Assembly: GCF_037198285.1 (NCBI RefSeq)
Contig: NZ_CP147243.1
Location: 2,534,422-2,598,421, forward strand
DNA length: 64,000 nt
Source of the DNA: Haladaptatus sp. DJG-WS-42
GTDB taxonomy: Archaea; Halobacteriota; Halobacteria; Halobacteriales; Halococcaceae
Reading direction: 5' to 3'
Under the pieces are notes generated by a model that was not told where the DNA came from, did not search any database, and saw only the letters and a program-made list of their open reading frames with translations. Of the stretch, positions 1 through 64,000 are shown in pieces (position 1 is the first letter of the stretch; each line of letters opens with the position of its first letter). A program made the translations under genes and the position numbers.

Positions 1-2
1 TC

Positions 3-851
3 GCGCGCCCTGTATCGGTTGGTGCGTGGGTGCTGTTCGCCGCGTTCTGGCTCTCGCTCGTCTATCATTTCGCCTTCGTAGCAAAGAGCATCATCGAAGG
101 TGTGGGCAGTGCGGCGGCGGTCCCGCTCAGCCTCTATGTCGCATATTTACTCTGGAACGGGAGAGATTCGCTCTTTGTGCTGACGCGTGCGGTGGCACTC
201 ATGGGTGTCGTGTTCATGCCGTTTGAGGCCATTATTCCGCTCCAGAAGGTGCTCATCGAGCTGGTCGCGCGCCAGACGGAGCTCCTCATGCAACTGCTTG
301 GCGTCGACCCAACCGTCGTCTCTGGAGCCGAGTACGGCCATCACGACTTCCGTTCGACGTTCTACTTCACCGCCGAAAACGACCCGAACCACGCGCTCAC
401 CTATACCATTCTCATCGCGTGTACCGGAATCGGGAGCATGGCCATCTTTGTGGGGCTGATTGGTGCAGTCCGCGCACCGCTTCGCAACAAGCTCCGTGCA
501 CTTGCCGTGTCACTGCCAGTGATTTACGGACTGAATCTCATCAGAAACATTTTCATCGGACTCGGTTTTGGGCTCCAGAAGTTCCACATCGCACCCGATC
601 TCGTCATGTCCGTGTTTTCGCTCTCTGACCCGTACAGAGTATCCTACATCATCGCAGACCGTCTCATCAGCCAAAGTCTTGCGGTCGTGGCACTCGTGTT
701 CATCACGTGGTTCGTCGTGCGCGAGTTGCCGGACGTACTCGTCATCATCGAAGACCTACTGTTTCTCGTCACTGGCGACGAGTACGACCTGCGAAAGGCG
801 TTCAATATGGACGCCCCGATGCGCGCAGACGGCGACGGCAGAGTGGAGTAA
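3..851 (+). CDS. artA: Archaeosortase A (5' end outside window)
   Basis: Membrane transpeptidase-like enzyme that processes PGF-CTERM tails of surface proteins such as the S-layer glycoprotein and links them to lipid. The open frame runs back to the window edge without a stop, so the N-terminus is missing; the GTG at 30 is an internal codon, not a convincing start. Several hydrophobic membrane spans are visible. The catalytic cysteine lies in a CTGIGS motif (Cys codon 420-422), followed by an arginine in NLIRN and a further arginine in ADRLISQS, consistent with the Cys-Arg-Arg active site known for archaeosortases. The C-terminus is a short acidic cytoplasmic tail. No PGF-CTERM substrate was recognised in this window. 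Confidence 0.88.
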   Translation, partial: ARPVSVGAWVLFAAFWLSLVYHFAFVAKSIIEGVGSAAAVPLSLYVAYLLWNGRDSLFVLTRAVALMGVVFMPFEAIIPLQKVLIELVARQTELLMQLLGVDPTVVSGAEYGHHDFRSTFYFTAENDPNHALTYTILIACTGIGSMAIFVGLIGAVRAPLRNKLRALAVSLPVIYGLNLIRNIFIGLGFGLQKFHIAPDLVMSVFSLSDPYRVSYIIADRLISQSLAVVALVFITWFVVRELPDVLVIIEDLLFLVTGDEYDLRKAFNMDAPMRADGDGRVE

Positions 852-859
852 GTAGAAGC

Positions 860-1642
860 TTAGTTCGGACTCAGTTCTTCGACGGCATCGCGTGGCGCAC
901 CAGCGAGTTCTGCGAGCGCTTCTCCTTCCATGTGGTGGAGGTCGCCGGGGATGACGAGCAAGTGGAGTGGCTCACCGAAATCTCGCGTGGCGAGCGCGTC
1001 AAGGCGGTCTGCGGCGACGATGGGGTCTGGACTACCCGCACGAGCGACGACGACGGCGAGCATGTCTTCGTCCCAATCCTCAGCTAACAGCGACGCAGCC
1101 ACATCCGCCGTCATATAGTCACCTCTCTCTGCTTTGATGTCGAGATAACAGAGGGTGTGGTGGCCGCGCTCGCGGTTGGCTTCGATGGTGTCGATGACGC
1201 TCTGGGGGATGCCCATTGACTCGGTGTAGGGGAACGGAAGCGTGGTTGCCTTCCCGAAGCGGTAGTTCTGAAGGCCGGTGAGCGAACTAGCGGCGGCTTC
1301 GGCGGTGGTGCCGTGGATGATTCGGGTTTCGATGCCGCGTTCTGCCGCCCGAAGTCTGAGGTCTACGTGCGTCGTGGAAATCATCGTATCACCGGCGGTG
1401 AGGAATGCAACGGATTCGCTTTCTGCGGCGTCCAAGATTGGTTCTGGGTGTTGTTCGACGCCTTCGCGGTCACGCACCTCGATGGTGATGTCGTGGTACT
1501 CCTCGACGGCTTCGAGGGTCGTGCCGACGAGTTTGCTGGTGTAGAACTCTGCAAAGACGCGGTCGGTCTCGCGAAGGGCTTCCTGCCCTTCGATGGTGAT
1601 AGAGCGTTCGTCGTAGAGACCGAGGCCGATGAACGTGAGCAT
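860..1642 (-). CDS. dph5: Diphthine synthase
   Basis: SAM-dependent methyltransferase that builds diphthine on the conserved histidine of elongation factor 2, in the cytoplasm. It has 260 residues, normal for the family. It begins MLTFIGLGLYDERSIT, the SAM-binding start of the tetrapyrrole-methylase fold, and contains the GDTMISTTH segment and a late GDLHHMEGEAL segment typical of Dph5. It is convergent with artA and divergent from trm5. The [4Fe-4S] partner enzyme Dph2 is encoded separately in this window at 45.6 kb, so both recognised diphthamide genes are present but unlinked. Confidence 0.93.
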   Translation of the reverse strand: MLTFIGLGLYDERSITIEGQEALRETDRVFAEFYTSKLVGTTLEAVEEYHDITIEVRDREGVEQHPEPILDAAESESVAFLTAGDTMISTTHVDLRLRAAERGIETRIIHGTTAEAAASSLTGLQNYRFGKATTLPFPYTESMGIPQSVIDTIEANRERGHHTLCYLDIKAERGDYMTADVAASLLAEDWDEDMLAVVVARAGSPDPIVAADRLDALATRDFGEPLHLLVIPGDLHHMEGEALAELAGAPRDAVEELSPN

Positions 1643-1750
1643 ACGCCCTCTCGGCCACGCGCCGAGTTAAGCGAACCGCACTGGCGTTGGGTGAGCAGTT
1701 CCACGACGACCGAAGACCTTACGCCTGCTCCCGGGTGAAGACGAATATCC

Positions 1751-2725
1751 ATGGAGGTTACGTGCGTCCGGGTTCCGGTGACCGAGGGGGAGGAAACCCG
1801 CCAGCAGCTTGCCGGACAGGGCGTGATAGACGACGAGCACGAGATTACAGTCGAAGACGGACAGCTCTACATCCCCGTCAGCGAAGCAGTCTCCGGCTAC
1901 GAACTCGTCACTCACGACGCCCCCGCCCGCGATACGCTCACGATGCCAGCAGAGCTTCTCGGTTTCGAGCCTGCTTACGAGCGCATTGGGAACATTGCCA
2001 TCATCGACGAGGACGACGAGACCCGCGCACGGGAGATTGCAGACGCAATCGCACAGTCTGATTTACCGCTCGATACGGTGATCAATCGCGCCTCGAAGGT
2101 GCAAGGCGAGTTGCGGGTGCGCGACTGGGACATTCTCGTCGGCGACAGCACGGAAACCGTCCACCGAGAGTACGGCTGTGAGTTTCGCTTAGACCTCGCG
2201 ACGGTGTATTTCTCGCCACGACTCGCAACCGAACGCCACCGCGTGACCGAACAAGCAACCGCGGGCGAACAGGTGTTCGACATGTTCGCGGGCGTCGGGC
2301 CGTTCGTGATTCCATTCGCAAAACGCGAGGCGACCGTCGTCGGAACCGACCTGAACGAAGCCGCAGTGATGTACATGGAAGCGAACGCCCGCAGAAATGA
2401 CGTGGAAGACCGCGTAACCGCCATCCACGGCGACGTGCGAGCGGTCGCGGCAGAGTACACCGGTTGGGCCGACCGCATTGTGATGAATCTTCCACACACT
2501 GCAAACGAATTTCTCGACACGGCCGTGGCTCTCGCGGGCGACGACTGTGTGCTCCACTACTACGATTTCCAGTCAGACGACGACCCATACGGCCCCGGCG
2601 AAGCCGCCATCCGCGCTGCCGCAGAGCCAACGTATGACGTGACGGTTGAAACCCGCCACACCGTGCGGTCGTACGCGCCCCACGAAGTGAACGTGTGTCT
2701 CGATGTTCGCCTGACGAAAGCGTGA
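1751..2725 (+). CDS. trm5: tRNA (guanine37-N1)-methyltransferase Trm5-type
   Basis: Class I SAM-dependent methyltransferase that places m1G at position 37, next to the anticodon, to protect the reading frame. It has 324 residues. An N-terminal RNA-interaction region precedes the catalytic Rossmann domain, with motif I FDMFAGVGPF (about residues 176-185), the acidic motif GTDLNEAAV and the catalytic-site motif NLPHTANEF. The ATG at 1751 gives a natural N-terminus. Archaea also carry the related wyosine enzyme Taw2; the motifs here cannot fully separate the two, but a single copy favours Trm5. A tRNA gene follows about 75 nt downstream on the same strand. Confidence 0.87.
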   Translation: MEVTCVRVPVTEGEETRQQLAGQGVIDDEHEITVEDGQLYIPVSEAVSGYELVTHDAPARDTLTMPAELLGFEPAYERIGNIAIIDEDDETRAREIADAIAQSDLPLDTVINRASKVQGELRVRDWDILVGDSTETVHREYGCEFRLDLATVYFSPRLATERHRVTEQATAGEQVFDMFAGVGPFVIPFAKREATVVGTDLNEAAVMYMEANARRNDVEDRVTAIHGDVRAVAAEYTGWADRIVMNLPHTANEFLDTAVALAGDDCVLHYYDFQSDDDPYGPGEAAIRAAAEPTYDVTVETRHTVRSYAPHEVNVCLDVRLTKA

Positions 2726-2799
2726 GAACCGTGCGCTTGGGGAGTCCGATTCGCAACCCTTATTGCGGTTATCCGACCACATTAGAATGCGTAGAACGC

Positions 2800-2872
2800 G
2801 CCAAAGTAGCTCAGCTGGCAGAGCGAATCCTTCGTAAGGATTAGGTCGAGGGTTCAAATCCCTCCTTTGGCT
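2800..2872 (+). tRNA. tRNA-Thr (anticodon CGT)
   Basis: A full cloverleaf can be drawn: acceptor GCCAAAG/CTTTGGC, D-stem GCTC/GAGC, anticodon stem AATCC/GGATT with loop TTCGTAA, T-stem GAGGG/CCCTC with loop TTCAAAT, and discriminator T. The anticodon CGT at 2833-2835 reads the threonine codon ACG. No intron is visible and CCA is not encoded. Part of its 3' half is repeated 80 nt downstream, which suggests it served as an integration target. Confidence 0.95.
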
Positions 2873-2952
2873 TTCTTGTCGCGAACAACACCGTGAGCGA
2901 CAGTAGTTTTCACGAGGGATTTGAATCAGGGAGCGAATGGGAGAGCGACCGT

Positions 2953-2975
2953 GGTTCAAATCCCTCCTTTGGCTT
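2953..2975 (+). repeat. Partial copy of the tRNA-Thr 3' end (att-like)
   Basis: These 23 bases are identical to 2851-2873, which is the T-loop and 3' acceptor half of the tRNA-Thr gene. A 12-nt inverted copy of the T-arm sequence (GAGGGATTTGAA) also lies between them at 2914-2925. Site-specific integrases of archaea commonly recombine into tRNA 3' ends and leave such direct repeats. An AT-rich, foreign-looking segment begins immediately downstream, but no integrase gene is present, so this looks like a scar and not a live element. Confidence 0.8.
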
Positions 2976-3261
2976 GGCAAACTTCTTACACCTCTCAGCT
3001 TAACTAGGGCACCCTCCGTCGATTCTAAACATTCTATAAAATCCAGACATGGTGGAGTTCCAATTGATACACCTGAAACCCACGTTTTGCTATTCAGGAC
3101 ATTGTGTCTTTGTCCAATCCCATCCAAAGTGTGGCAAATCGATGATTACTGGAATCTCTACAATTGGACGGCGGGGCGTTCCCCCATCAACCGGCAATTT
3201 CTTCTTCATTAACTATTGAATGTTGTAAAAAGATATGTATCAAGTGTTGTAATATTAGGAA

Positions 3262-4440
3262 ATGAATGCGGTCGAACGATGGATCCGAGTGAATACGGGA
3301 TTTCCATTTGCTGTGATGGGTCTTATCTTGGTAATTGGCGGGATTTCCCATGCATTAACCCACATGCAAAATCCCTCTCGAGTAATGGCTGAAATGATTG
3401 TGCCGGTCTTAGCCGGCTTCTCACTGCTATATGCAAGTTATCGGGTAACAAAAAACAGAATGACAGTAGGTGAAGCCTTCCATATGCTGGTCATTGTATT
3501 TTCCCTTCTCACAATCGCCCTCTCCATTACTGTGTTTAATATTGCACTTAACGTGTGGACGAACCAACCGATCGATGACCCAGTATATGGGCTTCTCGTT
3601 TCAAGTGGTGTCGGAGCGGCAATTGGCGCTCCACTTGGGTTTTTCTACGTGAACTTTCAGAAAAGCCATATGAAACTCGACACCCAGTACAAGAAGTCTC
3701 GTAAGTTGAACAAGCAACTCTCTGTGACCCACCGTGTTCTCAGACACAACCTTAGGAATGAACTTACCGTTCTTAACGGTGCCACAGAACTGTTGAAAGA
3801 CGATCCTTCTCCTGAAAACTTAGATGAATACGTTCCCCTACTGGACAGGCACATCCAACGTCTGCTTAACATTACGGAGACAGCACAACTTCTCGAACGT
3901 ACCTTAGAACCAAGTAAACCAATCCAAGTCGATATCACCGATATCGCACTGGAATCGTTGGCGAAATTCAGAACTGAATATCCTTCAGTCGACTTCAAAC
4001 TATCCGCACCAGAGACTGCCCCAGCCCTTGCACACCCACTATTTCAAGAAGCAATCGACGAGCTATTAGATAACGCAATCAAGCATAACAGTCTCACAGA
4101 TTTACAAGTTGAGATTTCAGTGACGACCCATAAGGAAAACTTGACGCGTCTGGAAATTTTAGATACAGGGTCTGGGATACCTAACGTCGAGATTGAAGCA
4201 CTCTGGCAACCAGAGGAAACGCCCCTCTCTCATGGTGCTGGTCTTGGTTTGTCGTTCGTTTATTCTATAGCCAACCAATCAAACACTGAAATTCAGTTTG
4301 AAGAAAACTCCCCGTCTGGAACTATCGTCACAATCGATCTACCTTCTCCAACCGCTGAGAAAACCCGCCAGACAAAAAATCGCTCACACCTGTTAACCGA
4401 TATATTTCGTGCGGCCAAGTCTTTCAAGTCGGATTTCTGA
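3262..4440 (+). CDS. Membrane-bound sensor histidine kinase
   Basis: Two-component sensor kinase of 392 residues. The N-terminal third has about four hydrophobic segments (roughly residues 13-32, 45-62, 73-98 and 110-133), followed by a HisKA-type segment with the H-box RHNLRNELT (near residue 168), the N-box DELLDNAIKHN, the G1 box DTGSGIP and the G2 box GAGLGLS. No response regulator is adjacent, and the sensed signal is unknown. Base composition is clearly more AT-rich than the neighbours and codon choice differs, which suggests transfer. It lies directly after the duplicated tRNA end. An AT-rich leader with the string TTGTAATATT just ahead of the ATG probably contains the promoter. Confidence 0.87.
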   Translation: MNAVERWIRVNTGFPFAVMGLILVIGGISHALTHMQNPSRVMAEMIVPVLAGFSLLYASYRVTKNRMTVGEAFHMLVIVFSLLTIALSITVFNIALNVWTNQPIDDPVYGLLVSSGVGAAIGAPLGFFYVNFQKSHMKLDTQYKKSRKLNKQLSVTHRVLRHNLRNELTVLNGATELLKDDPSPENLDEYVPLLDRHIQRLLNITETAQLLERTLEPSKPIQVDITDIALESLAKFRTEYPSVDFKLSAPETAPALAHPLFQEAIDELLDNAIKHNSLTDLQVEISVTTHKENLTRLEILDTGSGIPNVEIEALWQPEETPLSHGAGLGLSFVYSIANQSNTEIQFEENSPSGTIVTIDLPSPTAEKTRQTKNRSHLLTDIFRAAKSFKSDF

Positions 4441-4506
4441 GGGCCATGTACCTCTGCTGTGAGTTGAGGTGGGCTTAGCGAAACCTCCCAAGTTTGCCTT
4501 CAGCAT

Positions 4507-4835
4507 TCAAACCGCGAAACGTTCACCTCCCATATCATCAGAAACAGTACCAAGAGCTGCATTCGATGGTGAAGCAATGCCGATGTCCACCAACGACCAA
4601 TTGACGAGCGTCGTCACGACCTCGATGTCGCTCCAAGTCACGTGGTACGACAACCGAGCCCGGGCGTGCACGACTCAGCGAATCGTTGCACCGCATCGAG
4701 CAACCGCGCTGTCACCGGCAACGGCGGGTCGCCCACGAAGAAAATGTGGCTCTTGTCGCGGGCAGCGTGCCACCCGGGGCGTGTCGAGCCCACGACGCGA
4801 GAATCTGCAACCATGCCGAAGCCACCAATTAACAC
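4507..4835 (-). pseudogene. Frameshifted gene remnant, family not recognised
   Basis: An open minus-strand frame from 4835 to 4638 (65 codons, starting MLIGGFGMVADSRVV) ends in a stop. An adjacent frame then continues with protein-like sequence (including YHVTWSDIEVVTTLVNWS) to a stop at 4507-4509. Joined through a shift near 4640-4655, the two halves give one plausible protein of about 110 residues. I do not recognise the family. It sits in the 470-nt gap between the AT-rich kinase gene and parA. The opposite-strand reading frames here are less protein-like. Confidence 0.35.
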
Positions 4836-4909
4836 TGCTCAGTAACACTGTCCAGTAATACCTCACTGTCTGACGGGTGTTTTTGTAGGTGTTCGGCCAT
4901 CACTGTATC

Positions 4910-5788
4910 ATGCTCACGTACACGGTTTATTCGGAGGCCGGTGGTGTCGGGAAAACCACGCTTTCTGCAAATCTCGCTAAGGCACACGCCCGAGCCGGGC
5001 AGGACGTGCTCGTCATTGATTTAGACCCACAAGAAGGGAGTTTGACCTATTTACTTGCTGTCGAAGCCGCTCGCAACGAGGGTGGGTCGGACAATCTCGT
5101 CCGGCATATGATTGGGCGACCGGGCGGCGCGTTTGCGGACTTGGTCCGAACTGCCGAACCGGGTATCGACGTCCTTCCGAGCCACAACATGCTCGAACGG
5201 TTGACCGAGTTGCTTCTTCGGACTTCAGAAATCGAAGAGCAGACGAATCCCGACCCGGAGTACACGTACCCGCGCTACGAACAACTCCACCGGGTGCTCG
5301 CGGAGGCTCGGATTCACGAATCTTACGACGTGTTGATCGTCGACCCACCGGCGACGACGGGCGACCATCTGTACAACGCAATCTACGCGACGCGCAACGT
5401 GGTCATCCCACTCGAACTCTCTGGGAAAGGTCACCAGAGCGTCGAAGGGTTACAGGACATCGTGGCTGGGCTCGAATCGGAACTTGATTTAGAAGTCGGT
5501 GTGCTCGCCGTGGTACCAAACGAAGTCAAAGACACCGCAGACCAACGCGAGTACGAGGCAGCGCTCTCGGAACTCGGCTTTTCGGTACCTGTTTCCATTC
5601 GCGACCGCACCTCGCTGTTCGAGGGCTGTTGGAAACAGCAGGTGAACGCGTTCACCTACGTCGAAGAACACCGGGCGCGAAAACGCCAGTACGAACTCGA
5701 CACACTCGCGCAGTTCGACGAGCTTGCGGCGTTCATCAGCGAGCAAGTCGATGGCGAAGCCGCGGAGCACGCGGAGGTTTCGGCATGA
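4910..5788 (+). CDS. parA: ParA-family partition ATPase
   Basis: MinD/ParA-type P-loop ATPase, expected to act in segregation of the chromosome origin. The deviant Walker A is EAGGVGKTTLS near the N-terminus, followed by the A' motif IDLDPQEGSL and the Walker B-like VLIVDPPATTGDH. The ATG at 4910 places the Walker A about ten residues from the start, as is usual; an in-frame TTG at 4889 would add seven unlikely residues. The stop codon overlaps the start of the next gene (ATGA at 5785-5788), so the two are probably translated together. The location just upstream of the ORB array and orc1 supports a role at the origin. Confidence 0.9.
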   Translation: MLTYTVYSEAGGVGKTTLSANLAKAHARAGQDVLVIDLDPQEGSLTYLLAVEAARNEGGSDNLVRHMIGRPGGAFADLVRTAEPGIDVLPSHNMLERLTELLLRTSEIEEQTNPDPEYTYPRYEQLHRVLAEARIHESYDVLIVDPPATTGDHLYNAIYATRNVVIPLELSGKGHQSVEGLQDIVAGLESELDLEVGVLAVVPNEVKDTADQREYEAALSELGFSVPVSIRDRTSLFEGCWKQQVNAFTYVEEHRARKRQYELDTLAQFDELAAFISEQVDGEAAEHAEVSA

Positions 5789-6195
5789 AATCCGGTGCCG
5801 GAGACGACCCGTTTGCGGACATCTTCGAGGAAGAGACGGCTCCACAGGACGCAGACAGCGCCACTGAGGGAGGCGATAGCACCGGCGAACCAGCCGGTGT
5901 GGACGCCTCGGGGAATGGCTCCGCACAATCTACAGCGGAGACAAGCGATGCTGCAGAGATTCCGTGGATTTTCCGCCGAGACAAAGTCAAGTCTGACCGC
6001 GACAAGGTACACCAGCTGTTCGTCAAACCGGAGACAGACCGTTCATACCGCCGGTTCGAAAGTGACCTTGAAGAGGCGATGGACACCGACTTGAGCCGCC
6101 TCGACGTGCGCGAAGCCGCGTATCTCGTAGGGATGCAACACCCCGAGATGGTTATTTCGCTCCTCGAATCGTGGGGCTACAACTACTTCGACTGA
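5785..6195 (+). CDS. ParA-coupled protein of unknown function
   Basis: 136-residue protein whose ATG overlaps the parA stop. The first about 55 residues are acidic and low complexity (rich in D, E, S, G, T) and probably disordered. The C-terminal half (from PWIFRRDKVKSDRDK onward) is mixed-charge and looks helical, ending GYNYFD. No classical ParB motif is visible. By position it is the best candidate for the DNA-binding or adaptor partner of ParA, but that is inference from gene order only. Haloarchaeal genomes often place such a small gene between parA and orc1. Confidence 0.75.
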   Translation: MKSGAGDDPFADIFEEETAPQDADSATEGGDSTGEPAGVDASGNGSAQSTAETSDAAEIPWIFRRDKVKSDRDKVHQLFVKPETDRSYRRFESDLEEAMDTDLSRLDVREAAYLVGMQHPEMVISLLESWGYNYFD

Positions 6196-6308
6196 CCTAT
6201 TCTGTCCAATCTCCACTGACCGATCCGCTCTGACAGACTTACAGCGGTTGGTTGCTCATTTTGTCTGTACCGAGAGTCTGTACCGAGACAGTGTCTTTGC
6301 GAGTATAG

Positions 6309-6327
6309 ACACCGCGTTTCCGGTGAA
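6309..6327 (+). repeat. ORB element 1
   Basis: ACACCGCGTTTCCGGTGAA, the first forward origin recognition box of the array. The last A of the consensus is followed by C. Confidence 0.85.
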
Positions 6328-6400
6328 CGAGTTGCGGATGTATCCGTGGGTGGCTGGATAATTCCCGCGAGTAGCCATTGAAACAGCCGCTGTGAAACAC

Positions 6401-6420
6401 ACACCGCGTTTCCGGTGAAA
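6401..6420 (+). repeat. ORB element 2
   Basis: ACACCGCGTTTCCGGTGAAA, the full consensus, in forward orientation. Confidence 0.88.
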
Positions 6421-6468
6421 TACCGGTGGAGCTGTGGAGCGTCATTGGGTCGAGGCTGGATCTGATGA

Positions 6469-6487
6469 ACACCGGATTTCCGGTGAA
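6469..6487 (+). repeat. ORB element 3
   Basis: ACACCGGATTTCCGGTGAA, forward. It has the variant GGATT in place of GCGTT, the same variant as the remote element at 11782. Confidence 0.82.
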
Positions 6488-6527
6488 CCACACTCGATGA
6501 ACTAACGCAACGGGATAGAGCGCGCGC

Positions 6528-6547
6528 ACACCACGTTTCCGGTGAAA
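6528..6547 (+). repeat. ORB element 4
   Basis: ACACCACGTTTCCGGTGAAA, forward. It is preceded by a short alternating GC tract (CGCGCGC). Confidence 0.85.
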
Positions 6548-6630
6548 TCGGTGTTGGTGGTGGGCTATGAGGTGAACGTCTCGAAAAAGGAGATGCGCGC
6601 TGAGGGTGACAGCAGTACAGTGAGACGCGC

Positions 6631-6650
6631 ACACCGCGTTTCCGGTGAAA
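6631..6650 (+). repeat. ORB element 5
   Basis: ACACCGCGTTTCCGGTGAAA, forward, identical to element 2. It is preceded by GACGCGC. Confidence 0.88.
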
Positions 6651-6754
6651 CAGTGAACTCTACGGACGGGACTGAAAGACGACTCATTGAACAGGAGACG
6701 TGGACCTCTCTGTGGTGTTGAAACTCAGCTAGAGACGTCAGAACCGAAGGGTGG

Positions 6755-6870
6755 ACCAGAATTATAAAAATTATGACGGTAAATATTTGGGCGCTTCCGG
6801 TGAGATATACTCAAACAAGACGAGTCTCTGATATAGGAATAATTAAGTAGTATTCCTGAATAACAGTCCA
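6755..6870. other. AT-rich putative duplex-unwinding element
   Basis: A markedly AT-rich stretch (for example AATTATAAAAATTATGACGG and the later GGAATAATTAAGTAGTATTCC) in an otherwise GC-rich chromosome, lying between the two oppositely oriented ORB clusters. It contains a degenerate half ORB (GCTTCCGGTGAG, near 6793-6804). Position and composition fit the strand-opening site. Confidence 0.75.
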
Positions 6871-6942
6871 TTAAGTCAATCGCAAACAAAGCTTTTGAAC
6901 GGAATCGCTCTGCTTGCTGGTGCGCCCCATTTTCGCAGACAG

Positions 6943-6963
6943 TTTCACCGGAAACCCGGTGTG
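6943..6963 (-). repeat. ORB element 6 (inverted)
   Basis: On the plus strand TTTCACCGGAAACCCGGTG, so the box faces the AT-rich zone from the orc1 side. Confidence 0.85.
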
Positions 6964-7042
6964 CGCGTGAACTCCGTTGGTCATACGCTTCGCAGCCTGT
7001 GCAGGCAACCAATACCGCCCGTAGACAGAAAACGTAAAGCCA

Positions 7043-7062
7043 TTTCACCGGAAACGGGGTGA
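7043..7062 (-). repeat. ORB element 7 (inverted)
   Basis: On the plus strand TTTCACCGGAAACGGGGTGA. It ends ten bases before the orc1 ATG, so Orc1 bound here could also repress its own gene. Confidence 0.85.
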
Positions 7063-7071
7063 ATATCCAGA

Positions 7072-8271
7072 ATGTCTGAGGCTGACGAACTTTTCACTCG
7101 AGAAGACCCCATCTTTGCGAACAAAGAGCTTCTCGAAATCAACCATCTACCGGACGGCGGACGAATCGTCGGGCGAGACGAGGAAATCGGTCACCTTGCA
7201 AACGCCGTGAACCCAGCAATTTTCGGACAGAGTCCGAGCAACGTGCTCATCTACGGAAAGACAGGCACCGGAAAATCACTCTGTGCGAAATACGTCTCCC
7301 GTCGGCTCATCGAGACTGCAGACGAGGAGGGCGTGACGGTTGCGATGGCGTACGTCGATTGTGCCCAGGACACGACTGAAACCCAAACGGTCCAGACCAT
7401 CGCCACCGCGGTCAACGACCCAGCGGTGACGGACATCAAAATCCCGGATAAGGGCATCTCGACTGCGACCTACTACAAGCGCCTCTGGAAGATTTTAGAC
7501 CAGCAGTACGACGTGGTGCTCGTCATCTTAGACGAAATCGACAAACTCGACAGCGACGGCATCTTGATGCAGCTCTCTCGGGCGGGCGAAGCCGGAAAGC
7601 TCCACCACTGCAAGGTTGGCGTCATCGGCATCAGCAACAAAATCAAGTACAAAGACCGAATGGACGAGCGCGTCCGTTCGTCGCTCTGTGAACGCGAGTA
7701 CGTCTTCCCGCCCTACGACGCGAACCAACTTCGAGAGATTATGGACGCCCGCTCTGACTCGTTTCGCGACAACGTCTTAGAGGAGTCCGTGATTCCGCGG
7801 GCCGCCGCTCTCGCCGCGCGCGAACACGGTGACGCCCGCAAGGCAATCGACATCCTTCGCTACGCCGGAGAAATCGCCCAGTCAACTGGGGCGAAAACGG
7901 TCAAAGAGGCGTTCATCGTCCAAGCGCGCGAACGCGCAGAAACCGACCGCTTTAGAGAACTCATCCGCGGTTCGACGCCACACTCCCGGTTCGTCCTCCA
8001 AGCGCTCACCGTCCTCTCGCTCAACAACCCGAATCAGGACGGCTTTCGTACGACCCGAATCTACGACGTGTACAAAGAAATCTGCAGGCAGGAGGGCTCT
8101 GACTTTCTCTCGCTCCGTCGGGTCCGCGACCTCCTCAAAGAACACGCCTTCCTCGACATCATCGAGCAAGCCCACCGCAGCGGCGGTAGTGCCGAAGGCA
8201 GCTACACCGAACACCAGCTGCTCGAGGAACCAGCCGTCGTAAAGAAGGTTCTCGTCGAAACAACTGAGTAG
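7072..8271 (+). CDS. orc1: Orc1/Cdc6 replication initiator
   Basis: AAA+ initiator ATPase that binds the ORB elements and opens the origin. It has 399 residues. The Walker A is GKTGTGKS (about residues 63-70), the Walker B LVILDEIDKL (about residues 146-155), and a sensor segment follows (GVIGISNKIKYKDRMDERV). The C-terminal part (from about residue 290, SRFVLQALTVLSLNNP) is the winged-helix DNA-binding domain. The start MSEADELFTRED is typical of the origin-linked haloarchaeal Orc1. The gene abuts an inverted ORB, which suggests autoregulation. Confidence 0.96.
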   Translation: MSEADELFTREDPIFANKELLEINHLPDGGRIVGRDEEIGHLANAVNPAIFGQSPSNVLIYGKTGTGKSLCAKYVSRRLIETADEEGVTVAMAYVDCAQDTTETQTVQTIATAVNDPAVTDIKIPDKGISTATYYKRLWKILDQQYDVVLVILDEIDKLDSDGILMQLSRAGEAGKLHHCKVGVIGISNKIKYKDRMDERVRSSLCEREYVFPPYDANQLREIMDARSDSFRDNVLEESVIPRAAALAAREHGDARKAIDILRYAGEIAQSTGAKTVKEAFIVQARERAETDRFRELIRGSTPHSRFVLQALTVLSLNNPNQDGFRTTRIYDVYKEICRQEGSDFLSLRRVRDLLKEHAFLDIIEQAHRSGGSAEGSYTEHQLLEEPAVVKKVLVETTE

Positions 8272-8307
8272 TAGCGTCTCTCAGCGACCGCACTCCCTGC
8301 GCCCGCA

Positions 8308-8326
8308 TTTCACCGGAAACCCGGTG
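8308..8326 (-). repeat. ORB element 8 (downstream of orc1)
   Basis: On the plus strand TTTCACCGGAAACCCGGTG, in the same orientation as elements 6 and 7. It lies in the short gap after orc1, about 1.25 kb from element 7. Confidence 0.85.
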
Positions 8327-8350
8327 CGCGTGCGACACAATTTATCCTTC

Positions 8351-9397
8351 CTACTTGTGCCCTTCAGCGACTCGTTCACCAACCGACACGCCGTTCCAAA
8401 ACGCCGCGTGTACCCGCCCCTCGCCAACGACCCAATCTCCGGCGAAGAACAGCCCTTCGTCTTCTGCGCTCCGAACGGTCTCTTCATCGACACGGACATC
8501 CGGGAGTGCATAGCGCCACCCTTGGGTATCGACCCAATCAGGGTCTGCCAGTCGAGAATCGTCGAGTAACACCGCAACGAGTTGTGCAACACGGCGTCCC
8601 GCTCGCTCCGTGGGCAGGTCGTAGTGTTCTTCCGACCATGCCGGGCTCAACTGGACGACGAGCAGACTCTCGCCGTCCGGGACGTGTCCGGGCTTACACT
8701 CCTCGCGTGAAAGCCAGCCAACCGGATGTTCGCGGTCTCCGTTGACGAGCGCGTAGTAGGGCACCTCAATCGAGAAGGGATAGTGGAGCAACACCGAGCG
8801 AATCGTTCGGTAGGGCACAGCGTCGATGGCCTCTACGAGTTGCCGCCGTCGAGCGTCAATCCACTGGCTTCGCCGGAGAATCCCAGATGTTTGCGGTGCG
8901 GGCGGTGTAAGAATCACCGTCTCGAACCGACCAACAGCCGTATCGGTCGTATCGAAAAGCTGCCAACCAGCCCAATCGCCGTCGGCTGTCCGTTCGAGCC
9001 GAGCGATTTCCACGCCCTTTTCGACCGTCGCAGCCGCCTCCCCGAGCAACCGCTTTGCAAACTGGGTGAGGCCGGTTTCGTAGCTCCACTTGTGGGCTTC
9101 CTCCCTGTCTCCACGACGAATCTGCCCGCTCGCATCGTGCGTCCAGACGGGAGCGTCGATGTCTACGAGCCCGTCGGTTCCAAGCGAGGTAAGCAACGTC
9201 TCTGTCCGGTCGTCTGCGGGCTTGATGTAGTTTGCACCGAGGTCGTAGTAACATCCGTTCCGACGCCGCGTTGCCGCTCTGCCACCGACGCCGCGGCTCT
9301 TTTCGAAAATCGTCACGTCGAAGTCTGCTTCTCGAAGGGCGTAGGCGACACCACACCCCGCGGCTCCGGCCCCGACGACTGCGAGCGGTTCAGTCAT
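8351..9397 (-). CDS. FAD/NAD(P)-dependent oxidoreductase (amine-oxidase/renalase-like)
   Basis: Flavoprotein of about 348 residues. It begins with the dinucleotide-binding motif VVGAGAAGCGVAYALRE and the following acidic residue in IFEKSRGVGGR, then GGRAATRR and DLGANYI, the usual pattern of the renalase/amine-oxidase group. The C-terminal FAD motif is LFFAGDWVVGEGRVHAA. The ATG at 9397 is preferred over an in-frame GTG six codons upstream. The substrate is unknown. The gene is convergent with orc1, and its 3' end lies just after ORB element 8. Confidence 0.83.
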   Translation of the reverse strand: MTEPLAVVGAGAAGCGVAYALREADFDVTIFEKSRGVGGRAATRRRNGCYYDLGANYIKPADDRTETLLTSLGTDGLVDIDAPVWTHDASGQIRRGDREEAHKWSYETGLTQFAKRLLGEAAATVEKGVEIARLERTADGDWAGWQLFDTTDTAVGRFETVILTPPAPQTSGILRRSQWIDARRRQLVEAIDAVPYRTIRSVLLHYPFSIEVPYYALVNGDREHPVGWLSREECKPGHVPDGESLLVVQLSPAWSEEHYDLPTERAGRRVAQLVAVLLDDSRLADPDWVDTQGWRYALPDVRVDEETVRSAEDEGLFFAGDWVVGEGRVHAAFWNGVSVGERVAEGHK

Positions 9398-9515
9398 ACC
9401 AGCGTTTCGGGCCACGACGCCAAAGCCTGTGGCATGGACGGAATGATTTCCAGTGTCGATTCCAGACCTGCTTTCAGAGGAAGCTTTGAGATGCTCCCCT
9501 GCTTACCCCACCACA

Positions 9516-10298
9516 GTGCCCACGCCAACCCTCGACCGAATCACCGTCTATCCAATCAAGTCGCTCGATGGCGTCACCTGTGACCGGGCGACGCTGGTCA
9601 AAAACGGCGGCCTCTCCCACGACCGTACGTACGCACTCGTTGCTGCGGACGGCCGGTTCGTAAACGGCAAACGCACGGCGACAGTCCACGGGCTCGCGCT
9701 CTCGATGAACCTTGAAACGAATCGAGCGACCATCGGCGTGCGCGGAACTGACCAGTCTGTGTCCGGCCACGTAGACGACCACCGCGACCGGTTCGAGGCG
9801 TGGCTTTCTACCTACTTCGACCGGGAGGTCTCGCTCGAAAAACAATCGGAGGGCGGCGCGCCTGACGACACGGACGCGTCGGGTCCAACGGTCGTCGCGA
9901 CCACCACGCTCGCCGAAATCGCCTCGTGGTACGACCTCTCGGTTTCGAACGTCCGCAGGCGCTTTCGGGCGAACCTCGAACTCGGTGGGTGTCCGCCGTT
10001 CTGGGAAGACCAGCTCTATGGCGACCCCGGCACAGCCAAACCATTCACCATCGGTGAGACAACCTTCGCAGGGACGAACCCGTGCCAGCGATGTGTCGTT
10101 CCAACCCGTGACCCAGACACCGGCGAGGCGACACCGGCGTTTCGAACAAGGTTCGTCACCCGCCGTGAGGAAACGCTTCCCGAGTGGGCCACCCGCGAGC
10201 AGTTCGACCACTTCTTTCGCGTGACGGTGAACACGACCGTCCCCGAGTCAGATTGGGGGAACGAGATTCACGTGGGAGATCGCGTCACGGTGTTGTAA
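9516..10298 (+). CDS. MOSC domain protein with N-terminal beta-barrel
   Basis: 260 residues from a GTG start; the longer frame from 9453 would overlap the promoter region of the divergent gene. The N-terminal MOSC_N barrel has the typical IKSLDGV and GLSHDRTYALV motifs. The C-terminal MOSC domain contains the family cysteine in NPCQRCVVPTRDPDTGE. MOSC proteins are linked to molybdenum-cofactor sulfuration or to Mo-dependent reductases such as YcbX/mARC. The exact substrate is not inferable and no molybdenum cofactor gene is nearby. Confidence 0.82.
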   Translation: MPTPTLDRITVYPIKSLDGVTCDRATLVKNGGLSHDRTYALVAADGRFVNGKRTATVHGLALSMNLETNRATIGVRGTDQSVSGHVDDHRDRFEAWLSTYFDREVSLEKQSEGGAPDDTDASGPTVVATTTLAEIASWYDLSVSNVRRRFRANLELGGCPPFWEDQLYGDPGTAKPFTIGETTFAGTNPCQRCVVPTRDPDTGEATPAFRTRFVTRREETLPEWATREQFDHFFRVTVNTTVPESDWGNEIHVGDRVTVL

Positions 10299-10374
10299 CG
10301 CTCTAGAACACTGTGTACGAACCTCGTCAACCGGCACAGTCATACACCACACGTCCCTACTGCCGCTATTAGAC

Positions 10375-11142
10375 ATGTCGGTCGAATCGACCTCCGGACT
10401 GTTTACCCAAGCGCAGTTACACGAGGCACTTGACGACGGCACGCTTCCTGCATGGGCAGAACGCCACTACGAGGGTTTTCGAAACGCGATGCTTGGAACC
10501 CACGACGGTGCACCATTCCCGTGTTATTTCGGCATGGAATCAGAACGAAGCGGCGACGCACTCTACACCTTCTGTGACTCGATGACCGAGGAGTCGGCAC
10601 TGCTCGCCCTCACGGACACCCTCTTCGAGTACGTCCAGGTGTTCGAAGAGTACGGCGAGCGAACATCGCTGGTCATCTTCTTTAGACCACCTGAGCAAGC
10701 ATTGGGCGAAGCCGAGTACAGAGACCACTTCTGGAACATCCTCCAGTTCCTCCACGACCACGACCCGGAACCGTGGCCACACCACATCCCAACCGACCCA
10801 ACAGACCCCTACTGGGAGTTCTGCTTTGCCGGTGAGCCGATGTTTCCAACCGCCCGTGCGCCATTTTACGAACAGCGCATGAGCCGGCACACGCCACACG
10901 GCCTCGAAATTACGGCCCAACCACGCGCCATTTTCGAGGGTATCACAGGCGACACCGAGGCTGGAAAAGAAGCGCGGCGCATCATCAGAGACCGTATCGA
11001 GGACTACGACGGCGTCTGCCCGCACGCGGACATCGGTGACTGGGGCGATTCACACACCCGCGAGTGGAAACAGTACCTCCTCCCCGAGCGAAACGAGGAC
11101 ACCATCGAGGCGTGTCCGCTCACTATTACCGCACTCAGATGA
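10375..11142 (+). CDS. YqcI/YcgG family protein
   Basis: 255-residue cytoplasmic protein with features I recall for the YqcI/YcgG family: APFPCYFG near residue 45, LVIFFRPPE, a histidine-rich central segment (PWPHHIPTDP), CFAGEPMFPTA and the C-terminal DYDGVCPHADIGDWGD. No catalytic function is established. Its stop overlaps the start of the isochorismatase-like gene (ATGA at 11139-11142), so the two are co-translated. Confidence 0.75.
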   Translation: MSVESTSGLFTQAQLHEALDDGTLPAWAERHYEGFRNAMLGTHDGAPFPCYFGMESERSGDALYTFCDSMTEESALLALTDTLFEYVQVFEEYGERTSLVIFFRPPEQALGEAEYRDHFWNILQFLHDHDPEPWPHHIPTDPTDPYWEFCFAGEPMFPTARAPFYEQRMSRHTPHGLEITAQPRAIFEGITGDTEAGKEARRIIRDRIEDYDGVCPHADIGDWGDSHTREWKQYLLPERNEDTIEACPLTITALR

Positions 11143-11702
11143 CTGAACTTTCCGACAACACAGCGCTCATCACCATCGACGTACAGGCTGGCTTCGATGA
11201 CCCCGCATGGGGGCCGCGAAACAACCCTGACATGGAAGCGAACCTCGACACCTTGCTCGCCGCGTGGCGCGAGGCCGGTCGGCCCGTCTTCCACGTCAAA
11301 CACCATTCGACAGAGCCCGACTCACCGCTGCGACCAGACCAGCCCGGAAGCGCGCTCAGAGAGGGGCTTGCCGCAGCAGGCGAACCCGTCATCACCAAAA
11401 ACGTAAACAGTGCGTTCATCGGGACGGACTTGGAATCCCGACTCAAAACCGAAGGAATCACGACGCTCGTTCTCGCCGGATTGACGACAGACCACTGCGT
11501 CTCAACGACGGCGCGAATGGCAGAAAATCTCGGCTTTACGGTGTACGTCGTCGCAGACGCGACAGCGACGCACGAACGCACCGGGTACGATGGGACAGCG
11601 TACGATGCAGCCCAATCTCACGCACTCGCACTTGCACACCTCAATGGCGAGTTTGCGACAGTGCTCGACACCGCGACGCTGCTCGGTGTGGAGGCGAAAT
11701 AG
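11139..11702 (+). CDS. Isochorismatase-like cysteine hydrolase
   Basis: 187-residue alpha/beta hydrolase of the isochorismatase/nicotinamidase superfamily. The catalytic Asp is in ALITIDVQAGF, the Lys region in VITKNVNSAF, and the nucleophilic Cys in LTTDHCVSTTARMA. It overlaps the YqcI/YcgG gene by four bases, and a functional link is likely but undefined. The substrate could be a carbamoyl or amide compound. The usual metal-binding residues of true nicotinamidase are not obvious. Confidence 0.85.
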   Translation: MTELSDNTALITIDVQAGFDDPAWGPRNNPDMEANLDTLLAAWREAGRPVFHVKHHSTEPDSPLRPDQPGSALREGLAAAGEPVITKNVNSAFIGTDLESRLKTEGITTLVLAGLTTDHCVSTTARMAENLGFTVYVVADATATHERTGYDGTAYDAAQSHALALAHLNGEFATVLDTATLLGVEAK

Positions 11703-11781
11703 CCGACAGCCGCTTGTTTTCAGGACCACCAGCTATGCGCGCTCGCCGTAGTTCATTGCCTAGACACCACCTCTGTAGGCC

Positions 11782-11801
11782 ACACCGGATTTCCGGTGAA
11801 A
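11782..11801 (+). repeat. Remote ORB element
   Basis: ACACCGGATTTCCGGTGAAA, in the same orientation as elements 1-5 and with the same GGATT variant as element 3. It lies about 4.7 kb from the inverted pair and close to the 3' end of a tiny minus-strand ORF. Confidence 0.8.
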
Positions 11802-11805
11802 ATCG

Positions 11806-11895
11806 CTAGAGGAAAATGCTCGCCACAACCCCAATGAAGATGAGCACGAACGTCAGGATGATGACCAGCCGGAAGAATCGGTCTGCGCCTTGCAT
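11806..11895 (-). CDS. 29-residue single-span membrane microprotein
   Basis: A minus-strand ATG at 11895 opens a 29-codon frame that reads MQGADRFFRL followed by one hydrophobic helix (VIILTFVLIFIGVVASIFL) and a TAG stop. A TATA-like element (AGCATATATACT on the coding strand) is centred about 28 nt upstream of the ATG, where a leaderless haloarchaeal promoter would sit. The sequence is a clean positive-inside membrane anchor. No function can be assigned. It could be chance, but the promoter spacing and the transmembrane quality argue for a real gene. Confidence 0.55.
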   Translation of the reverse strand: MQGADRFFRLVIILTFVLIFIGVVASIFL

Positions 11896-11917
11896 GACTG
11901 GACCTTCGCCCGCAGAC

Positions 11918-11929
11918 AGTATATATGCT
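11918..11929 (-). promoter_or_regulatory. TATA-like promoter of the microprotein
   Basis: On the minus strand AGCATATATACT, at the spacing expected for a transcript that starts at or near the ATG at 11895. Confidence 0.5.
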
Positions 11930-12278
11930 TGCAGACTGGGGAGTCATCTCTGAAGATAGGTTTTCGGTGGCACTTGGTGCCCAACTCGGCAGAACTCACC
12001 GCAACGGGCAGGACTATGCTATGCCACCCCGAACCAATCGATTGCAACATTCGGTGTAGCGCTCCACCTACCCGATGTTCGAGAAACCGGGCTGTGGTGT
12101 TTCTCTTTGGTGCCATACCAGACACCGGGCCACCGCGGCCACTAGCCCGCTTCCTGCAATACGAGACACAGTTCCTCGTTCGTTGAGCACCTGCGCCGCC
12201 CCTTTTGCATTACTTATGGTAATCTATACGTTTGCAAAATTATTTCTGGTATTATCGGACAAAAACTAAATCTATTTC
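11930..12278. other. Intergenic segment
   Basis: The plus-strand frames here (around 11890-12186 and 12075-12269) have arginine- and proline-rich shadow-like translations and no promoter, so I call no gene. The last about 80 bases are AT-rich and hold the promoter of the next gene (TTATGGTAATCTATACG). Confidence 0.5.
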
Positions 12279-12292
12279 ACGGTTTTTACCGT
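12279..12292 (+). promoter_or_regulatory. Inverted repeat abutting the start of the PLP enzyme gene
   Basis: ACGGTTTTTACCGT, five-base arms around a four-base centre, ending one base before the ATG at 12294. A repressor bound here would cover the transcription start. This is a candidate operator for a sulfur-amino-acid regulator. Confidence 0.45.
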
Positions 12293-12293
12293 A

Positions 12294-13550
12294 ATGTATC
12301 GTATGGATTGGCGAGCGCGTTCCACGGATACACAGCATGTCGAGACGGTGTCGGTCACCTGCGGGGAGAAAGCACAGGCTGGCAAGGACCACGTTGGCGA
12401 CGTGACGGTGCCCATTCACCTCTCCTCTACGTTTGCGGTCCCGGGTATCGACCCGACGGCCGATCTCCTCTCGCTTGACCCGGACGCAAACGAGTACGTC
12501 TACTCTCGGCTCTCGAATCCGACGCGAAACGCGGTCGAGACCCGTCTCGCTGCCCTTGAAGGCGGCGACAACGCGTTCGCCTTTGCCTCTGGCACTGCCG
12601 CAATCGCAACGGTGGCGATGGCCGCGCTCACCCCGGGCGACCACGTCGTCGCCTTCGACGACCTTTACGGCGGCACCAAAGCGATGTTCACGCTATTTCT
12701 CCCCGAAAAACTCGGCATCGAAGTCAGCTTCGTGGACGCACGCGACACCGAAAACGTCCGTGACGCGATGCAGGACAACACCGCGCTCATCTGGATGGAG
12801 ACGCCGACGAACCCGCTGCTCCACCTTTGTGACATCGAAGCCATCGCGGGCGTCGCACAGGAACACGGCGCGCTGTTCGGCGTCGACAACACCTTCCTCT
12901 CGCCGTACTTCCAACAGCCACTCGCCCTCGGCGCGGACGTGGTCGTCCACAGCACGACGAAATATCTGAACGGGCATTCCGATTCAATGGGTGGCGTCGC
13001 CATCACCAACAACCCCGACCTCGCAGATAGCCTCAAGTTTCTCCAACAAATCGGTCTCGGAAACATGCTCTCGCCGTTCGACTCCTACCTCCTGCTTCGC
13101 GGACTCAAGACGCTCCCGATGCGGATGCGCCAGCACGCAGAAAATGCCCAAGCCGTCGCCGAGTTCCTCGACGGTCACGACCTCGTGGAAACCGTCTACT
13201 TCCCCGGCTTAGCGAGCCACCCACAAGCCGACCTCGCCCGCCAGCAGATGTCCGGCCCCGGCGGCGTCGTGACCGCGGTGTTCAACGGCTCGCTCGAAAC
13301 CGTCGAACACCTCGTTGCAGAACTCGACGAGTTCACGTTCGCCGTCAGTCTCGGTGGGGTTGAATCGCTGGTCGAACACCCCGCGTCGCTCACGCACTCA
13401 GAACTCTCGCCGGAAGAACGCGCAGCTCTCGGCATCACTGACACACTTCTGCGATTCTCCGTCGGTGTCGAACACATAGACGACCTCATCGCAGACCTCG
13501 AGTCTGCCCTTGCGGCGGTCGAAGACCGCGCCGTTCACACCGCAGACTAG
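12294..13550 (+). CDS. Cys/Met-metabolism PLP-dependent enzyme (cystathionine gamma-lyase/synthase type)
   Basis: 418-residue PLP enzyme of the trans-sulfuration family. Family landmarks are YSRLSNPTRNAVETRLAALEGG, the aromatic-stacking YGGT, MWxETPTNP-like WMETPTNPLL, DNTFLSPYFQQP, and the Schiff-base lysine in HSTTKYLNGHSD. The end segment SLGGVESLVEHPASLTH is also typical. Sequence alone does not distinguish gamma-lyase, gamma-synthase and O-acetylhomoserine sulfhydrylase. A second ATG nine bases later is possible. The stop overlaps by four bases the 3' end of the convergent FAD/Fe-S gene. Confidence 0.9.
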   Translation: MYRMDWRARSTDTQHVETVSVTCGEKAQAGKDHVGDVTVPIHLSSTFAVPGIDPTADLLSLDPDANEYVYSRLSNPTRNAVETRLAALEGGDNAFAFASGTAAIATVAMAALTPGDHVVAFDDLYGGTKAMFTLFLPEKLGIEVSFVDARDTENVRDAMQDNTALIWMETPTNPLLHLCDIEAIAGVAQEHGALFGVDNTFLSPYFQQPLALGADVVVHSTTKYLNGHSDSMGGVAITNNPDLADSLKFLQQIGLGNMLSPFDSYLLLRGLKTLPMRMRQHAENAQAVAEFLDGHDLVETVYFPGLASHPQADLARQQMSGPGGVVTAVFNGSLETVEHLVAELDEFTFAVSLGGVESLVEHPASLTHSELSPEERAALGITDTLLRFSVGVEHIDDLIADLESALAAVEDRAVHTAD

Positions 13551-16516
13551 TATTCGCCAAGCGCGACCGCAAGCAGTTCGATTGGCGTTTTCGGCTCCTC
13601 GGTCGCACCCTCGCGGTCGCCGAGTTGCGTGCGACAGGACGCCCCCGGCGCGACAATCTGGTCGCCGGGACTCTCCTCAACTTGCTCGAATAGCACGGTT
13701 CCGATTGCCTTACTCAGCGAGAAATGCTCTGCTTCGTAGCCAAAGCTCCCAGCCATGCCACAACACCCCGAGTCGAGCGGGTCGACCTCGAAGCCCGCCC
13801 GGCGAAGGACGCCCACTGCGTGGTGGTCTTTCTTCGTCGCCTTCTGGTGACAGTGGCCGTGGTACGTGAGCGAGGTATCAACCTCGCGGTAGGCGATATT
13901 CTCGTCTAACTGGAACACATCGAGATACTCACAGACGCCGTAGGTGTTGGCCGCGAGCGCCTCCACGTCCTCGCCGGAGAGGAGGTCTCGGTAGTCAGAT
14001 TGGAACATCACGGCGTCGGAGGGCTCGACCAGCACCACGTCCCAGCCGTCTTCGACGTACGGGGCGAGTGCGGCGACGTTTCGCTGGGCAGTGGCGCGCG
14101 ACTTCCCGAGGAAGCCTTTCGAATGGGCCGGACGCCCGCTGTCGGTCTCGTCTGCGAGCCTGACGTGGACGCCAGCGGCTTCGAGCACGCGAACGGCGGC
14201 CCGGCCCGCCGCTGGGTGGCTGTAGTTCGTGTACGTATCCGGAAACAGGATGGCTTTCCGGGCTGCGTCTTCCTCGCTCAGCATCGACCCGCGTGCGCGG
14301 AACCACTTTTTGAGCGTTTGGCGTTGGAACTCCGGCAGGCTTCGTTCCTTTGCGATGCCGACCGTGCTTTGGATGGCAGTCCGAACGCCGGGAATCTTCG
14401 TCCCGAGGTTCGAGACGGGCGCGAACAGACTCCCGAGCGCGGACAGTCGGTCGATGTTCGCAAACAGCTTATCCCGAAGACTCGACCCCTCACGCTGATG
14501 GTGGGCGTGTTGCACCTCAGCTTTCAGCTTCGCCATATCGACGCCGGACGGACAGTCTTGGGCACAGCCCTTACAGCCGATACAGAGGTCGAGCACTTCG
14601 TGCTGGAACTCGGCTGAGAACAGTTCGTCTTTCGGGAGGTCACCGCTCATCGCTTGTCTGAGCATGTTTGCCCGGCCGCGCGTGGCGAGCGTTTCCTCGT
14701 TTGCTGCGCGGTAGGTCGGGCACATCACGCCGCCTGAGGTTTCTTGGTGGCCGCGACAGCCGCCACAGCCGTGACAGAGCTCTGCCATCCCCTGAAAGCC
14801 GTTGTCGTTCTCCCAGTTGAGCGCGGGCGTGAATCCGGCGTCAAATTCATAGTCCGTGCCGTAGCGAAGATTCTCGGTCATCTTCACGTCGCCACAGACC
14901 TGCCCGGGATTCAGGAGCCAGTCTGGGTCGAACGCCGTCTTCAGGTCACGGAACGCCTCCCAGAGCGTCTCGCCGTAGAGTTTCTTGTTCCATTGGGTTC
15001 TGGCCCGCCCGTCGCCGTGTTCGCCGGAGACCGAACCGCCAAATTCGACGACGAGGTCGGTCACGTCAGCTGCGATCGACTCCATCATCTCGATGTCGGC
15101 TTCGTCTTTGAGACTCACCAGCGGTCGGACGTGGAGGACGCCCGGACCGGCGTGGGCGTAGAAACTCGCCTCCGTCCCGTGGTCTTTGAGAATCTGCTGG
15201 AATCCCGCGACGTACTCGGGGAGGTGTTCTGGGGGTACGGCCGCATCCTCGATAAAAGAGATGTGCTTTCTGTCCGTTGTCCGGGAGAGCAAGATTGGAA
15301 GACCCGCCTTCCGGAGTTTCCAGAAGTTCGCCTGCTCCTTTTCGGTGTAGGCTTCGACGGCGTCGAAGGCGTGGCCCTCTCCCGCAACGCGGTCTGCGAC
15401 GAGTTTCGCAACCTGTTCTCTGCCGTGGTCGTCGTCAGTTGCGTAAAACTCGACTAACAACACGGCTTCGGTTCCGTCCGGAACGAGTTCCGAGATATTC
15501 TCGAACGCGGCGGTCTGACTGGCTAAGTCGAGCAACACGTCGTCTACGAGTTCGACGGCGGCCGCGTCGTGGGCGACGATTGGGTCCACGTCATGCATTG
15601 CGTCAATAATGTTCTCGTAGGCGAGCAGCGCCATCGCCTTCGACTCCGGAACGTCGACAAGCGAAATCGTGACCTCGGTGATGAGCGTGAGCGTGCCTTC
15701 GCTCCCGGCGAGCAGGCGACCGAGGTTCACCGACCCCGATTTTGCTTGTTCGACAAAGGAGTCCAAGTTGTACCCCGAGACGTTGCGTTTCAGGTCGGGG
15801 TAGCGCGCTTCCACCTCGTCGTGCAGGTCATCGAGGATGTGACAGGCTTCTGCGTAAATTCTCGCCTCTAAATCCTCGTCGCCTGCGCCCGCTCTGAGTT
15901 CGTCGAGCGTCACCTCCCCGAACGTCGTCACCGTGCCGTCCGCGAGGATCACCTCGCATTCTTCGACGTAGGCTTCGGTGAGGCCGTATTTGAGCGAGTG
16001 CGACCCGGTCGAGTTGTTGCCAATCGCGCCGCCGATGACGCTTCGGTCGCCCGCCGCCGGGTCGGGGGCGAACTTGAGGTCGTGGGGTGCAAGCGCGTCG
16101 TTGAGTACGGAAAGGGTAATGCCGGGCTGGACACGGGCGGTTTTCGCCTCGGGGTCTACCTCCACGAGACCGTCCATGGAGCGGGTAAAGTCGAGGACGA
16201 CGGCCTCGTTTACGGCCTGTCCGGCGAGACTCGTCCCCCCGCCGCGCGGGAGGACGGGAATCTTCCGGGCGGCACAGTACTCCATGACGGCTTGCACGTC
16301 GGCGGTCGATTCCGGGAACACCACGCCGATGGGCGTCACCTCGTAGGAACTCGCGTCGGTGGCGTAGAGTTGGCGCGTGTAGGTATCAAAACGAACATCG
16401 CCTGCGACATGGGTTTCTAAATCTGAAACCAGCCCCGGCCGGGCGACGGTGTCGTCGTGGTAGTCGTAGTTCGCGCGCTGGTCGCCTGCTGGCGTCCTCG
16501 CTGGTGTGTTACTCAT
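13547..16516 (-). CDS. Fused FAD/Fe-S dehydrogenase (D-lactate/glycolate dehydrogenase-like)
   Basis: 989-residue fusion. The N-terminal PCMH-type FAD domain contains VLPRGGGTSLAGQAV and GAIGNNSTGSHSLKYG, followed by an FAD-oxidase C-terminal domain (HAGPGVLHVRP, GEHGDGRARTQW). Two cysteine clusters follow, CHGCGGCRGHQET...CPTYR and CIGCKGCAQDCPSGVD, for [4Fe-4S] centres, then CCG domains ending YHGHCHQKA and DSGCCGMAGSFGYE. It probably oxidises D-lactate, glycolate or another 2-hydroxyacid and passes electrons to quinone. In bacteria these parts are often separate subunits (GlcD/GlcF). pheA lies just upstream on the same strand, so it may be an operon by position only. Confidence 0.88.
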   Translation of the reverse strand: MSNTPARTPAGDQRANYDYHDDTVARPGLVSDLETHVAGDVRFDTYTRQLYATDASSYEVTPIGVVFPESTADVQAVMEYCAARKIPVLPRGGGTSLAGQAVNEAVVLDFTRSMDGLVEVDPEAKTARVQPGITLSVLNDALAPHDLKFAPDPAAGDRSVIGGAIGNNSTGSHSLKYGLTEAYVEECEVILADGTVTTFGEVTLDELRAGAGDEDLEARIYAEACHILDDLHDEVEARYPDLKRNVSGYNLDSFVEQAKSGSVNLGRLLAGSEGTLTLITEVTISLVDVPESKAMALLAYENIIDAMHDVDPIVAHDAAAVELVDDVLLDLASQTAAFENISELVPDGTEAVLLVEFYATDDDHGREQVAKLVADRVAGEGHAFDAVEAYTEKEQANFWKLRKAGLPILLSRTTDRKHISFIEDAAVPPEHLPEYVAGFQQILKDHGTEASFYAHAGPGVLHVRPLVSLKDEADIEMMESIAADVTDLVVEFGGSVSGEHGDGRARTQWNKKLYGETLWEAFRDLKTAFDPDWLLNPGQVCGDVKMTENLRYGTDYEFDAGFTPALNWENDNGFQGMAELCHGCGGCRGHQETSGGVMCPTYRAANEETLATRGRANMLRQAMSGDLPKDELFSAEFQHEVLDLCIGCKGCAQDCPSGVDMAKLKAEVQHAHHQREGSSLRDKLFANIDRLSALGSLFAPVSNLGTKIPGVRTAIQSTVGIAKERSLPEFQRQTLKKWFRARGSMLSEEDAARKAILFPDTYTNYSHPAAGRAAVRVLEAAGVHVRLADETDSGRPAHSKGFLGKSRATAQRNVAALAPYVEDGWDVVLVEPSDAVMFQSDYRDLLSGEDVEALAANTYGVCEYLDVFQLDENIAYREVDTSLTYHGHCHQKATKKDHHAVGVLRRAGFEVDPLDSGCCGMAGSFGYEAEHFSLSKAIGTVLFEQVEESPGDQIVAPGASCRTQLGDREGATEEPKTPIELLAVALGEY

Positions 16517-16528
16517 TTATTGTTCAGT

Positions 16529-17332
16529 TCAGACGATGTGTTTGGTGTCGTAGGAACCGAGCACGTCCACGGTGCCCTTCGAGACCGTCTTTCGAACCTC
16601 GTCGATGGCGGCTTGGGCGCGTTCTTCGTACATGCCTGCCTCGAAATCGAGGTGGAACAGATAGTCACCGAGACGGTTCCCACTCGGCCGCGACTCGATG
16701 CGCGAGAGGTTGATGTCGCGGTCTGCGAACGCTTCGAGCACGTCGAGTAAGAGTCCGGGATAGTTGGCGTTCGGATGGACAACGGCAGTCGATTTCCCGC
16801 CTGCAACGCTGCGCTCTTCGGGCGGGGCAATCACCAGAAACCGGGTTTCGTTCGACGAGCGGTCTTGGATGTCCTCTGCGAGGACGGTGAGGTCGTCGCC
16901 CGCGGTGTCCGGGTGGCCAATGCCTGCCACGGTCGGGTCTTCGCGGGCGAGTTCGACGCCGCGTGCGGTGCTCGCGACGGCTTCGATGCTGACATCCGGG
17001 TAGTGTTCTTCGAGATAGCCACGACACTGGGCGAGCGCCTGTGAGTGGCTCGCGACCGTTTCGAAGGTCTCTCCCTGAGCGAGCAGCGCGTGGCGGATGG
17101 GCGTGACCAGCTCTGCGACCACGGCAAGGTCGTGGGTAGCGAGCGCGTCGAGACTCTCGGTGACGCTCCCTTCGATGCTGTTCTCGATGGGGATGACTCC
17201 GCGGCGGTACTCGCCCGCGACAACCGCCTCTACGATGGCGGTCATCGATTCGCGGAACTCGACCTCGTCTGCGACCGCGTTTGCCGCACGATGGGAGTAC
17301 GTACCAACCGGACCCAAGGTGACTGCTCTCAT
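16529..17332 (-). CDS. pheA: Prephenate dehydratase
   Basis: Converts prephenate to phenylpyruvate in phenylalanine synthesis. From the ATG at 17332 it has 267 residues and begins MRAVTLGPVGTYSHRAA, the standard family start; an in-frame ATG 12 codons upstream is unlikely. Catalytic-domain landmarks are PIENSIEGSVTESLDAL, ASHSQALAQCRGYL and the SSNETRFLV segment with the TRF motif. A C-terminal ACT domain follows (ALIVxP-like HPNANYPGLLLDVLEAF, then SRIESRPSG), which normally senses phenylalanine. No chorismate mutase domain is fused. Confidence 0.95.
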   Translation of the reverse strand: MRAVTLGPVGTYSHRAANAVADEVEFRESMTAIVEAVVAGEYRRGVIPIENSIEGSVTESLDALATHDLAVVAELVTPIRHALLAQGETFETVASHSQALAQCRGYLEEHYPDVSIEAVASTARGVELAREDPTVAGIGHPDTAGDDLTVLAEDIQDRSSNETRFLVIAPPEERSVAGGKSTAVVHPNANYPGLLLDVLEAFADRDINLSRIESRPSGNRLGDYLFHLDFEAGMYEERAQAAIDEVRKTVSKGTVDVLGSYDTKHIV

Positions 17333-17401
17333 ATACCTCAGTTCATCGAGATTCACACAAGTACTCATCGGTGGCTGCGACGCCTGCCGGAGCGTCGTGG
17401 G

Positions 17402-18139
17402 TTACTCGGTGAGCAGACGCTGGTGGCCCTGTGCCCGAATCGCTGCTGCCTCTTCTGCTGCGCGTTCGGCATCGACGTAGTTGCCCACTTCTTCGAGCGC
17501 ACGAGCGTGTTCTTCGTAGACGGAGGCTGAGCGATAGCCAAGCGTAATCGCCTTCTCGAAGCAGTCTACGGCGTCCTCCCAGAGCGCCCGCTCTGCGTAG
17601 AAAAAGCCGAGGTTGTACCACGCCTGTGGCATTCGTGGGTCGAGTTCGACAGCCCGCTCTGCGTGTTCGAGCGGGTGTGACGAATCGTCGCCTTCCCACA
17701 GGGCAAAGGCGAGGTTCAGTTCTGCGAGCGCGGCGAACTCGTTTCGGTCGTTGATGCGCAACGCCTCGTAGAACGCACCAATCGCCTCGTCGAACTCCTC
17801 TATCTGTGAGTGGGCAACGCCTTTGTTCACCCACGCCTCTTGGGCGTCGAGTGAGTCTGCATCGGCGAGGCGCGCTGCGCGCTCGAAAGCGTCTGCGGCC
17901 TCCGTGTGAAACCCAAGCTGGAGGTAGGTGAGACCGAGGTCGATGAGTTCCTGTGGCGTGATGTCGTCGCGTTTGATGTTCCAGTCGTCTACGAGGTCAG
18001 CGAGCGCGTAGTCGTCGACGGGGTCTATCTTGGTGTTGTCTGCGCGTAGGATATGTGGGTCGAGCGTCACGCCTTCGTACGGATTCCCAAACCCTCGACT
18101 GTCAGAATAACGGTGTTTACGATGTGTGGCCACGACCAT
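17402..18139 (-). CDS. TPR repeat protein
   Basis: About 245 residues of soluble helical repeats. At least four tetratricopeptide-like units are visible, for example LGLTYLQLGFHTEAADAFERA, AWVNKGVAHSQIEEFDEAIGAFYEA, and WYNLGFFYAERALWEDAVDCFEKA. The N-terminus carries a short conserved-looking head with RGFGNPYEGVTLDP. It likely acts as a protein-protein scaffold; partners are unknown. Two ATG codons two codons apart (18145 and 18139) are equally possible starts. The ending ALITLGYRS...RAAEEAAAIRA supports a final repeat. Confidence 0.82.
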   Translation of the reverse strand: MVVATHRKHRYSDSRGFGNPYEGVTLDPHILRADNTKIDPVDDYALADLVDDWNIKRDDITPQELIDLGLTYLQLGFHTEAADAFERAARLADADSLDAQEAWVNKGVAHSQIEEFDEAIGAFYEALRINDRNEFAALAELNLAFALWEGDDSSHPLEHAERAVELDPRMPQAWYNLGFFYAERALWEDAVDCFEKAITLGYRSASVYEEHARALEEVGNYVDAERAAEEAAAIRAQGHQRLLTE

Positions 18140-18255
18140 GTACATTGGCGCGCAGATAGCTTATCCGTGGCGCTCTGTGTGCCTATTTTTCACACGCAAC
18201 GGGAGGATACCACTCTTAGCAATTTATTTCCCACCCATCACTCGTGAATTATTGT

Positions 18256-19200
18256 ATGTTCGAAACCACGAGTCGTCGAACCTTCCTGCAGGGAACCGGT
18301 GTCACCCTCGCAGGCACTGCCTTCACAGGAACCGCCGCCGCAACTGACAGGGACGCGGGTCACGAACACAAAGACGAGATGGACGCACCTTCGCTCATCG
18401 CCCACCGCGGGTTCGCTGGGATGTATCCCGAGAACACGGTCGGGGCGTTCAAAAACGCCACCAGCGGGCGAACTGCTGCCGACATGGTCGAACTCGACGT
18501 GATGCCGACCGCCGACGGGACGGTCGTCGTGTTCCACGATAACGATCTCGCAGAGCGCGACGGCGGTACGCAGGGTCTCACCGACGTCTCGGGGCTGGTC
18601 TGGGAAACGCCGTGGGACACGGTCAAACGGGCAGCGGTGCTCGAAAGCGGCGAGACGGTTCCGTCGCTCGCCCAGGTCATGGACGTACTGCCGACGCACG
18701 TCGGCGTCAACGTCGAGTTCAAAAACCCCGGTTCGACCGAGACGAAGTTCGCGGCGAATCTCTCGGGCGATGAATTGACCGCCCAGAAGGCGCTCTGGGA
18801 GGACTTCGCTGTCTCCGTCTTCGACGTGCTCGACGACTACGACCACGACATTCTCGTGTCGTCGTTCTACGAAGGTGCTCTCACCGCCGTAAACGAGCTT
18901 GCACCAGACGCCTCGCTCGGAACGCTGTTCTGGGACGATATCGAGGCCGGACTCGACATCACGCGAACCTATGACTGTGAGGCGATTCACCTGCCGAAAA
19001 ACATGGTCAAAGGGACACCATTCTTTGGTGACGAGTACTACCTCGACGGGCCGTTTGCCGACATCGACCTCGTTCAAGTCGCGCACGACGAGGGTCGCGA
19101 CGTCAACGTTTGGACGGTGGCGACGTGGTACGAGGCGGCGCAACTCTCGCGTGCTGGCGTCGACGGCATCATCGCAGACTACCCCTTCAACCTGTTGTAA
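18256..19200 (+). CDS. Exported glycerophosphodiester phosphodiesterase
   Basis: Hydrolyses glycerophosphodiesters outside the membrane to glycerol-3-phosphate and an alcohol. From the ATG at 18256 it has 314 residues with a twin-arginine signal (SRRTFLQGTGVTLAGTAF, cut after GTAAA), as usual for haloarchaeal secreted enzymes. The GDPD core shows LIAHRGFAGMYPENT with the catalytic His-Arg, VELDVMPTADGTVVVFHDNDL with metal and catalytic residues, NVEFKNPG, and the final VNVWTVATW and DGIIADYP. A GTG at 18244 could add four residues. The minus-strand reading frame over this gene is a shadow. Confidence 0.93.
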   Translation: MFETTSRRTFLQGTGVTLAGTAFTGTAAATDRDAGHEHKDEMDAPSLIAHRGFAGMYPENTVGAFKNATSGRTAADMVELDVMPTADGTVVVFHDNDLAERDGGTQGLTDVSGLVWETPWDTVKRAAVLESGETVPSLAQVMDVLPTHVGVNVEFKNPGSTETKFAANLSGDELTAQKALWEDFAVSVFDVLDDYDHDILVSSFYEGALTAVNELAPDASLGTLFWDDIEAGLDITRTYDCEAIHLPKNMVKGTPFFGDEYYLDGPFADIDLVQVAHDEGRDVNVWTVATWYEAAQLSRAGVDGIIADYPFNLL

Positions 19201-19286
19201 TTTCCACACATTTCCCGGAGAAACAAGGGGTGTTCACCCACCATTATACGGGTGGTTGTGTTCGGTTCACATGAGTAGTGAAACCA

Positions 19287-19859
19287 ATGGCCACGACCAA
19301 CGAACCCACTGAAGAAACACGCAACGATTTAGACCTAAACGCCCTCTTTTCGACCATCGACGCCGTCGAAGACGACCCGACACTCGGTGAAGTCACCTTC
19401 CGGGCAGAGACAGAGTGGACGGGCGGTGTCTCCTGTGAAACGCGGGTAAGCGACTTCGACCACGCAGGCGAGACTATCGACTCAGAGGAGTTCGTCATCG
19501 AGAGCGACGAGCCGACCCAATTGCTCGGCGAGCGGTCTGCGCCGAATCCCGCAGAACTCTTGCTTGCGGCGCTCGGGTCGTGTCTCACGGTAAGTTACGC
19601 GGCGCACGGTGCAGCCCTCGGCGTCCAACTCGAAAGCCTGCGCTTCGAGTTCGAGGGAGACATTGACCTGCGTGGCTTCCTCGGGCTCGCAGACGACGTG
19701 AGAAACGGATTTGACGAAATCGAGGTGACGACCCATCTCGAAGCAGATGGCACAGCAGAGGAGCTTGCGGAGCTGAGAGAAGCTGCTGAGGGTGCATCGT
19801 CCGTCATGGACAACGTCGCGAACGCTGTCACGGTTTCGACAGAGCTCGTCACGAACTAA
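19287..19859 (+). CDS. OsmC/Ohr-family peroxiredoxin-like protein
   Basis: 190-residue OsmC-fold protein. The family active-site region NPAELLLAALGSCLTVSYAA carries a cysteine on the central helix. A second, resolving cysteine (usually about 60 residues later in true peroxidases) is not visible; C-terminal to the helix there is none, although one lies upstream in GGVSCETRV. It may therefore be an OsmC paralogue with a thiol role other than classical hydroperoxide reduction. The ATG at 19287 is preferred to a GTG at 19278. It is convergent with the DoxX gene. Confidence 0.86.
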   Translation: MATTNEPTEETRNDLDLNALFSTIDAVEDDPTLGEVTFRAETEWTGGVSCETRVSDFDHAGETIDSEEFVIESDEPTQLLGERSAPNPAELLLAALGSCLTVSYAAHGAALGVQLESLRFEFEGDIDLRGFLGLADDVRNGFDEIEVTTHLEADGTAEELAELREAAEGASSVMDNVANAVTVSTELVTN

Positions 19860-19880
19860 CCCGTTACCTGCCCACCGGTT

Positions 19881-20300
19881 CTATCGACCGCTGTCGGTTC
19901 GTCCGGGCGAGAACGTCTGTGCCGACGGGTTTCCGGGCAGTTCGCCAAGGCGATACACCGAGTACGCACCTGTTCCGCAGACGAACAGTGCCATGGCGCC
20001 GAGTAACACAACGGCATTTTTCCAGCCCGGTCCGACGGTCGCCATCGCCACCATCATCACAGGGATGAGCGAGAGCGCGGCAACGCGACCGGCGATACCG
20101 AACGCAATCATAATGACGGCTGCGACTTCGATGACCCCAACCACCACGACGAGCGCTTCGGGGACGGGGAACCCAAGCGACTCGAAGAAGCCAGCACTCT
20201 GGCTGAAGTTCAGGAACTTGTTCATGGCAGGCATCGTGAGGATTCCCACCACTATTGCACGGATTGGTAGCGGCGCGAGTTCAGTAAAACGGGTTCTCAT
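19881..20300 (-). CDS. DoxX family membrane protein
   Basis: 139-residue integral membrane protein with four hydrophobic helices and the family-like features RAIVVGILTMPAMNKFLNF, GVIEVAAVIMIAFG and the last span LLGAMALFVCGTGAYS. DoxX relatives are quinone-linked or assist redox stress responses. The role here is not known; the neighbour OsmC, also redox-linked, may be incidental. Confidence 0.75.
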   Translation of the reverse strand: MRTRFTELAPLPIRAIVVGILTMPAMNKFLNFSQSAGFFESLGFPVPEALVVVVGVIEVAAVIMIAFGIAGRVAALSLIPVMMVAMATVGPGWKNAVVLLGAMALFVCGTGAYSVYRLGELPGNPSAQTFSPGRTDSGR

Positions 20301-20415
20301 ACAAAGCAGCCACGAACTCCTGTAAATTCATTATGAAGGTTCTAAACGGTTTTTAGCCACGGGGCTAGTCGTGCCATCGGGTAGCTATTTGCGTTCTCAC
20401 CCGAGTTATTCGGAC

Positions 20416-21138
20416 ATGACCACAAAAACTGGCCGCCGCTGGCAGCGCGGGACGGCTCCGGGGACGTTTTCAATCGCCGCCTACGACCCCGGTGCAGACA
20501 GCTTTGGCGTCGCCGTCACCACCGGCGCTGTCGCCGTCGGGGCAACCTGCCCGCACGTGAGCGCGAACGGCGCGGTACTCACCCAATCGTGGACGAAAAC
20601 TGCCCATGGCGTTCACGCGCTCGAACTCATAGACCGCGGCGTCTCCGTTTCGACCGCCTGTGACGCGCTTCTCGAGGCAGACGAGTACGCGAGCTATCGA
20701 CAACTCCACGGCATCGACCGCGACGGCGAGCCGTTCACCTTCACCGGCGCAGACTGCGTCGAGTGGGCTGGCGAGACAACGGGAGAAAATCACACCGTCG
20801 CTGGGAACATGCTCGTCGGTCCCGAGGTCGTAGACGCGGTGAGCGAGGCGTTCACCACGACAGATGGCGACCTCGCAGACCGCCTACTCGCTGCACTGAC
20901 TGCGGGGGCTGACGCAGGTGGCGACAAGCGCGGGAAAGTGAGTGCAGCGTTGCTCGTCCACGCGCCAGAGCCAAAGCTGTATCACAACCTCAGAATCGAC
21001 AGTTCGGAGACGCCAATCTGCGACCTCTGTGACCTCTATGAGGAGACGAAACAGACCGTCCGCGACATCCCGAACGAAGCAGAAAAAATGCTCGGGGGCG
21101 TCCCCGACGAAATCGTCGACTTCGGCGTGAAGTACTAG
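20416..21138 (+). CDS. DUF1028 family protein
   Basis: 240-residue protein resembling the DUF1028 family, which has an Ntn-hydrolase-like fold. Visible features are GTFSIAAYDP near the start, GVAVTTGAVAVGATCPHVSANGAVLTQSW, NHTVAGNMLVG and the final segment with paired cysteines in ETPICDLCDLYEE. In bacteria, DUF1028 genes are frequently found beside peptide ABC transporters and amino-acid amidohydrolases, which is the situation here. It is convergent with, and overlaps by four bases, the transporter ATPase gene. The ATG at 20416 was chosen because it directly precedes the conserved N-terminal strand. Confidence 0.83.
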   Translation: MTTKTGRRWQRGTAPGTFSIAAYDPGADSFGVAVTTGAVAVGATCPHVSANGAVLTQSWTKTAHGVHALELIDRGVSVSTACDALLEADEYASYRQLHGIDRDGEPFTFTGADCVEWAGETTGENHTVAGNMLVGPEVVDAVSEAFTTTDGDLADRLLAALTAGADAGGDKRGKVSAALLVHAPEPKLYHNLRIDSSETPICDLCDLYEETKQTVRDIPNEAEKMLGGVPDEIVDFGVKY

Positions 21139-23234
21139 TTACCGAGCGTCGTCTCGCTCATCTCGGCAACCGAGAGGTGACAGGACAGTTCGTGGCCCGT
21201 CCCGTCTTCTTTGACCTCCAATTCAGGGACGTCAGTCTCACACTCTCCACCAATCTTCTTCGGACACCGCGTCTGGAACGGACACCCAGACGGCGGGTCG
21301 ATTGGACTCGGCACGCTCCCCTCTAAGAGGATGCGCTCGGTCTCCCGTTCGGGGTCTGCGTGGGGCACCGCAGAAAGCAAGCTTTCTGTGTACGGGTGGA
21401 ACGGCGCAGAGAACACCTGCGGAACCGTCCCCTGTTCGACGATGTGTCCGAGGTACATCACCGCGACGCGGTCACAGATGTGCTGGACAACGCCGATGTT
21501 GTGTGAGATGAACAGGTACGACAGCCCGTAGCTCTCCTGAATATCTTCGAGCAGATTCAGAATCTGGGCTTGCACGGACACGTCGAGGGCGCTCACCGGT
21601 TCGTCACAGATGATGAGCTTCGGCTCTGCAGCGAGGGCGTGCGCAATCGCAATCCGCTGTTGTTGCCCGCCCGAGAATTCGTGGGGATACTTGTTTGCAG
21701 CCTCAGCAGAGAGGCCCACGCGCTCTAACAACGCTTCTGTCCGCTCGCGCTTCTCGTTGCCCGTGGCGATGTCGTGTTTCTCCATCGCCCGGCCGATGAT
21801 TCGCCCCACCGTCTTGCGCGGGTTGAGCGAACTCTGTGGGTCTTGGAAGATAATCTGCATCTCCTTTCTGAGACTGCGAATCTCCCGGCTCGACAGTTCG
21901 TGGAGCGGTTGGTCCTCGAAGTACACTTCCCCGCCCGTCGGTTCGAGGAGTTTGAGCACGGTTCGTGCGACCGTCGATTTCCCGCAGCCGGATTCGCCGA
22001 CCAACCCAACCGTTTCGCCGGGTTGGATGTGGAAGCTCACGTCGTCAACTGCTTTGACGTGCTTGCGCTCGATGGTGGGCAACCCACCGTCGGCTAAGGT
22101 GAACGAAAGGCTGTCAACCAGCCCGTCACCGGCCGAGAAGTACTTCTTCAGGTTGTTCACCGTCAACACTGGGTCTGCGGCCGAATCGACCGTCTGCGCG
22201 CCTTCGCCCGCCGCCTGTTTGGGGATGTCAGGTTCGCTCAAGTCGAGTTCGTCGCTACGAAGACACGCCGCCTGCGACCCGCTCTGAAGCGATTCGAGGG
22301 CCGGGTCGCCGCCGGTTCGACACGCCGGTTCTGCGTACTCACAGCGGTCTGCGAAGTTACAGCCGTCAGGCAAGTCGAGGAGGTCTGGCATCGACCCTGG
22401 AAGCGTTGGGAGCACGTCGTACTCCAACTCGGGGTCGGGAATCGAGTTGATGAGCCCACGCGTGTAGGGGTGGCGCGGCCTGCGGAACAGCTCGTGCATC
22501 TCCGCTCTTTCGACCAGATTCCCGGCGTACATGACGCCAACGTGGTCGCACGTCTGGGCGACGACGCCGAGGTTGTGGGTAATCATCAGAATACCCATTC
22601 CTTTCTCCTCTTGGAGGTCGTTCAACAGGCCGAGAATTTTCGCCTGCGTCGTCACGTCAAGCGCGGTGGTTGGCTCGTCCGCGATAATCAGGTCAGGCTG
22701 ACAGGAGAGGCCAATCGCAATCAGCACGCGCTGGCGCATCCCACCGGAGAACTCGTGTGGGTAGTCGTCAAAGCGCGAGGCTGCATCGGGGATGCCGACT
22801 TCCTCCATCGAGCGGATGGCTTGTTCGCGGGCTTCTTTTTCGCCTTTGTTCTGGTGTTCGGTGATGGTTTCCACAATCTGCGAGCCAACGGTCAACACCG
22901 GGTTGAGCGCCGTCATCGGGTCTTGTGGAATCATGGCGATTTTGTTCCCGCGCATCGCTCGCATCTCTTTTTCTGAAAGCGTGCGGAGGTCTGTACCCTT
23001 GAATAGAATCTTTCCGCCGACGATTTCGCCCGGCTTGTCGATGAGCCGCATGATAGAGCGGGCGGTCACGCTTTTTCCGGCGCCGGACTCACCGACTAAG
23101 CCCATCGTGTCGCCGGATTCGAGCGTAAAGGAGACGTCGTTGCTGGCGACGACGGGGCCGTCTTCCGTGCGGAACTGCGTGCGGAGGTTTTCGACTTCTA
23201 AGAGTGGCGTAGTCATGGAATTGTCCTGAGTCAT
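21135..23234 (-). CDS. Fused double ABC transporter ATPase (DppD-DppF type)
   Basis: 699-residue protein combining the two ATPases of a peptide/nickel-type importer. Domain 1 has Walker A GESGAGKS, signature FSGGMRQR and Walker B LIIADEPTTALD, followed by the family Cys-rich oligopeptide tail (CNFADRCEYAEPAC). A linker near residues 335-360 leads to domain 2 with GESGCGKS, FSGGQQQR and LIICDEPVSALD, again ending in a Cys-containing tail (CPFQTRCPKK). The start ATG overlaps the stop of the permease gene (ATGA), which fixes it. Last gene of the transporter operon. Confidence 0.93.
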   Translation of the reverse strand: MTQDNSMTTPLLEVENLRTQFRTEDGPVVASNDVSFTLESGDTMGLVGESGAGKSVTARSIMRLIDKPGEIVGGKILFKGTDLRTLSEKEMRAMRGNKIAMIPQDPMTALNPVLTVGSQIVETITEHQNKGEKEAREQAIRSMEEVGIPDAASRFDDYPHEFSGGMRQRVLIAIGLSCQPDLIIADEPTTALDVTTQAKILGLLNDLQEEKGMGILMITHNLGVVAQTCDHVGVMYAGNLVERAEMHELFRRPRHPYTRGLINSIPDPELEYDVLPTLPGSMPDLLDLPDGCNFADRCEYAEPACRTGGDPALESLQSGSQAACLRSDELDLSEPDIPKQAAGEGAQTVDSAADPVLTVNNLKKYFSAGDGLVDSLSFTLADGGLPTIERKHVKAVDDVSFHIQPGETVGLVGESGCGKSTVARTVLKLLEPTGGEVYFEDQPLHELSSREIRSLRKEMQIIFQDPQSSLNPRKTVGRIIGRAMEKHDIATGNEKRERTEALLERVGLSAEAANKYPHEFSGGQQQRIAIAHALAAEPKLIICDEPVSALDVSVQAQILNLLEDIQESYGLSYLFISHNIGVVQHICDRVAVMYLGHIVEQGTVPQVFSAPFHPYTESLLSAVPHADPERETERILLEGSVPSPIDPPSGCPFQTRCPKKIGGECETDVPELEVKEDGTGHELSCHLSVAEMSETTLGN

Positions 23235-24145
23235 TCGACGGTGTCCACCTTGGGGTCAAGCACGTCGCGCAGGCCGTCACCGAGCATGTTGAACCCGATG
23301 ACGGTGATGGCGATGGCCATTCCCGGGAAGATAATCATCCACGGTGCAGTTTGCATAAAGTCACGTCCGGTGTCGATCATCAGCCCCCACGACGGGTTTG
23401 GGGGCTGGGTGCCAAGCCCGAGGAACGAGAGACTCGCTTCCTGTAGCATGGCAAAGGCGATGTTAATCGACCCTTGGACGAGCAGTGGGGCGATACAGTT
23501 TGGCAACACCTCGCGGAAGATGATGAATGAATCACTCTCACCGCGGGCAGTTGCTGCCTCGACGAACGACTCGTTGCGCACCGAAAGTGCGGCACTCCGA
23601 GCCACGCGGGCGATGTACGGCGTGTACACGAATCCGAGCGCCAAGATGACGTTGTTCAGGTCGGGACCGATGACGACCATCACGGTGAGCGCGAGGAGAA
23701 TCGGCGGGAAGGACATGAGCGCGTCCATCATCCGCATCAACACCTCGTCTACCACACCGCCGTAATACCCGGAGACAGTTCCGATAATCGTCCCGGCGGC
23801 GAGGGCTGCAGCAATCGACCCAAAGCCGACCTTCAGCGAAATACGCGTTCCCATGATGACGCGACTGAAGATGTCGCGCCCGAGGTCGTCCGTGCCGAAC
23901 GGATGTTCGAGCGACGGTGCCTGTGACCGGTCCGGGATGTTCGTCTCTTGGATTGAGTGTGGGATGATGTAGGGTGCAAACAGCGCGGTCAAGATGAGCG
24001 TGAATACGATGACGAGTCCGATCATCGCCTTCTTGTTGCGTCGGAATTTCCGGACAAAGCGCTTTGTGCGCTCTATCTGTGGGGCGTACTGTTCGCTGAG
24101 CGACTCCGATTTATCAGCAGAGTTCGTAACTTCTGCATTCGACAT
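23231..24145 (-). CDS. dppC: Peptide ABC transporter permease (DppC type)
   Basis: 304-residue permease. It begins with a long hydrophilic N-terminus and a first span (KAMIGLVIVFTLILTALFAPY), then the N-terminal OppC-like segment HPFGTDDLGRDIFSRVIMGTRISL. Several membrane spans follow with the EAA loop (EAATARGESDSFIIFREVLPN) that contacts the ATPase. The C-terminal span and the final GLRDVLDPK are typical. It overlaps the downstream ATPase gene by four bases and abuts dppB. Confidence 0.9.
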   Translation of the reverse strand: MSNAEVTNSADKSESLSEQYAPQIERTKRFVRKFRRNKKAMIGLVIVFTLILTALFAPYIIPHSIQETNIPDRSQAPSLEHPFGTDDLGRDIFSRVIMGTRISLKVGFGSIAAALAAGTIIGTVSGYYGGVVDEVLMRMMDALMSFPPILLALTVMVVIGPDLNNVILALGFVYTPYIARVARSAALSVRNESFVEAATARGESDSFIIFREVLPNCIAPLLVQGSINIAFAMLQEASLSFLGLGTQPPNPSWGLMIDTGRDFMQTAPWMIIFPGMAIAITVIGFNMLGDGLRDVLDPKVDTVE

Positions 24146-25105
24146 CTATTCGTCACCTCCGTAGCGGATGCGTGGGTCGAAGTAGGCGTACAACAGGTCG
24201 GCCGTGAAGTTCGAAAGCATGAAGATGAGGGCAACCACGATGATGCAGCCTTGCAACAGCGGGATGTCCCTGCTCTGGATGGCGGTGAGCGTGAGATTCC
24301 CGATGCCCGGCCAGACGAACACCTTTTCGAGCACAACGACGCCACCGAAGGCGTAGCTGAACTGGAATGCGATGACCGTGATGACCGGGATGATTGCGTT
24401 GCGAAGCGCGTGACGCAGGACGATGACTCGCTGAGTCATGCCCTTTGCCTTGGCAAAGCGGATGTACTCCTCGCTCAGCACTTCAATCATGCTGGAGCGA
24501 GTCATCCGCATCACGTAGGCGGTGAGCGCAAAGCCCATCGAGGTGGCTGGCAACACGAGGTGTTTGAGCGTGGCAACCGGGTCTTCGCTCGGCGGGACGT
24601 ACCCACCGGTGGGGAACCAGTCGAGCCATACCGCAAACACGAGGATGAACACTAGCCCCCAGAGGAAGATGGGGATGGAGACGCCGATGAAACTGAACGA
24701 GGAGGCCGCGAGGTCGGGCCCTTCGTTCTGCTTGACGGCGGCGATGACGCCGAGGGGGATGGCGAGCATGATGGCGACGAACGTCGCAGCCACCGCAAGC
24801 ATCAGCGACCGTGGGAGTTTTTCAGCGATGAGCTGGGCAACGGGGTCTCCAAAGCGAATGGAGGTGCCCATGTTCCCAACCACGACATCCTGTACCCAGC
24901 TGAGATACTGGATGTAGAGTGGCTGGTTGAGGCCGAGTTGGGTCTGGAGTTGGTGGAGACTCTCTTCGCCGGCGTTCGGGCCGAGAATCAACAGTGCAAC
25001 GTCGCCCGGGAGGATGTTCGTGATGGCGAACGTGATGAGTGACACGAGAAACAGTGTCACCACCATGAACCCGACCCGGCGAGCGAGATAGTTGTGCAGG
25101 GACAT
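24146..25105 (-). CDS. dppB: Peptide ABC transporter permease (DppB type)
   Basis: 319-residue inner-membrane permease with the typical start LARRVGFMVVTLFLVSLITFAI, an extracytoplasmic loop, and the EAA-type loop (YIRFAKAKGMTQRVIVLRHALRN) for ATPase coupling. C-terminal FDPRIRYGG is the family ending. Its stop lies directly before the dppC ATG, so the two are tightly coupled. The upstream gene encodes the binding protein. Confidence 0.91.
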   Translation of the reverse strand: MSLHNYLARRVGFMVVTLFLVSLITFAITNILPGDVALLILGPNAGEESLHQLQTQLGLNQPLYIQYLSWVQDVVVGNMGTSIRFGDPVAQLIAEKLPRSLMLAVAATFVAIMLAIPLGVIAAVKQNEGPDLAASSFSFIGVSIPIFLWGLVFILVFAVWLDWFPTGGYVPPSEDPVATLKHLVLPATSMGFALTAYVMRMTRSSMIEVLSEEYIRFAKAKGMTQRVIVLRHALRNAIIPVITVIAFQFSYAFGGVVVLEKVFVWPGIGNLTLTAIQSRDIPLLQGCIIVVALIFMLSNFTADLLYAYFDPRIRYGGDE

Positions 25106-25119
25106 CGTTCAGAGTCGAA

Positions 25120-26778
25120 TTATTGGTCGAGCCAGTTGTCTTCGAAGCGCAGGGTAGAGCCGTCCGGTGCGCCGATTTTGCCCTGGTAGCTCGAATCTGC
25201 GGCGAACAGGTTCGCTTGCCAGAACAAGAACAGGTGGCCTGCACGGTCTTCTTGCAGGATTTCTGCGGCGCGGTGGTACTTTTCTGCCCGCTCGTCGGTG
25301 TCGTAGATGCGGCGGGCGTCTTCGACGAGCGTGTTGTACTCGTCGTTCTCCCAGCCGGTGAAGAAGTACGCACCGTTCGGGTGGAGGAACTTGTAGTACG
25401 ACACGTCAGGGTACCAGAGTGCGAGGTACGACGACGTGGTCGCTTGGAAGTCCTGTTTGCTGTAGACGTCAGAGAGCCACAGACTCCACGGAATCTTCTG
25501 AATCTCTAAGTTGATGCCGACTTCGGAGGCGGAGTCTTGGATGATTTTCGCCGCAGTAACCTGTGCTGCGTACGGCTCTGGAATCTTGAACGTCGCCGTG
25601 TAGCCGTCTGGGTAGGCCGACTGTGCGAGGTGTTCTTTCGCCTTCTCTAAGTCCTTTGGCCGTGGTTCTAAGTCCGTGTTCTCCCACGGGCTGCCCGGTG
25701 CGGCTGGGGTCGCGGCTGGCTTGCCCGTACCGTAGAGGGCTGCCTCTGCGACTTCTGCTTTGTCAATAGCGAAGTCGAGTGCGAGGCGAGCGTGTTTGTC
25801 GTCGAACGGTTCGCGGTTACAGTTGAGCCCCATGTAGACAAGCGCTTTCGGGAAGGTGGTCTCAAAGCGCGTGTTCGACTGTGATTCGACGCTCTGGACG
25901 TCTTTTGGTGGGACGTCGTTGATGAAATCGAGTTCGCCAGCCTGGAACGACTGGAGTCGGACGCTTGCGTCCGACACTTCCTTTTTGACGACCTTGTCGA
26001 GCATCGCTGGTTCGCCCCAGTAGTCCTCGAACTTGGTCATCACGAACTCGCTCTCGATTTCCATGCTGTCGAACTGGAACGGACCCGTGCCGATTGGCTC
26101 TTTGATCTGGTCTTGTTGAGCCTGCGCTTCGGGGACGACGTGCATCTCCGAGGTCGCCATGCGAGCAAGGAACGGCGCAAACGGTTCGGTGAGCGTGATT
26201 TCGAACGTGTAATCGTCCGGCGCTTTCATCGAATCGACGTTCTCGAAGTAGCCGTTGGCGAGGTATTGCTCGCCGTTTGCGACGCGTTCGAGCGAGGCGA
26301 GCACGTCGGCTGAGGTCATCTCCTCGCCGTTGTGGAACTTCACGCCCTCTCTGAGCTCGAAGGTGAGTTTCGTGTTGTCTTCTGACGTTTCCCACGACTT
26401 TGCGAGGTCTGGCTGGAGGTTGTATTCCCAGTCGACCGTCAGCAGGCCTTCGGTGATGTTTTCGAGAACGCGAGCCGATGCGGCGGCGCTCTCAAGGTGT
26501 GGGTCGAGGGTCTGGACGGGGACACTGCCGCCCCAGTTGAGGGTGCCACCGGACTGTGGCTCACCACTGCTGCCACCGTCGCCGCCCGAGCCACCATCTC
26601 CGCCGCTGCCACCGTCGCCACCATCGCCACCGTCGCCGCCACCCATACAGCCAGCGAGCGCAAGCGCGCCAGTCGCCGAGGCTGCGGTGATGAATCTCCG
26701 ACGATTCAAGCGGTTTTCCGGATGCGGAGAGGAAGCCTGTTCGTGTTGATTTTCGTTTGCATTGCCATCCCGAGACAT
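25120..26778 (-). CDS. dppA: Solute-binding lipoprotein of peptide ABC transporter (family 5)
   Basis: Extracellular binding protein, 552 residues from the ATG at 26778. The signal is a Tat lipoprotein type: NRRRFITAASATGALALAGC with the lipobox LAGC. A glycine/aspartate/serine-rich spacer follows, repeating GGDGGDGG over about 35 residues, likely keeping the domain away from the membrane. The mature domain shows SBP family 5 features (TLNWGGSVPVQTLDPH, KLTFELREGVKFHNGE, GTGPFQF). The substrate may be a peptide, but family 5 proteins also bind other small molecules. The longer upstream frame is not used. First gene of the four-gene transporter operon. Confidence 0.92.
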   Translation of the reverse strand: MSRDGNANENQHEQASSPHPENRLNRRRFITAASATGALALAGCMGGGDGGDGGDGGSGGDGGSGGDGGSSGEPQSGGTLNWGGSVPVQTLDPHLESAAASARVLENITEGLLTVDWEYNLQPDLAKSWETSEDNTKLTFELREGVKFHNGEEMTSADVLASLERVANGEQYLANGYFENVDSMKAPDDYTFEITLTEPFAPFLARMATSEMHVVPEAQAQQDQIKEPIGTGPFQFDSMEIESEFVMTKFEDYWGEPAMLDKVVKKEVSDASVRLQSFQAGELDFINDVPPKDVQSVESQSNTRFETTFPKALVYMGLNCNREPFDDKHARLALDFAIDKAEVAEAALYGTGKPAATPAAPGSPWENTDLEPRPKDLEKAKEHLAQSAYPDGYTATFKIPEPYAAQVTAAKIIQDSASEVGINLEIQKIPWSLWLSDVYSKQDFQATTSSYLALWYPDVSYYKFLHPNGAYFFTGWENDEYNTLVEDARRIYDTDERAEKYHRAAEILQEDRAGHLFLFWQANLFAADSSYQGKIGAPDGSTLRFEDNWLDQ

Positions 26779-26803
26779 ACCTTCGGCTATCCAAGTTACT
26801 GCA

Positions 26804-26810
26804 CTTAAAT
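26804..26810 (-). promoter_or_regulatory. TATA-like promoter of the transporter operon
   Basis: On the coding strand ATTTAAG, about 29 nt upstream of the binding-protein ATG, consistent with a leaderless transcript. Confidence 0.5.
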
Positions 26811-27410
26811 CATTCGGTGTCCCAGACAGTTCACTCTTACTTCTTACATAATACTCCCAGAAACATTCTCTGAAAGCGGGGGTGGGGTTTGGGAATCTCC
26901 GCAGCGCAGAACTATGGTGCACCCGCTCGAACGACGACACTTGTTGTTATTCAATGGAGATTTACTCAAATAACTACTGAGACACTGTGATACCGTGTAC
27001 AGAGTTAGACAATTGTGCGCCTCACTCCGACCTGTCTACGACGAGTTCTGCCTGTCTACGGAGCCACAATCGCGTCGCTAGAAAACCAAATTCACTGAAC
27101 CCCCTATTTCTGTCAGAACTACTACTATCTCTCGACTGGCAGTTTTATTGCTCTTTATATACTGTGAGGAGTTTCTACGCGATCCCATCTCCCTCTCGAA
27201 AATAGGCGTTTGAGCAACTCATGAGCGGAATTTCGAAATAACGTTCCTCATTGTTGTTTATACTCGAAACGAGCTGTCTCACTCTCAATGCGGTACTTCC
27301 GATAGCTCAGCGATGCGTTGTTTGAAAACATACCGTTCTGCTGTGTGGCTCTCGCTCGCACGCGAAACATACAAATTGGAAATTTTCCAGAATTTCCCCG
27401 CAATAGGAAG
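26811..27410. other. Divergent intergenic region, 600 bp
   Basis: AT-enriched segment between the transporter operon and the carbamoylase gene. It holds TATA-like stretches (for example CTTTATATACTG near 27150). The short reading frames in both directions (around 26987-27205 and 27248-27445) look random. No gene is called. The length suggests regulatory sites for both divergent units. Confidence 0.5.
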
Positions 27411-27447
27411 AATAAAATACTACTTCTCCACAAAGTGCTGGCCATAT

Positions 27448-28698
27448 ATGGACGTATGCACAGAGCGATTGCAGAATGACCTCGAAGCGAACGCCGAATT
27501 CGGCGCTGTCGCTGTCGAACGCGGTCGAAGTCGGACTGTTCTCACCGGCACCGAGGCAGATCGCAAGGCTCGTGATTTTCTCATCTCACGGCTCGAAGCC
27601 GCGGACCTGGCCGTTCATGTCGATGCTGTCGGGAACATCGTAGGTCGGTGGGAGCCAGAAAGTGCAGACCCCGATGCGCCACCAATTGCCGCGGGCAGCC
27701 ACCTCGATTCGGTTCCCCGTGGTGGCATCTTCGACGGGCCACTCGGTGTCTACGCCGCCCTTGAAGCCGTCCGGGCCATGCAAGACGCAGCAATTGCACC
27801 GGAACGACCGATTGAGGTTGTCTCGTTCACCGAGGAGGAAGGCCAGCGCTTCGGTGGGGGACTGCTCGGCTCTGCGGTTGCCACTGGAGACTACACAGTC
27901 GAAGAAACGCTCGCGCTCACCGACGACGACGGTGTCTCACTCGAACACGTCCTTTCTGAGATTGGTTATCTTGGTGAGGGCATCGTTGATGCCAGTGCGT
28001 GGGACGCATGGTTCGAACTCCACATCGAACAGGACACCCGACTCGAAGCCGAAAACGTGAGTGCGGGGGTCGTGACGACGATTACCGGTATCACCCGCTG
28101 TACAATCGAGATTCTCGGTGAAGCGAACCACGCCGGAGCCACGCTGATGGGTGACCGAACCGACGCCCTCGCTGCGGCAAGTGAGTTCATCCTCGACATC
28201 GAGGCGGCCACCAACGAGTACGTCGAACAGGAAAGCGAAACCGCGGTCGGAACCGTTGGCAAACTCGGCGTCTCACCGAACGCTCCAAACGTGATTGCCG
28301 GAGCAACCACGCTCACCGTAGACGTAAGAGACGTTGCCGAAGCGTCGATGGAACACATTGTGTCTGCGGCCAAAACGAGCCTTGCACGTCTCGAGAACGA
28401 ACGCAATGTGGAAACGAGCTTCGACCGACCGTGGCATCGCGAACCCGTCCCAATGGCAAATCGGTGTCGCGACGCACTCCACGTCGCTGGCGAAACGGCC
28501 GATATTTCGACGCTCGACCTCCACTCCGGGGCTGCCCACGACACGATGAACGTGGCGGCAGTCACGGACGCAGCGCTGTTGTTCGCGCCATCCAAAGACG
28601 GCATCTCTCACTCACCGCTCGAGTGGACCGATTGGGAGGACTGTGCAGCAGCAACCCGCGTTCTCGCCGGGGCGATGGCTGACCTCGCCTGTCAGTAG
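27448..28698 (+). CDS. Zn-dependent N-carbamoyl-amino-acid hydrolase / allantoate amidohydrolase family
   Basis: 416-residue M20-type amidohydrolase of the hydantoinase/carbamoylase family. Metal ligands are in AAGSHLDSVPRGG and FDGPLGVYAALE, the catalytic Glu pair in SFTEEEGQRFGG, a further His in ELHIEQDTRLE, and the final His in LHSGAAHDTMN. Substrates in the family include N-carbamoyl-L-amino acids, beta-ureidopropionate and allantoate; the sequence cannot say which. The ATG at 27448 follows an AATAAAATAC TATA-like element by about 30 nt; the upstream in-frame extension is AT-rich and unlike protein. It lies beside a peptide-type transporter and IclR. Confidence 0.88.
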   Translation: MDVCTERLQNDLEANAEFGAVAVERGRSRTVLTGTEADRKARDFLISRLEAADLAVHVDAVGNIVGRWEPESADPDAPPIAAGSHLDSVPRGGIFDGPLGVYAALEAVRAMQDAAIAPERPIEVVSFTEEEGQRFGGGLLGSAVATGDYTVEETLALTDDDGVSLEHVLSEIGYLGEGIVDASAWDAWFELHIEQDTRLEAENVSAGVVTTITGITRCTIEILGEANHAGATLMGDRTDALAAASEFILDIEAATNEYVEQESETAVGTVGKLGVSPNAPNVIAGATTLTVDVRDVAEASMEHIVSAAKTSLARLENERNVETSFDRPWHREPVPMANRCRDALHVAGETADISTLDLHSGAAHDTMNVAAVTDAALLFAPSKDGISHSPLEWTDWEDCAAATRVLAGAMADLACQ

Positions 28699-28820
28699 CG
28701 CTCGATTCGCTGTTTGTCCACCGTTCATCACCATCTCCTCGTCCGATTGTACCTACGCGACAGACTGTATTGCATCGGTTGTCGCCAAAAAACAGCTGAT
28801 TAGAGTAATAAATATTAGTT

Positions 28821-28840
28821 TGCGCACGCGCACGCGCGCG
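28821..28840. other. Alternating purine-pyrimidine tract
   Basis: TGCGCACGCGCACGCGCGCG, 20 bases of strict alternation, flanked by AT-rich sequence (AATATTAG before, AATAATAATT after). Such a tract can adopt Z-DNA. It lies in the 367-nt gap upstream of the IclR gene. Confidence 0.7.
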
Positions 28841-28984
28841 GAAAGTAATAATAATTTACCCCAAATGTCGCTTCTGAGGTTGTCGCAAATGAGAACACCC
28901 CCTAAATCAGCCGTCTCCTACCGTTTCAGTTCGTCTCTGATTCGTTTGTGCCATTCGTAATTTTGACAGTCAGGTTATAATTCG

Positions 28985-29000
28985 ACCCACGCATGTGGGT
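28985..29000 (+). promoter_or_regulatory. Inverted repeat downstream of the IclR TATA box
   Basis: ACCCAC-GCAT-GTGGGT, six-base arms around four bases, starting just after a TATA-like GTTATAAT (about 28974-28981). A regulator bound here would cover the transcription start of the iclR-family gene; autoregulation is plausible. Confidence 0.45.
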
Positions 29001-29065
29001 TTCAACCGTTTTCCACGATTGTTCGAGGGGGAAACGGCTATGTGCCAACGGTTCATGGTTTACAC

Positions 29066-29881
29066 ATGGCTGAATTGCCGGGCGATCGCTCTTCTCGCAC
29101 GTTACAGACGGTGAGCACGTCGGCCGACATCATCACCACGCTTGTCGAACTCGATGGCGCTCGCGTCACCGAACTTGCGAATCACCTCAACCTCTCGAAA
29201 AGCGCCGTTTACAACCACCTCACGACGCTTCGACAGAAGAATCTCGTCGTCAAATCGGGCGATGACTACGAACTGAGCTACCAGTTCCTCCTCCTCGGAG
29301 AGTACGTCCGCAACCGCTCACAGATTTATCGCGTTGCCCGCCCCGAACTCGACCGACTCGCAGAGGAGTGTGGCGAGTACGTCCACCTCTCGACCGAACA
29401 ACATGGGCTTGGCATCAACCTCTACAAAGTCCACGGCCCGAAAGCAGTCGGCAGCGACTACCAGACCGCGAAACTCCAGAAACCGGATTACTTACACTAC
29501 TCTGCAACCGGCAAAGCACTCCTCGCGGAACTCCCGCGAGAGCGCGTCGACACCATCGTCGAGCGCCACGGTCTCGTCTCTCGGACGGCGAACACGATTA
29601 CCACTGCAGCGGACCTCCACGAGGAGTTAGCGCGTATCCGCGAGCAAGGCTATTCGTGCAACGACGAAGAAGAAATCGAAGGGCTGCGGGCTGTTGGTGC
29701 GTCCATCTGCGACCGTGAAGGAACCGTCCTCGGCTCGCTCAGCGTTTCCGGGCCGACCAGTCGCCTCAAAGGCGACCGCTTTCACGAGACGATTCCAGAA
29801 CTGGTGATGAGCACGGCAAACGTCATCGAAGTGAACATCAATATGTCAGACCAAAGCTCGAATTTGCCAAACCTGTCGTAG
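29066..29881 (+). CDS. IclR-family transcriptional regulator
   Basis: 271 residues from the ATG at 29066. An N-terminal winged helix (LVELDGARVTELANHLNLSKSAVYNHLTTLRQKNLV) precedes the IclR effector domain with HLSTEQHGLGINLYKV, HYSATGKALLAELP and the C-terminal CDREGTVLGSLSVSGPTSRL. The effector domain is expected to bind a small organic acid or carbamoyl metabolite. Neighbouring carbamoylase, transporter and NhaC-type genes are the likely targets. A GTG at 29042 would extend it by eight residues. It is preceded by a TATA element and an inverted repeat. Confidence 0.92.
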   Translation: MAELPGDRSSRTLQTVSTSADIITTLVELDGARVTELANHLNLSKSAVYNHLTTLRQKNLVVKSGDDYELSYQFLLLGEYVRNRSQIYRVARPELDRLAEECGEYVHLSTEQHGLGINLYKVHGPKAVGSDYQTAKLQKPDYLHYSATGKALLAELPRERVDTIVERHGLVSRTANTITTAADLHEELARIREQGYSCNDEEEIEGLRAVGASICDREGTVLGSLSVSGPTSRLKGDRFHETIPELVMSTANVIEVNINMSDQSSNLPNLS

Positions 29882-30070
29882 CGTTCCTCTCCACTCGCTA
29901 GTACGTCTTTTCGTTTTCACCTCCTCCGTTTCACAAATGTGGGGTCAGTGTTTTCGCTTCCAAAACTGTTGTTTTGGTTTCGTAAAGACCACTCACTCAA
30001 ACGAGGTGTTTTATACGCAAAATATGATTGAATTTCGATAAATCAGTGAAACGAAGAGAACGGTGGGCGG

Positions 30071-31573
30071 TTAGTCGTCGCCGAGCGACGAGATGGCGCC
30101 CTTGAGACCAGCCTGTGTCTCTTCTGTTTGCTTCGTAATCCGCCAGCCAGTCAGCCCCATCGCGACGAGGATGAGCGGCGAGAGGAAGCCAAGGAAGTAG
30201 TACGGCGCGTAGCCTTGGAGCCCCATCGAACCGGCGAACGGCGCGACGCCGAGGACGCCAGTCATGTAGATTGCACCGGCGTTCCACGGAATGAGCGCGC
30301 TCGTCGTCGTCCCTGCGGCTTCGATGCCACGAGAGAGGTTGCGGCTCTCTAAGTCGAAGTCCTCGTAGAGGCCACGGAGGCTCATCCCGGGGACGACGAT
30401 GCTCATGTACTGCTCTGCGGCGAGGATGTTCATGCCAAAGGCGGAGACGGCCGTCCCGATGGTCAGGCCAGCGACCGACGTGATGGCCTTGCTCAGGTGG
30501 TGGGTCAACACGGCGATAACGCCCGTGCGTTCTAAGATACCACCGAGTGCGAGTGCGGCGACAACGATGGTAATGGTCCATGCCGAATCGCCTACGACGC
30601 CGCCGGAGGCGAGGAGGCCATTGACAAGCTCAGAACCGGTCTCTGGTTCCGTGCCATACATCGGCACTTCCCACGCGGCGACGAAGTTCGCAACCGTGAG
30701 TGGCCCTTGGAGGAAGAACTGCGTGAACACACCCGCGAAGATGCCCGCGCCGAGTGCTGGCAGGGCGGGGAAGCCGGTGAGTGCGAGGCCAAAGGTGATG
30801 AGCAGCGGCAAGAAGACGAGCGGCGAGAGGTTGTACGTTCCTGCAATTGCCGACTGGATGTTCCCCACGCTCTCTGCTGGAATCGCGCCAGCGGCGTTGA
30901 GCCCGAGGATGGTGTAGAGGACGAGCGAAATCCCCATCGCAATCGACGTCCCGACGCGCATGGTGCGCACGTGGGTCATGAGGTCGGTGTTCGTGACGGC
31001 CGCAGCGAGATTCGTGGTGTCTGAGAGCGGCGAGATTTTGTCGCCTGTGTACGCCCCCGTGAGGACCGCGCCAGCGGTCATCTGCTCGGGGACGCCAAGC
31101 CCGGCTCCGATGCCGATGAACGCAACACCGAGCGTCCCGGCGGTGGTCCACGAGGAGCCAATGGAGAAGGCGACGATGGCCGCGAGCAGTGCAGTCGCGG
31201 GGAGGAACACCTGCGGATTCAGGATATCGAGGCCGTAGTAGATGAGTGCGGGAATCGTGCCCGACCCCGTCCACGTGGCGATGAGCAGGTAGATGATGAA
31301 GATAATCAGTATCGCTTGCATCCCCATGCGCAGTCCATCAACGATGCCTTCGTACATGCGAGTCCACGAAATGCCAATCCAGTAGCGCCCGACAAGCCCG
31401 GTGAGGACGATGCCCCACAACAGCGGCATGTGGGCGTCGAGGCCAAGCCCGATTGCACCGACACTCAGGAAGGTGAGCATCCCGAGAACGGGCACCAATG
31501 CCTGGAACAGCGTCGGTCGTTCCTCGACTGGAATGTCGTCGTACGAGAGCGGTTCGAATGACAGTGTTGCCAT
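30071..31573 (-). CDS. nhaC: NhaC-family Na+/H+ antiporter-like transporter
   Basis: 500-residue integral membrane protein with about eleven hydrophobic spans. Family features are FSIGSSWTTAGTLGVAFIGIG, GAVLTGAYTGDKISPLSDTTNLAAAV and the late LIPWNAGAIYMTGVLG. NhaC relatives exchange Na+ and protons, some with organic anions such as malate or lactate. The gene is isolated between the iclR gene and the acyl-CoA ligase. A TATA-like GAAATAAG is about 20 nt ahead of the ATG. Its link to the neighbouring catabolic genes is inference. Confidence 0.88.
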   Translation of the reverse strand: MATLSFEPLSYDDIPVEERPTLFQALVPVLGMLTFLSVGAIGLGLDAHMPLLWGIVLTGLVGRYWIGISWTRMYEGIVDGLRMGMQAILIIFIIYLLIATWTGSGTIPALIYYGLDILNPQVFLPATALLAAIVAFSIGSSWTTAGTLGVAFIGIGAGLGVPEQMTAGAVLTGAYTGDKISPLSDTTNLAAAVTNTDLMTHVRTMRVGTSIAMGISLVLYTILGLNAAGAIPAESVGNIQSAIAGTYNLSPLVFLPLLITFGLALTGFPALPALGAGIFAGVFTQFFLQGPLTVANFVAAWEVPMYGTEPETGSELVNGLLASGGVVGDSAWTITIVVAALALGGILERTGVIAVLTHHLSKAITSVAGLTIGTAVSAFGMNILAAEQYMSIVVPGMSLRGLYEDFDLESRNLSRGIEAAGTTTSALIPWNAGAIYMTGVLGVAPFAGSMGLQGYAPYYFLGFLSPLILVAMGLTGWRITKQTEETQAGLKGAISSLGDD

Positions 31574-31707
31574 CTCTGCTTCGGCTTATTTCCAAGGCGC
31601 ATATGAAGGTGTCTATCGTATGCACGAAGGACATTCAATGGCATGGGAGAGGTTGCTTCTCGCGGGTGGCTCTGGCATACGTTGGCACAAGAAACTGTTT
31701 GAGAATA

Positions 31708-33324
31708 TTATCTGTCTGGTGTCTGCTCTAACGTCGTCTGCTCGAACTGCTCTCGCAATCGCTTCTTATCGAACTTTCCAGTTGCAGTTTTCGGCACTTC
31801 ATCGACGAACAAGATGGTGTCGGGGAGCCACCAGCGCGGGTAGGAGTCGCTCAAAAATTCCCGCACTTCGTCTGCGGTGAGCGTGCTTTCAGGTCGCAGT
31901 TTCAGCGTCGCTGCGGGGCGCTCTTGCCACTTCTCGTGGGGGATTGCGAACACCGCGGCTTCCGTGATTTCGTCGTGACCCATCAGCTGATTTTCGAGTT
32001 CGATGCTCGAAATGTACTCGCCACCGCTTTTGATGATATCTTTGTCTCGGTCGACGAGCTCGATGTAGCCGTGGTCGTCTACGGTGACGATGTCGCCTGT
32101 TTTGAGCCAGTCGCCTTCGAAGCTGTCTGCGGTCGCATCCGGTCGATTGTAGTACTCGTCTACGACGGTTGGCCCGCGGATCCAGAGTTCGCCAAACGTT
32201 TCGCCGTCCCACGGTATCTCTTCACCTTTGGTGTTCACGACTTTCATGTCGAGGCTTGGAGCTAGAATGCCCTGCTTGGCCCGTTTTTCGAACTGGCGTT
32301 CTTGTGGCCAGTCGCGCATGTAGGATTTTGGCCGCGACACACTGGAGATGCTCATCGTTTCGGTCATCCCCCATGCTTGGTCGATGGTGACGCCGTACTC
32401 CTCTTCGTAGGTTCGCATGACACCTTCGGGGACGGCGCTCCCTCCCGCGACGATGCGGTCGAGCGAGGAGATGTCCACGTCGTGTTCGTCGAGATATTCG
32501 AGCATGGAAATCCACACCGTCGGCACACCGCCGGTGAGCGTCACGCCTTCTGTCTCGATGAGATGGGCGAGTTCTTCGACGGTCGGTGAGGGGCCGGGGA
32601 ACACCTGTTTTGCGCCCGCGACGGTCGCTGCGTAGGGAAGCCCCCACGCATTGACGTGGTACATCGGAACGGTATGGAGCACCACGTCAGATTCGTCAAT
32701 GCACATGCTCGCAGGCGACATGAGCATCATGCCGTGGGCATACAGCATCGACTGGGTGTACTCGACACCCTTTGGCTTGCCCGTGGTGCCCGACGTATAA
32801 CACATGCTCGCCGGTTGGCCTGGGTCGAGTTCCGGCCACTCGACCGTTGCGTCTTCGACTACGATGTCGTCGTAGGCAACTGCTGGAAGGTCGGTGTCAG
32901 GGACAGAATCGCTCATGACCACGACGTGTTCGACACAGTCGATAGCATCCCAGACGCGCTCGACTGTTTTGAGCGGGTCACCCGGGTCTACGAGCAAAAC
33001 GGAATCTTGGGCGTCGTTTACGATGTACGAAACGTGACTGTCGGGGAGGACGGCGTTGATGGTGTGAAGCTGGCCACCAGAGAGCGGAACGGCGAAGTAC
33101 GCCTCGTAGTGGCGGTGGTGGTTGTAGCCAATCGTCCCGATGCGCGCCCCTTCAGCGACGCCAAGTTCAGCAAGCCCGGCGGCGAGTCCGGCAACGCGGT
33201 CTTCGAACTCCGCATACGTGTACCGTCGGTCTCCATCCGGCGGGCACGAAACGACTTCTTTCTCCGGAAAGAGCCGTGTCGCCCGGGTGAAGTACGACAG
33301 AAGCGTCATGTTTGAAGATGGCAT
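31708..33324 (-). CDS. Acyl-CoA synthetase (AMP-forming)
   Basis: 538-residue ANL ligase that activates a carboxylic acid to its CoA thioester. The phosphate-binding loop is CYTSGTTGKPKGVEYT, the core motif GAxIDQAWGMTET-like (DQAWGMTETMS), the hinge motif LKTGDIVTVDDHGYIELVDRDKDIIKSGGEYIS, and the C-terminal lysine in KTATGKFDKKRLREQ. The N-terminus resembles medium-chain fatty-acid ligases (GYNHHRHYEAYFAVPLSGG and QLHTINAVL). It is transcribed divergently from the 625-residue reductase with a shared 169-nt promoter gap (TATA-like GTTATATGTTA at 33352-33362). Confidence 0.9.
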   Translation of the reverse strand: MPSSNMTLLSYFTRATRLFPEKEVVSCPPDGDRRYTYAEFEDRVAGLAAGLAELGVAEGARIGTIGYNHHRHYEAYFAVPLSGGQLHTINAVLPDSHVSYIVNDAQDSVLLVDPGDPLKTVERVWDAIDCVEHVVVMSDSVPDTDLPAVAYDDIVVEDATVEWPELDPGQPASMCYTSGTTGKPKGVEYTQSMLYAHGMMLMSPASMCIDESDVVLHTVPMYHVNAWGLPYAATVAGAKQVFPGPSPTVEELAHLIETEGVTLTGGVPTVWISMLEYLDEHDVDISSLDRIVAGGSAVPEGVMRTYEEEYGVTIDQAWGMTETMSISSVSRPKSYMRDWPQERQFEKRAKQGILAPSLDMKVVNTKGEEIPWDGETFGELWIRGPTVVDEYYNRPDATADSFEGDWLKTGDIVTVDDHGYIELVDRDKDIIKSGGEYISSIELENQLMGHDEITEAAVFAIPHEKWQERPAATLKLRPESTLTADEVREFLSDSYPRWWLPDTILFVDEVPKTATGKFDKKRLREQFEQTTLEQTPDR

Positions 33325-33493
33325 TCAGTACTCTCACAGTTGTCCCATTGTAACATATAACACGTTGGGTACCGGGCAAAACTTGTCTAGTTACCATTTC
33401 TGAAAATTCACCACACGCGACATTGGCGATTAACCATTGTATTTGATTTTGCACAAGTTACGTTTATCACTGCGCTCCGGGAACGTGTGAGCC

Positions 33494-35371
33494 ATGGGAA
33501 CGATTGAACCACCAGAGCTCGCTTCCGATGACCTCGTCGAAAACCTCATCGAAGCCGGTGATCTGCTCCCAATTGGCGCACCGTTCTATCCTGGTGAAAC
33601 CGACATTCCTCCGTACCAGCTTGCATGGGGTATCATTGGCGACGACGACGGCGAACCTATCCACGGCGAACCGCTCAACGATGAGGCAGAAAAAGAAATC
33701 GTCGTGCCGGTCGAAGAGCCCGGCCCGATGGACGCCCTCGTCTACCTGCTCACTTCCGAAGTCAACTTCAACGACTCGTGGGCAATCGCGGGTGACCCCG
33801 TCTCGACGTTCAAAGGCCACGACATTCCGTGGCACATCACCGGCTCCGGCGGCCTTGGCTACGTCGTCTCCGTCGGTGAGGCAATCGAAGAACAGGGCCG
33901 CATCGAAGTTGGCGACCTCGTAAACGTCTACGCCGGACAGTTCGACCCAATCGACCCGAAAGCGTCGAAAGACCCGATGTTCTCGAGCTACGAGATTCAG
34001 GGCTACCAGACGCCGGACGGCTCTCACCAGCAGTTCATGGTCGCCCAAGGCACGCAGCTGTTCAAACCACCACAGAACTTAAACCTCACCGAGGCCGGTT
34101 CCTACATTCTCACGATGGGCACCATCTACCGCGCCCTCTTTACCAGCCTCGACGTGGAGCCGAACTCGAACCTCTTCGTCGAAGGTGCATCCACCGGGAC
34201 GGGCCGCGACGCCGTCGTCATGGCCGCGAGTCAGGGACTCAACGTCACGGGTCTCGTCTCCAGTGACGAACGCGCCCAGCGCGCTCGCGACGCCGGTGCG
34301 ACCGCGACCATCAACCGCAAAGATGCGTCGCTCGTAGACGCCATGACCGACGTGCCACACGACCCCGACGAGTGGGCCGAGTGGGAAGCTGCGGGCGAAC
34401 CGCTCCTCGACACCTACCGCGAACAAAACGACGGCGAACTCGCAGACTACGCCGTCTCGCACGCAGGGAAACTCGCCTTCTCGCGCAGCTACCAACTCCT
34501 TGGAGACGGCGGCCGCCTCACGTTCTACGGCGCTTCGACGGGCCACGAACTCTCCTTTATCGGGAAAGGCAGCAGCGTCGAACCCGAAGAGATGTTCTCG
34601 CGGGCACACCTCCGGCCCGGCCAGTCGGTGCTCGTCTGGTACGGCACGCCAGAAGACGTTTCCGGCACCGAAGACGCGGTTGCTGAGGACGCCATCGAGT
34701 CTGCACTCGGTAGTCGCGCACGCGTCGCCGTCATCACCGAAACCGACGAGCAGGCAGATTACGTCGAGAGCGAGTACGACGTGACGGGCGTCATCAGCCT
34801 CGAAACTCTCGCTGCAGAAAACGACTCCTTCGAGTTCATGGACAGCTTCCCATCGATCGACGACCCGAGCAATCTGGGCGCGTACATGGGCAAGATGTTC
34901 AAGCCACTCGGCATCGCGCTCGGTGGCATCCTGAAGTCGCCGAACAACCCGCGTGGCAACCCCGACGTGGTGTTCGAGCGCGCGGGCCAGAACACGCTCG
35001 CCGTCTCTTCGATGCTCTGTTTCCCATATCAGGGAAGCGTCGTCTTCGCAGAGGAGATGGCGGGCCGTCGCTACTCGTTTTACGCCCCGCAGGTCTGGAT
35101 GCGCCAGCGGCGTATCTACATGCCGTCCACCGAAATCTTCGGGACGCACATGAAAAATCCGTGGGAGGTCGCCCAGATGAACGAAGCCATCGAACTCGAT
35201 GCCTTCGGCGTCCCAGAAACCCACCTCACCGCGTGGGACGACGCGCCGAAAGCCCACCAAGACATGTGGGACAACACCCACGAGGAAGGCTCCTACGTCA
35301 TCAACCACGCCCTGCCTGAAGACGGGCTTGCGGACGAAGCGGCCTTACTCGAAGCCTGGGACGAGCAGTAA
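33494..35371 (+). CDS. Medium-chain reductase of the crotonyl-/acrylyl-CoA reductase type
   Basis: 625 residues, far longer than the usual 430 of crotonyl-CoA carboxylase/reductase. It starts with an N-terminal GroES-like domain (LTSEVNFNDSWAIAG at 86-100, HITGSGGLGYVVSVG at 114-128), then YETPDG-like QGYQTPDGSHQQFM at 169-182, a nucleotide-binding motif (VEGASTGTGRDA at 229-240), an inserted region (about 290-465), and RRYSFYAPQVWMRQRRI at 525-541. The order and the insert match, in my memory, the reductase part of bifunctional propionyl-CoA synthase, which reduces acrylyl-CoA. The residues equivalent to the CO2-binding Phe-Glu of carboxylating enzymes appear to be Tyr171-Gln172, which suggests simple reduction. 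The adjacent ligase and glyoxylate genes point to C3/C2 acid use. Confidence 0.8.
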   Translation: MGTIEPPELASDDLVENLIEAGDLLPIGAPFYPGETDIPPYQLAWGIIGDDDGEPIHGEPLNDEAEKEIVVPVEEPGPMDALVYLLTSEVNFNDSWAIAGDPVSTFKGHDIPWHITGSGGLGYVVSVGEAIEEQGRIEVGDLVNVYAGQFDPIDPKASKDPMFSSYEIQGYQTPDGSHQQFMVAQGTQLFKPPQNLNLTEAGSYILTMGTIYRALFTSLDVEPNSNLFVEGASTGTGRDAVVMAASQGLNVTGLVSSDERAQRARDAGATATINRKDASLVDAMTDVPHDPDEWAEWEAAGEPLLDTYREQNDGELADYAVSHAGKLAFSRSYQLLGDGGRLTFYGASTGHELSFIGKGSSVEPEEMFSRAHLRPGQSVLVWYGTPEDVSGTEDAVAEDAIESALGSRARVAVITETDEQADYVESEYDVTGVISLETLAAENDSFEFMDSFPSIDDPSNLGAYMGKMFKPLGIALGGILKSPNNPRGNPDVVFERAGQNTLAVSSMLCFPYQGSVVFAEEMAGRRYSFYAPQVWMRQRRIYMPSTEIFGTHMKNPWEVAQMNEAIELDAFGVPETHLTAWDDAPKAHQDMWDNTHEEGSYVINHALPEDGLADEAALLEAWDEQ

Positions 35372-35452
35372 CCTCGCAATCCGCTTTTTCGGTGTGTTCT
35401 TCGCTCGCACGTATCTCCAATGAGTTATCCGTCGTGACCACATAATCCCACT

Positions 35453-35740
35453 GTGAGTGAAGAAGAAGGTGGGCGGAGGAACCTCCGCATGCCAAACAGC
35501 GACGAGATGTTCGCGGTCGTCACCGAGATGCTCGGTGGCAACCACGTCCGTCTCCAGTGTCAAGACGGGGAAACCCGGCTGGGACGCATTCCCGGCCGGA
35601 TGAAGTATCGGACATGGATTAACGAGGATGACGTGGTTCTCATCGAACCGTGGTCGTGGCAAGACGAGAAGGCCAACATCGAGTGGCGCTACACCAAACA
35701 GGACGCCGCCCAGCTGCGCCGCGAAGGCCACATCCAGTAA
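35453..35740 (+). CDS. eif1A: Translation initiation factor aIF-1A
   Basis: 95-residue OB-fold factor that supports ribosome scanning and initiator tRNA binding. It has the S1-like core [46 protein letters not shown] and the charged tail. The gene uses GTG at 35453, after a short upstream gap with no clear Shine-Dalgarno. It sits alone among metabolic genes and is convergent with the malate synthase gene. Confidence 0.94.
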
Positions 35741-35839
35741 CGATTCTCCTCTGAACCCGCAGTCGGGTGTCAGCCTGTTCTTTTCGCTTTGTGACTGAGA
35801 GCACTGGCTCTCCGCTCGAAAAAGTAAAATGAAGCCTGC

Positions 35840-37141
35840 TCAGCGTCCGACGTTTGCTGCACGCTCGACGATGTCTTCGCCGTACAACGCCGCCAAGTCG
35901 TCGTGTTGGTCTGGCCGATTCTCGTAGACGTCTTGGAAGAGTGCAATCGGGGTCATCGCTGCTTGGAAGGTCGCTTCGTCCCACATCCGGTCTTTGTTGA
36001 TGGCGATGTCGACCTCGCCGATGCGAATCGTCGCCGACTGCGTGATGGCGATTGCGCCTCTGCCCGCGTCGCGCGCCGTCTCGAACTCTTCCATCGAGTC
36101 CACGATATCGTCCATGCTCGGGACGTAGACGGTCAGATTCAACAGTTCCTCTCGGAGTTCGTCTTCTGTGAGTTCCTGCTCGTCGGTGCCCACGCGGAGG
36201 ACGTAGCCACCGTCGGTCTCTGTGACCGACACGCGGTCGCCGTCGTACACCTGCACGCCGTCTTCGGGCGTGAGTTCGACCCGGCGGTCTCCGGCTTCGA
36301 TGTGCCAGCTTCCGGTCTTCGGTGGGAGTGGTCCTTTGTTCGCTTCGACCACTTGGCCGGGTGTGAGCGACCAGATGCCAAGCATCCCCTTCGCGTGATT
36401 CTCGGTCATGCGAGTGTGGTAGCCTTCGACGTCGCGGATATTGTCGTACGGTCCATCGACCGCGATGAGACCCGCGGCGCTCGCTGCACGCGAGGTGTTG
36501 TGGCGCAGTTCCGGCCACGGAGGGAGCGACCCGGTGGGCGTCATCCCGCGCATGTCCTTCGTGTAGTCCACTTCACCGTCGACGAGCATGAACAGGCGTT
36601 CTAAGTTGTTCGTTGGCTTGCCCATCTCGTCGCGGAGGTGGCCCATCGCCAACTCGGCTTCACCGCTTTCGACGATGACGGACATGTTGATACTGCCCTC
36701 TGGCAGGCCGTGTTCGTGTTCGACGATGGTGATGAACTCGTCCGCTTTTTTCCAGTCGTCGATGTCGCCCACTTCGGGGATGACGAACCCGTCGATGTGC
36801 TCTATCGCGCCGCGCTCTGGGTCTGCGATTTCGAGCATGTGCTTGAAGCCTTGATAGCGGGTTGCCGGGCTGTCGCGGTGCCAGACAATGCGCGGATGGA
36901 TTTCGCCGGGGAACTCCGCGCCGCCTTCTGAGACGACGTCGATGATGTTTTCGGCGCCTTCGTCGCGCATCGAGGGGGCGGTCGCGTCTTCATTGTCCGG
37001 AACCCACACGTCTGGGGCTTTCATCCCACGGAGCTTGATTGCGCTCCGGAGCATCTTCGCTGAGTCTTGCTCTCCTTCCACCGCGGTTGGCGTGGTGAAA
37101 AACGTTCGAACAAACTGTCTGCCGTGTATTCGTTCTGTCAT
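35840..37141 (-). CDS. aceB: Malate synthase (haloarchaeal type)
   Basis: 433 residues. It condenses glyoxylate with acetyl-CoA in the glyoxylate bypass. Malate synthase features include KAPDVWVPDNEDATAPSMRDEG and EIHPRIVWHRDS near the N-terminus, VESGEAELAMGHLRDEMG, and ALIAVDGPYDNIRD. This is the short haloarchaeal form, distantly related to CitE-like lyases. It is followed 80 nt upstream on the same strand by the isocitrate lyase gene. A TATA-like CATTTAATC is about 29 nt upstream of the ATG, so it may also have its own promoter. Confidence 0.92.
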   Translation of the reverse strand: MTERIHGRQFVRTFFTTPTAVEGEQDSAKMLRSAIKLRGMKAPDVWVPDNEDATAPSMRDEGAENIIDVVSEGGAEFPGEIHPRIVWHRDSPATRYQGFKHMLEIADPERGAIEHIDGFVIPEVGDIDDWKKADEFITIVEHEHGLPEGSINMSVIVESGEAELAMGHLRDEMGKPTNNLERLFMLVDGEVDYTKDMRGMTPTGSLPPWPELRHNTSRAASAAGLIAVDGPYDNIRDVEGYHTRMTENHAKGMLGIWSLTPGQVVEANKGPLPPKTGSWHIEAGDRRVELTPEDGVQVYDGDRVSVTETDGGYVLRVGTDEQELTEDELREELLNLTVYVPSMDDIVDSMEEFETARDAGRGAIAITQSATIRIGEVDIAINKDRMWDEATFQAAMTPIALFQDVYENRPDQHDDLAALYGEDIVERAANVGR

Positions 37142-37220
37142 TGGTAGTCTGCTTTGTCGGGTAGTTGATTAAATGCTATGTCAACTGCATGAGTGATACG
37201 GAAAAACGATTCGAGAGCGC

Positions 37221-38234
37221 TCAGTCGTCTGACTCTGCGAACCCTTCTGAAGATTCGATGCGCTCTCTGGCGAGTGGGTCGAACTGCTTTTCGATGTCCT
37301 GGTAGCGTGGAACGTTCGAGAGTTCGTGGTGGCTCTCGGTTGGGTGGCCGATGTACTTCTGTTCTAAGTCGAACTGCGCCTGTTCTGCGTTCTCTGCAAG
37401 GTTCTTCATGTCCTCGTAGGCGGCGTATGCGCCGGAGTGGAGCGCGAACAGCGTGATGAACTGGTACTTGTAGCCAAGGTCGCCGAGTTCTTGGAAGGTG
37501 AGTGGGTCTTCCTGCTCAGACCAGCGGAACGACGACGAGTAGTTGAACGCGAGTTTGAGGTCTGGGTGGGTCTCGTGAATCGTCTCTGCGTAGTTCACGG
37601 CGTCTTCGCGCGATGGGTCTGGCATCTCTGGCCAAACGAGGTCGACACCGGCGTCGGCGTAGATGCGCCCGCGCTCTAAGTGTTCTTCCCAGTCGCCGTT
37701 TGCGGAGCCGTAGGCGTCCGTGCGGGCGATGATGATAGTGTCTTCTGACTGTTTTGCGTCCACGGCGGCCTCGAAGCGGGCGCGGGCTTCGTCTCGGGAG
37801 ACGATTTGCTTGCCCGCGATGTGGCCACAGCGCTTTGGCGAGACTTGGTCTTCGATGTGGACGGCGGCGACGCCGGCCTTCTCGTACTCTCGGACTGCAC
37901 GTCGGACGTTGTGGATGCCGCCGTAGCCCGTGTCACAGTCTGCGATGACTGGGAGGTTCGTGGCTTCGCACATTCGCTTTGCGTTCTCGACCATCTCGGT
38001 CATCGTGACCATTTCTAAGTCAGGGAAGCCAAACTGGCCAAGCACGGTCGAGTAGCCGGACATGTAGGCTGCATCGTGGCCAGCCATCTCCGCGAGCCGG
38101 GCGTCTAAGGCGTGATAGAGGCCCGGGGCGAACACGTAGTCTTGGGTGTTGAGCTTGTTTCGGAGTTCGCGGGCTTTCGGGTTGTCGATGTCTTTGATGT
38201 CGAAGTTCGTGTCGGTGATGTAGTCGTCTAACAT
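37221..38234 (-). CDS. aceA: Isocitrate lyase
   Basis: 337-residue enzyme of the ICL/PEP-mutase superfamily, splitting isocitrate to succinate and glyoxylate. The signature loop is [13 protein letters not shown], the metal/substrate segment ADCDTGYGG, and IIARTDAYG follows. It lies directly upstream of malate synthase on the same strand. A small gene overlaps its start. The presence of both bypass genes means this organism probably assimilates acetyl-CoA through the glyoxylate cycle, not the methylaspartate cycle found in some other haloarchaea. Confidence 0.93.
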
Positions 38235-38395
38235 TGGAATGAGTCTCTCAGGTCTGTTTCGAGTTGGTCGAGTTGCGTTCGGAGCTGCGTGAGTTGTTCG
38301 TACAAGTCGGTCCGCGTTGGTTCTCGGTCGTCCTCGCCATCCGCGTAGATGTGCGGGACGAGTGGTGCGGTCAGGTCGTCAGTGTGTCGTGGCAT
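38228..38395 (-). CDS. Small coiled-coil protein overlapping aceA
   Basis: 55 residues from the ATG at 38395; a GTG at 38482 would make it 84. The C-terminal half is a heptad-like helix ([20 protein letters not shown]). Its stop overlaps the aceA start region by several bases, so translation is likely coupled. An AT-rich promoter-like region with TTATAAATC lies upstream near 38526-38536. Function unknown; a small regulator or leader of the glyoxylate operon is possible. Confidence 0.5.
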
Positions 38396-38643
38396 GTGGT
38401 TCGACTGGGTGGGGTTGCTGGCTGGTAGGGAAGCTGTGCAGACCGGCGATGTACTGCTGTATGTACGCTCATGGTTTGTCACTACAACAAAGCGAACTAC
38501 GAGCCAGTAAAAAACCTTTATGATTTATAATGTTAATATTCTATAATGGGGTTAATGGCTCTAGACAAATTCAAACAATATAAGTGACAAACCGTGACAA
38601 ACCATTGTGGCCACTCGGCCCTCGGCTTCCGAAAAAGGCGCGT

Positions 38644-39570
38644 TCAGACCGACAGTTTGGTGTCGAGGTCGGGGCTACTGAACAGCATCTTTGCCTTTCG
38701 GGCGGCGTCGGTCGTTGCCTCCTTGTGATTTTCGAGCAACACCGTTTCGCTCGGGAACAGTCGTTCGCCGAGTTCGAGGCCATAGTCGCGCGCCGTCGAA
38801 CCAGTCACCGTGAGATAGACGCCGAGGCCAACGTCCGCAATCGCTTCTTCTTCCTCGGTGCCTTCGTCTGGATAGCAGAAGGTGACATTCTCGATGGCCT
38901 CGGTGCCGAGGACGGCTTCCACGAGGCGTTCGTATCGCGGCGAGATACACAACGGCCCGTCGTGGGCTTTCACGAACTCGTGACCAAGGGGCACGTCTGG
39001 GCCGTCAGCCTTTTTCTCTTGACTCACGAGCAGCGTGTGATACACCGTATCGCCGAGGCCGGTCACGACGCGCACGTCCGTATCACGCGGGCTGATACGC
39101 GCGTTCAGGTCGGCAATGCGCGCGAGCGGCTCTTCGCGCAACTCGACTACCTCCTCTAACACGAGGTCTGCGCTATCAAAGCCAAGCGCAAACTCGTGTT
39201 TTCTGAGCGCGCGAAACGGTTCTTCACGCCCGACGAGTTGGACTTCCACGTCACCAACAGGCACGGTGACGCTGTCGAACACGATGCGGCGGGGCATCGC
39301 CTCGCGGTCGTCACGCAACAGCGTAAACTCGGGCGCTTCCGGGTCGGCTAAGTCGCTATAGTCGGCGAGCCGGTCGTAGACGGACTGCTCCGCGGCTTGC
39401 TTCCCCTTCGTGATGGCCTTCTCGTAGCGGAGCGTCGAGATGACGTGGTCTGCAACATTGTCGAACGGCGCGGTCTCGTCGAGTTCCCGGGCGCGAGCCG
39501 CGAGGCGCTCTAAGACGGCTTCGAGCGGGCGGCCCTTGCGTGGCACGGCGACCGGAATCGTCTCGGTCAT
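38644..39570 (-). CDS. HisG-like protein of unknown function
   Basis: 308 residues from the ATG at 39570. The start IPVAVPRKGRP recalls the ATP phosphoribosyltransferase HisG (family start AxPNKGR). Residues around 110-160 hold the segment ALGFDSADLVLEEVVEL, and near the end there is ADVGLGVYLTVTGSTARDYGLELGERLFPSETVLLEN, which parallels the PRPP-phosphate loop and following helix of HisG. An extra segment (TLRYEKAITKGKQAAEQSVYDRL) is not in HisG. It could be an enzyme with a related substrate. No his genes adjoin it; the gene behind it encodes a coiled-coil protein. Confidence 0.6.
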   Translation of the reverse strand: MTETIPVAVPRKGRPLEAVLERLAARARELDETAPFDNVADHVISTLRYEKAITKGKQAAEQSVYDRLADYSDLADPEAPEFTLLRDDREAMPRRIVFDSVTVPVGDVEVQLVGREEPFRALRKHEFALGFDSADLVLEEVVELREEPLARIADLNARISPRDTDVRVVTGLGDTVYHTLLVSQEKKADGPDVPLGHEFVKAHDGPLCISPRYERLVEAVLGTEAIENVTFCYPDEGTEEEEAIADVGLGVYLTVTGSTARDYGLELGERLFPSETVLLENHKEATTDAARKAKMLFSSPDLDTKLSV

Positions 39571-39611
39571 TACCGAGTCCAAGGGACTGCCTGTAAAACA
39601 GATTGCGGTCC

Positions 39612-40952
39612 TTATTCGGAACTGCCGCCAAACACGCCAGCGAGCTGGTCGCGCCACTGCTTCATCTCCGCAACCGTCGCTTCTAACTCCGCTTGGGTTG
39701 CCTGTACCTCATCAAGGCGGCGCTTTTGTTTCTCGGTGAGTTCTGCAAGTTGTTCTTCCTGTTCTGCAACCACGTCGTCTATCGTCTCGTCGAGTCGGCT
39801 CACGTCGCCTTCGATGTCGTCTACGTCCCCGCGCACCTCTAACACGTCGTCTTCGAGCGCGCCCAGGTTACCGCGGACGGTCGCGGCTTGCTCATCCAGT
39901 TCGTTGATGTTGTCGCGCAGTTCGAGCGAGTCGTCTTCGAGCGTGCGAATCGATTTGTCGTTGGACGCAACGCGCTGGTTCAGGTCGTGGAGATCGTCGT
40001 TTATGTTTGCGAGTTCGCTCTTGAGATTGTCGAGGAGGTGGCGACCGGGGCCGTTTTCGTCGATAAACTCTTCGAGCGCGGACGTGTACGCTGTGAGGTC
40101 TGCGACCTGCGCCTGAATGTGTTTTACGCGCACGTCGTTGCTGTCGTCGTGGGCTTCTTCGGTCAGTTCCTCGCGCAACACGTCAAGTGCATCGCTCGAC
40201 ACGCGCCCTTCGCGCACTTCGGCTGCGAGCGCCGCCGCGACGTTGCCCGGCATGATGGAAGGCCCGCGACTCTCTGCTTCAGTCTCCTGTTCTGCTTCGT
40301 CCTCCGCGTCACTCTCTGCGGGTTCTGCAACTGGTTCGACAGGCTCGTCGGCACCGGCTGGGTGTTCAGCGTCGGCTTGCTCTTCGACTGCAGTTGGCGC
40401 TGGGTCGGGGTCTTCGAGTTCGAGTGGTTCGATTTCGTCTTCCTCGTCTGCTGGTTCGGGGTCTGGAATCTCGATCTCCTCGTGGTCCGTGTCTGCTGTA
40501 TCTGCGCCTGGAAGCGTCTCTGTGGTGCCCGCGAGCACCTCGCGGACGACTTGATTGTTGTCCTCGCCGAGGACGGCTTCGACGTCTGCGCTCGCATCCA
40601 CGACGACGAGTTCAGGCTCAGTGAGGAACGCCTCGATTCCCTCGTCGTCTACGTCTCGAATCCCGTAGACGGTCGTGTACGATTCGCCCGCCGCAACCGT
40701 CCGCTCGAAAACGATGTGGTCCTCTGCGACCGTCCAGTGACTCGCGCCGAACTCAGGGTGAAAGCCGAGGTCATCTTTCGGAATATTCTCCGGGGGGTAG
40801 TCAATGATGCGAACGAGCGCGTCGGCGTCGCGCTTGGATTCGACCACGAATTCGATAGCAGGAACCGGAAACTTCTCTGCTTGATAGGATTTCGTGACCG
40901 TGACATCCTCTAGAGAAACCGCGAGTTCTTCTGCGACGGGTGAGTTACTCAT
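39612..40952 (-). CDS. Acidic coiled-coil protein of unknown function
   Basis: 446 residues. The N-terminal about 150 residues form a globular domain (PVPAIEFVVESKRDADALVR onward), followed by an acidic linker rich in E, D, P and A, then a long coiled coil from about residue 270 (repeating heptads such as LDNLKSELANINDDLHDLNQRV). No membrane span or signal is visible. A structural or scaffold role is plausible. The gene lies 41 nt ahead of the HisG-like gene on the same strand. The reading frame on the opposite strand is a shadow of its acidic codon usage. Confidence 0.65.
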   Translation of the reverse strand: MSNSPVAEELAVSLEDVTVTKSYQAEKFPVPAIEFVVESKRDADALVRIIDYPPENIPKDDLGFHPEFGASHWTVAEDHIVFERTVAAGESYTTVYGIRDVDDEGIEAFLTEPELVVVDASADVEAVLGEDNNQVVREVLAGTTETLPGADTADTDHEEIEIPDPEPADEEDEIEPLELEDPDPAPTAVEEQADAEHPAGADEPVEPVAEPAESDAEDEAEQETEAESRGPSIMPGNVAAALAAEVREGRVSSDALDVLREELTEEAHDDSNDVRVKHIQAQVADLTAYTSALEEFIDENGPGRHLLDNLKSELANINDDLHDLNQRVASNDKSIRTLEDDSLELRDNINELDEQAATVRGNLGALEDDVLEVRGDVDDIEGDVSRLDETIDDVVAEQEEQLAELTEKQKRRLDEVQATQAELEATVAEMKQWRDQLAGVFGGSSE

Positions 40953-41033
40953 ACTTCTGAATCTCTCCGGAAAATACATAAAACTACCCGAGAAATTCCA
41001 TAAAAAATACAGTATTCGGCCCGTGCAAACGGG

Positions 41034-41864
41034 CTATAGAGAGGCGCAGTCGCCAATTTCTGCTATTTCAAGTCGTTTCGGATACTCGAAACGCCGTGCG
41101 TGGTCGTGGAGCGCAGTCGGGTCTGCGGTTAGCCCTTTCCACATATCCCAGTGACTTGGCAGTAAACGCTCGAGTTTGAGCGCCCGTGCGGCGTCGATAA
41201 TCTCGTTTTCGTCCGCGTACCACTTCGTGTACTTCGGGACGCGCGTCTGTTTATCTGGAATCATCCCCGCAGAGCCGAAGGCGAGCACGCCGAGGTCGAT
41301 GTCGTACTCCTCGCCGACCCGCTCGAATTTTTCGTGCGGCTTCGAGTCGCCGCCGTGGAAGAACGTCCCCGCGTCGTGTTCGATGACGTAGGAGACGGGG
41401 TGCGTGGCGTCTGGGTCGTGAGCGACTTCGACGGTGATGTCGAACTCGCCAACGGTGAGCGTGTCGCCTTCTGCGACCTCGTGGAACTGCCGCTCTGAGA
41501 CGTCCCACGTCTCAGCCCAGCCTTCTTCCTTCGCCACCGCGAGGCTATCATCGGGAGCGTACATCGTCGCGCCCGTGTTTGCGAGGATGGGCGCTTGGCT
41601 CTCGCCGTGGACGTGGTCTGAGTGTTCGTGCGTACAGAGCAGCGCGTCAGCCTCAACAACGTCTTCGGGGTCGAACGGAACCGGAACCATGCGGAGCGTC
41701 CGGCCGGGGTCGCCCGTGCCGAGATACGGGTCGATGAACAGCGTCGTTCCTTCTGCGCCTTTGAGGATGAAGCCGTTGCATCCAAGATACCAGACGGAAA
41801 CGCCCTCTGGCTCTGCCTCCGCAACCGTTTTCGGAAGCCAATCGCCCCAGTCTGAGTGAATCAT
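41034..41864 (-). CDS. MBL-fold metallohydrolase (UlaG-like)
   Basis: 276 residues from the ATG at 41864. Metallo-beta-lactamase fold with the metal motif THEHSDHVHGES, a downstream VEVAHDPDATHPVSYVI and FFHGGDSKPH, and the late LLPSHWDMW histidine. The order is that of the UlaG-like phosphosugar lactonases, which suggests a phosphorylated lactone or related ester as substrate. It is divergent from the rhomboid gene, with about 100 nt between starts. Confidence 0.83.
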   Translation of the reverse strand: MIHSDWGDWLPKTVAEAEPEGVSVWYLGCNGFILKGAEGTTLFIDPYLGTGDPGRTLRMVPVPFDPEDVVEADALLCTHEHSDHVHGESQAPILANTGATMYAPDDSLAVAKEEGWAETWDVSERQFHEVAEGDTLTVGEFDITVEVAHDPDATHPVSYVIEHDAGTFFHGGDSKPHEKFERVGEEYDIDLGVLAFGSAGMIPDKQTRVPKYTKWYADENEIIDAARALKLERLLPSHWDMWKGLTADPTALHDHARRFEYPKRLEIAEIGDCASL

Positions 41865-41968
41865 GTGCGACACTGTGGCCACCACCGGCCTAAACGTGTC
41901 GTCTCCCCGGTGCTGGGCAAATCACCGGACGGAGGAACAAAGAGGCAGGAGGTTCTCACTCATTGTTA

Positions 41969-43612
41969 ATGGTCTCCCTCCCGTCCGGGCGCTTCCTCTG
42001 GCAACTGGCCACCGTGCTTGCCGTTCTCGTCTCGTTTGTTGCGGTCTGGTGGCTCGACCGGCACGAAAGCCGGTGGGGCGACCCGCTCCGGAAACGACTC
42101 GTCCTCGGCGTGCCGTGGGGCACCCTCATCGTCATCGTCGGCGTCCTCTTCGTCTACCTGTTTCTCCAACAGGGCATCGCAGACTGGTATCGCCCGCTGG
42201 TCATTCCCTTCCGGGCGTGGTCGTATCTCTACCCGCTTGGTATCATCGCCGCGCCGTTCTCCCACGCGAGTCCCGGACACCTGCTGGGCAACCTCATCGG
42301 CACGCTCGCGCTCGCCCCGATTGCCGAGTACGCCTTCAGCCACTATCCCACAGAACGTGGCACGCAGACGTTTACCTCGTTTCGCACCAATCCGTTCGCG
42401 CGTATCCTCGCGTTCGTCGGCGCGGTCGTCGTCGTCGGCATCTTCACCGGCATGTTCGCGCTCGGCCCGGTTATCGGCTTTTCCGGCGTCGTGTTCGCCT
42501 TCGCCGGGTTCGCGCTCGTGCGCTATCCACTCACCACCATCATCGGGCTCTCTGCGAGCAGCGTCATCAGTCTCGTCTACAGCGCGCTCCGCACGCCAAT
42601 CACTGAGGCCCAAGCTGGCCCCGTCTTCCAGACGCCGTGGTGGGCGTCGATTGCGATTCAGGGCCACGCACTCGGCCTGTTCGCGGGCGTCGTTCTCGGC
42701 GTGTTCCTCATCCACCGGCGCAAGGTCAGGCCAAACGCCTTCCGACTCTGGCTCGGCGCGCTCCTGTTCTCGGTCGGTCAAGGGCTCTGGGCCGTGTACT
42801 GGTTCCGCGGCGCTGAAACGTTCGTCCTCTATCGGGCGCTCGGCACGGCGCTCGTCTTTTCGCTCGCCGTCCTCATCGCCGTCGGCGTGAGCGCCTCAGA
42901 CCGACCGCTCATCCGCGCACTCGACCTCTCTCGGTGGGAAGCAGCGTCCGGCCTGCTCGTTGTGGGACTGTTGCTCCTCAGCGTTCCGACTGTCCCGGTC
43001 AATCTCACGACGGTTGACGACCCGACCGCCCCCGGACTGAACGCCGTCGAGGTTCGAGACTACACCATCTCCTACGCAGAGGACGTACCGAATCAGATGA
43101 TTCTCGCCATCAACGTGAGCGCGTTCAACGAGACGACGCGCGTGAACACCTCCGGCGTCATCGTCATCAGCGAACAACGACATATTTGGACAACGGCAGT
43201 GACGAGGGGGCGGTTGGCCTTCTCCGGTCAAGAAACCGTCCGCGTCGGCGGCGTTGGCTGGCAGGAAACCATCACGGTCACGAGAGACGGCTGGACGGTC
43301 GTTGACAATGCTTCTGTGTACAAAGTCCACCTCCAGCGCCCCGGTGCCCCAGAAACCCTCGCGTTCGTCTCTGACGAATCGCGCGCTGGATTCACGATCT
43401 CGAACAAAAACATCTCGCTCGTCCCATCACAGCTCGGCTACGACGTCATCGTCACGCGTGAGAACGAAACGCTCGACCGAGCCCTGCTCCCCGCGCCGAA
43501 CGAAACCGTGGCGGTCGGCGGCCTCGACTTTACGCGAACAGATGATAAAATCTACGTGCGCGACAACGGCACACGCATCCAGGTGGCGGCGCGCGAAACC
43601 TACGAGGGGTAG
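41969..43612 (+). CDS. Rhomboid intramembrane serine protease with C-terminal domain
   Basis: 547 residues. The six-helix rhomboid core shows HLLGN (the HxxxN oxyanion motif), the catalytic serine in GFSGVVFAFAG, and the histidine in IQGHALGLFAG. After the core and extra spans (to about residue 340), there is an about 200-residue extracytoplasmic domain rich in threonine, valine and N-glycosylation-type sequons (NVSAFNETT, NASV, NETL). A start ATG at 41969 was preferred to TTG at 41963. The protease acts in the membrane; targets are unknown. The gene is convergent with the methyltransferase gene by one base. Confidence 0.86.
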   Translation: MVSLPSGRFLWQLATVLAVLVSFVAVWWLDRHESRWGDPLRKRLVLGVPWGTLIVIVGVLFVYLFLQQGIADWYRPLVIPFRAWSYLYPLGIIAAPFSHASPGHLLGNLIGTLALAPIAEYAFSHYPTERGTQTFTSFRTNPFARILAFVGAVVVVGIFTGMFALGPVIGFSGVVFAFAGFALVRYPLTTIIGLSASSVISLVYSALRTPITEAQAGPVFQTPWWASIAIQGHALGLFAGVVLGVFLIHRRKVRPNAFRLWLGALLFSVGQGLWAVYWFRGAETFVLYRALGTALVFSLAVLIAVGVSASDRPLIRALDLSRWEAASGLLVVGLLLLSVPTVPVNLTTVDDPTAPGLNAVEVRDYTISYAEDVPNQMILAINVSAFNETTRVNTSGVIVISEQRHIWTTAVTRGRLAFSGQETVRVGGVGWQETITVTRDGWTVVDNASVYKVHLQRPGAPETLAFVSDESRAGFTISNKNISLVPSQLGYDVIVTRENETLDRALLPAPNETVAVGGLDFTRTDDKIYVRDNGTRIQVAARETYEG

Positions 43613-43613
43613 C

Positions 43614-44234
43614 TTACCACTCGATGCGGAACACTTCGGTATCGAGCGTTCTCGATGCCTCGGTGTGGAACTCGAACTGTTTTGGCACCTCGAAGGCGGC
43701 CTGAAACGCGTGGGTGACCTCGCCGCCGTGGTCTGTGGCGAACGATTCGATGAACTGCTGACTTCCGGCGTTGTGTACCGAATAGGACACGCCCGCGAGC
43801 GCGGCGGCGGTCGCTAAGAATGCGCGGTCTGCGTGGACGTTGTCGTCCTGTGCGCCAAACGGCGGGTTCATCACGACGGTCGTTTGCTCGTCGGGGCAGA
43901 GCGGCAGGCGCGTGGCGTCTGCGTTCACCCATTCGATGTCGGTGCGCGTGCCGACACGACGTCTGTTCTCGCGGGCGGTTTGCAGCGGTTTTGGGTCTAC
44001 GTCCACGCCCACGACGCGTGTGGGGCCGCGGAGGGCGGCGGCGAGCGCGAGCATGCCGGTGCCGGTACCTAAATCGACCACAAGGCGGTCTTCGACGTCG
44101 CCTTGCAAGTCGGCGATGTGAATGAGGTGTGCGGCAAGGTCGGGCGGCGTCCGGTACTGTTCGAGACTCGCTTTCGGTCGCTCGAACCCGGCGACGACAG
44201 CCAACTGTTGTTCGAGTGCGCGTTTGGTTCCCAT
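43614..44234 (-). CDS. METTL5-like RNA N6-adenine methyltransferase
   Basis: 206 residues. SAM-binding motif I is VVDLGTGTGMLALAAAL, the acidic motif is GVDVDPKPL, and the catalytic motif is NPPFGAQ (the NPPF tetrad of N6-adenine enzymes). Archaeal and eukaryotic METTL5 methylates an adenine in small-subunit rRNA; this assignment is likely but not proved. The gene is co-transcribed with the small gene upstream, whose stop (TAATG) overlaps its start. Confidence 0.82.
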   Translation of the reverse strand: MGTKRALEQQLAVVAGFERPKASLEQYRTPPDLAAHLIHIADLQGDVEDRLVVDLGTGTGMLALAAALRGPTRVVGVDVDPKPLQTARENRRRVGTRTDIEWVNADATRLPLCPDEQTTVVMNPPFGAQDDNVHADRAFLATAAALAGVSYSVHNAGSQQFIESFATDHGGEVTHAFQAAFEVPKQFEFHTEASRTLDTEVFRIEW

Positions 44235-44623
44235 TAGAGTGTAATTGGGCCTGTCACCTCAAGGGTGATTCCTTCTCGGTCTGCGCGCTCTCGGCACGCA
44301 GAGAGCGCGGGTCGCACCTTCTCAGGGTTTTCAACGGCATCGACGCTGACTGAGAGCGTCGTCGCGCCGAGGAAGTCCGCGACGCGGACGTACTCGCGCA
44401 CGCGGTCGATTTCGCGCTGGGTGGCAAGCGAACAGTCCTCATCGAACGCCGCCGTGAGCCGCAGGCGTGAGGGGACGAAGTTGTTCTCTTTGAGTGCGCC
44501 GCGAAGCGACCGGAGGTACGCAGCCCCCGTCGAATCGAGTTCGGTCGCATCAAGGGTCACGGGAGTTGCATCATCTGGCTCACAGCAATCGAGGGCTCGG
44601 CTGACATCGTGGGTTGCGCTCAT
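44234..44623 (-). CDS. Haloarchaeal protein of unknown function
   Basis: 129 residues from the ATG at 44623; a longer frame from 44671 adds a cysteine-rich head that seems unlikely. The composition is acidic, with the segment RVREYVRVADFLGATTLSVSVD and repeated REGITLEVTGP at the end. I do not recognise the family. Its stop overlaps the METTL5-like gene start, so the products may work together. Confidence 0.6.
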   Translation of the reverse strand: MSATHDVSRALDCCEPDDATPVTLDATELDSTGAAYLRSLRGALKENNFVPSRLRLTAAFDEDCSLATQREIDRVREYVRVADFLGATTLSVSVDAVENPEKVRPALSACRERADREGITLEVTGPITL

Positions 44624-44751
44624 TGACACACCATTCCCCATAGACATACTAATAGTTTTGTGTATGCACAATAGTAATTATCTGGTGTGTGAGACGGGAC
44701 GGTCACGTCCGCCTGAACTACCGCTAAGCACCGTGCACGCGTCTGTTTCGT

Positions 44752-45009
44752 ATGAACGAGAAAGTGAAGCTCAACGAACTAGACGACGTACTCGGCGAAC
44801 TCGACTATCCGCTCTCTCGGGGAGCCGTCACAACTGCGTGCGCGGACGTGACGCTGTTGCTCGCAGACGGCCACGAGAACCTGGGAGCGCTTCTCGAACG
44901 GTCACACGAAGATACGTTCGAGTCACAGGACGACCTGCTGAACGAAATTCTCGGCTTGCTCCCGCAACACGCGGTCGGAGAACCGTACCAGTCGGAAGGG
45001 GAGGGGTAA
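44752..45009 (+). CDS. DUF5789-like small protein
   Basis: 85 residues resembling the haloarchaeal DUF5789 family: ELDYPLSRGAVTTACADVTLLLADGHENL and the C-terminal LLPQHAVGEPYQSEGEG. The protein is acidic and probably helical; its role is unknown. It is followed by a convergent gene one base later. Confidence 0.72.
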   Translation: MNEKVKLNELDDVLGELDYPLSRGAVTTACADVTLLLADGHENLGALLERSHEDTFESQDDLLNEILGLLPQHAVGEPYQSEGEG

Positions 45010-45010
45010 C

Positions 45011-45517
45011 TTATTCGGTCTCGACGCTTCGCACGACGCCGAGAACCTCCCAGTCGTCATCACCGAGTTCGTAGCGCCGAACCGTGACCGGCGACCACCC
45101 CGTTTCCTCGACGACGGCCCGAATTTCGTACCGCATGGACGAGTCGTCTCGGGGACGCAGTTCCAGTCTTAGGCTCTCTGTCGGAACGTAGTCGATGGGC
45201 CCCGTCGTCCCTGAAATGACCGCGCCACCGAGGAGCGCCACCCGCACGTCTGCGCCGAGGTCAAGCCCGCCGAGTTGGGCTGCCTGCGATTTCACGTGGT
45301 GGTGCGAAACGGCGTGCCCCGGTGTGCCTTCTTTGAAGAATACAGCTTCGGTGACCGGCGCTAACCCCTCGGCTTCGAGTCGCACGTTTTCTTGCAGTAC
45401 TCGCATGCTCAACAATCGTTGAATCTCGCGTAATCGAAACCCAATCGTGCGCAGTTCGGTGTTCGACTCCGGCCGTCGGCCCTCTCCCTGCGTCCCCGTC
45501 AATGCACCCTCGCTCAT
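45011..45517 (-). CDS. Hypothetical protein
   Basis: 168 residues from the ATG at 45517. The N-terminus is helical (RLREIQRLLSMRVLQENVRLE), followed by strands (TGPIDYVPTESLRLELRPR, MRYEIRAVVEETGWSP). I do not recognise a family. The upstream frame extension overlaps the dph2 end and is discounted. It lies downstream of dph2 on the same strand, with a 50-nt gap. Confidence 0.6.
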   Translation of the reverse strand: MSEGALTGTQGEGRRPESNTELRTIGFRLREIQRLLSMRVLQENVRLEAEGLAPVTEAVFFKEGTPGHAVSHHHVKSQAAQLGGLDLGADVRVALLGGAVISGTTGPIDYVPTESLRLELRPRDDSSMRYEIRAVVEETGWSPVTVRRYELGDDDWEVLGVVRSVETE

Positions 45518-45566
45518 ACCTGAAAATAGGCGATGGGAGCGGATAAACGTGCGCTGCGAGCGATGT

Positions 45567-46604
45567 TCACCAGGTCCCGTGGAACGTGTCGAATTCGAGT
45601 TCGTCGAGTGGTTTCTCGCCAATCGCAATCTCGTACTCACCGGGCGTGAGCATCGGCTTTTTGAACCGTGGTCCGTCGTCGGTCGTGATGCGCGGACAAC
45701 CGGTGTTCACGTAGGCGTCGAACCCGAAGTTGAGCAGGCGGTCTGGGGTGACCTCGTCCATCGTGATGAGGTAGGCGTTCTCGTTGGTCTCTAAGATTTC
45801 TTGGGCAATCTCCCAGCGACCCTGCCCGATTTTGGTACAGAAGATAACGCCCCACGTCTCTGCATCCATCGCCTTGTGCACCGAGGCGTAGCGCTGTTTG
45901 AGGAACTTGTCGGTGTCTGCAATGGTGACGACCATGTTGACGGGGTCTGCGATGACGACCTTCTTGTCGGGGTGCTCCATGGCGAGCCCGAGCGGGTGGA
46001 ACTTGCCGCCGCCCACGTAGAGCACGTGGTCTGCGTCGATGTCTGCAGAGGCGTAGTTACAGCCGAGCACCTGCCCTTCGTGGGTGAGGCGGTCGTCGCC
46101 GCGGCGGGTGTGGACGGTAAACCCTTCGGCTTCTAAGAAGTCGCGCATCTCGTCGAAGCGGTTCATGTGCTGGGCCGTGGTGACGAGGCCAACCTCATCG
46201 CCGTCGAGTTCGGCTAACGCCTCCTCCATGATGGGCGTGACTTCGACGTTCGAAAAGAGTGGCACGTAGATGATTTTGTCAGACTCCTTCATCGGCGAGT
46301 GGCCGAAGTGGACGAACACGTCGGTGCGGCGCATGAGGAAGGTATCGAGGTCGCAGGCACCGTAGCACGGCTGGCCCGAAATCATCACGGTCACGTCGTC
46401 AGGCAGGAGCGTGCGGAGGTCGTCTGCGACGGCAGGGCCGCGACGTTTTAAGCCTTCAGGAAATTGGAGGCCGACTTTCTTCGCATCGCGGTCTTCGACA
46501 GCGTCGATGATGCGGTCGAGTTCGTAGTCCCACTCCCGGTCGTGTTTGAGCGAGAGGCCCGTGTTTCGGAGGTCGCCTTCTGAGTACTCCGATTCGTTGG
46601 TCAT
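45567..46604 (-). CDS. dph2: Diphthamide biosynthesis enzyme Dph2
   Basis: 345 residues. This [4Fe-4S] enzyme transfers the aminocarboxypropyl group from SAM to the EF2 histidine, the first diphthamide step. The three cluster cysteines are in SGQPCYGACDLD, GCNYASADIDADH and NTGCPRITTDDGP. Archaea use one Dph2 homodimer instead of the eukaryotic Dph1/Dph2 pair. Dph5, the second recognised enzyme of the pathway, is encoded at the left of the window. The ATG at 46604 gives the full family length. Confidence 0.94.
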   Translation of the reverse strand: MTNESEYSEGDLRNTGLSLKHDREWDYELDRIIDAVEDRDAKKVGLQFPEGLKRRGPAVADDLRTLLPDDVTVMISGQPCYGACDLDTFLMRRTDVFVHFGHSPMKESDKIIYVPLFSNVEVTPIMEEALAELDGDEVGLVTTAQHMNRFDEMRDFLEAEGFTVHTRRGDDRLTHEGQVLGCNYASADIDADHVLYVGGGKFHPLGLAMEHPDKKVVIADPVNMVVTIADTDKFLKQRYASVHKAMDAETWGVIFCTKIGQGRWEIAQEILETNENAYLITMDEVTPDRLLNFGFDAYVNTGCPRITTDDGPRFKKPMLTPGEYEIAIGEKPLDELEFDTFHGTW

Positions 46605-46948
46605 TGCGCCTTCGTAGCGGCTACTGACGTTTAACAGCGACGTTTCCCCGACTGACCGTGTGTCCTAGCCACTCGTTAGGCACACGCTTCTCCGTTCACA
46701 GCTCCATAGACCGGCCTCAGTATGCGTAAAATTCGTCGTTCAACTCACCCGGCCAGTGCTCGTGGTGACCGGTCACCGTTTGCTACATTCTCCGCGTGCA
46801 GAATTTAGCATCGGCTTACACCAATCGTCCTTCTCTCGCGGATATTCACGTTGTCCATAACAAAACCGACTCCAGTCGGAGAGTGACATATGGGTGCCAC
46901 AGTCGACGAGCGAACTCTGTTTCACCACCGAACAGCAGGAGGACGGAC
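46605..46948. other. Divergent intergenic region with palindrome
   Basis: Region between dph2 and the surface-protein gene. It contains a perfect 14-base palindrome, GGTGACCGGTCACC, at 46764-46777, and AT-rich islands (GTAAAATTCG, ATATTCACG). No believable gene is present; the frames that cross it end inside the surface-protein leader. Confidence 0.55.
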
Positions 46949-48409
46949 GTGAGAGGGCGTCCTCGACGCGGAACCCCACTTGTCGTTGTGGCGTTCGTGT
47001 TCGTGTTGGTGTTCGCCCCGGGGCTCGCGTTCGCCACCCCAGACAGCGCGGCCGCTGGCGACTACGGTACCGCCTCGTTCAACGGAGACGGCCCATCTCA
47101 TGGGCACAACGAGACGGACGACCGCGACCACGATAACACAGACAACTCGAAAAAACACACCACGCACGCCTCCCACGACGGCGTCACGCATCCGGACAAG
47201 CGCGGCGGCCACCGCCATGACACGGATGACGAGAGCGATTCCTCGTGGGGTGGCAAGGGTACTGGGCACGACGAATCGTGGCGTGACGGACACCGCGGGA
47301 CGGACAAACACGACTGGAACGACGGCTGGCACAAGGGCCACAAGGACTGGCATTGGGGACACGACCGGGACGGAGACGACGGCGACAGCGAAACCGACGA
47401 CGATGGAACCACTGACGACGGTGACACGACTGACCCACCAGACTCCGACTCAAACGACACGGACACGTCCGACGATAGCGGAACGGACACGCCAACAAAC
47501 GACACGGACTCGTCAGGCGATACGACCGACCCCCCAGACGACACGGGTGGCAACGAAACTGACACGCCAGACGCGGGTGGCAACGAAACTGACACACCCG
47601 ATGTAGGTTCTAACGAGACGGACACGCCTACTGACCCAGCCACGACCGAGACGGATACCTCGGGCGAGACGGGTGGGAACGAGACCGACACCCCGACCGA
47701 TACGAACGAAACCGACACCGGCGACACCGAGCCGTCGGTGACCGGTGACAACGAGACGGATACAGAACCCCCTGCGACCGACAACAATACGACCGACGAC
47801 ACACCCAGTGAACCAATCACCGACGACGATACAGATTCGGTGAACGGAACCGATTCAGACGGGGTGTCGGATGAGCCTGCAGACACCGCCGACACGTCGA
47901 ATAGCGACGACGAGTCGATAAATTCGGGCAGTGACTCCACCGAGACGGGAGCTGACTCGACGGGCGGCGACACGAGCGACTCGGATGGTGCAGACACAGG
48001 CGGCTCAAACGGCGGTGAAGACGATACAGCTGATAATGATGGCAGCGATTCGAGCAGCTCGTCCAGAGACCGCGACCGCGACAGTTCCAGCACCGATGAA
48101 GCCACGGATGGCTCAGCCGACACGTCACAGAATCAAGACGACGTGACGCCTGAACCAACGCCAGCGCAGGCAACGCCGACGCCTGACACGAACGATGACT
48201 TACCACCTGCCTCGACTGAGACGGCCGACCAATCCGACCCAGAGCGAATTGATGAGGTGTTTAACGACCAGACCCCGGCGCGTGGCGATGTGTTCGACGT
48301 CAACCTCAATTCGTTTGGCATGAATATTTTCACGCTCGCGGCAGCGCTGTTGGTCCTTGGAGTGGTGCTTACGACGGTTTTCGCGGTCCGCTACCTGCGG
48401 CGGCCGTGA
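46949..48409 (+). CDS. Secreted Asp/Thr/Ser-rich surface protein with C-terminal membrane anchor
   Basis: 486 residues from GTG at 46949, which has a strong purine-rich AGGAGGA 6 bases upstream. A Sec signal (RRGTPLVVVAFVFVLVFAPGLAFA) precedes an about 400-residue low-complexity ectodomain of D, T, S, N, G. It has His/Asp/Lys/Trp clusters near 60-130 and repeats of GNETDTPD with many N-E-T sequons, likely N-glycosylated. A final transmembrane helix (IFTLAAALLVLGVVLTTVFAV) is followed by RYLRRP. There is no PGF motif, so it is not an archaeosortase substrate. The gene ends inside the 3' end of the convergent peptidase gene (19-base overlap). The antisense frame is a composition shadow. Confidence 0.8.
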   Translation: MRGRPRRGTPLVVVAFVFVLVFAPGLAFATPDSAAAGDYGTASFNGDGPSHGHNETDDRDHDNTDNSKKHTTHASHDGVTHPDKRGGHRHDTDDESDSSWGGKGTGHDESWRDGHRGTDKHDWNDGWHKGHKDWHWGHDRDGDDGDSETDDDGTTDDGDTTDPPDSDSNDTDTSDDSGTDTPTNDTDSSGDTTDPPDDTGGNETDTPDAGGNETDTPDVGSNETDTPTDPATTETDTSGETGGNETDTPTDTNETDTGDTEPSVTGDNETDTEPPATDNNTTDDTPSEPITDDDTDSVNGTDSDGVSDEPADTADTSNSDDESINSGSDSTETGADSTGGDTSDSDGADTGGSNGGEDDTADNDGSDSSSSSRDRDRDSSSTDEATDGSADTSQNQDDVTPEPTPAQATPTPDTNDDLPPASTETADQSDPERIDEVFNDQTPARGDVFDVNLNSFGMNIFTLAAALLVLGVVLTTVFAVRYLRRP

Positions 48410-49758
48410 TAGAATCGACGGGTTAGCCCAAGTGCTGTGAGGCCGAGTGTGGCCACACCAAGGCTGCCAAGAACCGACGTCTGTCCGATGCCTGCGAGGC
48501 CGAGGGGTGTGACCGCTTCGCGGGCTTGGTGCATCACCCACGGCGTGGACAGCGGTTTCAGTGGGTCGCGTTCGTACACTTGTTCCCACAGCCAGTCGTC
48601 CACCGACTCGCCTGCGACCGATTCGACGGTCTGTTCGAACACCTCGTAGGTGATGGTTCCGTCGTACGTATTGAGTCGAGTCAAAACGTCAGCGAGCGAC
48701 CGCTCGCCGTCGGTCGCGGTCTGAATGCGTTGGTCGAGGGTTGCGAGCGTGCGCATCCCTTTCGTGTACGGTACCGCCCGACTGTCCCACGACGCAGGCT
48801 CTGCGAGGACGGCGTCTTCGTAGCCCGGCTTGGTGACGAACTGCTGGGCTTCGCGTTCGCTCACGAGCCCCTGTTCCGCGGCCAGTCGTGCGCCGTAATA
48901 TTCGGCTGAGGCTTCCCGAAGCCACTGCATTTCGGGAGCCAGCGTGAACGCTTGGCGGGTGTGGACGTACTCGTGGAGCCAGACGTTGTTCGGCGTGTCG
49001 AGCCGTGAATCGGCGTGTACCCAGAGTTCTCGCATCCGGAGGAAGGACTCGCCACCGCGGCGGGCGGGGTCCGGTAACGCGAACAGGAGGACCGACCCGC
49101 GCGGTTCGCCAATGCCGAGTGAGCCACTACTTTCGCTCAGCGTGTCGAGAATGCGCGAGGGCTCGTCTACCGTCTCCGCGCCGCGTGGGATGACGAGCCG
49201 GATGGTTTCACCGTTTGCGGTGCGCTGATACTGGTCGTACGGGCCGAGGAAGGCATAGCGTTTCCCGACGACGCCGGGGCCGTTTGTGGCAATTGTAACG
49301 CCGGTCTCACGCTGTTCGAACGGCCGGAGGGTGTGTTGGTCGCCGTCTTGTTGCCACGTCACTTCGAGCGCAGGGACGGGGCCGAGCACCCACTCGTCGG
49401 TTTTGGTGTATTCGGGGCCACCCGAGACAGCGTGTGAGTTCGTGACCGTGTATTCGAGCGTCAGTTTTGCGACCGACGACGACCCGTCCCACCGATAGAA
49501 GCGTCGCTCACCAGATTTGGTTTCTGTCAGTCCAGAAACTCCGACGACGTCGAACTCGACACCTGGGTCAACCCAGAGACCATCGGCAGTTGTCGGTTCG
49601 ACTGCGATGTCATACCGCACGCCGTCGGAAGTTTTCGAACTCGTGACCGTGATTGCAGGCGACGACGTCGGCTGGTCGGCCACGGCTGCCATCGGTGCGA
49701 GCACTAGCAGAAGCCCTACCAACGCCACTGCCCGCACCCATGCCATTGAGACGGTCAT
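48391..49758 (-). CDS. Exported HEXXH metalloprotease-like protein
   Basis: 455 residues. A Sec signal (ALVGLLLVLAPMAAVA) precedes a beta-rich N-terminal domain, and the zinc motif is LHEYVHTRQAF, with the probable third ligand in WLREASAEYYG about 15 residues on, a gluzincin-like pattern. The C-terminus has one hydrophobic span (LGSLGVATLGLTALGL) and a basic tail, so the protein is probably anchored with its catalytic domain outside. Two in-frame ATGs (49758 and 49746) are possible. It is convergent with, and overlaps by 19 bases, the Asp/Thr/Ser-rich surface protein. Confidence 0.8.
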   Translation of the reverse strand: MTVSMAWVRAVALVGLLLVLAPMAAVADQPTSSPAITVTSSKTSDGVRYDIAVEPTTADGLWVDPGVEFDVVGVSGLTETKSGERRFYRWDGSSSVAKLTLEYTVTNSHAVSGGPEYTKTDEWVLGPVPALEVTWQQDGDQHTLRPFEQRETGVTIATNGPGVVGKRYAFLGPYDQYQRTANGETIRLVIPRGAETVDEPSRILDTLSESSGSLGIGEPRGSVLLFALPDPARRGGESFLRMRELWVHADSRLDTPNNVWLHEYVHTRQAFTLAPEMQWLREASAEYYGARLAAEQGLVSEREAQQFVTKPGYEDAVLAEPASWDSRAVPYTKGMRTLATLDQRIQTATDGERSLADVLTRLNTYDGTITYEVFEQTVESVAGESVDDWLWEQVYERDPLKPLSTPWVMHQAREAVTPLGLAGIGQTSVLGSLGVATLGLTALGLTRRFYHGRRR

Positions 49759-49850
49759 CGACTGTGTTCACTTAACGATTGTGGCGGTTTCCTCGGGCAG
49801 TTGACGGGTTTCCCGGCCATTTTTATCCGAGACACCCACAGTGTTACCAA

Positions 49851-50462
49851 ATGGCAGCCCCGTCGCTTTCACTGTTCATCGTCGCCTCGGTCGGCCTCAT
49901 CCTCGCGCCGGGGCCAGACACCATCTACGTCCTCACCCGCGGCGTGAGCGACGGCCGCAGAGCAGGGCTGCTTTCGGCTGCCGGTATCAGCACCGGCATT
50001 CTTGTCCACACGCTCGGAGCCGTTCTTGGGCTCTCTGTCCTCTTACAGACCTCTGCAACCGCCTTCTCGATTGTCAAGTACGCGGGTGCGCTGTACCTCA
50101 TCTATCTCGGCATCCAGACGTTTCTCGACGACGAACCGCTCACCATCGAGGACGACGACGAAAGCGACCACAGCTACCTGCAAGGCGTCGCCATCAACGT
50201 CCTCAACCCCAAAGTCGCGCTGTTTTTCCTTGCCTTCCTCCCGCAGTTCGTTGACTCTGCAACCGCGACCGGCCAGTTTCTCTTACTCGGGGGCATCTAC
50301 GCCGTGTTGACGCTCACGTATCTCACGACTGTTGCCTTCCTCTCTGGGCGGGTGCGCGCCCTGCTCGCCGCGCGGCCGTCGCTCAATCGCGGGCTTCGCT
50401 GGGTCACGAGCAGTATCTTCGTCGCACTCGGCGCGCGCCTCGCCGTCGGCGACCACTTTTAG
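49851..50462 (+). CDS. LysE/RhtB-family amino-acid exporter
   Basis: 203-residue inner-membrane exporter with five to six spans. Family features are ILAPGPDTIYVLTRGVSDGRRAGLLSAAGISTG and the NVLNPKVALFFLAFLPQFV segment. An acidic cytoplasmic loop (DDEPLTIEDDDESD) lies between helices, typical of haloarchaeal members. The substrate, perhaps threonine or homoserine, is not determined. The gene is divergent from the protease gene. Confidence 0.9.
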   Translation: MAAPSLSLFIVASVGLILAPGPDTIYVLTRGVSDGRRAGLLSAAGISTGILVHTLGAVLGLSVLLQTSATAFSIVKYAGALYLIYLGIQTFLDDEPLTIEDDDESDHSYLQGVAINVLNPKVALFFLAFLPQFVDSATATGQFLLLGGIYAVLTLTYLTTVAFLSGRVRALLAARPSLNRGLRWVTSSIFVALGARLAVGDHF

Positions 50463-50525
50463 CCACACCGTCCCAAAATGGCGGTGACCGGCACTTTCAA
50501 ACGTCTCGCTCACTAAGCGACGGCC

Positions 50526-50900
50526 ATGAGTATGGAAACCGCACGACTGGAGGACATGGGCACGGAACTCGGCAAATCGATTGCCGACTCACCGACCTAC
50601 CAGCGGTTCGAAGAAACCAAAGCAAAGGTCGAGAACTCAGAGGAAGCCCAACAGCGCGTCCAGAAGTTCGAACAGCTCCGCCAGGAGTTCATGCTGGCTC
50701 GTCAGACGGGCGAGGCGACCCAAGAAGACCTTCACAACCTCCAGAACGCACAGGCAGACCTCCACGAACTGCCCGTGATGGACGAGTTCCTCACCGCACA
50801 GGCGGAACTCGACGCGAAACTCGCCGCCGTAAACGACGCGATTTCCGCGGAACTCGCCGTTGACTTCGGCGAGAAGGCAGGCGGCTGCTGTCAGGACTGA
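50526..50900 (+). CDS. YlbF/YmcA-family protein
   Basis: 124-residue helical protein of the YlbF/YmcA type, with the core RFEETKAKVENSEEAQQRVQKFEQL and HELPVMDEFLTAQAELD. It ends GGCCQD with two adjacent cysteines, which could bind a metal or cluster, as the bacterial YlbF-YmcA complex does. The function in archaea is unknown. It may act as a helper of RNA turnover. Confidence 0.78.
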   Translation: MSMETARLEDMGTELGKSIADSPTYQRFEETKAKVENSEEAQQRVQKFEQLRQEFMLARQTGEATQEDLHNLQNAQADLHELPVMDEFLTAQAELDAKLAAVNDAISAELAVDFGEKAGGCCQD

Positions 50901-51014
50901 TCACGAGCGCTGACTTTTATCGAATTTAACATTTGTGGCGATTCTCAGCGAGTAGTATCGTCCAACATTCATATTCCCATCCTAGCCGTCGTTCCACGTG
51001 GGAGGGATGATAAC

Positions 51015-51182
51015 ATGGAACACTGTTTGAACTGTGGGGCAGGGGTATCGGGGCATTTCCGGCGGGTTTTTGGGGACAACAACAATCGCGTTAGTGCGTG
51101 TCTGGAATGTGCGTCTTTCAGGGATTTACAGGCAGGCGGTGCCGTCTCAGTCGCGCCAGTAGCGCAGCGCGACAGACGGTAG
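51015..51182 (+). CDS. Small zinc-finger protein (CxxC...CxxC)
   Basis: 55 codons from the ATG at 51015, with GGAGG nine bases upstream as a good ribosome-binding site. The protein reads MEHCLNCGAGV, then FRRVFGDNNNR and CLECASF, giving two CxxC pairs for one zinc ribbon. It resembles haloarchaeal small zinc-finger families such as the DUF7563 type. Such microproteins are common regulators in haloarchaea. The basic tail after the second pair is short. Confidence 0.7.
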   Translation: MEHCLNCGAGVSGHFRRVFGDNNNRVSACLECASFRDLQAGGAVSVAPVAQRDRR

Positions 51183-51299
51183 AGGCGTCACAACGTCACT
51201 CGTACTTCGAGGAGTGCTGGGTTTCTTGGTGGTGGTGCAGCGACCACCTGAGCGTAGCCCTTCGAAAGGTACAAACGCCCGGCTTTGGCACTAATGGGT

Positions 51300-51584
51300 A
51301 TGGAACTGCGGGTCATCGAGAAGACGGAGAATGAACTCTCCATCGAGATTGCGGGCGAAGACCACACGTTCATGAACGTCCTGAAAGGCGCGCTCCTCGA
51401 ACTCGAGGACGTGTCTGCGGCGACGTACGACATGAACCCTGAGCAGTCCGGTGGGCAAACCGACCCCATCCTCACCGTGAAAACGGTCGAAGGAGTCGAC
51501 CCACTCGAAGCACTCGAAGAAGGTGCCGCGCGCGTCCGTGAGAAGGCCGGTTCCTTCCGCGCCGCGTTCGAAGCTGCTCAGTAA
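51300..51584 (+). CDS. rpo11: RNA polymerase subunit Rpo11 (L)
   Basis: 94 residues. Small subunit that pairs with Rpo3 in the assembly platform of RNA polymerase. It has the typical beginning [21 protein letters not shown] and [13 protein letters not shown], then [12 protein letters not shown] and a late helix. The ATG at 51300 matches the family start; an in-frame ATG two codons earlier is possible. It ends 11 bases before the convergent hisF gene. Confidence 0.95.
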
Positions 51585-51595
51585 CCCCGTTCTCG

Positions 51596-52408
51596 TTAGA
51601 GACGTACTGGAACGTCCCGTTCTGCGAGGTATTCTTTGACCTCGCGGATGGTGTACTCATCGAAATGGAAAATAGACGCCGCGAGCGCCGCGTCCGCGTT
51701 CGCCTCGGTGAACACCTCGTAGGCGTCTTCGGGGCCGCCACAGCCCGACGAAGCGATGACCGGCGTCGAAACCGCGTCACAGACCGCCGAGGTGAGCGGG
51801 ATGTCGTAGCCGTCTTTCGTCCCGTCGGCGTCAATGGAGTTGACGAACAGCTCGCCAGCACCGCGCGACTCGGCTTCAATTGCCCACTCGACCACGTCTT
51901 TTCCCGTCCCTTCACGGCCGCCTTTGACCGTACACTCGAACCAGCAGGACTCACCGTCTATTTCGACGTAGTGTTCGCCCTGTTCGTCGAAACGCCGCCG
52001 GGAGTCCACGCTGATGACGATACACTGGCTGCCGAACGCCGCTGCGCCCTCCTCGATGAGTTCGGGGCGTTCGAGCGCACCGGTTGTAATCGAGACTTTG
52101 TCTGCACCCGCGCGAAGGGTTTCTTTGATGTCGGCTTTCGTTCGGATGCCGCCGCCGACGGTGAGCGGGATGAACACCTCGTCTGCCACCCGCGAGACGG
52201 TGTCGAGCATCGTCTCACGGCCATCGGAACTCGCGGTGATGTCGAGGAAGACGAACTCGTCTGCGCCCGCTTGGTTGTACGCCTTCGCCATCTCGACGGG
52301 GTCGCCGGTGTACTTGAGGTCGGTGAAGTTCACGCCCGTATAGACCGCCGCGTTTCCGTCGTCGTCCAACGCCACGTCGATGCAGGGGATGATCCGCTTG
52401 GTGAGCAT
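51596..52408 (-). CDS. hisF: Imidazole glycerol phosphate synthase cyclase subunit
   Basis: 270-residue TIM barrel that closes the imidazole ring in histidine synthesis, working with HisH. Family motifs are [16 protein letters not shown] with the catalytic Asp, [10 protein letters not shown], and [13 protein letters not shown] near the C-terminus. HisH is not adjacent. It is the only clear histidine biosynthetic gene here (the HisG-like protein at 38.6 kb is a separate matter). Confidence 0.95.
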
Positions 52409-52521
52409 TCTTTATCGTGTGTAGGGTCTCCGAGTATCAAAAGGGGCGCGACTGAAGCAACTTTCTACAAACTGTTCAATATCTCCAACTGAATTAATTA
52501 CTATAAATTTTCACTTCCCTC

Positions 52522-52977
52522 TTAGTAATTTCCGTCAATGAAAGTCAAATAAGACATCAAAATTAGAGTGCCTGGTGCTAGCAAAATACCAAATAAAATA
52601 AACGATGCTGCAATTTCAATTGGTCCAGGCAAGTTGAGAGATAGAAAAAGGGTGACTAGTCCCATAGTCAATAGAATACTAGAAATACCTCCAATTGTGA
52701 AAATAAACCACCGAAATTCTTGCGGACCTAATACACCCACTCCTCCACTTAGGCCTTTTTTCTGCTGTCGTCTGTGAGAATAATCGAGTAATATCTGAAT
52801 TAGAATTACTAAGACTGGGAGAAATAATGCTACTAATTGAACTAGACCGAGAGTGAATTCTCCGAGTGGTTCAGAGGGGGAAATGAACGATTGGTCAACA
52901 AACAAAGAGGGAATCCAGACAACTAATCCTCCTAAAATAAATGCGATTATTATCATTTTCTTCCAACGAGATTGCAT
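52522..52977 (-). CDS. AT-rich orphan membrane protein
   Basis: 151 residues from the ATG at 52977 (four codons before it another ATG at 52989 is possible). Four hydrophobic spans alternate with charged loops (MIIIAFILGGLVVWIPSLF, VQLVALFLPVLVILIQILLD, IFTIGGISSILLTMGLVTLF, ASFILFGILLAPGTLILMSYL). Base composition is much richer in AT than in the flanking genes, suggesting recent transfer. I recognise no family. The surrounding 500 bases are equally AT-rich. Confidence 0.65.
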   Translation of the reverse strand: MQSRWKKMIIIAFILGGLVVWIPSLFVDQSFISPSEPLGEFTLGLVQLVALFLPVLVILIQILLDYSHRRQQKKGLSGGVGVLGPQEFRWFIFTIGGISSILLTMGLVTLFLSLNLPGPIEIAASFILFGILLAPGTLILMSYLTFIDGNY

Positions 52978-53081
52978 ATGCAATCCCAAACATCTATTCT
53001 TTGAAATGTCTTGCTTATCGTTCTTTTATCGCCGTAACTACACTCCGACATAGCAAAGTACCACCGGCCAAATGCTCCGAT

Positions 53082-53249
53082 ATGGACGACCACACACACG
53101 ACGGCGACCACGACCACCACGAAGGCGAAGTCGAAGGCCGCGTCACCTCCCCGATGCAAGAGTTCTCGATGGGACAGGTCACGACGGGCTTCATCATCAC
53201 CCTCATCGGGCTTGCGGTCGTTTTCGGTCTCGCGTTCGCACTGGCGTAA
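53082..53249 (+). CDS. Small His-rich membrane protein (DUF7550-like)
   Basis: 55 residues. A His/Asp-rich head (DDHTHDGDHDHHEG) precedes one C-terminal membrane span (GFIITLIGLAVVFGLAFALA). Haloarchaea carry such short proteins (I recall the DUF7550 type), and the histidines may bind a metal. The ATG at 53082 follows a TATA-poor upstream. Divergent from the AT-rich orphan gene. Confidence 0.62.
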   Translation: MDDHTHDGDHDHHEGEVEGRVTSPMQEFSMGQVTTGFIITLIGLAVVFGLAFALA

Positions 53250-53339
53250 CGTCCTGATTTTTCTACTGTGGCTTTCGTCACCAGCCCAGAGCGACGCCAC
53301 TCTCCAGTGATTAAGGACCTGAAAAACGAGACATCCGAG

Positions 53340-55478
53340 TTATTCGAGTTCGCGCTCGATGATGGCGCGCAGGTCGGCAATTGCTTCTGACGAGGCTGAC
53401 AGTGCTTCGTCGTTGACCGTGAGCGAGAGCGTCCCCTCGGTCGTCGCCGTACCAAGGTCGTACACCGGCGCGACGCCGTCGAAGGCTTCTTTGACAGCCT
53501 CTGGGTCGGTCGTCTCGATGACGGCGCGACCGGGCTGTTCGTGAAACAGGAGTTCTGGCGCGGAGGCGTCCCCCGAAATCGCCACGTCTGCGCCCGTCTC
53601 CTCGGTGACCATCTCGGCGAGCGTCACGGCGAGGCCGCCGTGGCTCGCGTCGTGGGCGGCGAGCGTGGTGTCCTGATTCACGACTCCGGCGAGCGTTTTG
53701 ACGAACGCTGGGGCGTCGTCTGGGAGCGTCGGGAACTCGTCTTCTCCGCCGAACTGGGCGACGTACTCAGAGCCACCGAGTCCAGAGTTTTCGCCAGCAA
53801 GGACGGAATCGCCGACGAGCAGGAGCGTACCTTCTCCGGCGAAGAACGCGGGTGGTGCTTTGTAGCTGTCTTTCGTCCCGACCATCGCAAGCGTCGGCGT
53901 TGGTGGAATCGGTCCGGCCTGCGAATCGTTGTAGAGCGAGACGTTCCCGCCGACCACGGGTACCGAGAGGGCTGCGCACATGTCCGCGAGGCCATCGACA
54001 ATTGCCTTGAAGCCGTGGTACACGTCGGGCTTTTCGGGGTTGCCGCCGTTCAAGCAGTCCACTGCTGCGAGTGGGGTTGCGCCTTTCACGGCGAGGTTCG
54101 TCGCGTTTTCGAGCGCCACTGCGCGGGCACCCTCGTAGGGGTTCGCGCTCGTCCAGTTCGGGTCTGCGCCCGCGGTGAACGCGAGGCCCAGCTCGGCTTC
54201 GCGGATGGCGAGGACTGCGCCGTCTTGGCCCGGCCCGATTGCGGTTCGGGTGCCGACTTCGTGGTCGTACTGCCGGTAGACCCAGCGCTTGCTCGCGGTG
54301 TTCGGACTGCCGACGAGCGTTTCGAAGGCGTCTGTGAGGTCGATGTCGGGCAGGTTGCGTTCGACTTCTTCTGGGGCTTCCGTTGCGAGGTCGTTCATCG
54401 GCGCGCCTTCACAGAGGAATTCGACGGGCACGTCGACGACCGTCTCGCCTTCGAAGGTGCAGATGTAGCGTCCGGAGTCGGTCACGTCGCCGATGACCGA
54501 ACAGCCGAGGTCGTAGCGCTCTGCGAGTGCTTCGACGCGTGCGACGTTTTCGGGGGTGACTTCGTACACCATCCGCTCTTGGGATTCGGCGAGCAGGATT
54601 TCGAGGGGGACCATGTTCGGCTCGCGCTGGTGGACAGTTTCGAGTTCGAGCACCGCGCCCTTCCCGCCTTTTGCGATGAGTTCGCTGGATGCGCCGCCGA
54701 GGCCCGCCGCACCAAGGTCGCGGGCCGATTCGATTAGCTCCTCGTCCAAGAGTGCCTCGTTGCACTCGATGAGGAGTTTTTCCGTGTACGGGTCGCCGAC
54801 CTGTACGGCAGGGCGGTCTTCGGTTTCTGCGTCTTCTGCGAGGTCTTCGGAGGCGAACGATGCGCCGCCGAGGCCGTCTCTGCCGGTCGAATTTCCGACG
54901 AGGACGAGTTTGTTGCCAACGGATTGGGCTTCTGCGGTGACCATCCGGTCTGCGGGCAGGAGACCCACGCACGCGACGTTCACGAGCGGGTTGCCGACGT
55001 AATCGTCGTGGAAGGCCACGCTCCCGGCGACGGTCGGTACGCCAATCGAGTTGCCGTAATTGCTAATCCCTTCGACCACGCCTTCGAAGAGGTAGCGCGA
55101 GTGTTCGCGGTCGAAGCCGCCGAAGTAGAGGCTGTCGGCGAGCGCGATTGGGTAGGCTCCCATTGAGAGGGTGTCGCGGACGATGCCGCCAACGCCCGTC
55201 GCCGCCCCGTCGTAGGGGTCGACGTACGACGGGTGGTTGTGGCTCTCGATACCCATCGTGATGTACACGTCGTCGGTCAGTTTGACCACGGCGGCGTCGT
55301 CGCCGGGGCCGATGACCACTTGGTCGCCCTCGCTTTCGAACGCGCCGAGGAGGGGGCGCGACGAGCGATAGGCGCAGTGTTCGCTCCAGAGGTTTTCGAA
55401 CAGGACTTCTTCTGCGTCAGTCGGCTCTCGGCCCAACTGCGCAACCACCAGTTCCTTGTCCGACTCGGCAAGACTCAT
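53340..55478 (-). CDS. purL: Phosphoribosylformylglycinamidine synthase subunit PurL
   Basis: 712-residue FGAM synthetase large subunit of de novo purine synthesis. Landmarks are the early [63 protein letters not shown], and the C-terminal [16 protein letters not shown] and [15 protein letters not shown]. It is the small-form PurL that needs PurS and PurQ, which are not nearby. Its start at 55478 is followed upstream by an 140-nt divergent gap to the PHP gene. Confidence 0.96.
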
Positions 55479-55618
55479 TCACCTATCTGTTGAGATAGTC
55501 GGGGTAAAGACCTTTTCATGTGCATGAACGTGCCCAAAATTGGGGCGCGCTGTGATGTGCCAGCGCAGGCGCTCGTGATTCCGAGGCCCTTTTCAAGACC
55601 GACGCGCTACCTCCGGGT

Positions 55619-56305
55619 GTGCTGTCGGTCGAGCTTCACACACACTCACAGCTTTCGTTCGACGGGCGCGACCCCGTCGACCTCCTGTTAGAACAGGCAG
55701 CAGCCGTTGGCTTGGACGCCCTCGCCATCACGGACCACGACGAGATAGACGCCAGCCTCGAAGCCGCTGAGAAGGCAGAAGCGTACGGGCTGGTTGGCAT
55801 TCCCGGTATGGAAATCACGAGCGCCGCGGGTCACATTCTCGCCTTTGGTATCCACGAGAAAATCCCGTCCTACCGGCCGTTCGACGAAACGCTCGACCGC
55901 ATCCGCGACCAGGGAGGGCTCGCGGTCATCCCCCACCCGTTCCAGAAATCCCGGAGCGGCGTCGCCCCCCACATCACCACTGAACAGCTTGCAAGCGCAG
56001 ACGCCATCGAGGTGTACAACTCTCGGCTTCTCACCGGCCGGGCAAACCGGAAGGCAGAGCGCTTCGCCCGCGCTCGGAGCCTCCCGATGACCGCCGGGAG
56101 CGACGCCCACATCAGCGAGATGGTCGGGCAGGCGGTCACCGAAATCGATGCAGACGAACGGAGCGTTCCCGCCATTCTCGAAGCCATCCGCGACGGTCGC
56201 ACGAGCGTTGTTGGCCAGCGCACCCCGTGGCACATCAGCTTCGCACAGGCTGCCGGTGGCGCGAAACGCCGCGTGAAAAACCGGCTGTCCTCGATGCTTG
56301 AGTGA
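55619..56305 (+). CDS. PHP-domain metal-dependent phosphoesterase
   Basis: 228 residues from a GTG start. The PHP motifs are ELHTHSQLSFDG with the first metal histidines, ITDHDEIDASLEA, GMEITSAAGHILAFG, AVIPHPFQKSRSG, and the last TAGSDAHISEMVG. This fold hydrolyses phosphate esters of nucleotides or sugars (members act on nucleoside 3',5'-bisphosphate or histidinol phosphate). Its stop overlaps the ATG of the asparagine-synthase-like gene (TGATG), so the two are coupled. Confidence 0.87.
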   Translation: MLSVELHTHSQLSFDGRDPVDLLLEQAAAVGLDALAITDHDEIDASLEAAEKAEAYGLVGIPGMEITSAAGHILAFGIHEKIPSYRPFDETLDRIRDQGGLAVIPHPFQKSRSGVAPHITTEQLASADAIEVYNSRLLTGRANRKAERFARARSLPMTAGSDAHISEMVGQAVTEIDADERSVPAILEAIRDGRTSVVGQRTPWHISFAQAAGGAKRRVKNRLSSMLE

Positions 56306-57375
56306 TGGACGGCACGGACCCGGCCACCGTCCGCCGGGCGCTCGATTCAGGAGATTCACTCCCCGGAACCGGCGGTTTCGCGGGCGACCTTGACGGCGCG
56401 CTCGTCCGCGACGTGCTCGGCCGCTATCCCATTTTCTCGGAGACTGATGACCCGACGGCGTGGAGCTTCGACCACCGCGACCTCACGAATCCGAGTCTCG
56501 TCCCAGCAGGTTGTCAGCGGACTACAGACGGCGACGAGCAGGTGTGGCAGTTACCCGAACCGCCACTGTTCGAGTCTCGTACAGAGGCCATCGAATCGAC
56601 CAGAACCGCGGTCGAAACACAACTCTCTGCCCTTCCCGAAGACACGCCCGTCGCCTTCTCTGGCGGTGTTGATTCGGCCGCCCTCGGCGCGTATCTCGAC
56701 GGCCCGCTCTACGTGACTGGCTTCCCCGGCAGCCACGACATCGAGGCCGCCCAATCAGCCGCGCGACTGCTCGGCAAAGACCTCACGGTCATCGAAGTGA
56801 CTCACGATGTACTCGAAGCAGCCATTCCCGAGGTCGCGCGTGCGACTGGGCGAACAAACCCGATGGACGTGGGCATCGCCCTCCCGCTCTATCTCACCGC
56901 GAAACGCGCCGCCGCAGACGGGTACGACACTCTCGCGGTCGGGCAGGGCGCAGACGAGTTGTTCGGCGGCTACGAGAAAATCACCCGCGCGCCAGACGAC
57001 CACCGCGTCGAAGCGGACACCGTTCGGGGTGCGGCCCGCGAAGTGATTGCGACGCTCGCAGCCCAACTCCCCCGCGACGTACTCGCGCTTCGTGCCGCGG
57101 GCGTCGAACCCGTCGCGCCCCTGCTTCACGACGAGGTAGTCGAAGCGAGCCTTCGTCTGCCGGAGGACTTGCTCGTGAGTCCGCGTGGCGAGCGCAAATT
57201 CGCCTTCCGGATGGCCGTCCGAGAGTGGACGCCAGACCCGATTGCCTTCCGCGAGAAAAAGGCGGTACAGTACGGGAGTCTCATCGCCCGCGAACTCGAC
57301 CGACTCGCGCGGCAGGCGGGCTACAAAAAGCGGATGGACGACCACGTCGGTGAGTACATCAAGTCGTTGCTGTAG
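56305..57375 (+). CDS. Asparagine-synthase-like ATP pyrophosphatase lacking a glutaminase domain
   Basis: 356 residues. The PP-loop is VAFSGGVDSAALG near residue 115, followed by GLGAxELFGGY-like VGQGADELFGGYEKI, and REKKAVQYGS at the end, as in the AsnB synthetase domain. The N-terminal about 100 residues lack the Cys1 glutaminase domain and are shorter, so ammonia or another amine/sulfur donor may be used directly. The substrate may not be aspartate. It is translationally coupled to the PHP gene and followed 40 nt later by a SnoaL-like gene. Confidence 0.8.
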   Translation: MDGTDPATVRRALDSGDSLPGTGGFAGDLDGALVRDVLGRYPIFSETDDPTAWSFDHRDLTNPSLVPAGCQRTTDGDEQVWQLPEPPLFESRTEAIESTRTAVETQLSALPEDTPVAFSGGVDSAALGAYLDGPLYVTGFPGSHDIEAAQSAARLLGKDLTVIEVTHDVLEAAIPEVARATGRTNPMDVGIALPLYLTAKRAAADGYDTLAVGQGADELFGGYEKITRAPDDHRVEADTVRGAAREVIATLAAQLPRDVLALRAAGVEPVAPLLHDEVVEASLRLPEDLLVSPRGERKFAFRMAVREWTPDPIAFREKKAVQYGSLIARELDRLARQAGYKKRMDDHVGEYIKSLL

Positions 57376-57415
57376 GCCGCGATACGTTGACTCTTCTCGC
57401 CGCCGTAGTTTTGGT

Positions 57416-57844
57416 ATGGCAGTACACATCCGACCAAAAGAGCTGGTTCGTCGCTACACGGAAGAAGTCTGGAGCAAGGGCGACGTAGACGCCATGCCCG
57501 AGATTCTGACACAACACCAGATTTACCACGACCCCGCAGGCTCTGGCGAGGAGCATCTGTCTGAGTTCGCCACCTTTATCCAGCGATACAGAGACGCATT
57601 CCCTGACCTGCGCTTTGACGTCTCGCACATGGTCGAAGAAGGCGACCACGTCGCCTTTTGGGGGCGCGTGACGGGCACCCACGAGGGGCCGTTCATGGGT
57701 CTCGAACCGACGGGCAGACAAATCGACATCATGGGTATCAGCGCGGTCAGGCTCGAAGACGGAAAAATCGCAGAACGGTGGGCGAATTTCGACATTTTGG
57801 GAATGCTCCAGCAACTCGGCGTCGAACCGCTCGGTACGCTGTAG
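57416..57844 (+). CDS. SnoaL-like / ester cyclase family protein
   Basis: 142 residues of the NTF2-like SnoaL fold. Family features are VRRYTEEVWSKGDVDAMPEIL and the late GISAVRLEDGKIAERWANFDILGMLQQLG. Such proteins bind or isomerise small organic molecules; a substrate cannot be proposed. It follows the asparagine-synthase-like gene by 40 nt on the same strand. Confidence 0.83.
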   Translation: MAVHIRPKELVRRYTEEVWSKGDVDAMPEILTQHQIYHDPAGSGEEHLSEFATFIQRYRDAFPDLRFDVSHMVEEGDHVAFWGRVTGTHEGPFMGLEPTGRQIDIMGISAVRLEDGKIAERWANFDILGMLQQLGVEPLGTL

Positions 57845-58315
57845 CTACTGGGCTGCTTCGACGGCGTCGATGGCTTCGATGCCGTGGACAATCACGTCGG
57901 GTTCAAGTCGGTCGCCATCTTCGCGCAACTCGGCTTTCGTAAACCAGTGCCACGTCTCGATTTCGCCGTCTTCGGGTGTGATGTCGCGGTGTTCGACTGA
58001 CCCAAAATAGACGAAATCGATGTGCTGGTGGCCAACGTGTTCTGCAAAAACGTTCACGTCCGCGAGTTGGAGATGGGCGGGTTCGGGGAGTGGTTCGACG
58101 GTGAGGGAAGACGCACCGGTTCGCTCTGCGAGCAGGGTCACGTCCAAGCCCGTCTCCTCTTTCACTTCGCGGATGGCGGCTTCGTGGGGGAGTTCGTCGC
58201 GGTCGATGTGGCCACCGGGCGGGAGCCACATGTCCAGATGTTTGTGGTCGTGGAGAGCTGTGGCTCCGTCGTTGACGATGTAGACGGTCGAAGTGAAATG
58301 GCGAGTCGTCTCCAT
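57845..58315 (-). CDS. Nudix hydrolase
   Basis: 156 residues with the Nudix box GGHIDRDELPHEAAIREVKEETGLDV (positions about 34-59; key residues G, E, REVKEE and G). It hydrolyses a nucleoside-diphosphate-linked substrate; which one is unknown. The C-terminal part (FVYFGSVEHRDITPEDGEIETWHWFTK) fits the MutT-like subgroup. It is convergent with the SnoaL gene and lies 37 nt downstream of tfb. Confidence 0.9.
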   Translation of the reverse strand: METTRHFTSTVYIVNDGATALHDHKHLDMWLPPGGHIDRDELPHEAAIREVKEETGLDVTLLAERTGASSLTVEPLPEPAHLQLADVNVFAEHVGHQHIDFVYFGSVEHRDITPEDGEIETWHWFTKAELREDGDRLEPDVIVHGIEAIDAVEAAQ

Positions 58316-58352
58316 GGGTCGAAAAAACCCGGAAAAGCCGTCAGTGTTCCGC

Positions 58353-59324
58353 TTAGATGACCTGCTCTTCTGCTTCGAGCAGTTCGTGGTAGCGGTTGCG
58401 GATGGTGACTTCGCTGATGTTCGCGATATCAGAGACTTGGCTCTGGGTCACCTTCTCGTTCGAGAGCAATGCGGCGGCGTAGACGGCGGCGGCGGCGAGG
58501 CCGACCGGCGACTTCCCGCTGTGGACGCCTTGCTGTTTCGCGGTTTTCAGGAGTTGTCGGGCGCGCATCTCGACCTCGTCTGAGAGGCCAAGCGAGGAGG
58601 CAAAGCGCGGGACGTAGCTCTCTGGGTCAGCGGGACGCACTTCGAGTTTGAGTTCGCGGGCCACGTAGCGATAGGTGCGCGCGATTTCGCTCTTTTCAAC
58701 GCGAGAGACGTTGGTAATCTCGTCTAAGCTCCGGGGCATGCTCGCTTGGCGGGCGGCGGCGTAGAGCGCTGCCGTGGCGACGCCCTCGATGGAGCGGCCG
58801 GGCAGGAGGTTCTCCGTGAGTGCGCGGCGGTAGATGACCGACGCGGTCTCACGAACGTCTTTCGGGAGGCCGAGTGCGCTGGCCATGCGGTCGATTTCGC
58901 CGAGCGCCTGTTTCAGGTTGCGCTCTTTGGAGTCACGCGTGCGGAAGCGTTCGTTCCACTTGCGAAGCCGCTGCATCTTCGCGCGCTGGCGGGAGCCGAG
59001 GGATTTACCGTAGGCGTCTTTGTTCTGCCAGCTAATGTTCGTTGACAGTCCCTTGTCGTGCATCATCTGGGTCGTCGGTGCGCCGACGCGGGACTTTTCG
59101 TCGCGTTCTGAAGAATCAAAAGCGCGCCATTCCGGGCCGCGGTCGATAGTGCCTTCGTCTACGACGAGGCCACAGTCTTGGCACACCGTCTCGCCGTGTT
59201 CTGCGTCGGCGAGGAGGTTGCCACTACATTCCGGGCAGACAAGCTCTTCTTCCTGTGTTTGTTCGGGCTGTTCTCGCTCGCTCGTCCGCTCGTCTGTTCG
59301 GGTTCGAATACTCGTATCAGTCAT
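58353..59324 (-). CDS. tfb: Transcription initiation factor TFB
   Basis: 323 residues from the ATG at 59324. An N-terminal zinc ribbon (CPECSGNLL...CQDCGLV) is followed by the B-reader/linker (GPEWRAFDSSERDEKSRVG) and two cyclin-like repeats (GRSIEGVATAALYAAARQ and GKSPVGLAAAAVYAAALL) with the terminal HTH that contacts the BRE. Haloarchaea often have several tfb genes, and this is one copy. A TATA-like ATTTAAG near 59398-59404 is the likely promoter. Confidence 0.96.
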   Translation of the reverse strand: MTDTSIRTRTDERTSEREQPEQTQEEELVCPECSGNLLADAEHGETVCQDCGLVVDEGTIDRGPEWRAFDSSERDEKSRVGAPTTQMMHDKGLSTNISWQNKDAYGKSLGSRQRAKMQRLRKWNERFRTRDSKERNLKQALGEIDRMASALGLPKDVRETASVIYRRALTENLLPGRSIEGVATAALYAAARQASMPRSLDEITNVSRVEKSEIARTYRYVARELKLEVRPADPESYVPRFASSLGLSDEVEMRARQLLKTAKQQGVHSGKSPVGLAAAAVYAAALLSNEKVTQSQVSDIANISEVTIRNRYHELLEAEEQVI

Positions 59325-59552
59325 TGTCTGGTGTATCACACTGCAGAGAGAAGTAGCAGAGACGGCGTCGATACACCGTTTTGTTGTATCTCTGGCGACT
59401 TAAATGCTTCGGGCGAATCAGGCCTTCTGTCTGTCGATTTCGACAAATTAACTGAATTCAAATTTACTTCGGGTCAGTGTACCTGTCAGGCGTTCACGTC
59501 CTGAAACCCGAGCATCGAAACCCTTACCGCTTGCCCGCGTGTGCAAAAAGCC

Positions 59553-59831
59553 ATGAGCGATACGGTTGTCGACGCAGACGAGGTTCGCCACATCGCAGAC
59601 CTCGCGCGCATCGACCTTGACGACGAGGAGGTCGAACTGTTCGCCCGACAGTTCGGGGACATCCTCGACTACTTCGGTGCGCTTGACGAAGTGCCCGAGG
59701 TTGAACAGGAGGCAGACCTTGTGAACGTAATGCGCCCCGACGAAGTTCACGACGGGCTCACGCAAGCAGAAGCGCTCCAGAACGCTCCAGAGACGGAGGA
59801 TGGCTACTTCAAAGGACCACGCGTCTCATGA
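59553..59831 (+). CDS. gatC: Asp-tRNA(Asn)/Glu-tRNA(Gln) amidotransferase subunit C
   Basis: 92 residues from the ATG at 59553. Family features are ADEVRHIADLARIDLDDEEVELF and the C-terminal MRPDEVHDGL. The small subunit stabilises GatA with GatB in making glutaminyl- or asparaginyl-tRNA. Its stop overlaps the gatA start by four bases (ATGA). Confidence 0.94.
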   Translation: MSDTVVDADEVRHIADLARIDLDDEEVELFARQFGDILDYFGALDEVPEVEQEADLVNVMRPDEVHDGLTQAEALQNAPETEDGYFKGPRVS

Positions 59832-61096
59832 CTGATCTCAATATCTTCCTCACTGAGGAGTCCATCGACGGTGCGGACGATGGCCCGCTTGCGGGCAAGA
59901 CCGTCGCTGTCAAAGACAACATCTCCACGAAAGGCGTCCGCACGACGTGCGGCTCAAAGATGCTCGAAGAGTACGTGCCACCGTACGACGCAACTGTCGT
60001 CTCTCGCCTGAAGGAAGCAGGCGCGACCATCGTCGGAAAGACCAACATGGACGAGTTCGGGATGGGGACGACGACCGAAACCTCCGCCTACGGCCCGACA
60101 CTCAACCCCCTCGACGAAGACCGCGTGCCGGGCGGGTCGTCTGGTGGCAGTGCCGCCGCCGTCGCCGCGGGCGACGCAGACCTCGCGCTTGGCTCTGATA
60201 CCGGTGGGTCGATTCGCTGTCCCGCCGCGTTCTGTGGCGTCGTCGGCATCAAACCGACCTACGGGCTCGTCTCGCGCTACGGCCTCGTCGCCTACGCAAA
60301 TTCGCTAGAACAGATCGGGCCAATCGCCTCGAGCGTCGAAGCAGCCGCCGCGCTCTTGGACGTGATTAGCGGGAAAGACCCACACGACGCGACCACTCGC
60401 GAGAAGCCCGACGTGACCTACGCTGACGCCGCAACCGGCGACGTTGAGGGCCTCACCATCGGCGTCCCGACCGAACTCGTCTCCGGCGCAGACGACGGTG
60501 TTGTCGAGCAGTTCCACGACGCACTCTCGGAACTCGAAGCGCAGGGCGCAACCGTCGAAGAAGTCACGCTCCCCTCCGTCGAACACGCCGTACAAGCCTA
60601 CTACGTCATCGCCATGTCGGAAGCCTCCTCGAACCTCGCCCGGTTCGACGGCGTCCGCTACGGCATCTCCGGTGGCTACGAAGGCAACTGGAACAAAGCC
60701 TACGCCCGCTCGCGCGAGGCTGGCTTCGGCGACGAGGTCAAACGCCGCATTCTCCTCGGCACGTATGCCCTCTCTGCGGGCTATCACGACCGCTACTACA
60801 AGAAGGCACAGGACGCCCGTGAGTGGATTAAACAGGACTTCAACGCGGCGTTCGAGAGCGTGGACGTGCTCGCCAGCCCAACGATGCCAACGCCGCCGTT
60901 CAAGCTCGGCGAGAGTCTCTCTGACCCGCTTCAGATGTACCTCGCAGACGCGAACACGGTGCCCGTGAACCTCGCAAACCTGCCCGCACTCTCCGTGCCC
61001 GCAGGCGAAACCGATGGCTTACCAGTTGGCCTGCAGCTCATCGGTCCGGCCTTCGGCGAAGAAGTCATCATCCGCGCCGGCAGCGCGCTCGCCTGA
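59828..61096 (+). CDS. gatA: Asp-tRNA(Asn)/Glu-tRNA(Gln) amidotransferase subunit A
   Basis: 422-residue amidase that releases ammonia from glutamine. The catalytic Ser-cisSer-Lys triad lies in the stretches GKTVAVKDNISTKGV (Lys), GSSGGSAAAVAAGDADLALGSDTGGSIRCPAAFCG (the two serines) and the substrate loop. The C-terminus carries PTMPTPPFKLGE and AGETDGLPVGLQLIGP. It forms an operon with gatC; gatB is elsewhere. Confidence 0.96.
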   Translation: MTDLNIFLTEESIDGADDGPLAGKTVAVKDNISTKGVRTTCGSKMLEEYVPPYDATVVSRLKEAGATIVGKTNMDEFGMGTTTETSAYGPTLNPLDEDRVPGGSSGGSAAAVAAGDADLALGSDTGGSIRCPAAFCGVVGIKPTYGLVSRYGLVAYANSLEQIGPIASSVEAAAALLDVISGKDPHDATTREKPDVTYADAATGDVEGLTIGVPTELVSGADDGVVEQFHDALSELEAQGATVEEVTLPSVEHAVQAYYVIAMSEASSNLARFDGVRYGISGGYEGNWNKAYARSREAGFGDEVKRRILLGTYALSAGYHDRYYKKAQDAREWIKQDFNAAFESVDVLASPTMPTPPFKLGESLSDPLQMYLADANTVPVNLANLPALSVPAGETDGLPVGLQLIGPAFGEEVIIRAGSALA

Positions 61097-61136
61097 GCTA
61101 ACGTAGCTTTTTCTCGGTCACCACCGATTTTGAGCC

Positions 61137-61298
61137 ATGGCTGACGACACGATGTCACTGGGTGCGTGGATTGCGATTGGTACAGGGATGGGTGCTGCGC
61201 TCGGCGTCGCGATGGACAACATTGCGATTGGCGTGGCGATGGGAATCGCAATGGGCGCCGCAATCGGCACGGCCTACCAACAGCAAAACGAGGAGTGA
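61137..61298 (+). CDS. Small Gly/Ala-rich membrane protein
   Basis: 53 residues: MADDTMSLGAWIAIGTGMGA, then repeated small-residue stretches (GVAMGIAMGAAIGTAYQQQNEE). Glycine-zipper-like spacing suggests one or two packed transmembrane helices. It is 40 nt after gatA on the same strand and starts with ATG after GAGCC. Function unknown. It is too regular and too well placed to dismiss. Confidence 0.55.
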   Translation: MADDTMSLGAWIAIGTGMGAALGVAMDNIAIGVAMGIAMGAAIGTAYQQQNEE

Positions 61299-61300
61299 GT

Positions 61301-61651
61301 CTATCCGTTGTAGGCGAGGTTCATAATCCAGTGACTCAGGGCGTCACTGCGCGGGTCGATGTCTTCTTCACCGATGAACGGCGAGAGCAGGTCGCCCGCC
61401 ATCAGCAGTGAAAAGTCTAAATCCTTGGGCGCGGGCGTGACGAAGTACGTCGTGTGGCCGTTGTACACCGCTTCCTCACGGCGGATGAAATCTTTGGCCA
61501 GCAGTGACTCCACGATGCGACTCCCTTTTCGGGAACTCACATCGAGTTTTTTCCAGAAGTCACTCTGGTAAACGCCACCCGTCTCGCGGATGAGTTCGAG
61601 TCCTGCCCGCTCGTCCTCGGAGAGTTCAGCCTCCGCTTCTGCCGTACTCAT
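61301..61651 (-). CDS. Winged-helix transcriptional regulator
   Basis: 116 residues from the ATG at 61651. A winged helix (LELIRETGGVYQSDFWKKLDVSSRKGSRIVESLLAKDFI) and a basic wing (RREEAVYNGHTTYFV) are followed by an acidic tail. MarR/TrmB-like haloarchaeal regulator; the DNA target is not known. It lies 26 nt downstream of the NRDE gene on the same strand. Confidence 0.77.
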   Translation of the reverse strand: MSTAEAEAELSEDERAGLELIRETGGVYQSDFWKKLDVSSRKGSRIVESLLAKDFIRREEAVYNGHTTYFVTPAPKDLDFSLLMAGDLLSPFIGEEDIDPRSDALSHWIMNLAYNG

Positions 61652-61677
61652 GGATTGAACCAATTGCCCCAAGGAGG

Positions 61678-62421
61678 TTAAATCTGACCTTCGACGGGTT
61701 CGTATTCGGTCGTACACGGCGACCCGGCGGCGAAGTCGTAGGTCCCGTCGCCGCTCGCGCCAATCGTGACGAGCGATGACGAGCGCGTGCCGTAGCCATC
61801 CTCATGGATACACACGCCAAAGTCGTGGTCAGAAATCGCGTCTCGCGCCCGGTGGAGCCAGCCCGTTGCAGTCTCTGCCGGCGTCGGTTCGAGCGCGTTG
61901 AGGAGACGAATCGCGTTCTGTGACTGCTGTTCACCCGCTTCGGGGAATCGCGGCGGCTCGAAGAACTCGCCGTCTATTCCAACATTGACGACGACGTGGA
62001 CGCCGGGGTCGAGATTTCGAATCTGTTTGCGCCCGTCCCACTCAACGAACAACGCGGCGTTCGCATCCGCAAGCACGAGGTTGAACCCATCGTACTCTTG
62101 CGCATCTAACTCACGTTCGACGTATCGCGTCGCCGCTTCTGCCGTTTCGTAGGAAAGTGCGTCTCTGACGAGCAGGCCGCGCGAGCGCGGGGCGTTGAGT
62201 TCTGTCTCAATCCAGCGGTTGGTGATGGCGACGAACACGCCGTGTTCGTTGTAGCCAATCCACGTTCCACCGGCTTCGCTGTCGCCCGGCGCGACGATTT
62301 TTGGGTCGCCGTCGCTGACCTGCGGCGGCGTCGAGGGTCGGTCTACACGTTCGTCACGGTTGGCAGCGACGACGAGCGGCGTGTCGTCGAACACCTGCCA
62401 CGCGAAAGTGAGCGTACACAC
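61678..62421 (-). CDS. NRDE (TANGO2-like) family protein
   Basis: 247 residues with the family start MCTLTFAWQ, the NRDE motif (AANRDERVDRPSTPP), GGTWIGYNEHGVFVAITN and a late SSLVTIGASG. The N-terminal Cys2 suggests an Ntn-type activation. Related TANGO2 proteins act on heme or lipid metabolism, but the archaeal role is unproved. Confidence 0.9.
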   Translation of the reverse strand: MCTLTFAWQVFDDTPLVVAANRDERVDRPSTPPQVSDGDPKIVAPGDSEAGGTWIGYNEHGVFVAITNRWIETELNAPRSRGLLVRDALSYETAEAATRYVERELDAQEYDGFNLVLADANAALFVEWDGRKQIRNLDPGVHVVVNVGIDGEFFEPPRFPEAGEQQSQNAIRLLNALEPTPAETATGWLHRARDAISDHDFGVCIHEDGYGTRSSSLVTIGASGDGTYDFAAGSPCTTEYEPVEGQI

Positions 62422-62466
62422 AGCCCCTCATAGGTCGCGTGCGCTTCTAAACCCTTGGCGTGGACG

Positions 62467-63951
62467 TTATCGGCGAAGCGCCTCGCGCACTTTCTCGCGC
62501 TCGACTGTCCCCGACGCCGTTCGAGGCAACTCTGTGGCGAACCCAACCACGCGCGGGCACTTGTAGCCCGCAAGCGTGGCTTTGCAGTGGGCTTTCAGTT
62601 CGTCGCTGGTGACGTCTTCGTCACCCTCTGTGATGACGAGCGCACAGACGCGCTCGCCCCATTCAGCATCGTCGATGCCAACCACGGCCGCGTCGGCCAC
62701 AGCCGGATGCGTGCACAACACAGCCATGACCTCTGCCGGGTCGACGTTCTCACCGCCCGTGATGATGCGGTCTGCACGCCGGTTCGCCACCCAGAGTCGT
62801 CCGCCCTCGTCTTGATATCCCATATCGCCCGTGTGCAAGCCGTACGCTGAAAAGGCGTCGACGGTCGTCTCGTAGTCGTCGTAATACTCCTTCATGACTG
62901 TCGGTCCGGAGACGACGAGCTCGCCCGGCTCGCCCGGCTCGACGGGGTCGCCGTCGTCACCGACCACGGTCACGTCTGAGCCAAAGAGCGGTCTGCCGAC
63001 CGTTCCGGGATACGTAAACGCCTCGCTTGGCGTCGCGGTGGCAATCTGCGAGGCGGCTTCGGTCATGCCGTAGGTTGGGTAGACGGGGACGCTCTCGCGT
63101 TCGCATCGCTTGATGAGGTCGTCGGGTGCTGGCGCACCGCCGAGCAACACGAATCGGAATGAGCCAAAGGAGACGCCAGCATCGAGCAGGCGCGAGAGCA
63201 TCACAGGCACGAGCGAGATACCCGTCGGCTGGTAGGTAGCGATGGCGTCGCCCACCGCCTGTTCGTCGAAGTCTTCGACTAACACAACAGTCGAACCGTA
63301 GCGCGCCGCGCGCAGAATCGGGGACAGCCCGCCCATGTGATAGAGCGAGAGGCAGACGAGCCACCGGTCGTCGGGGAGCGTGCCGAGGCGGTAGGCCGAG
63401 GCTTCGGCGCTCGCCGCAAAGTTGCCGTGGGTGAGGACGACGGCCTTCGGCTGGCCGGTCGTCCCGGAGGTGAACATGATGAGTTGCGGGTCGTCTGCGT
63501 CCCACGTCGCCGGCTGAACCTCTGCTGTCGGCTGAGAATCGAGTTTCGTGACGTGGTTTCTGCGACTTGCATCGAGCGACACCACCGAGACGCCCGTCCC
63601 CTCAGTTGCGGCGGCGGTCGCTTCTGTGTCGTCGCTACAGACGAGCACCGACACGCCCGCTCGCTCAATTTGCGGGGCGAGTTCAGCCTCGGTCAGGCGC
63701 GTGTTCAGCGGGACGAGCACCGCGCCCAGCCGCGCGACAGCGTGGATGAGCCGGACGTAGGCGACGCTCGTTTCGAGCAGGACGCCAACGTGGTCGCCAG
63801 GAAGCACACCCACACCGGCGAGGTGTCCGGCGGTTTCATTCACCGCTCTGGTCAACTCGTGGTACGTCCAGTGTGTGTTATCGCTGGCGTCGATAAGCGC
63901 AGTCGCGTCGGGCGAGGCACGCGCTCGCTGGGCAACCCAGTCTCGCATCAT
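62467..63951 (-). CDS. menE: o-Succinylbenzoate-CoA ligase
   Basis: 494-residue ANL enzyme of menaquinone synthesis. It activates o-succinylbenzoate. The P-loop is MFTSGTTGQPKAVVLTHGNF, motif A8 is GYQDEGGRLWVANRRADRIITGGENVDPAEV, and the C-terminal lysine is in PRTASGTVEREK. Two ATGs (63951, 63948) lie at the start. The stop of the upstream partial gene overlaps it (ATGATG), as in a menC-menE operon. Confidence 0.88.
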   Translation of the reverse strand: MMRDWVAQRARASPDATALIDASDNTHWTYHELTRAVNETAGHLAGVGVLPGDHVGVLLETSVAYVRLIHAVARLGAVLVPLNTRLTEAELAPQIERAGVSVLVCSDDTEATAAATEGTGVSVVSLDASRRNHVTKLDSQPTAEVQPATWDADDPQLIMFTSGTTGQPKAVVLTHGNFAASAEASAYRLGTLPDDRWLVCLSLYHMGGLSPILRAARYGSTVVLVEDFDEQAVGDAIATYQPTGISLVPVMLSRLLDAGVSFGSFRFVLLGGAPAPDDLIKRCERESVPVYPTYGMTEAASQIATATPSEAFTYPGTVGRPLFGSDVTVVGDDGDPVEPGEPGELVVSGPTVMKEYYDDYETTVDAFSAYGLHTGDMGYQDEGGRLWVANRRADRIITGGENVDPAEVMAVLCTHPAVADAAVVGIDDAEWGERVCALVITEGDEDVTSDELKAHCKATLAGYKCPRVVGFATELPRTASGTVEREKVREALRR

Positions 63952-64000
63952 AGTCCACTCAGGACTGGGTGAACATTGCCCTTTCCCTGTGGGACCGCGA
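63948..64000 (-). CDS. menC: 3' end of an upstream gene, probably o-succinylbenzoate synthase
   Basis: A 16-codon minus-strand frame from the window edge reads AVPQGKGNVHPVLSGL and stops at TGA, whose bases overlap the menE start. The overlap and the position strongly suggest an operon with menE; menC is the usual haloarchaeal neighbour. Only the tail is visible, so the assignment rests on context. Confidence 0.5.
   Translation of the reverse strand, partial: AVPQGKGNVHPVLSGL

Follow-up and report, generated by a model that had tools for sequence, protein, structure and literature searches.

A predicted stand-alone acrylyl-CoA reductase of the propionyl-CoA synthase type in a haloarchaeon

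The window analysed here, a stretch of 64,000 nucleotides of haloarchaeal DNA, carries on its forward strand (33494-35371) a gene for a member of the reductase family of propionyl-CoA synthase (PCS), encoded separately from the other modules of that enzyme. What is new is a PCS reductase standing by itself in a group of organisms in which a bidomain form and the complete enzyme occur too, as well as the resulting series of one-, two- and three-module proteins in haloarchaea; in the open-access literature we found no paper naming PCS in haloarchaea, nor one on a stand-alone PCS reductase. The open frame (626 codons, ATG start) encodes 625 residues, as initially annotated, and includes neither a ligase nor a hydratase module, and is therefore no complete PCS. 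Its counterparts in two congeneric genomes are 94% and 89% identical, of equal length and free of indels. The nucleotide differences fall predominantly on third codon positions (21/20/115 and 46/29/238 for first, second and third positions, respectively), which identifies the ORF as a coding gene under purifying selection.

Family identity and domain structure

Residues 17-622 align in a phmmer search to residues 1226-1839 of the structure 6eqo (E 1.4e-200, ∼50% identity), that is, to the reductase module of the PCS of Erythrobacter sp. NAP1, an enzyme that the title of the entry describes as tri-functional and not bifunctional, as the initial annotation had it. Crotonyl-CoA carboxylase/reductase (CCR) comes a far second (E 3e-48, 31-33% identity), and the protein stays below the cut-offs of the CCR profile (TIGR01751, 209.2 bits versus 378.55), of the AcuI/YhdH profile (TIGR02823, 21.5 versus 297.25) and of the profile for the crenarchaeal acryloyl-CoA reductase (NF041172, 19.6 versus 500). 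An AlphaFold2 model of moderate confidence (pLDDT 69.6) gave 6eqo as the first Foldseek match (TMq 0.79, 50% identity), CCR being next (TMq 0.50), and in the phylogenetic tree the protein lies on the side of the PCS reductases, apart from CCR, with a support of 100/100. Well over 100 alignment columns, including the nucleotide-binding segment, are invariant among the window protein, the other stand-alone forms and the PCS sequences. Homology over the whole length, tree and structural match thus bear out the PCS-type identity proposed beforehand, and the comparison of profiles and structures suggested at the same time returned the PCS module as best match, with CCR distant.

The relationship to the reductase modules of Erythrobacter, Chloroflexus and Roseiflexus PCS comprises full-length homology at ∼50% identity, both Rossmann units described below, the nucleotide-binding segment and the positions of Asp94 and His552; unlike these modules, the window protein is a separate gene product without ligase and hydratase modules, belongs to a clade of its own (100/100), and most members of this clade have Gln at the position of the CCR Glu. 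With CCR (TIGR01751; 4gi2) it shares the MDR fold and the ancestry of the N-terminal part and of the C-terminal motif, yet CCR lacks the second Rossmann unit and has Gly in place of Asp94. Two further enzymes probably catalyze the same reaction from other branches of the MDR superfamily, namely AcuI/YhdH (324 aa), of another subfamily, and the crenarchaeal acryloyl-CoA reductase, which is likewise archaeal and encoded by a separate gene but belongs to another lineage.

The protein is indeed about 200 residues longer than the CCRs compared (426-447 aa). The first Rossmann unit (aa ∼228-350, 34175..34543, +), delimited by the alignment with PCS and CCR and by the secondary structure of the model, coincides with a match to PF00107 (ADH_zinc_N, aa 237-352) and contains the predicted NADPH site EGASTGTG...VTGLVSSDERA. 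The ∼180 residues by which it exceeds CCR form a second Rossmann-like unit (aa ∼378-520, 34625..35053, +), also present in PCS: it aligns with the first unit in a profile self-comparison (E 9.9e-5, probability 58), shows an alternating strand-helix pattern in the AlphaFold2 model, and is found in every PCS reductase aligned and in no CCR aligned. The insert previously placed at about 290-465 was roughly right, its borders being 357-535 with MAFFT or 284-487 with phmmer; the exact border is ambiguous because of the internal duplication.

Module series in haloarchaea and history of the fusion

A survey of 392 Halobacteriales genomes (E <= 1e-60) returned matches in 20. Full PCS occurs in no fewer than 12 species of haloarchaea (12 genomes with frames of 1800-2030 aa and 50-52% identity, and one more frame cut by a contig end), a hydratase-reductase bidomain protein in one, and the stand-alone reductase in about 8. 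The occurrence in an archaeon, which had been singled out as odd, therefore holds for the separate gene but is less peculiar than first thought, since the complete enzyme is itself present in haloarchaea. As several full-length copies lie on finished plasmids of isolates, e.g., Natrinema zhouii and Natronococcus sp. CG52, contamination is excluded as an explanation. Stand-alone genes sharing 64-94% identity occur in genomes G000, G001, G002, G006, G290 (Natribaculum luteum), G325, where the N-terminus is disturbed, and G381 (Haloferax marinum), and two Haladaptatus plasmids carry genes within the same range. In Natribaculum luteum the stand-alone gene coexists with a complete PCS and with a third copy that is broken.

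Some features of these loci deserve mention in their own right. The three Natribaculum copies (contig 2; L055, L065, L069/L045) all lie on one plasmid, and the broken one has four in-frame TAA stops. Full tri-modular loci (L014, L018, L019, L020, L057-L068, L073, L105), several of them on plasmids, were seen in Natronomonas, Haloglomus, Natribaculum, Natronococcus and Natrinema; in Natrinema zhouii (L105:8491-22260) the PCS gene is followed by genes for an IclR regulator, a TPP enzyme, an AMP ligase, a methylmalonyl-CoA-mutase-family pair and MeaB.

Among the genomes sampled (Halobacteriales, Chloroflexota and Bacillota), stand-alone forms are restricted to haloarchaea. None was found in Chloroflexota (26 of 400 genomes with a match) or in Bacillota (one of 348); the intact matches in these two phyla are full-length PCS, and the only other one is a fragment at a contig end.

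The bidomain protein of G027 (L027:1481-4351, −; 956 aa) joins the reductase to an enoyl-CoA hydratase of the PCS type and lacks a ligase module; its hydratase part shares 40-50% identity with the hydratase domains of PCS, with which it forms a group supported at 100/100. Together with the stand-alone forms it makes up a single clade (100/100), within which it branches outside the other eight members (92/89). The union of the stand-alone forms with haloarchaeal PCS received a support of 65/98, and the alternative with PCS as a clade apart was not rejected (p-AU 0.348). Loss of modules from PCS and survival of a form older than PCS are both compatible with the tree. If the root of the clade lies on the PCS side, a fused hydratase was, judging by the G027 protein, probably lost from the stand-alone forms. 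We tentatively consider, at clearly less than even probability, that the one-, two- and three-module forms represent surviving stages of the process by which PCS was put together, or else taken apart, and that unfused gene clusters encode a dispersed version of the enzyme that would work with free acrylyl-CoA in the degradation of propionate-chain osmolytes.

Gene neighborhoods

Upstream of the reductase and divergent from it lies, as initially noted, a gene for an AMP-forming acyl-CoA ligase (31708..33324, −; 538 aa), which carries PF00501 and PF13193, scores over the cut-off of NF004837 and is PRK06187/DmdB-like. The 169-bp region between the two genes (33325..33493) was thought to be a shared promoter; blocks conserved in three species are consistent with this and are all that speaks for it, a sigma-70 scan being inapplicable to archaea. 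The ligase gene is followed, in its own direction of transcription, by a gene for an NhaC/ArcD-family antiporter (30071..31573, −; PF03553; NF052307, 723 versus a cut-off of 650 bits), and this arrangement of ligase, divergent reductase and carrier is kept in all three genomes of the genus. The nearest relatives of the ligase with solved structures are 1ult, a long-chain fatty-acyl-CoA synthetase (FACS), and 6ihk (388 bits), which we take to be DmdB, the methylmercaptopropionate (3-methylthiopropionate) CoA ligase; NF005426 is its second-best profile, at 300 bits below the cut-off, the FACS type fitting better. As only fragments align to the PCS ligase, at 22-32% identity, the window ligase is by sequence comparison not derived from PCS. 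A role as partner of the reductase, as had been suggested, is plausible.

Further along, an IclR-family regulator gene (29042..29881, +; PF01614) is present in the congeneric genome G001 and absent from the equivalent place in G002. It adjoins a gene for an M20 enzyme of the allantoate-amidohydrolase/carbamoylase family that is part of a possible amide or ureido-compound cluster (20371-28698), which includes peptide/nickel-type ABC transporter genes and a presumably DUF1028-like protein; the carbamoylase and IclR part of this cluster is missing from the same place in G002.

On the other side of the reductase, glyoxylate-bypass genes do follow, i.e., a haloarchaeal malate synthase AceB (35840..37141, −; NF041315, 830 versus a cut-off of 780 bits) and a predicted isocitrate lyase AceA of the short haloarchaeal type (37221..38234, −; PF00463, PF13714), but they are on the opposite strand and lie beyond an aIF1A gene (35453..35740, +; PF01176, E 6e-23). 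This convergent, interrupted order gives no ground for joining them to the reductase, and the functional link drawn at first is thus unsupported. The AceA-like protein (337 aa) scores better with PrpB (methylisocitrate lyase, 192 bits, below its cut-off) than with isocitrate lyase models. Such a short length and such a preference for PrpB are normal for haloarchaeal AceA.

The hydratase module of PCS is missing locally, in agreement with the initial annotation, since no PCS-type hydratase gene is nearby; none was found elsewhere in the genome either, among the eight compared of its ten hydratase-family genes. The genome contains two methylmalonyl-CoA mutase-family genes, and neither it nor 12 other genomes contain an AcuI/YhdH protein scoring over the family cut-off.

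Outside the window's genus, the reductase is accompanied by a different set of genes. An orthologous ADP-forming acyl-CoA synthetase (49-71% mutual identity) is found in all five clusters read and an orthologous enoyl-CoA hydratase (47-75% identity, one clade at 100/100) in four of them, and these separate ligase, hydratase and reductase genes amount to an unfused counterpart of PCS. Three of the clusters contain BCCT carriers that are 63-83% identical. In Haladaptatus (on large plasmids) and Haloferax marinum (L070:6410-17723, L071, L054:6744-16199), the clusters encode an IclR regulator, the hydratase, the ADP-forming synthetase, an EamA protein, a GbcA-like Rieske oxygenase (in Haladaptatus a position-equivalent SRPBCC gene), the reductase and a BCCT carrier, with an additional FAD oxidoreductase in Haladaptatus; they look like systems for the breakdown of a propionate-chain osmolyte. 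The DMSP lyase DddX was considered for the linked synthetase and rejected, as it ranks fifth and seventh among the solved ADP-forming synthetases, with the 4HB-CoA ligase best. The window's genus differs from these clusters by its divergent AMP-forming ligase and NhaC-type carrier, without an adjacent BCCT carrier or ADP-forming synthetase; its only synthetase of the latter kind is a distant one (36%) encoded elsewhere in the genome.

Proposed reaction and alternatives

We propose that the protein is probably a free-standing, NADPH-dependent acrylyl-CoA reductase whose propionyl-CoA would be fed to methylmalonyl-CoA mutase. Reaction and cofactor are inferred from the homology to characterized PCS; the acid substrate, and a pathway in which the reductase would work together with the NhaC-type carrier and the ligase encoded divergently, are guesses. 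The separate ligase would activate a C3 acid, either acrylate or 3-hydroxypropionate, the latter being dehydrated subsequently by a generic hydratase; both acids fit the ligase-reductase pair as upstream compounds. Hydride would then pass from NADPH to C3 of acrylyl-CoA, with protonation at C2 yielding propionyl-CoA, and the reductase would thereby clear the toxic intermediate. Conversion of propionyl-CoA to methylmalonyl-CoA and succinyl-CoA could follow, the two mutase-family genes allowing such an onward use, and given that no AcuI was detected above the cut-off, the reductase may be the sole dedicated acrylyl-CoA reductase of the organism. Acrylyl-CoA is a reactive, cytotoxic electrophile, and the ligase-reductase gene pairs beside acuI in bacteria (PMC4029986) are the closest described arrangement in terms of logic.

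A reductive carboxylation of the CCR kind, giving methylmalonyl-CoA from acrylyl-CoA, NADPH and CO2, seems highly unlikely to us. The motif QGYQTPDG is present as described, with Tyr171-Gln172 (34004..34009, +) at the position of the CO2-binding Phe/Tyr-Glu pair of CCR, and it had been read as a predictor of reduction without carboxylation. This is weak: the second position is Gln in most stand-alone forms and Glu in that of G006, varies between Glu, Gln, Asn and Asp in PCS, and is Gln in one of four CCR sequences, the other three having Glu, so that Gln alone has no predictive value for the reaction. The CCR in question is an annotated ccrA on a Methylocystis plasmid (L076:2977-4281, +). Asp94 (33773..33775, +), the counterpart of Asp1302 in Erythrobacter PCS, appears more telling than Gln172. 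Met536 (35099..35101, +) corresponds to Thr1753, and its position is occupied by Met in most PCS sequences and in some CCRs. Asp1302 and Thr1753 are reportedly the residues replaced in the engineering of PCS towards carboxylation. Such engineering is described in reviews (PMC10176493; PMC8252502), and a promiscuous carboxylating side activity of Erythrobacter PCS (PMC10176493), together with the distant kinship to CCR, the retention of Asn91 and His552 of a CCR-like pocket and the Met536 shared with some CCRs, argues for a carboxylase; Asp94 in place of Gly, Gln172 in place of Glu, the position on the PCS side of the tree and the fact that PCS enzymes are physiologically reductases argue against it. 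The AlphaFold2 model is poor around the substrate/CO2 site and, at residues 148-186 and 524-551, too uncertain to serve as evidence on the CO2 pocket.

The other alternatives concern the substrate and its origin. The ligase may act on another substrate, as its nearest relatives are long-chain fatty-acyl and methylmercaptopropionate CoA ligases and not the PCS ligase, and the reductase could accordingly use another short enoyl-CoA (methylthioacrylyl-, crotonyl- or methacrylyl-CoA) derived from the product of the ligase. Its proximity to DmdB and FACS points in this direction, yet the distance to the NF005426 cut-off, the better fit to the FACS type, the strong conservation with PCS reductases and the presence of a different ligase superfamily beside the reductase in other genera render this unlikely. 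Somewhat less doubtful, although we still regard it as rather improbable, is that the reductase of the relatives, and perhaps at first also that of the window, catalyzes the last step in the breakdown of propionate-chain onium compounds (beta-alanine betaine, DMSP), which would be imported by BCCT carriers, activated as CoA esters and converted to acrylyl-CoA by loss of the amine or sulfide before reduction. The gene content of the Haladaptatus and Haloferax marinum clusters speaks for such a route, but the synthetase is closer to 4HB-/3HP-CoA ligases than to DddX, and the window's genus has neither a BCCT carrier nor this synthetase next to the reductase. Reduction of acrylyl-CoA to propionyl-CoA thus stays our preferred reading for the window protein.

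PCS is a multi-module enzyme thought to confine toxic acrylyl-CoA in a closed compartment. The one-, two- and three-module forms of haloarchaea make the history of this fusion testable and, as stand-alone reductase, hydratase-reductase bidomain and full PCS coexist within one archaeal class, its benefit can be addressed directly in terms of leakage, affinity for acrylyl-CoA and tolerance. Accounts of Haloferax mediterranei list a 3-hydroxypropionate pathway (PMC6631277); the reductase described here points to an unrecognised route to propionyl-CoA in haloarchaea.
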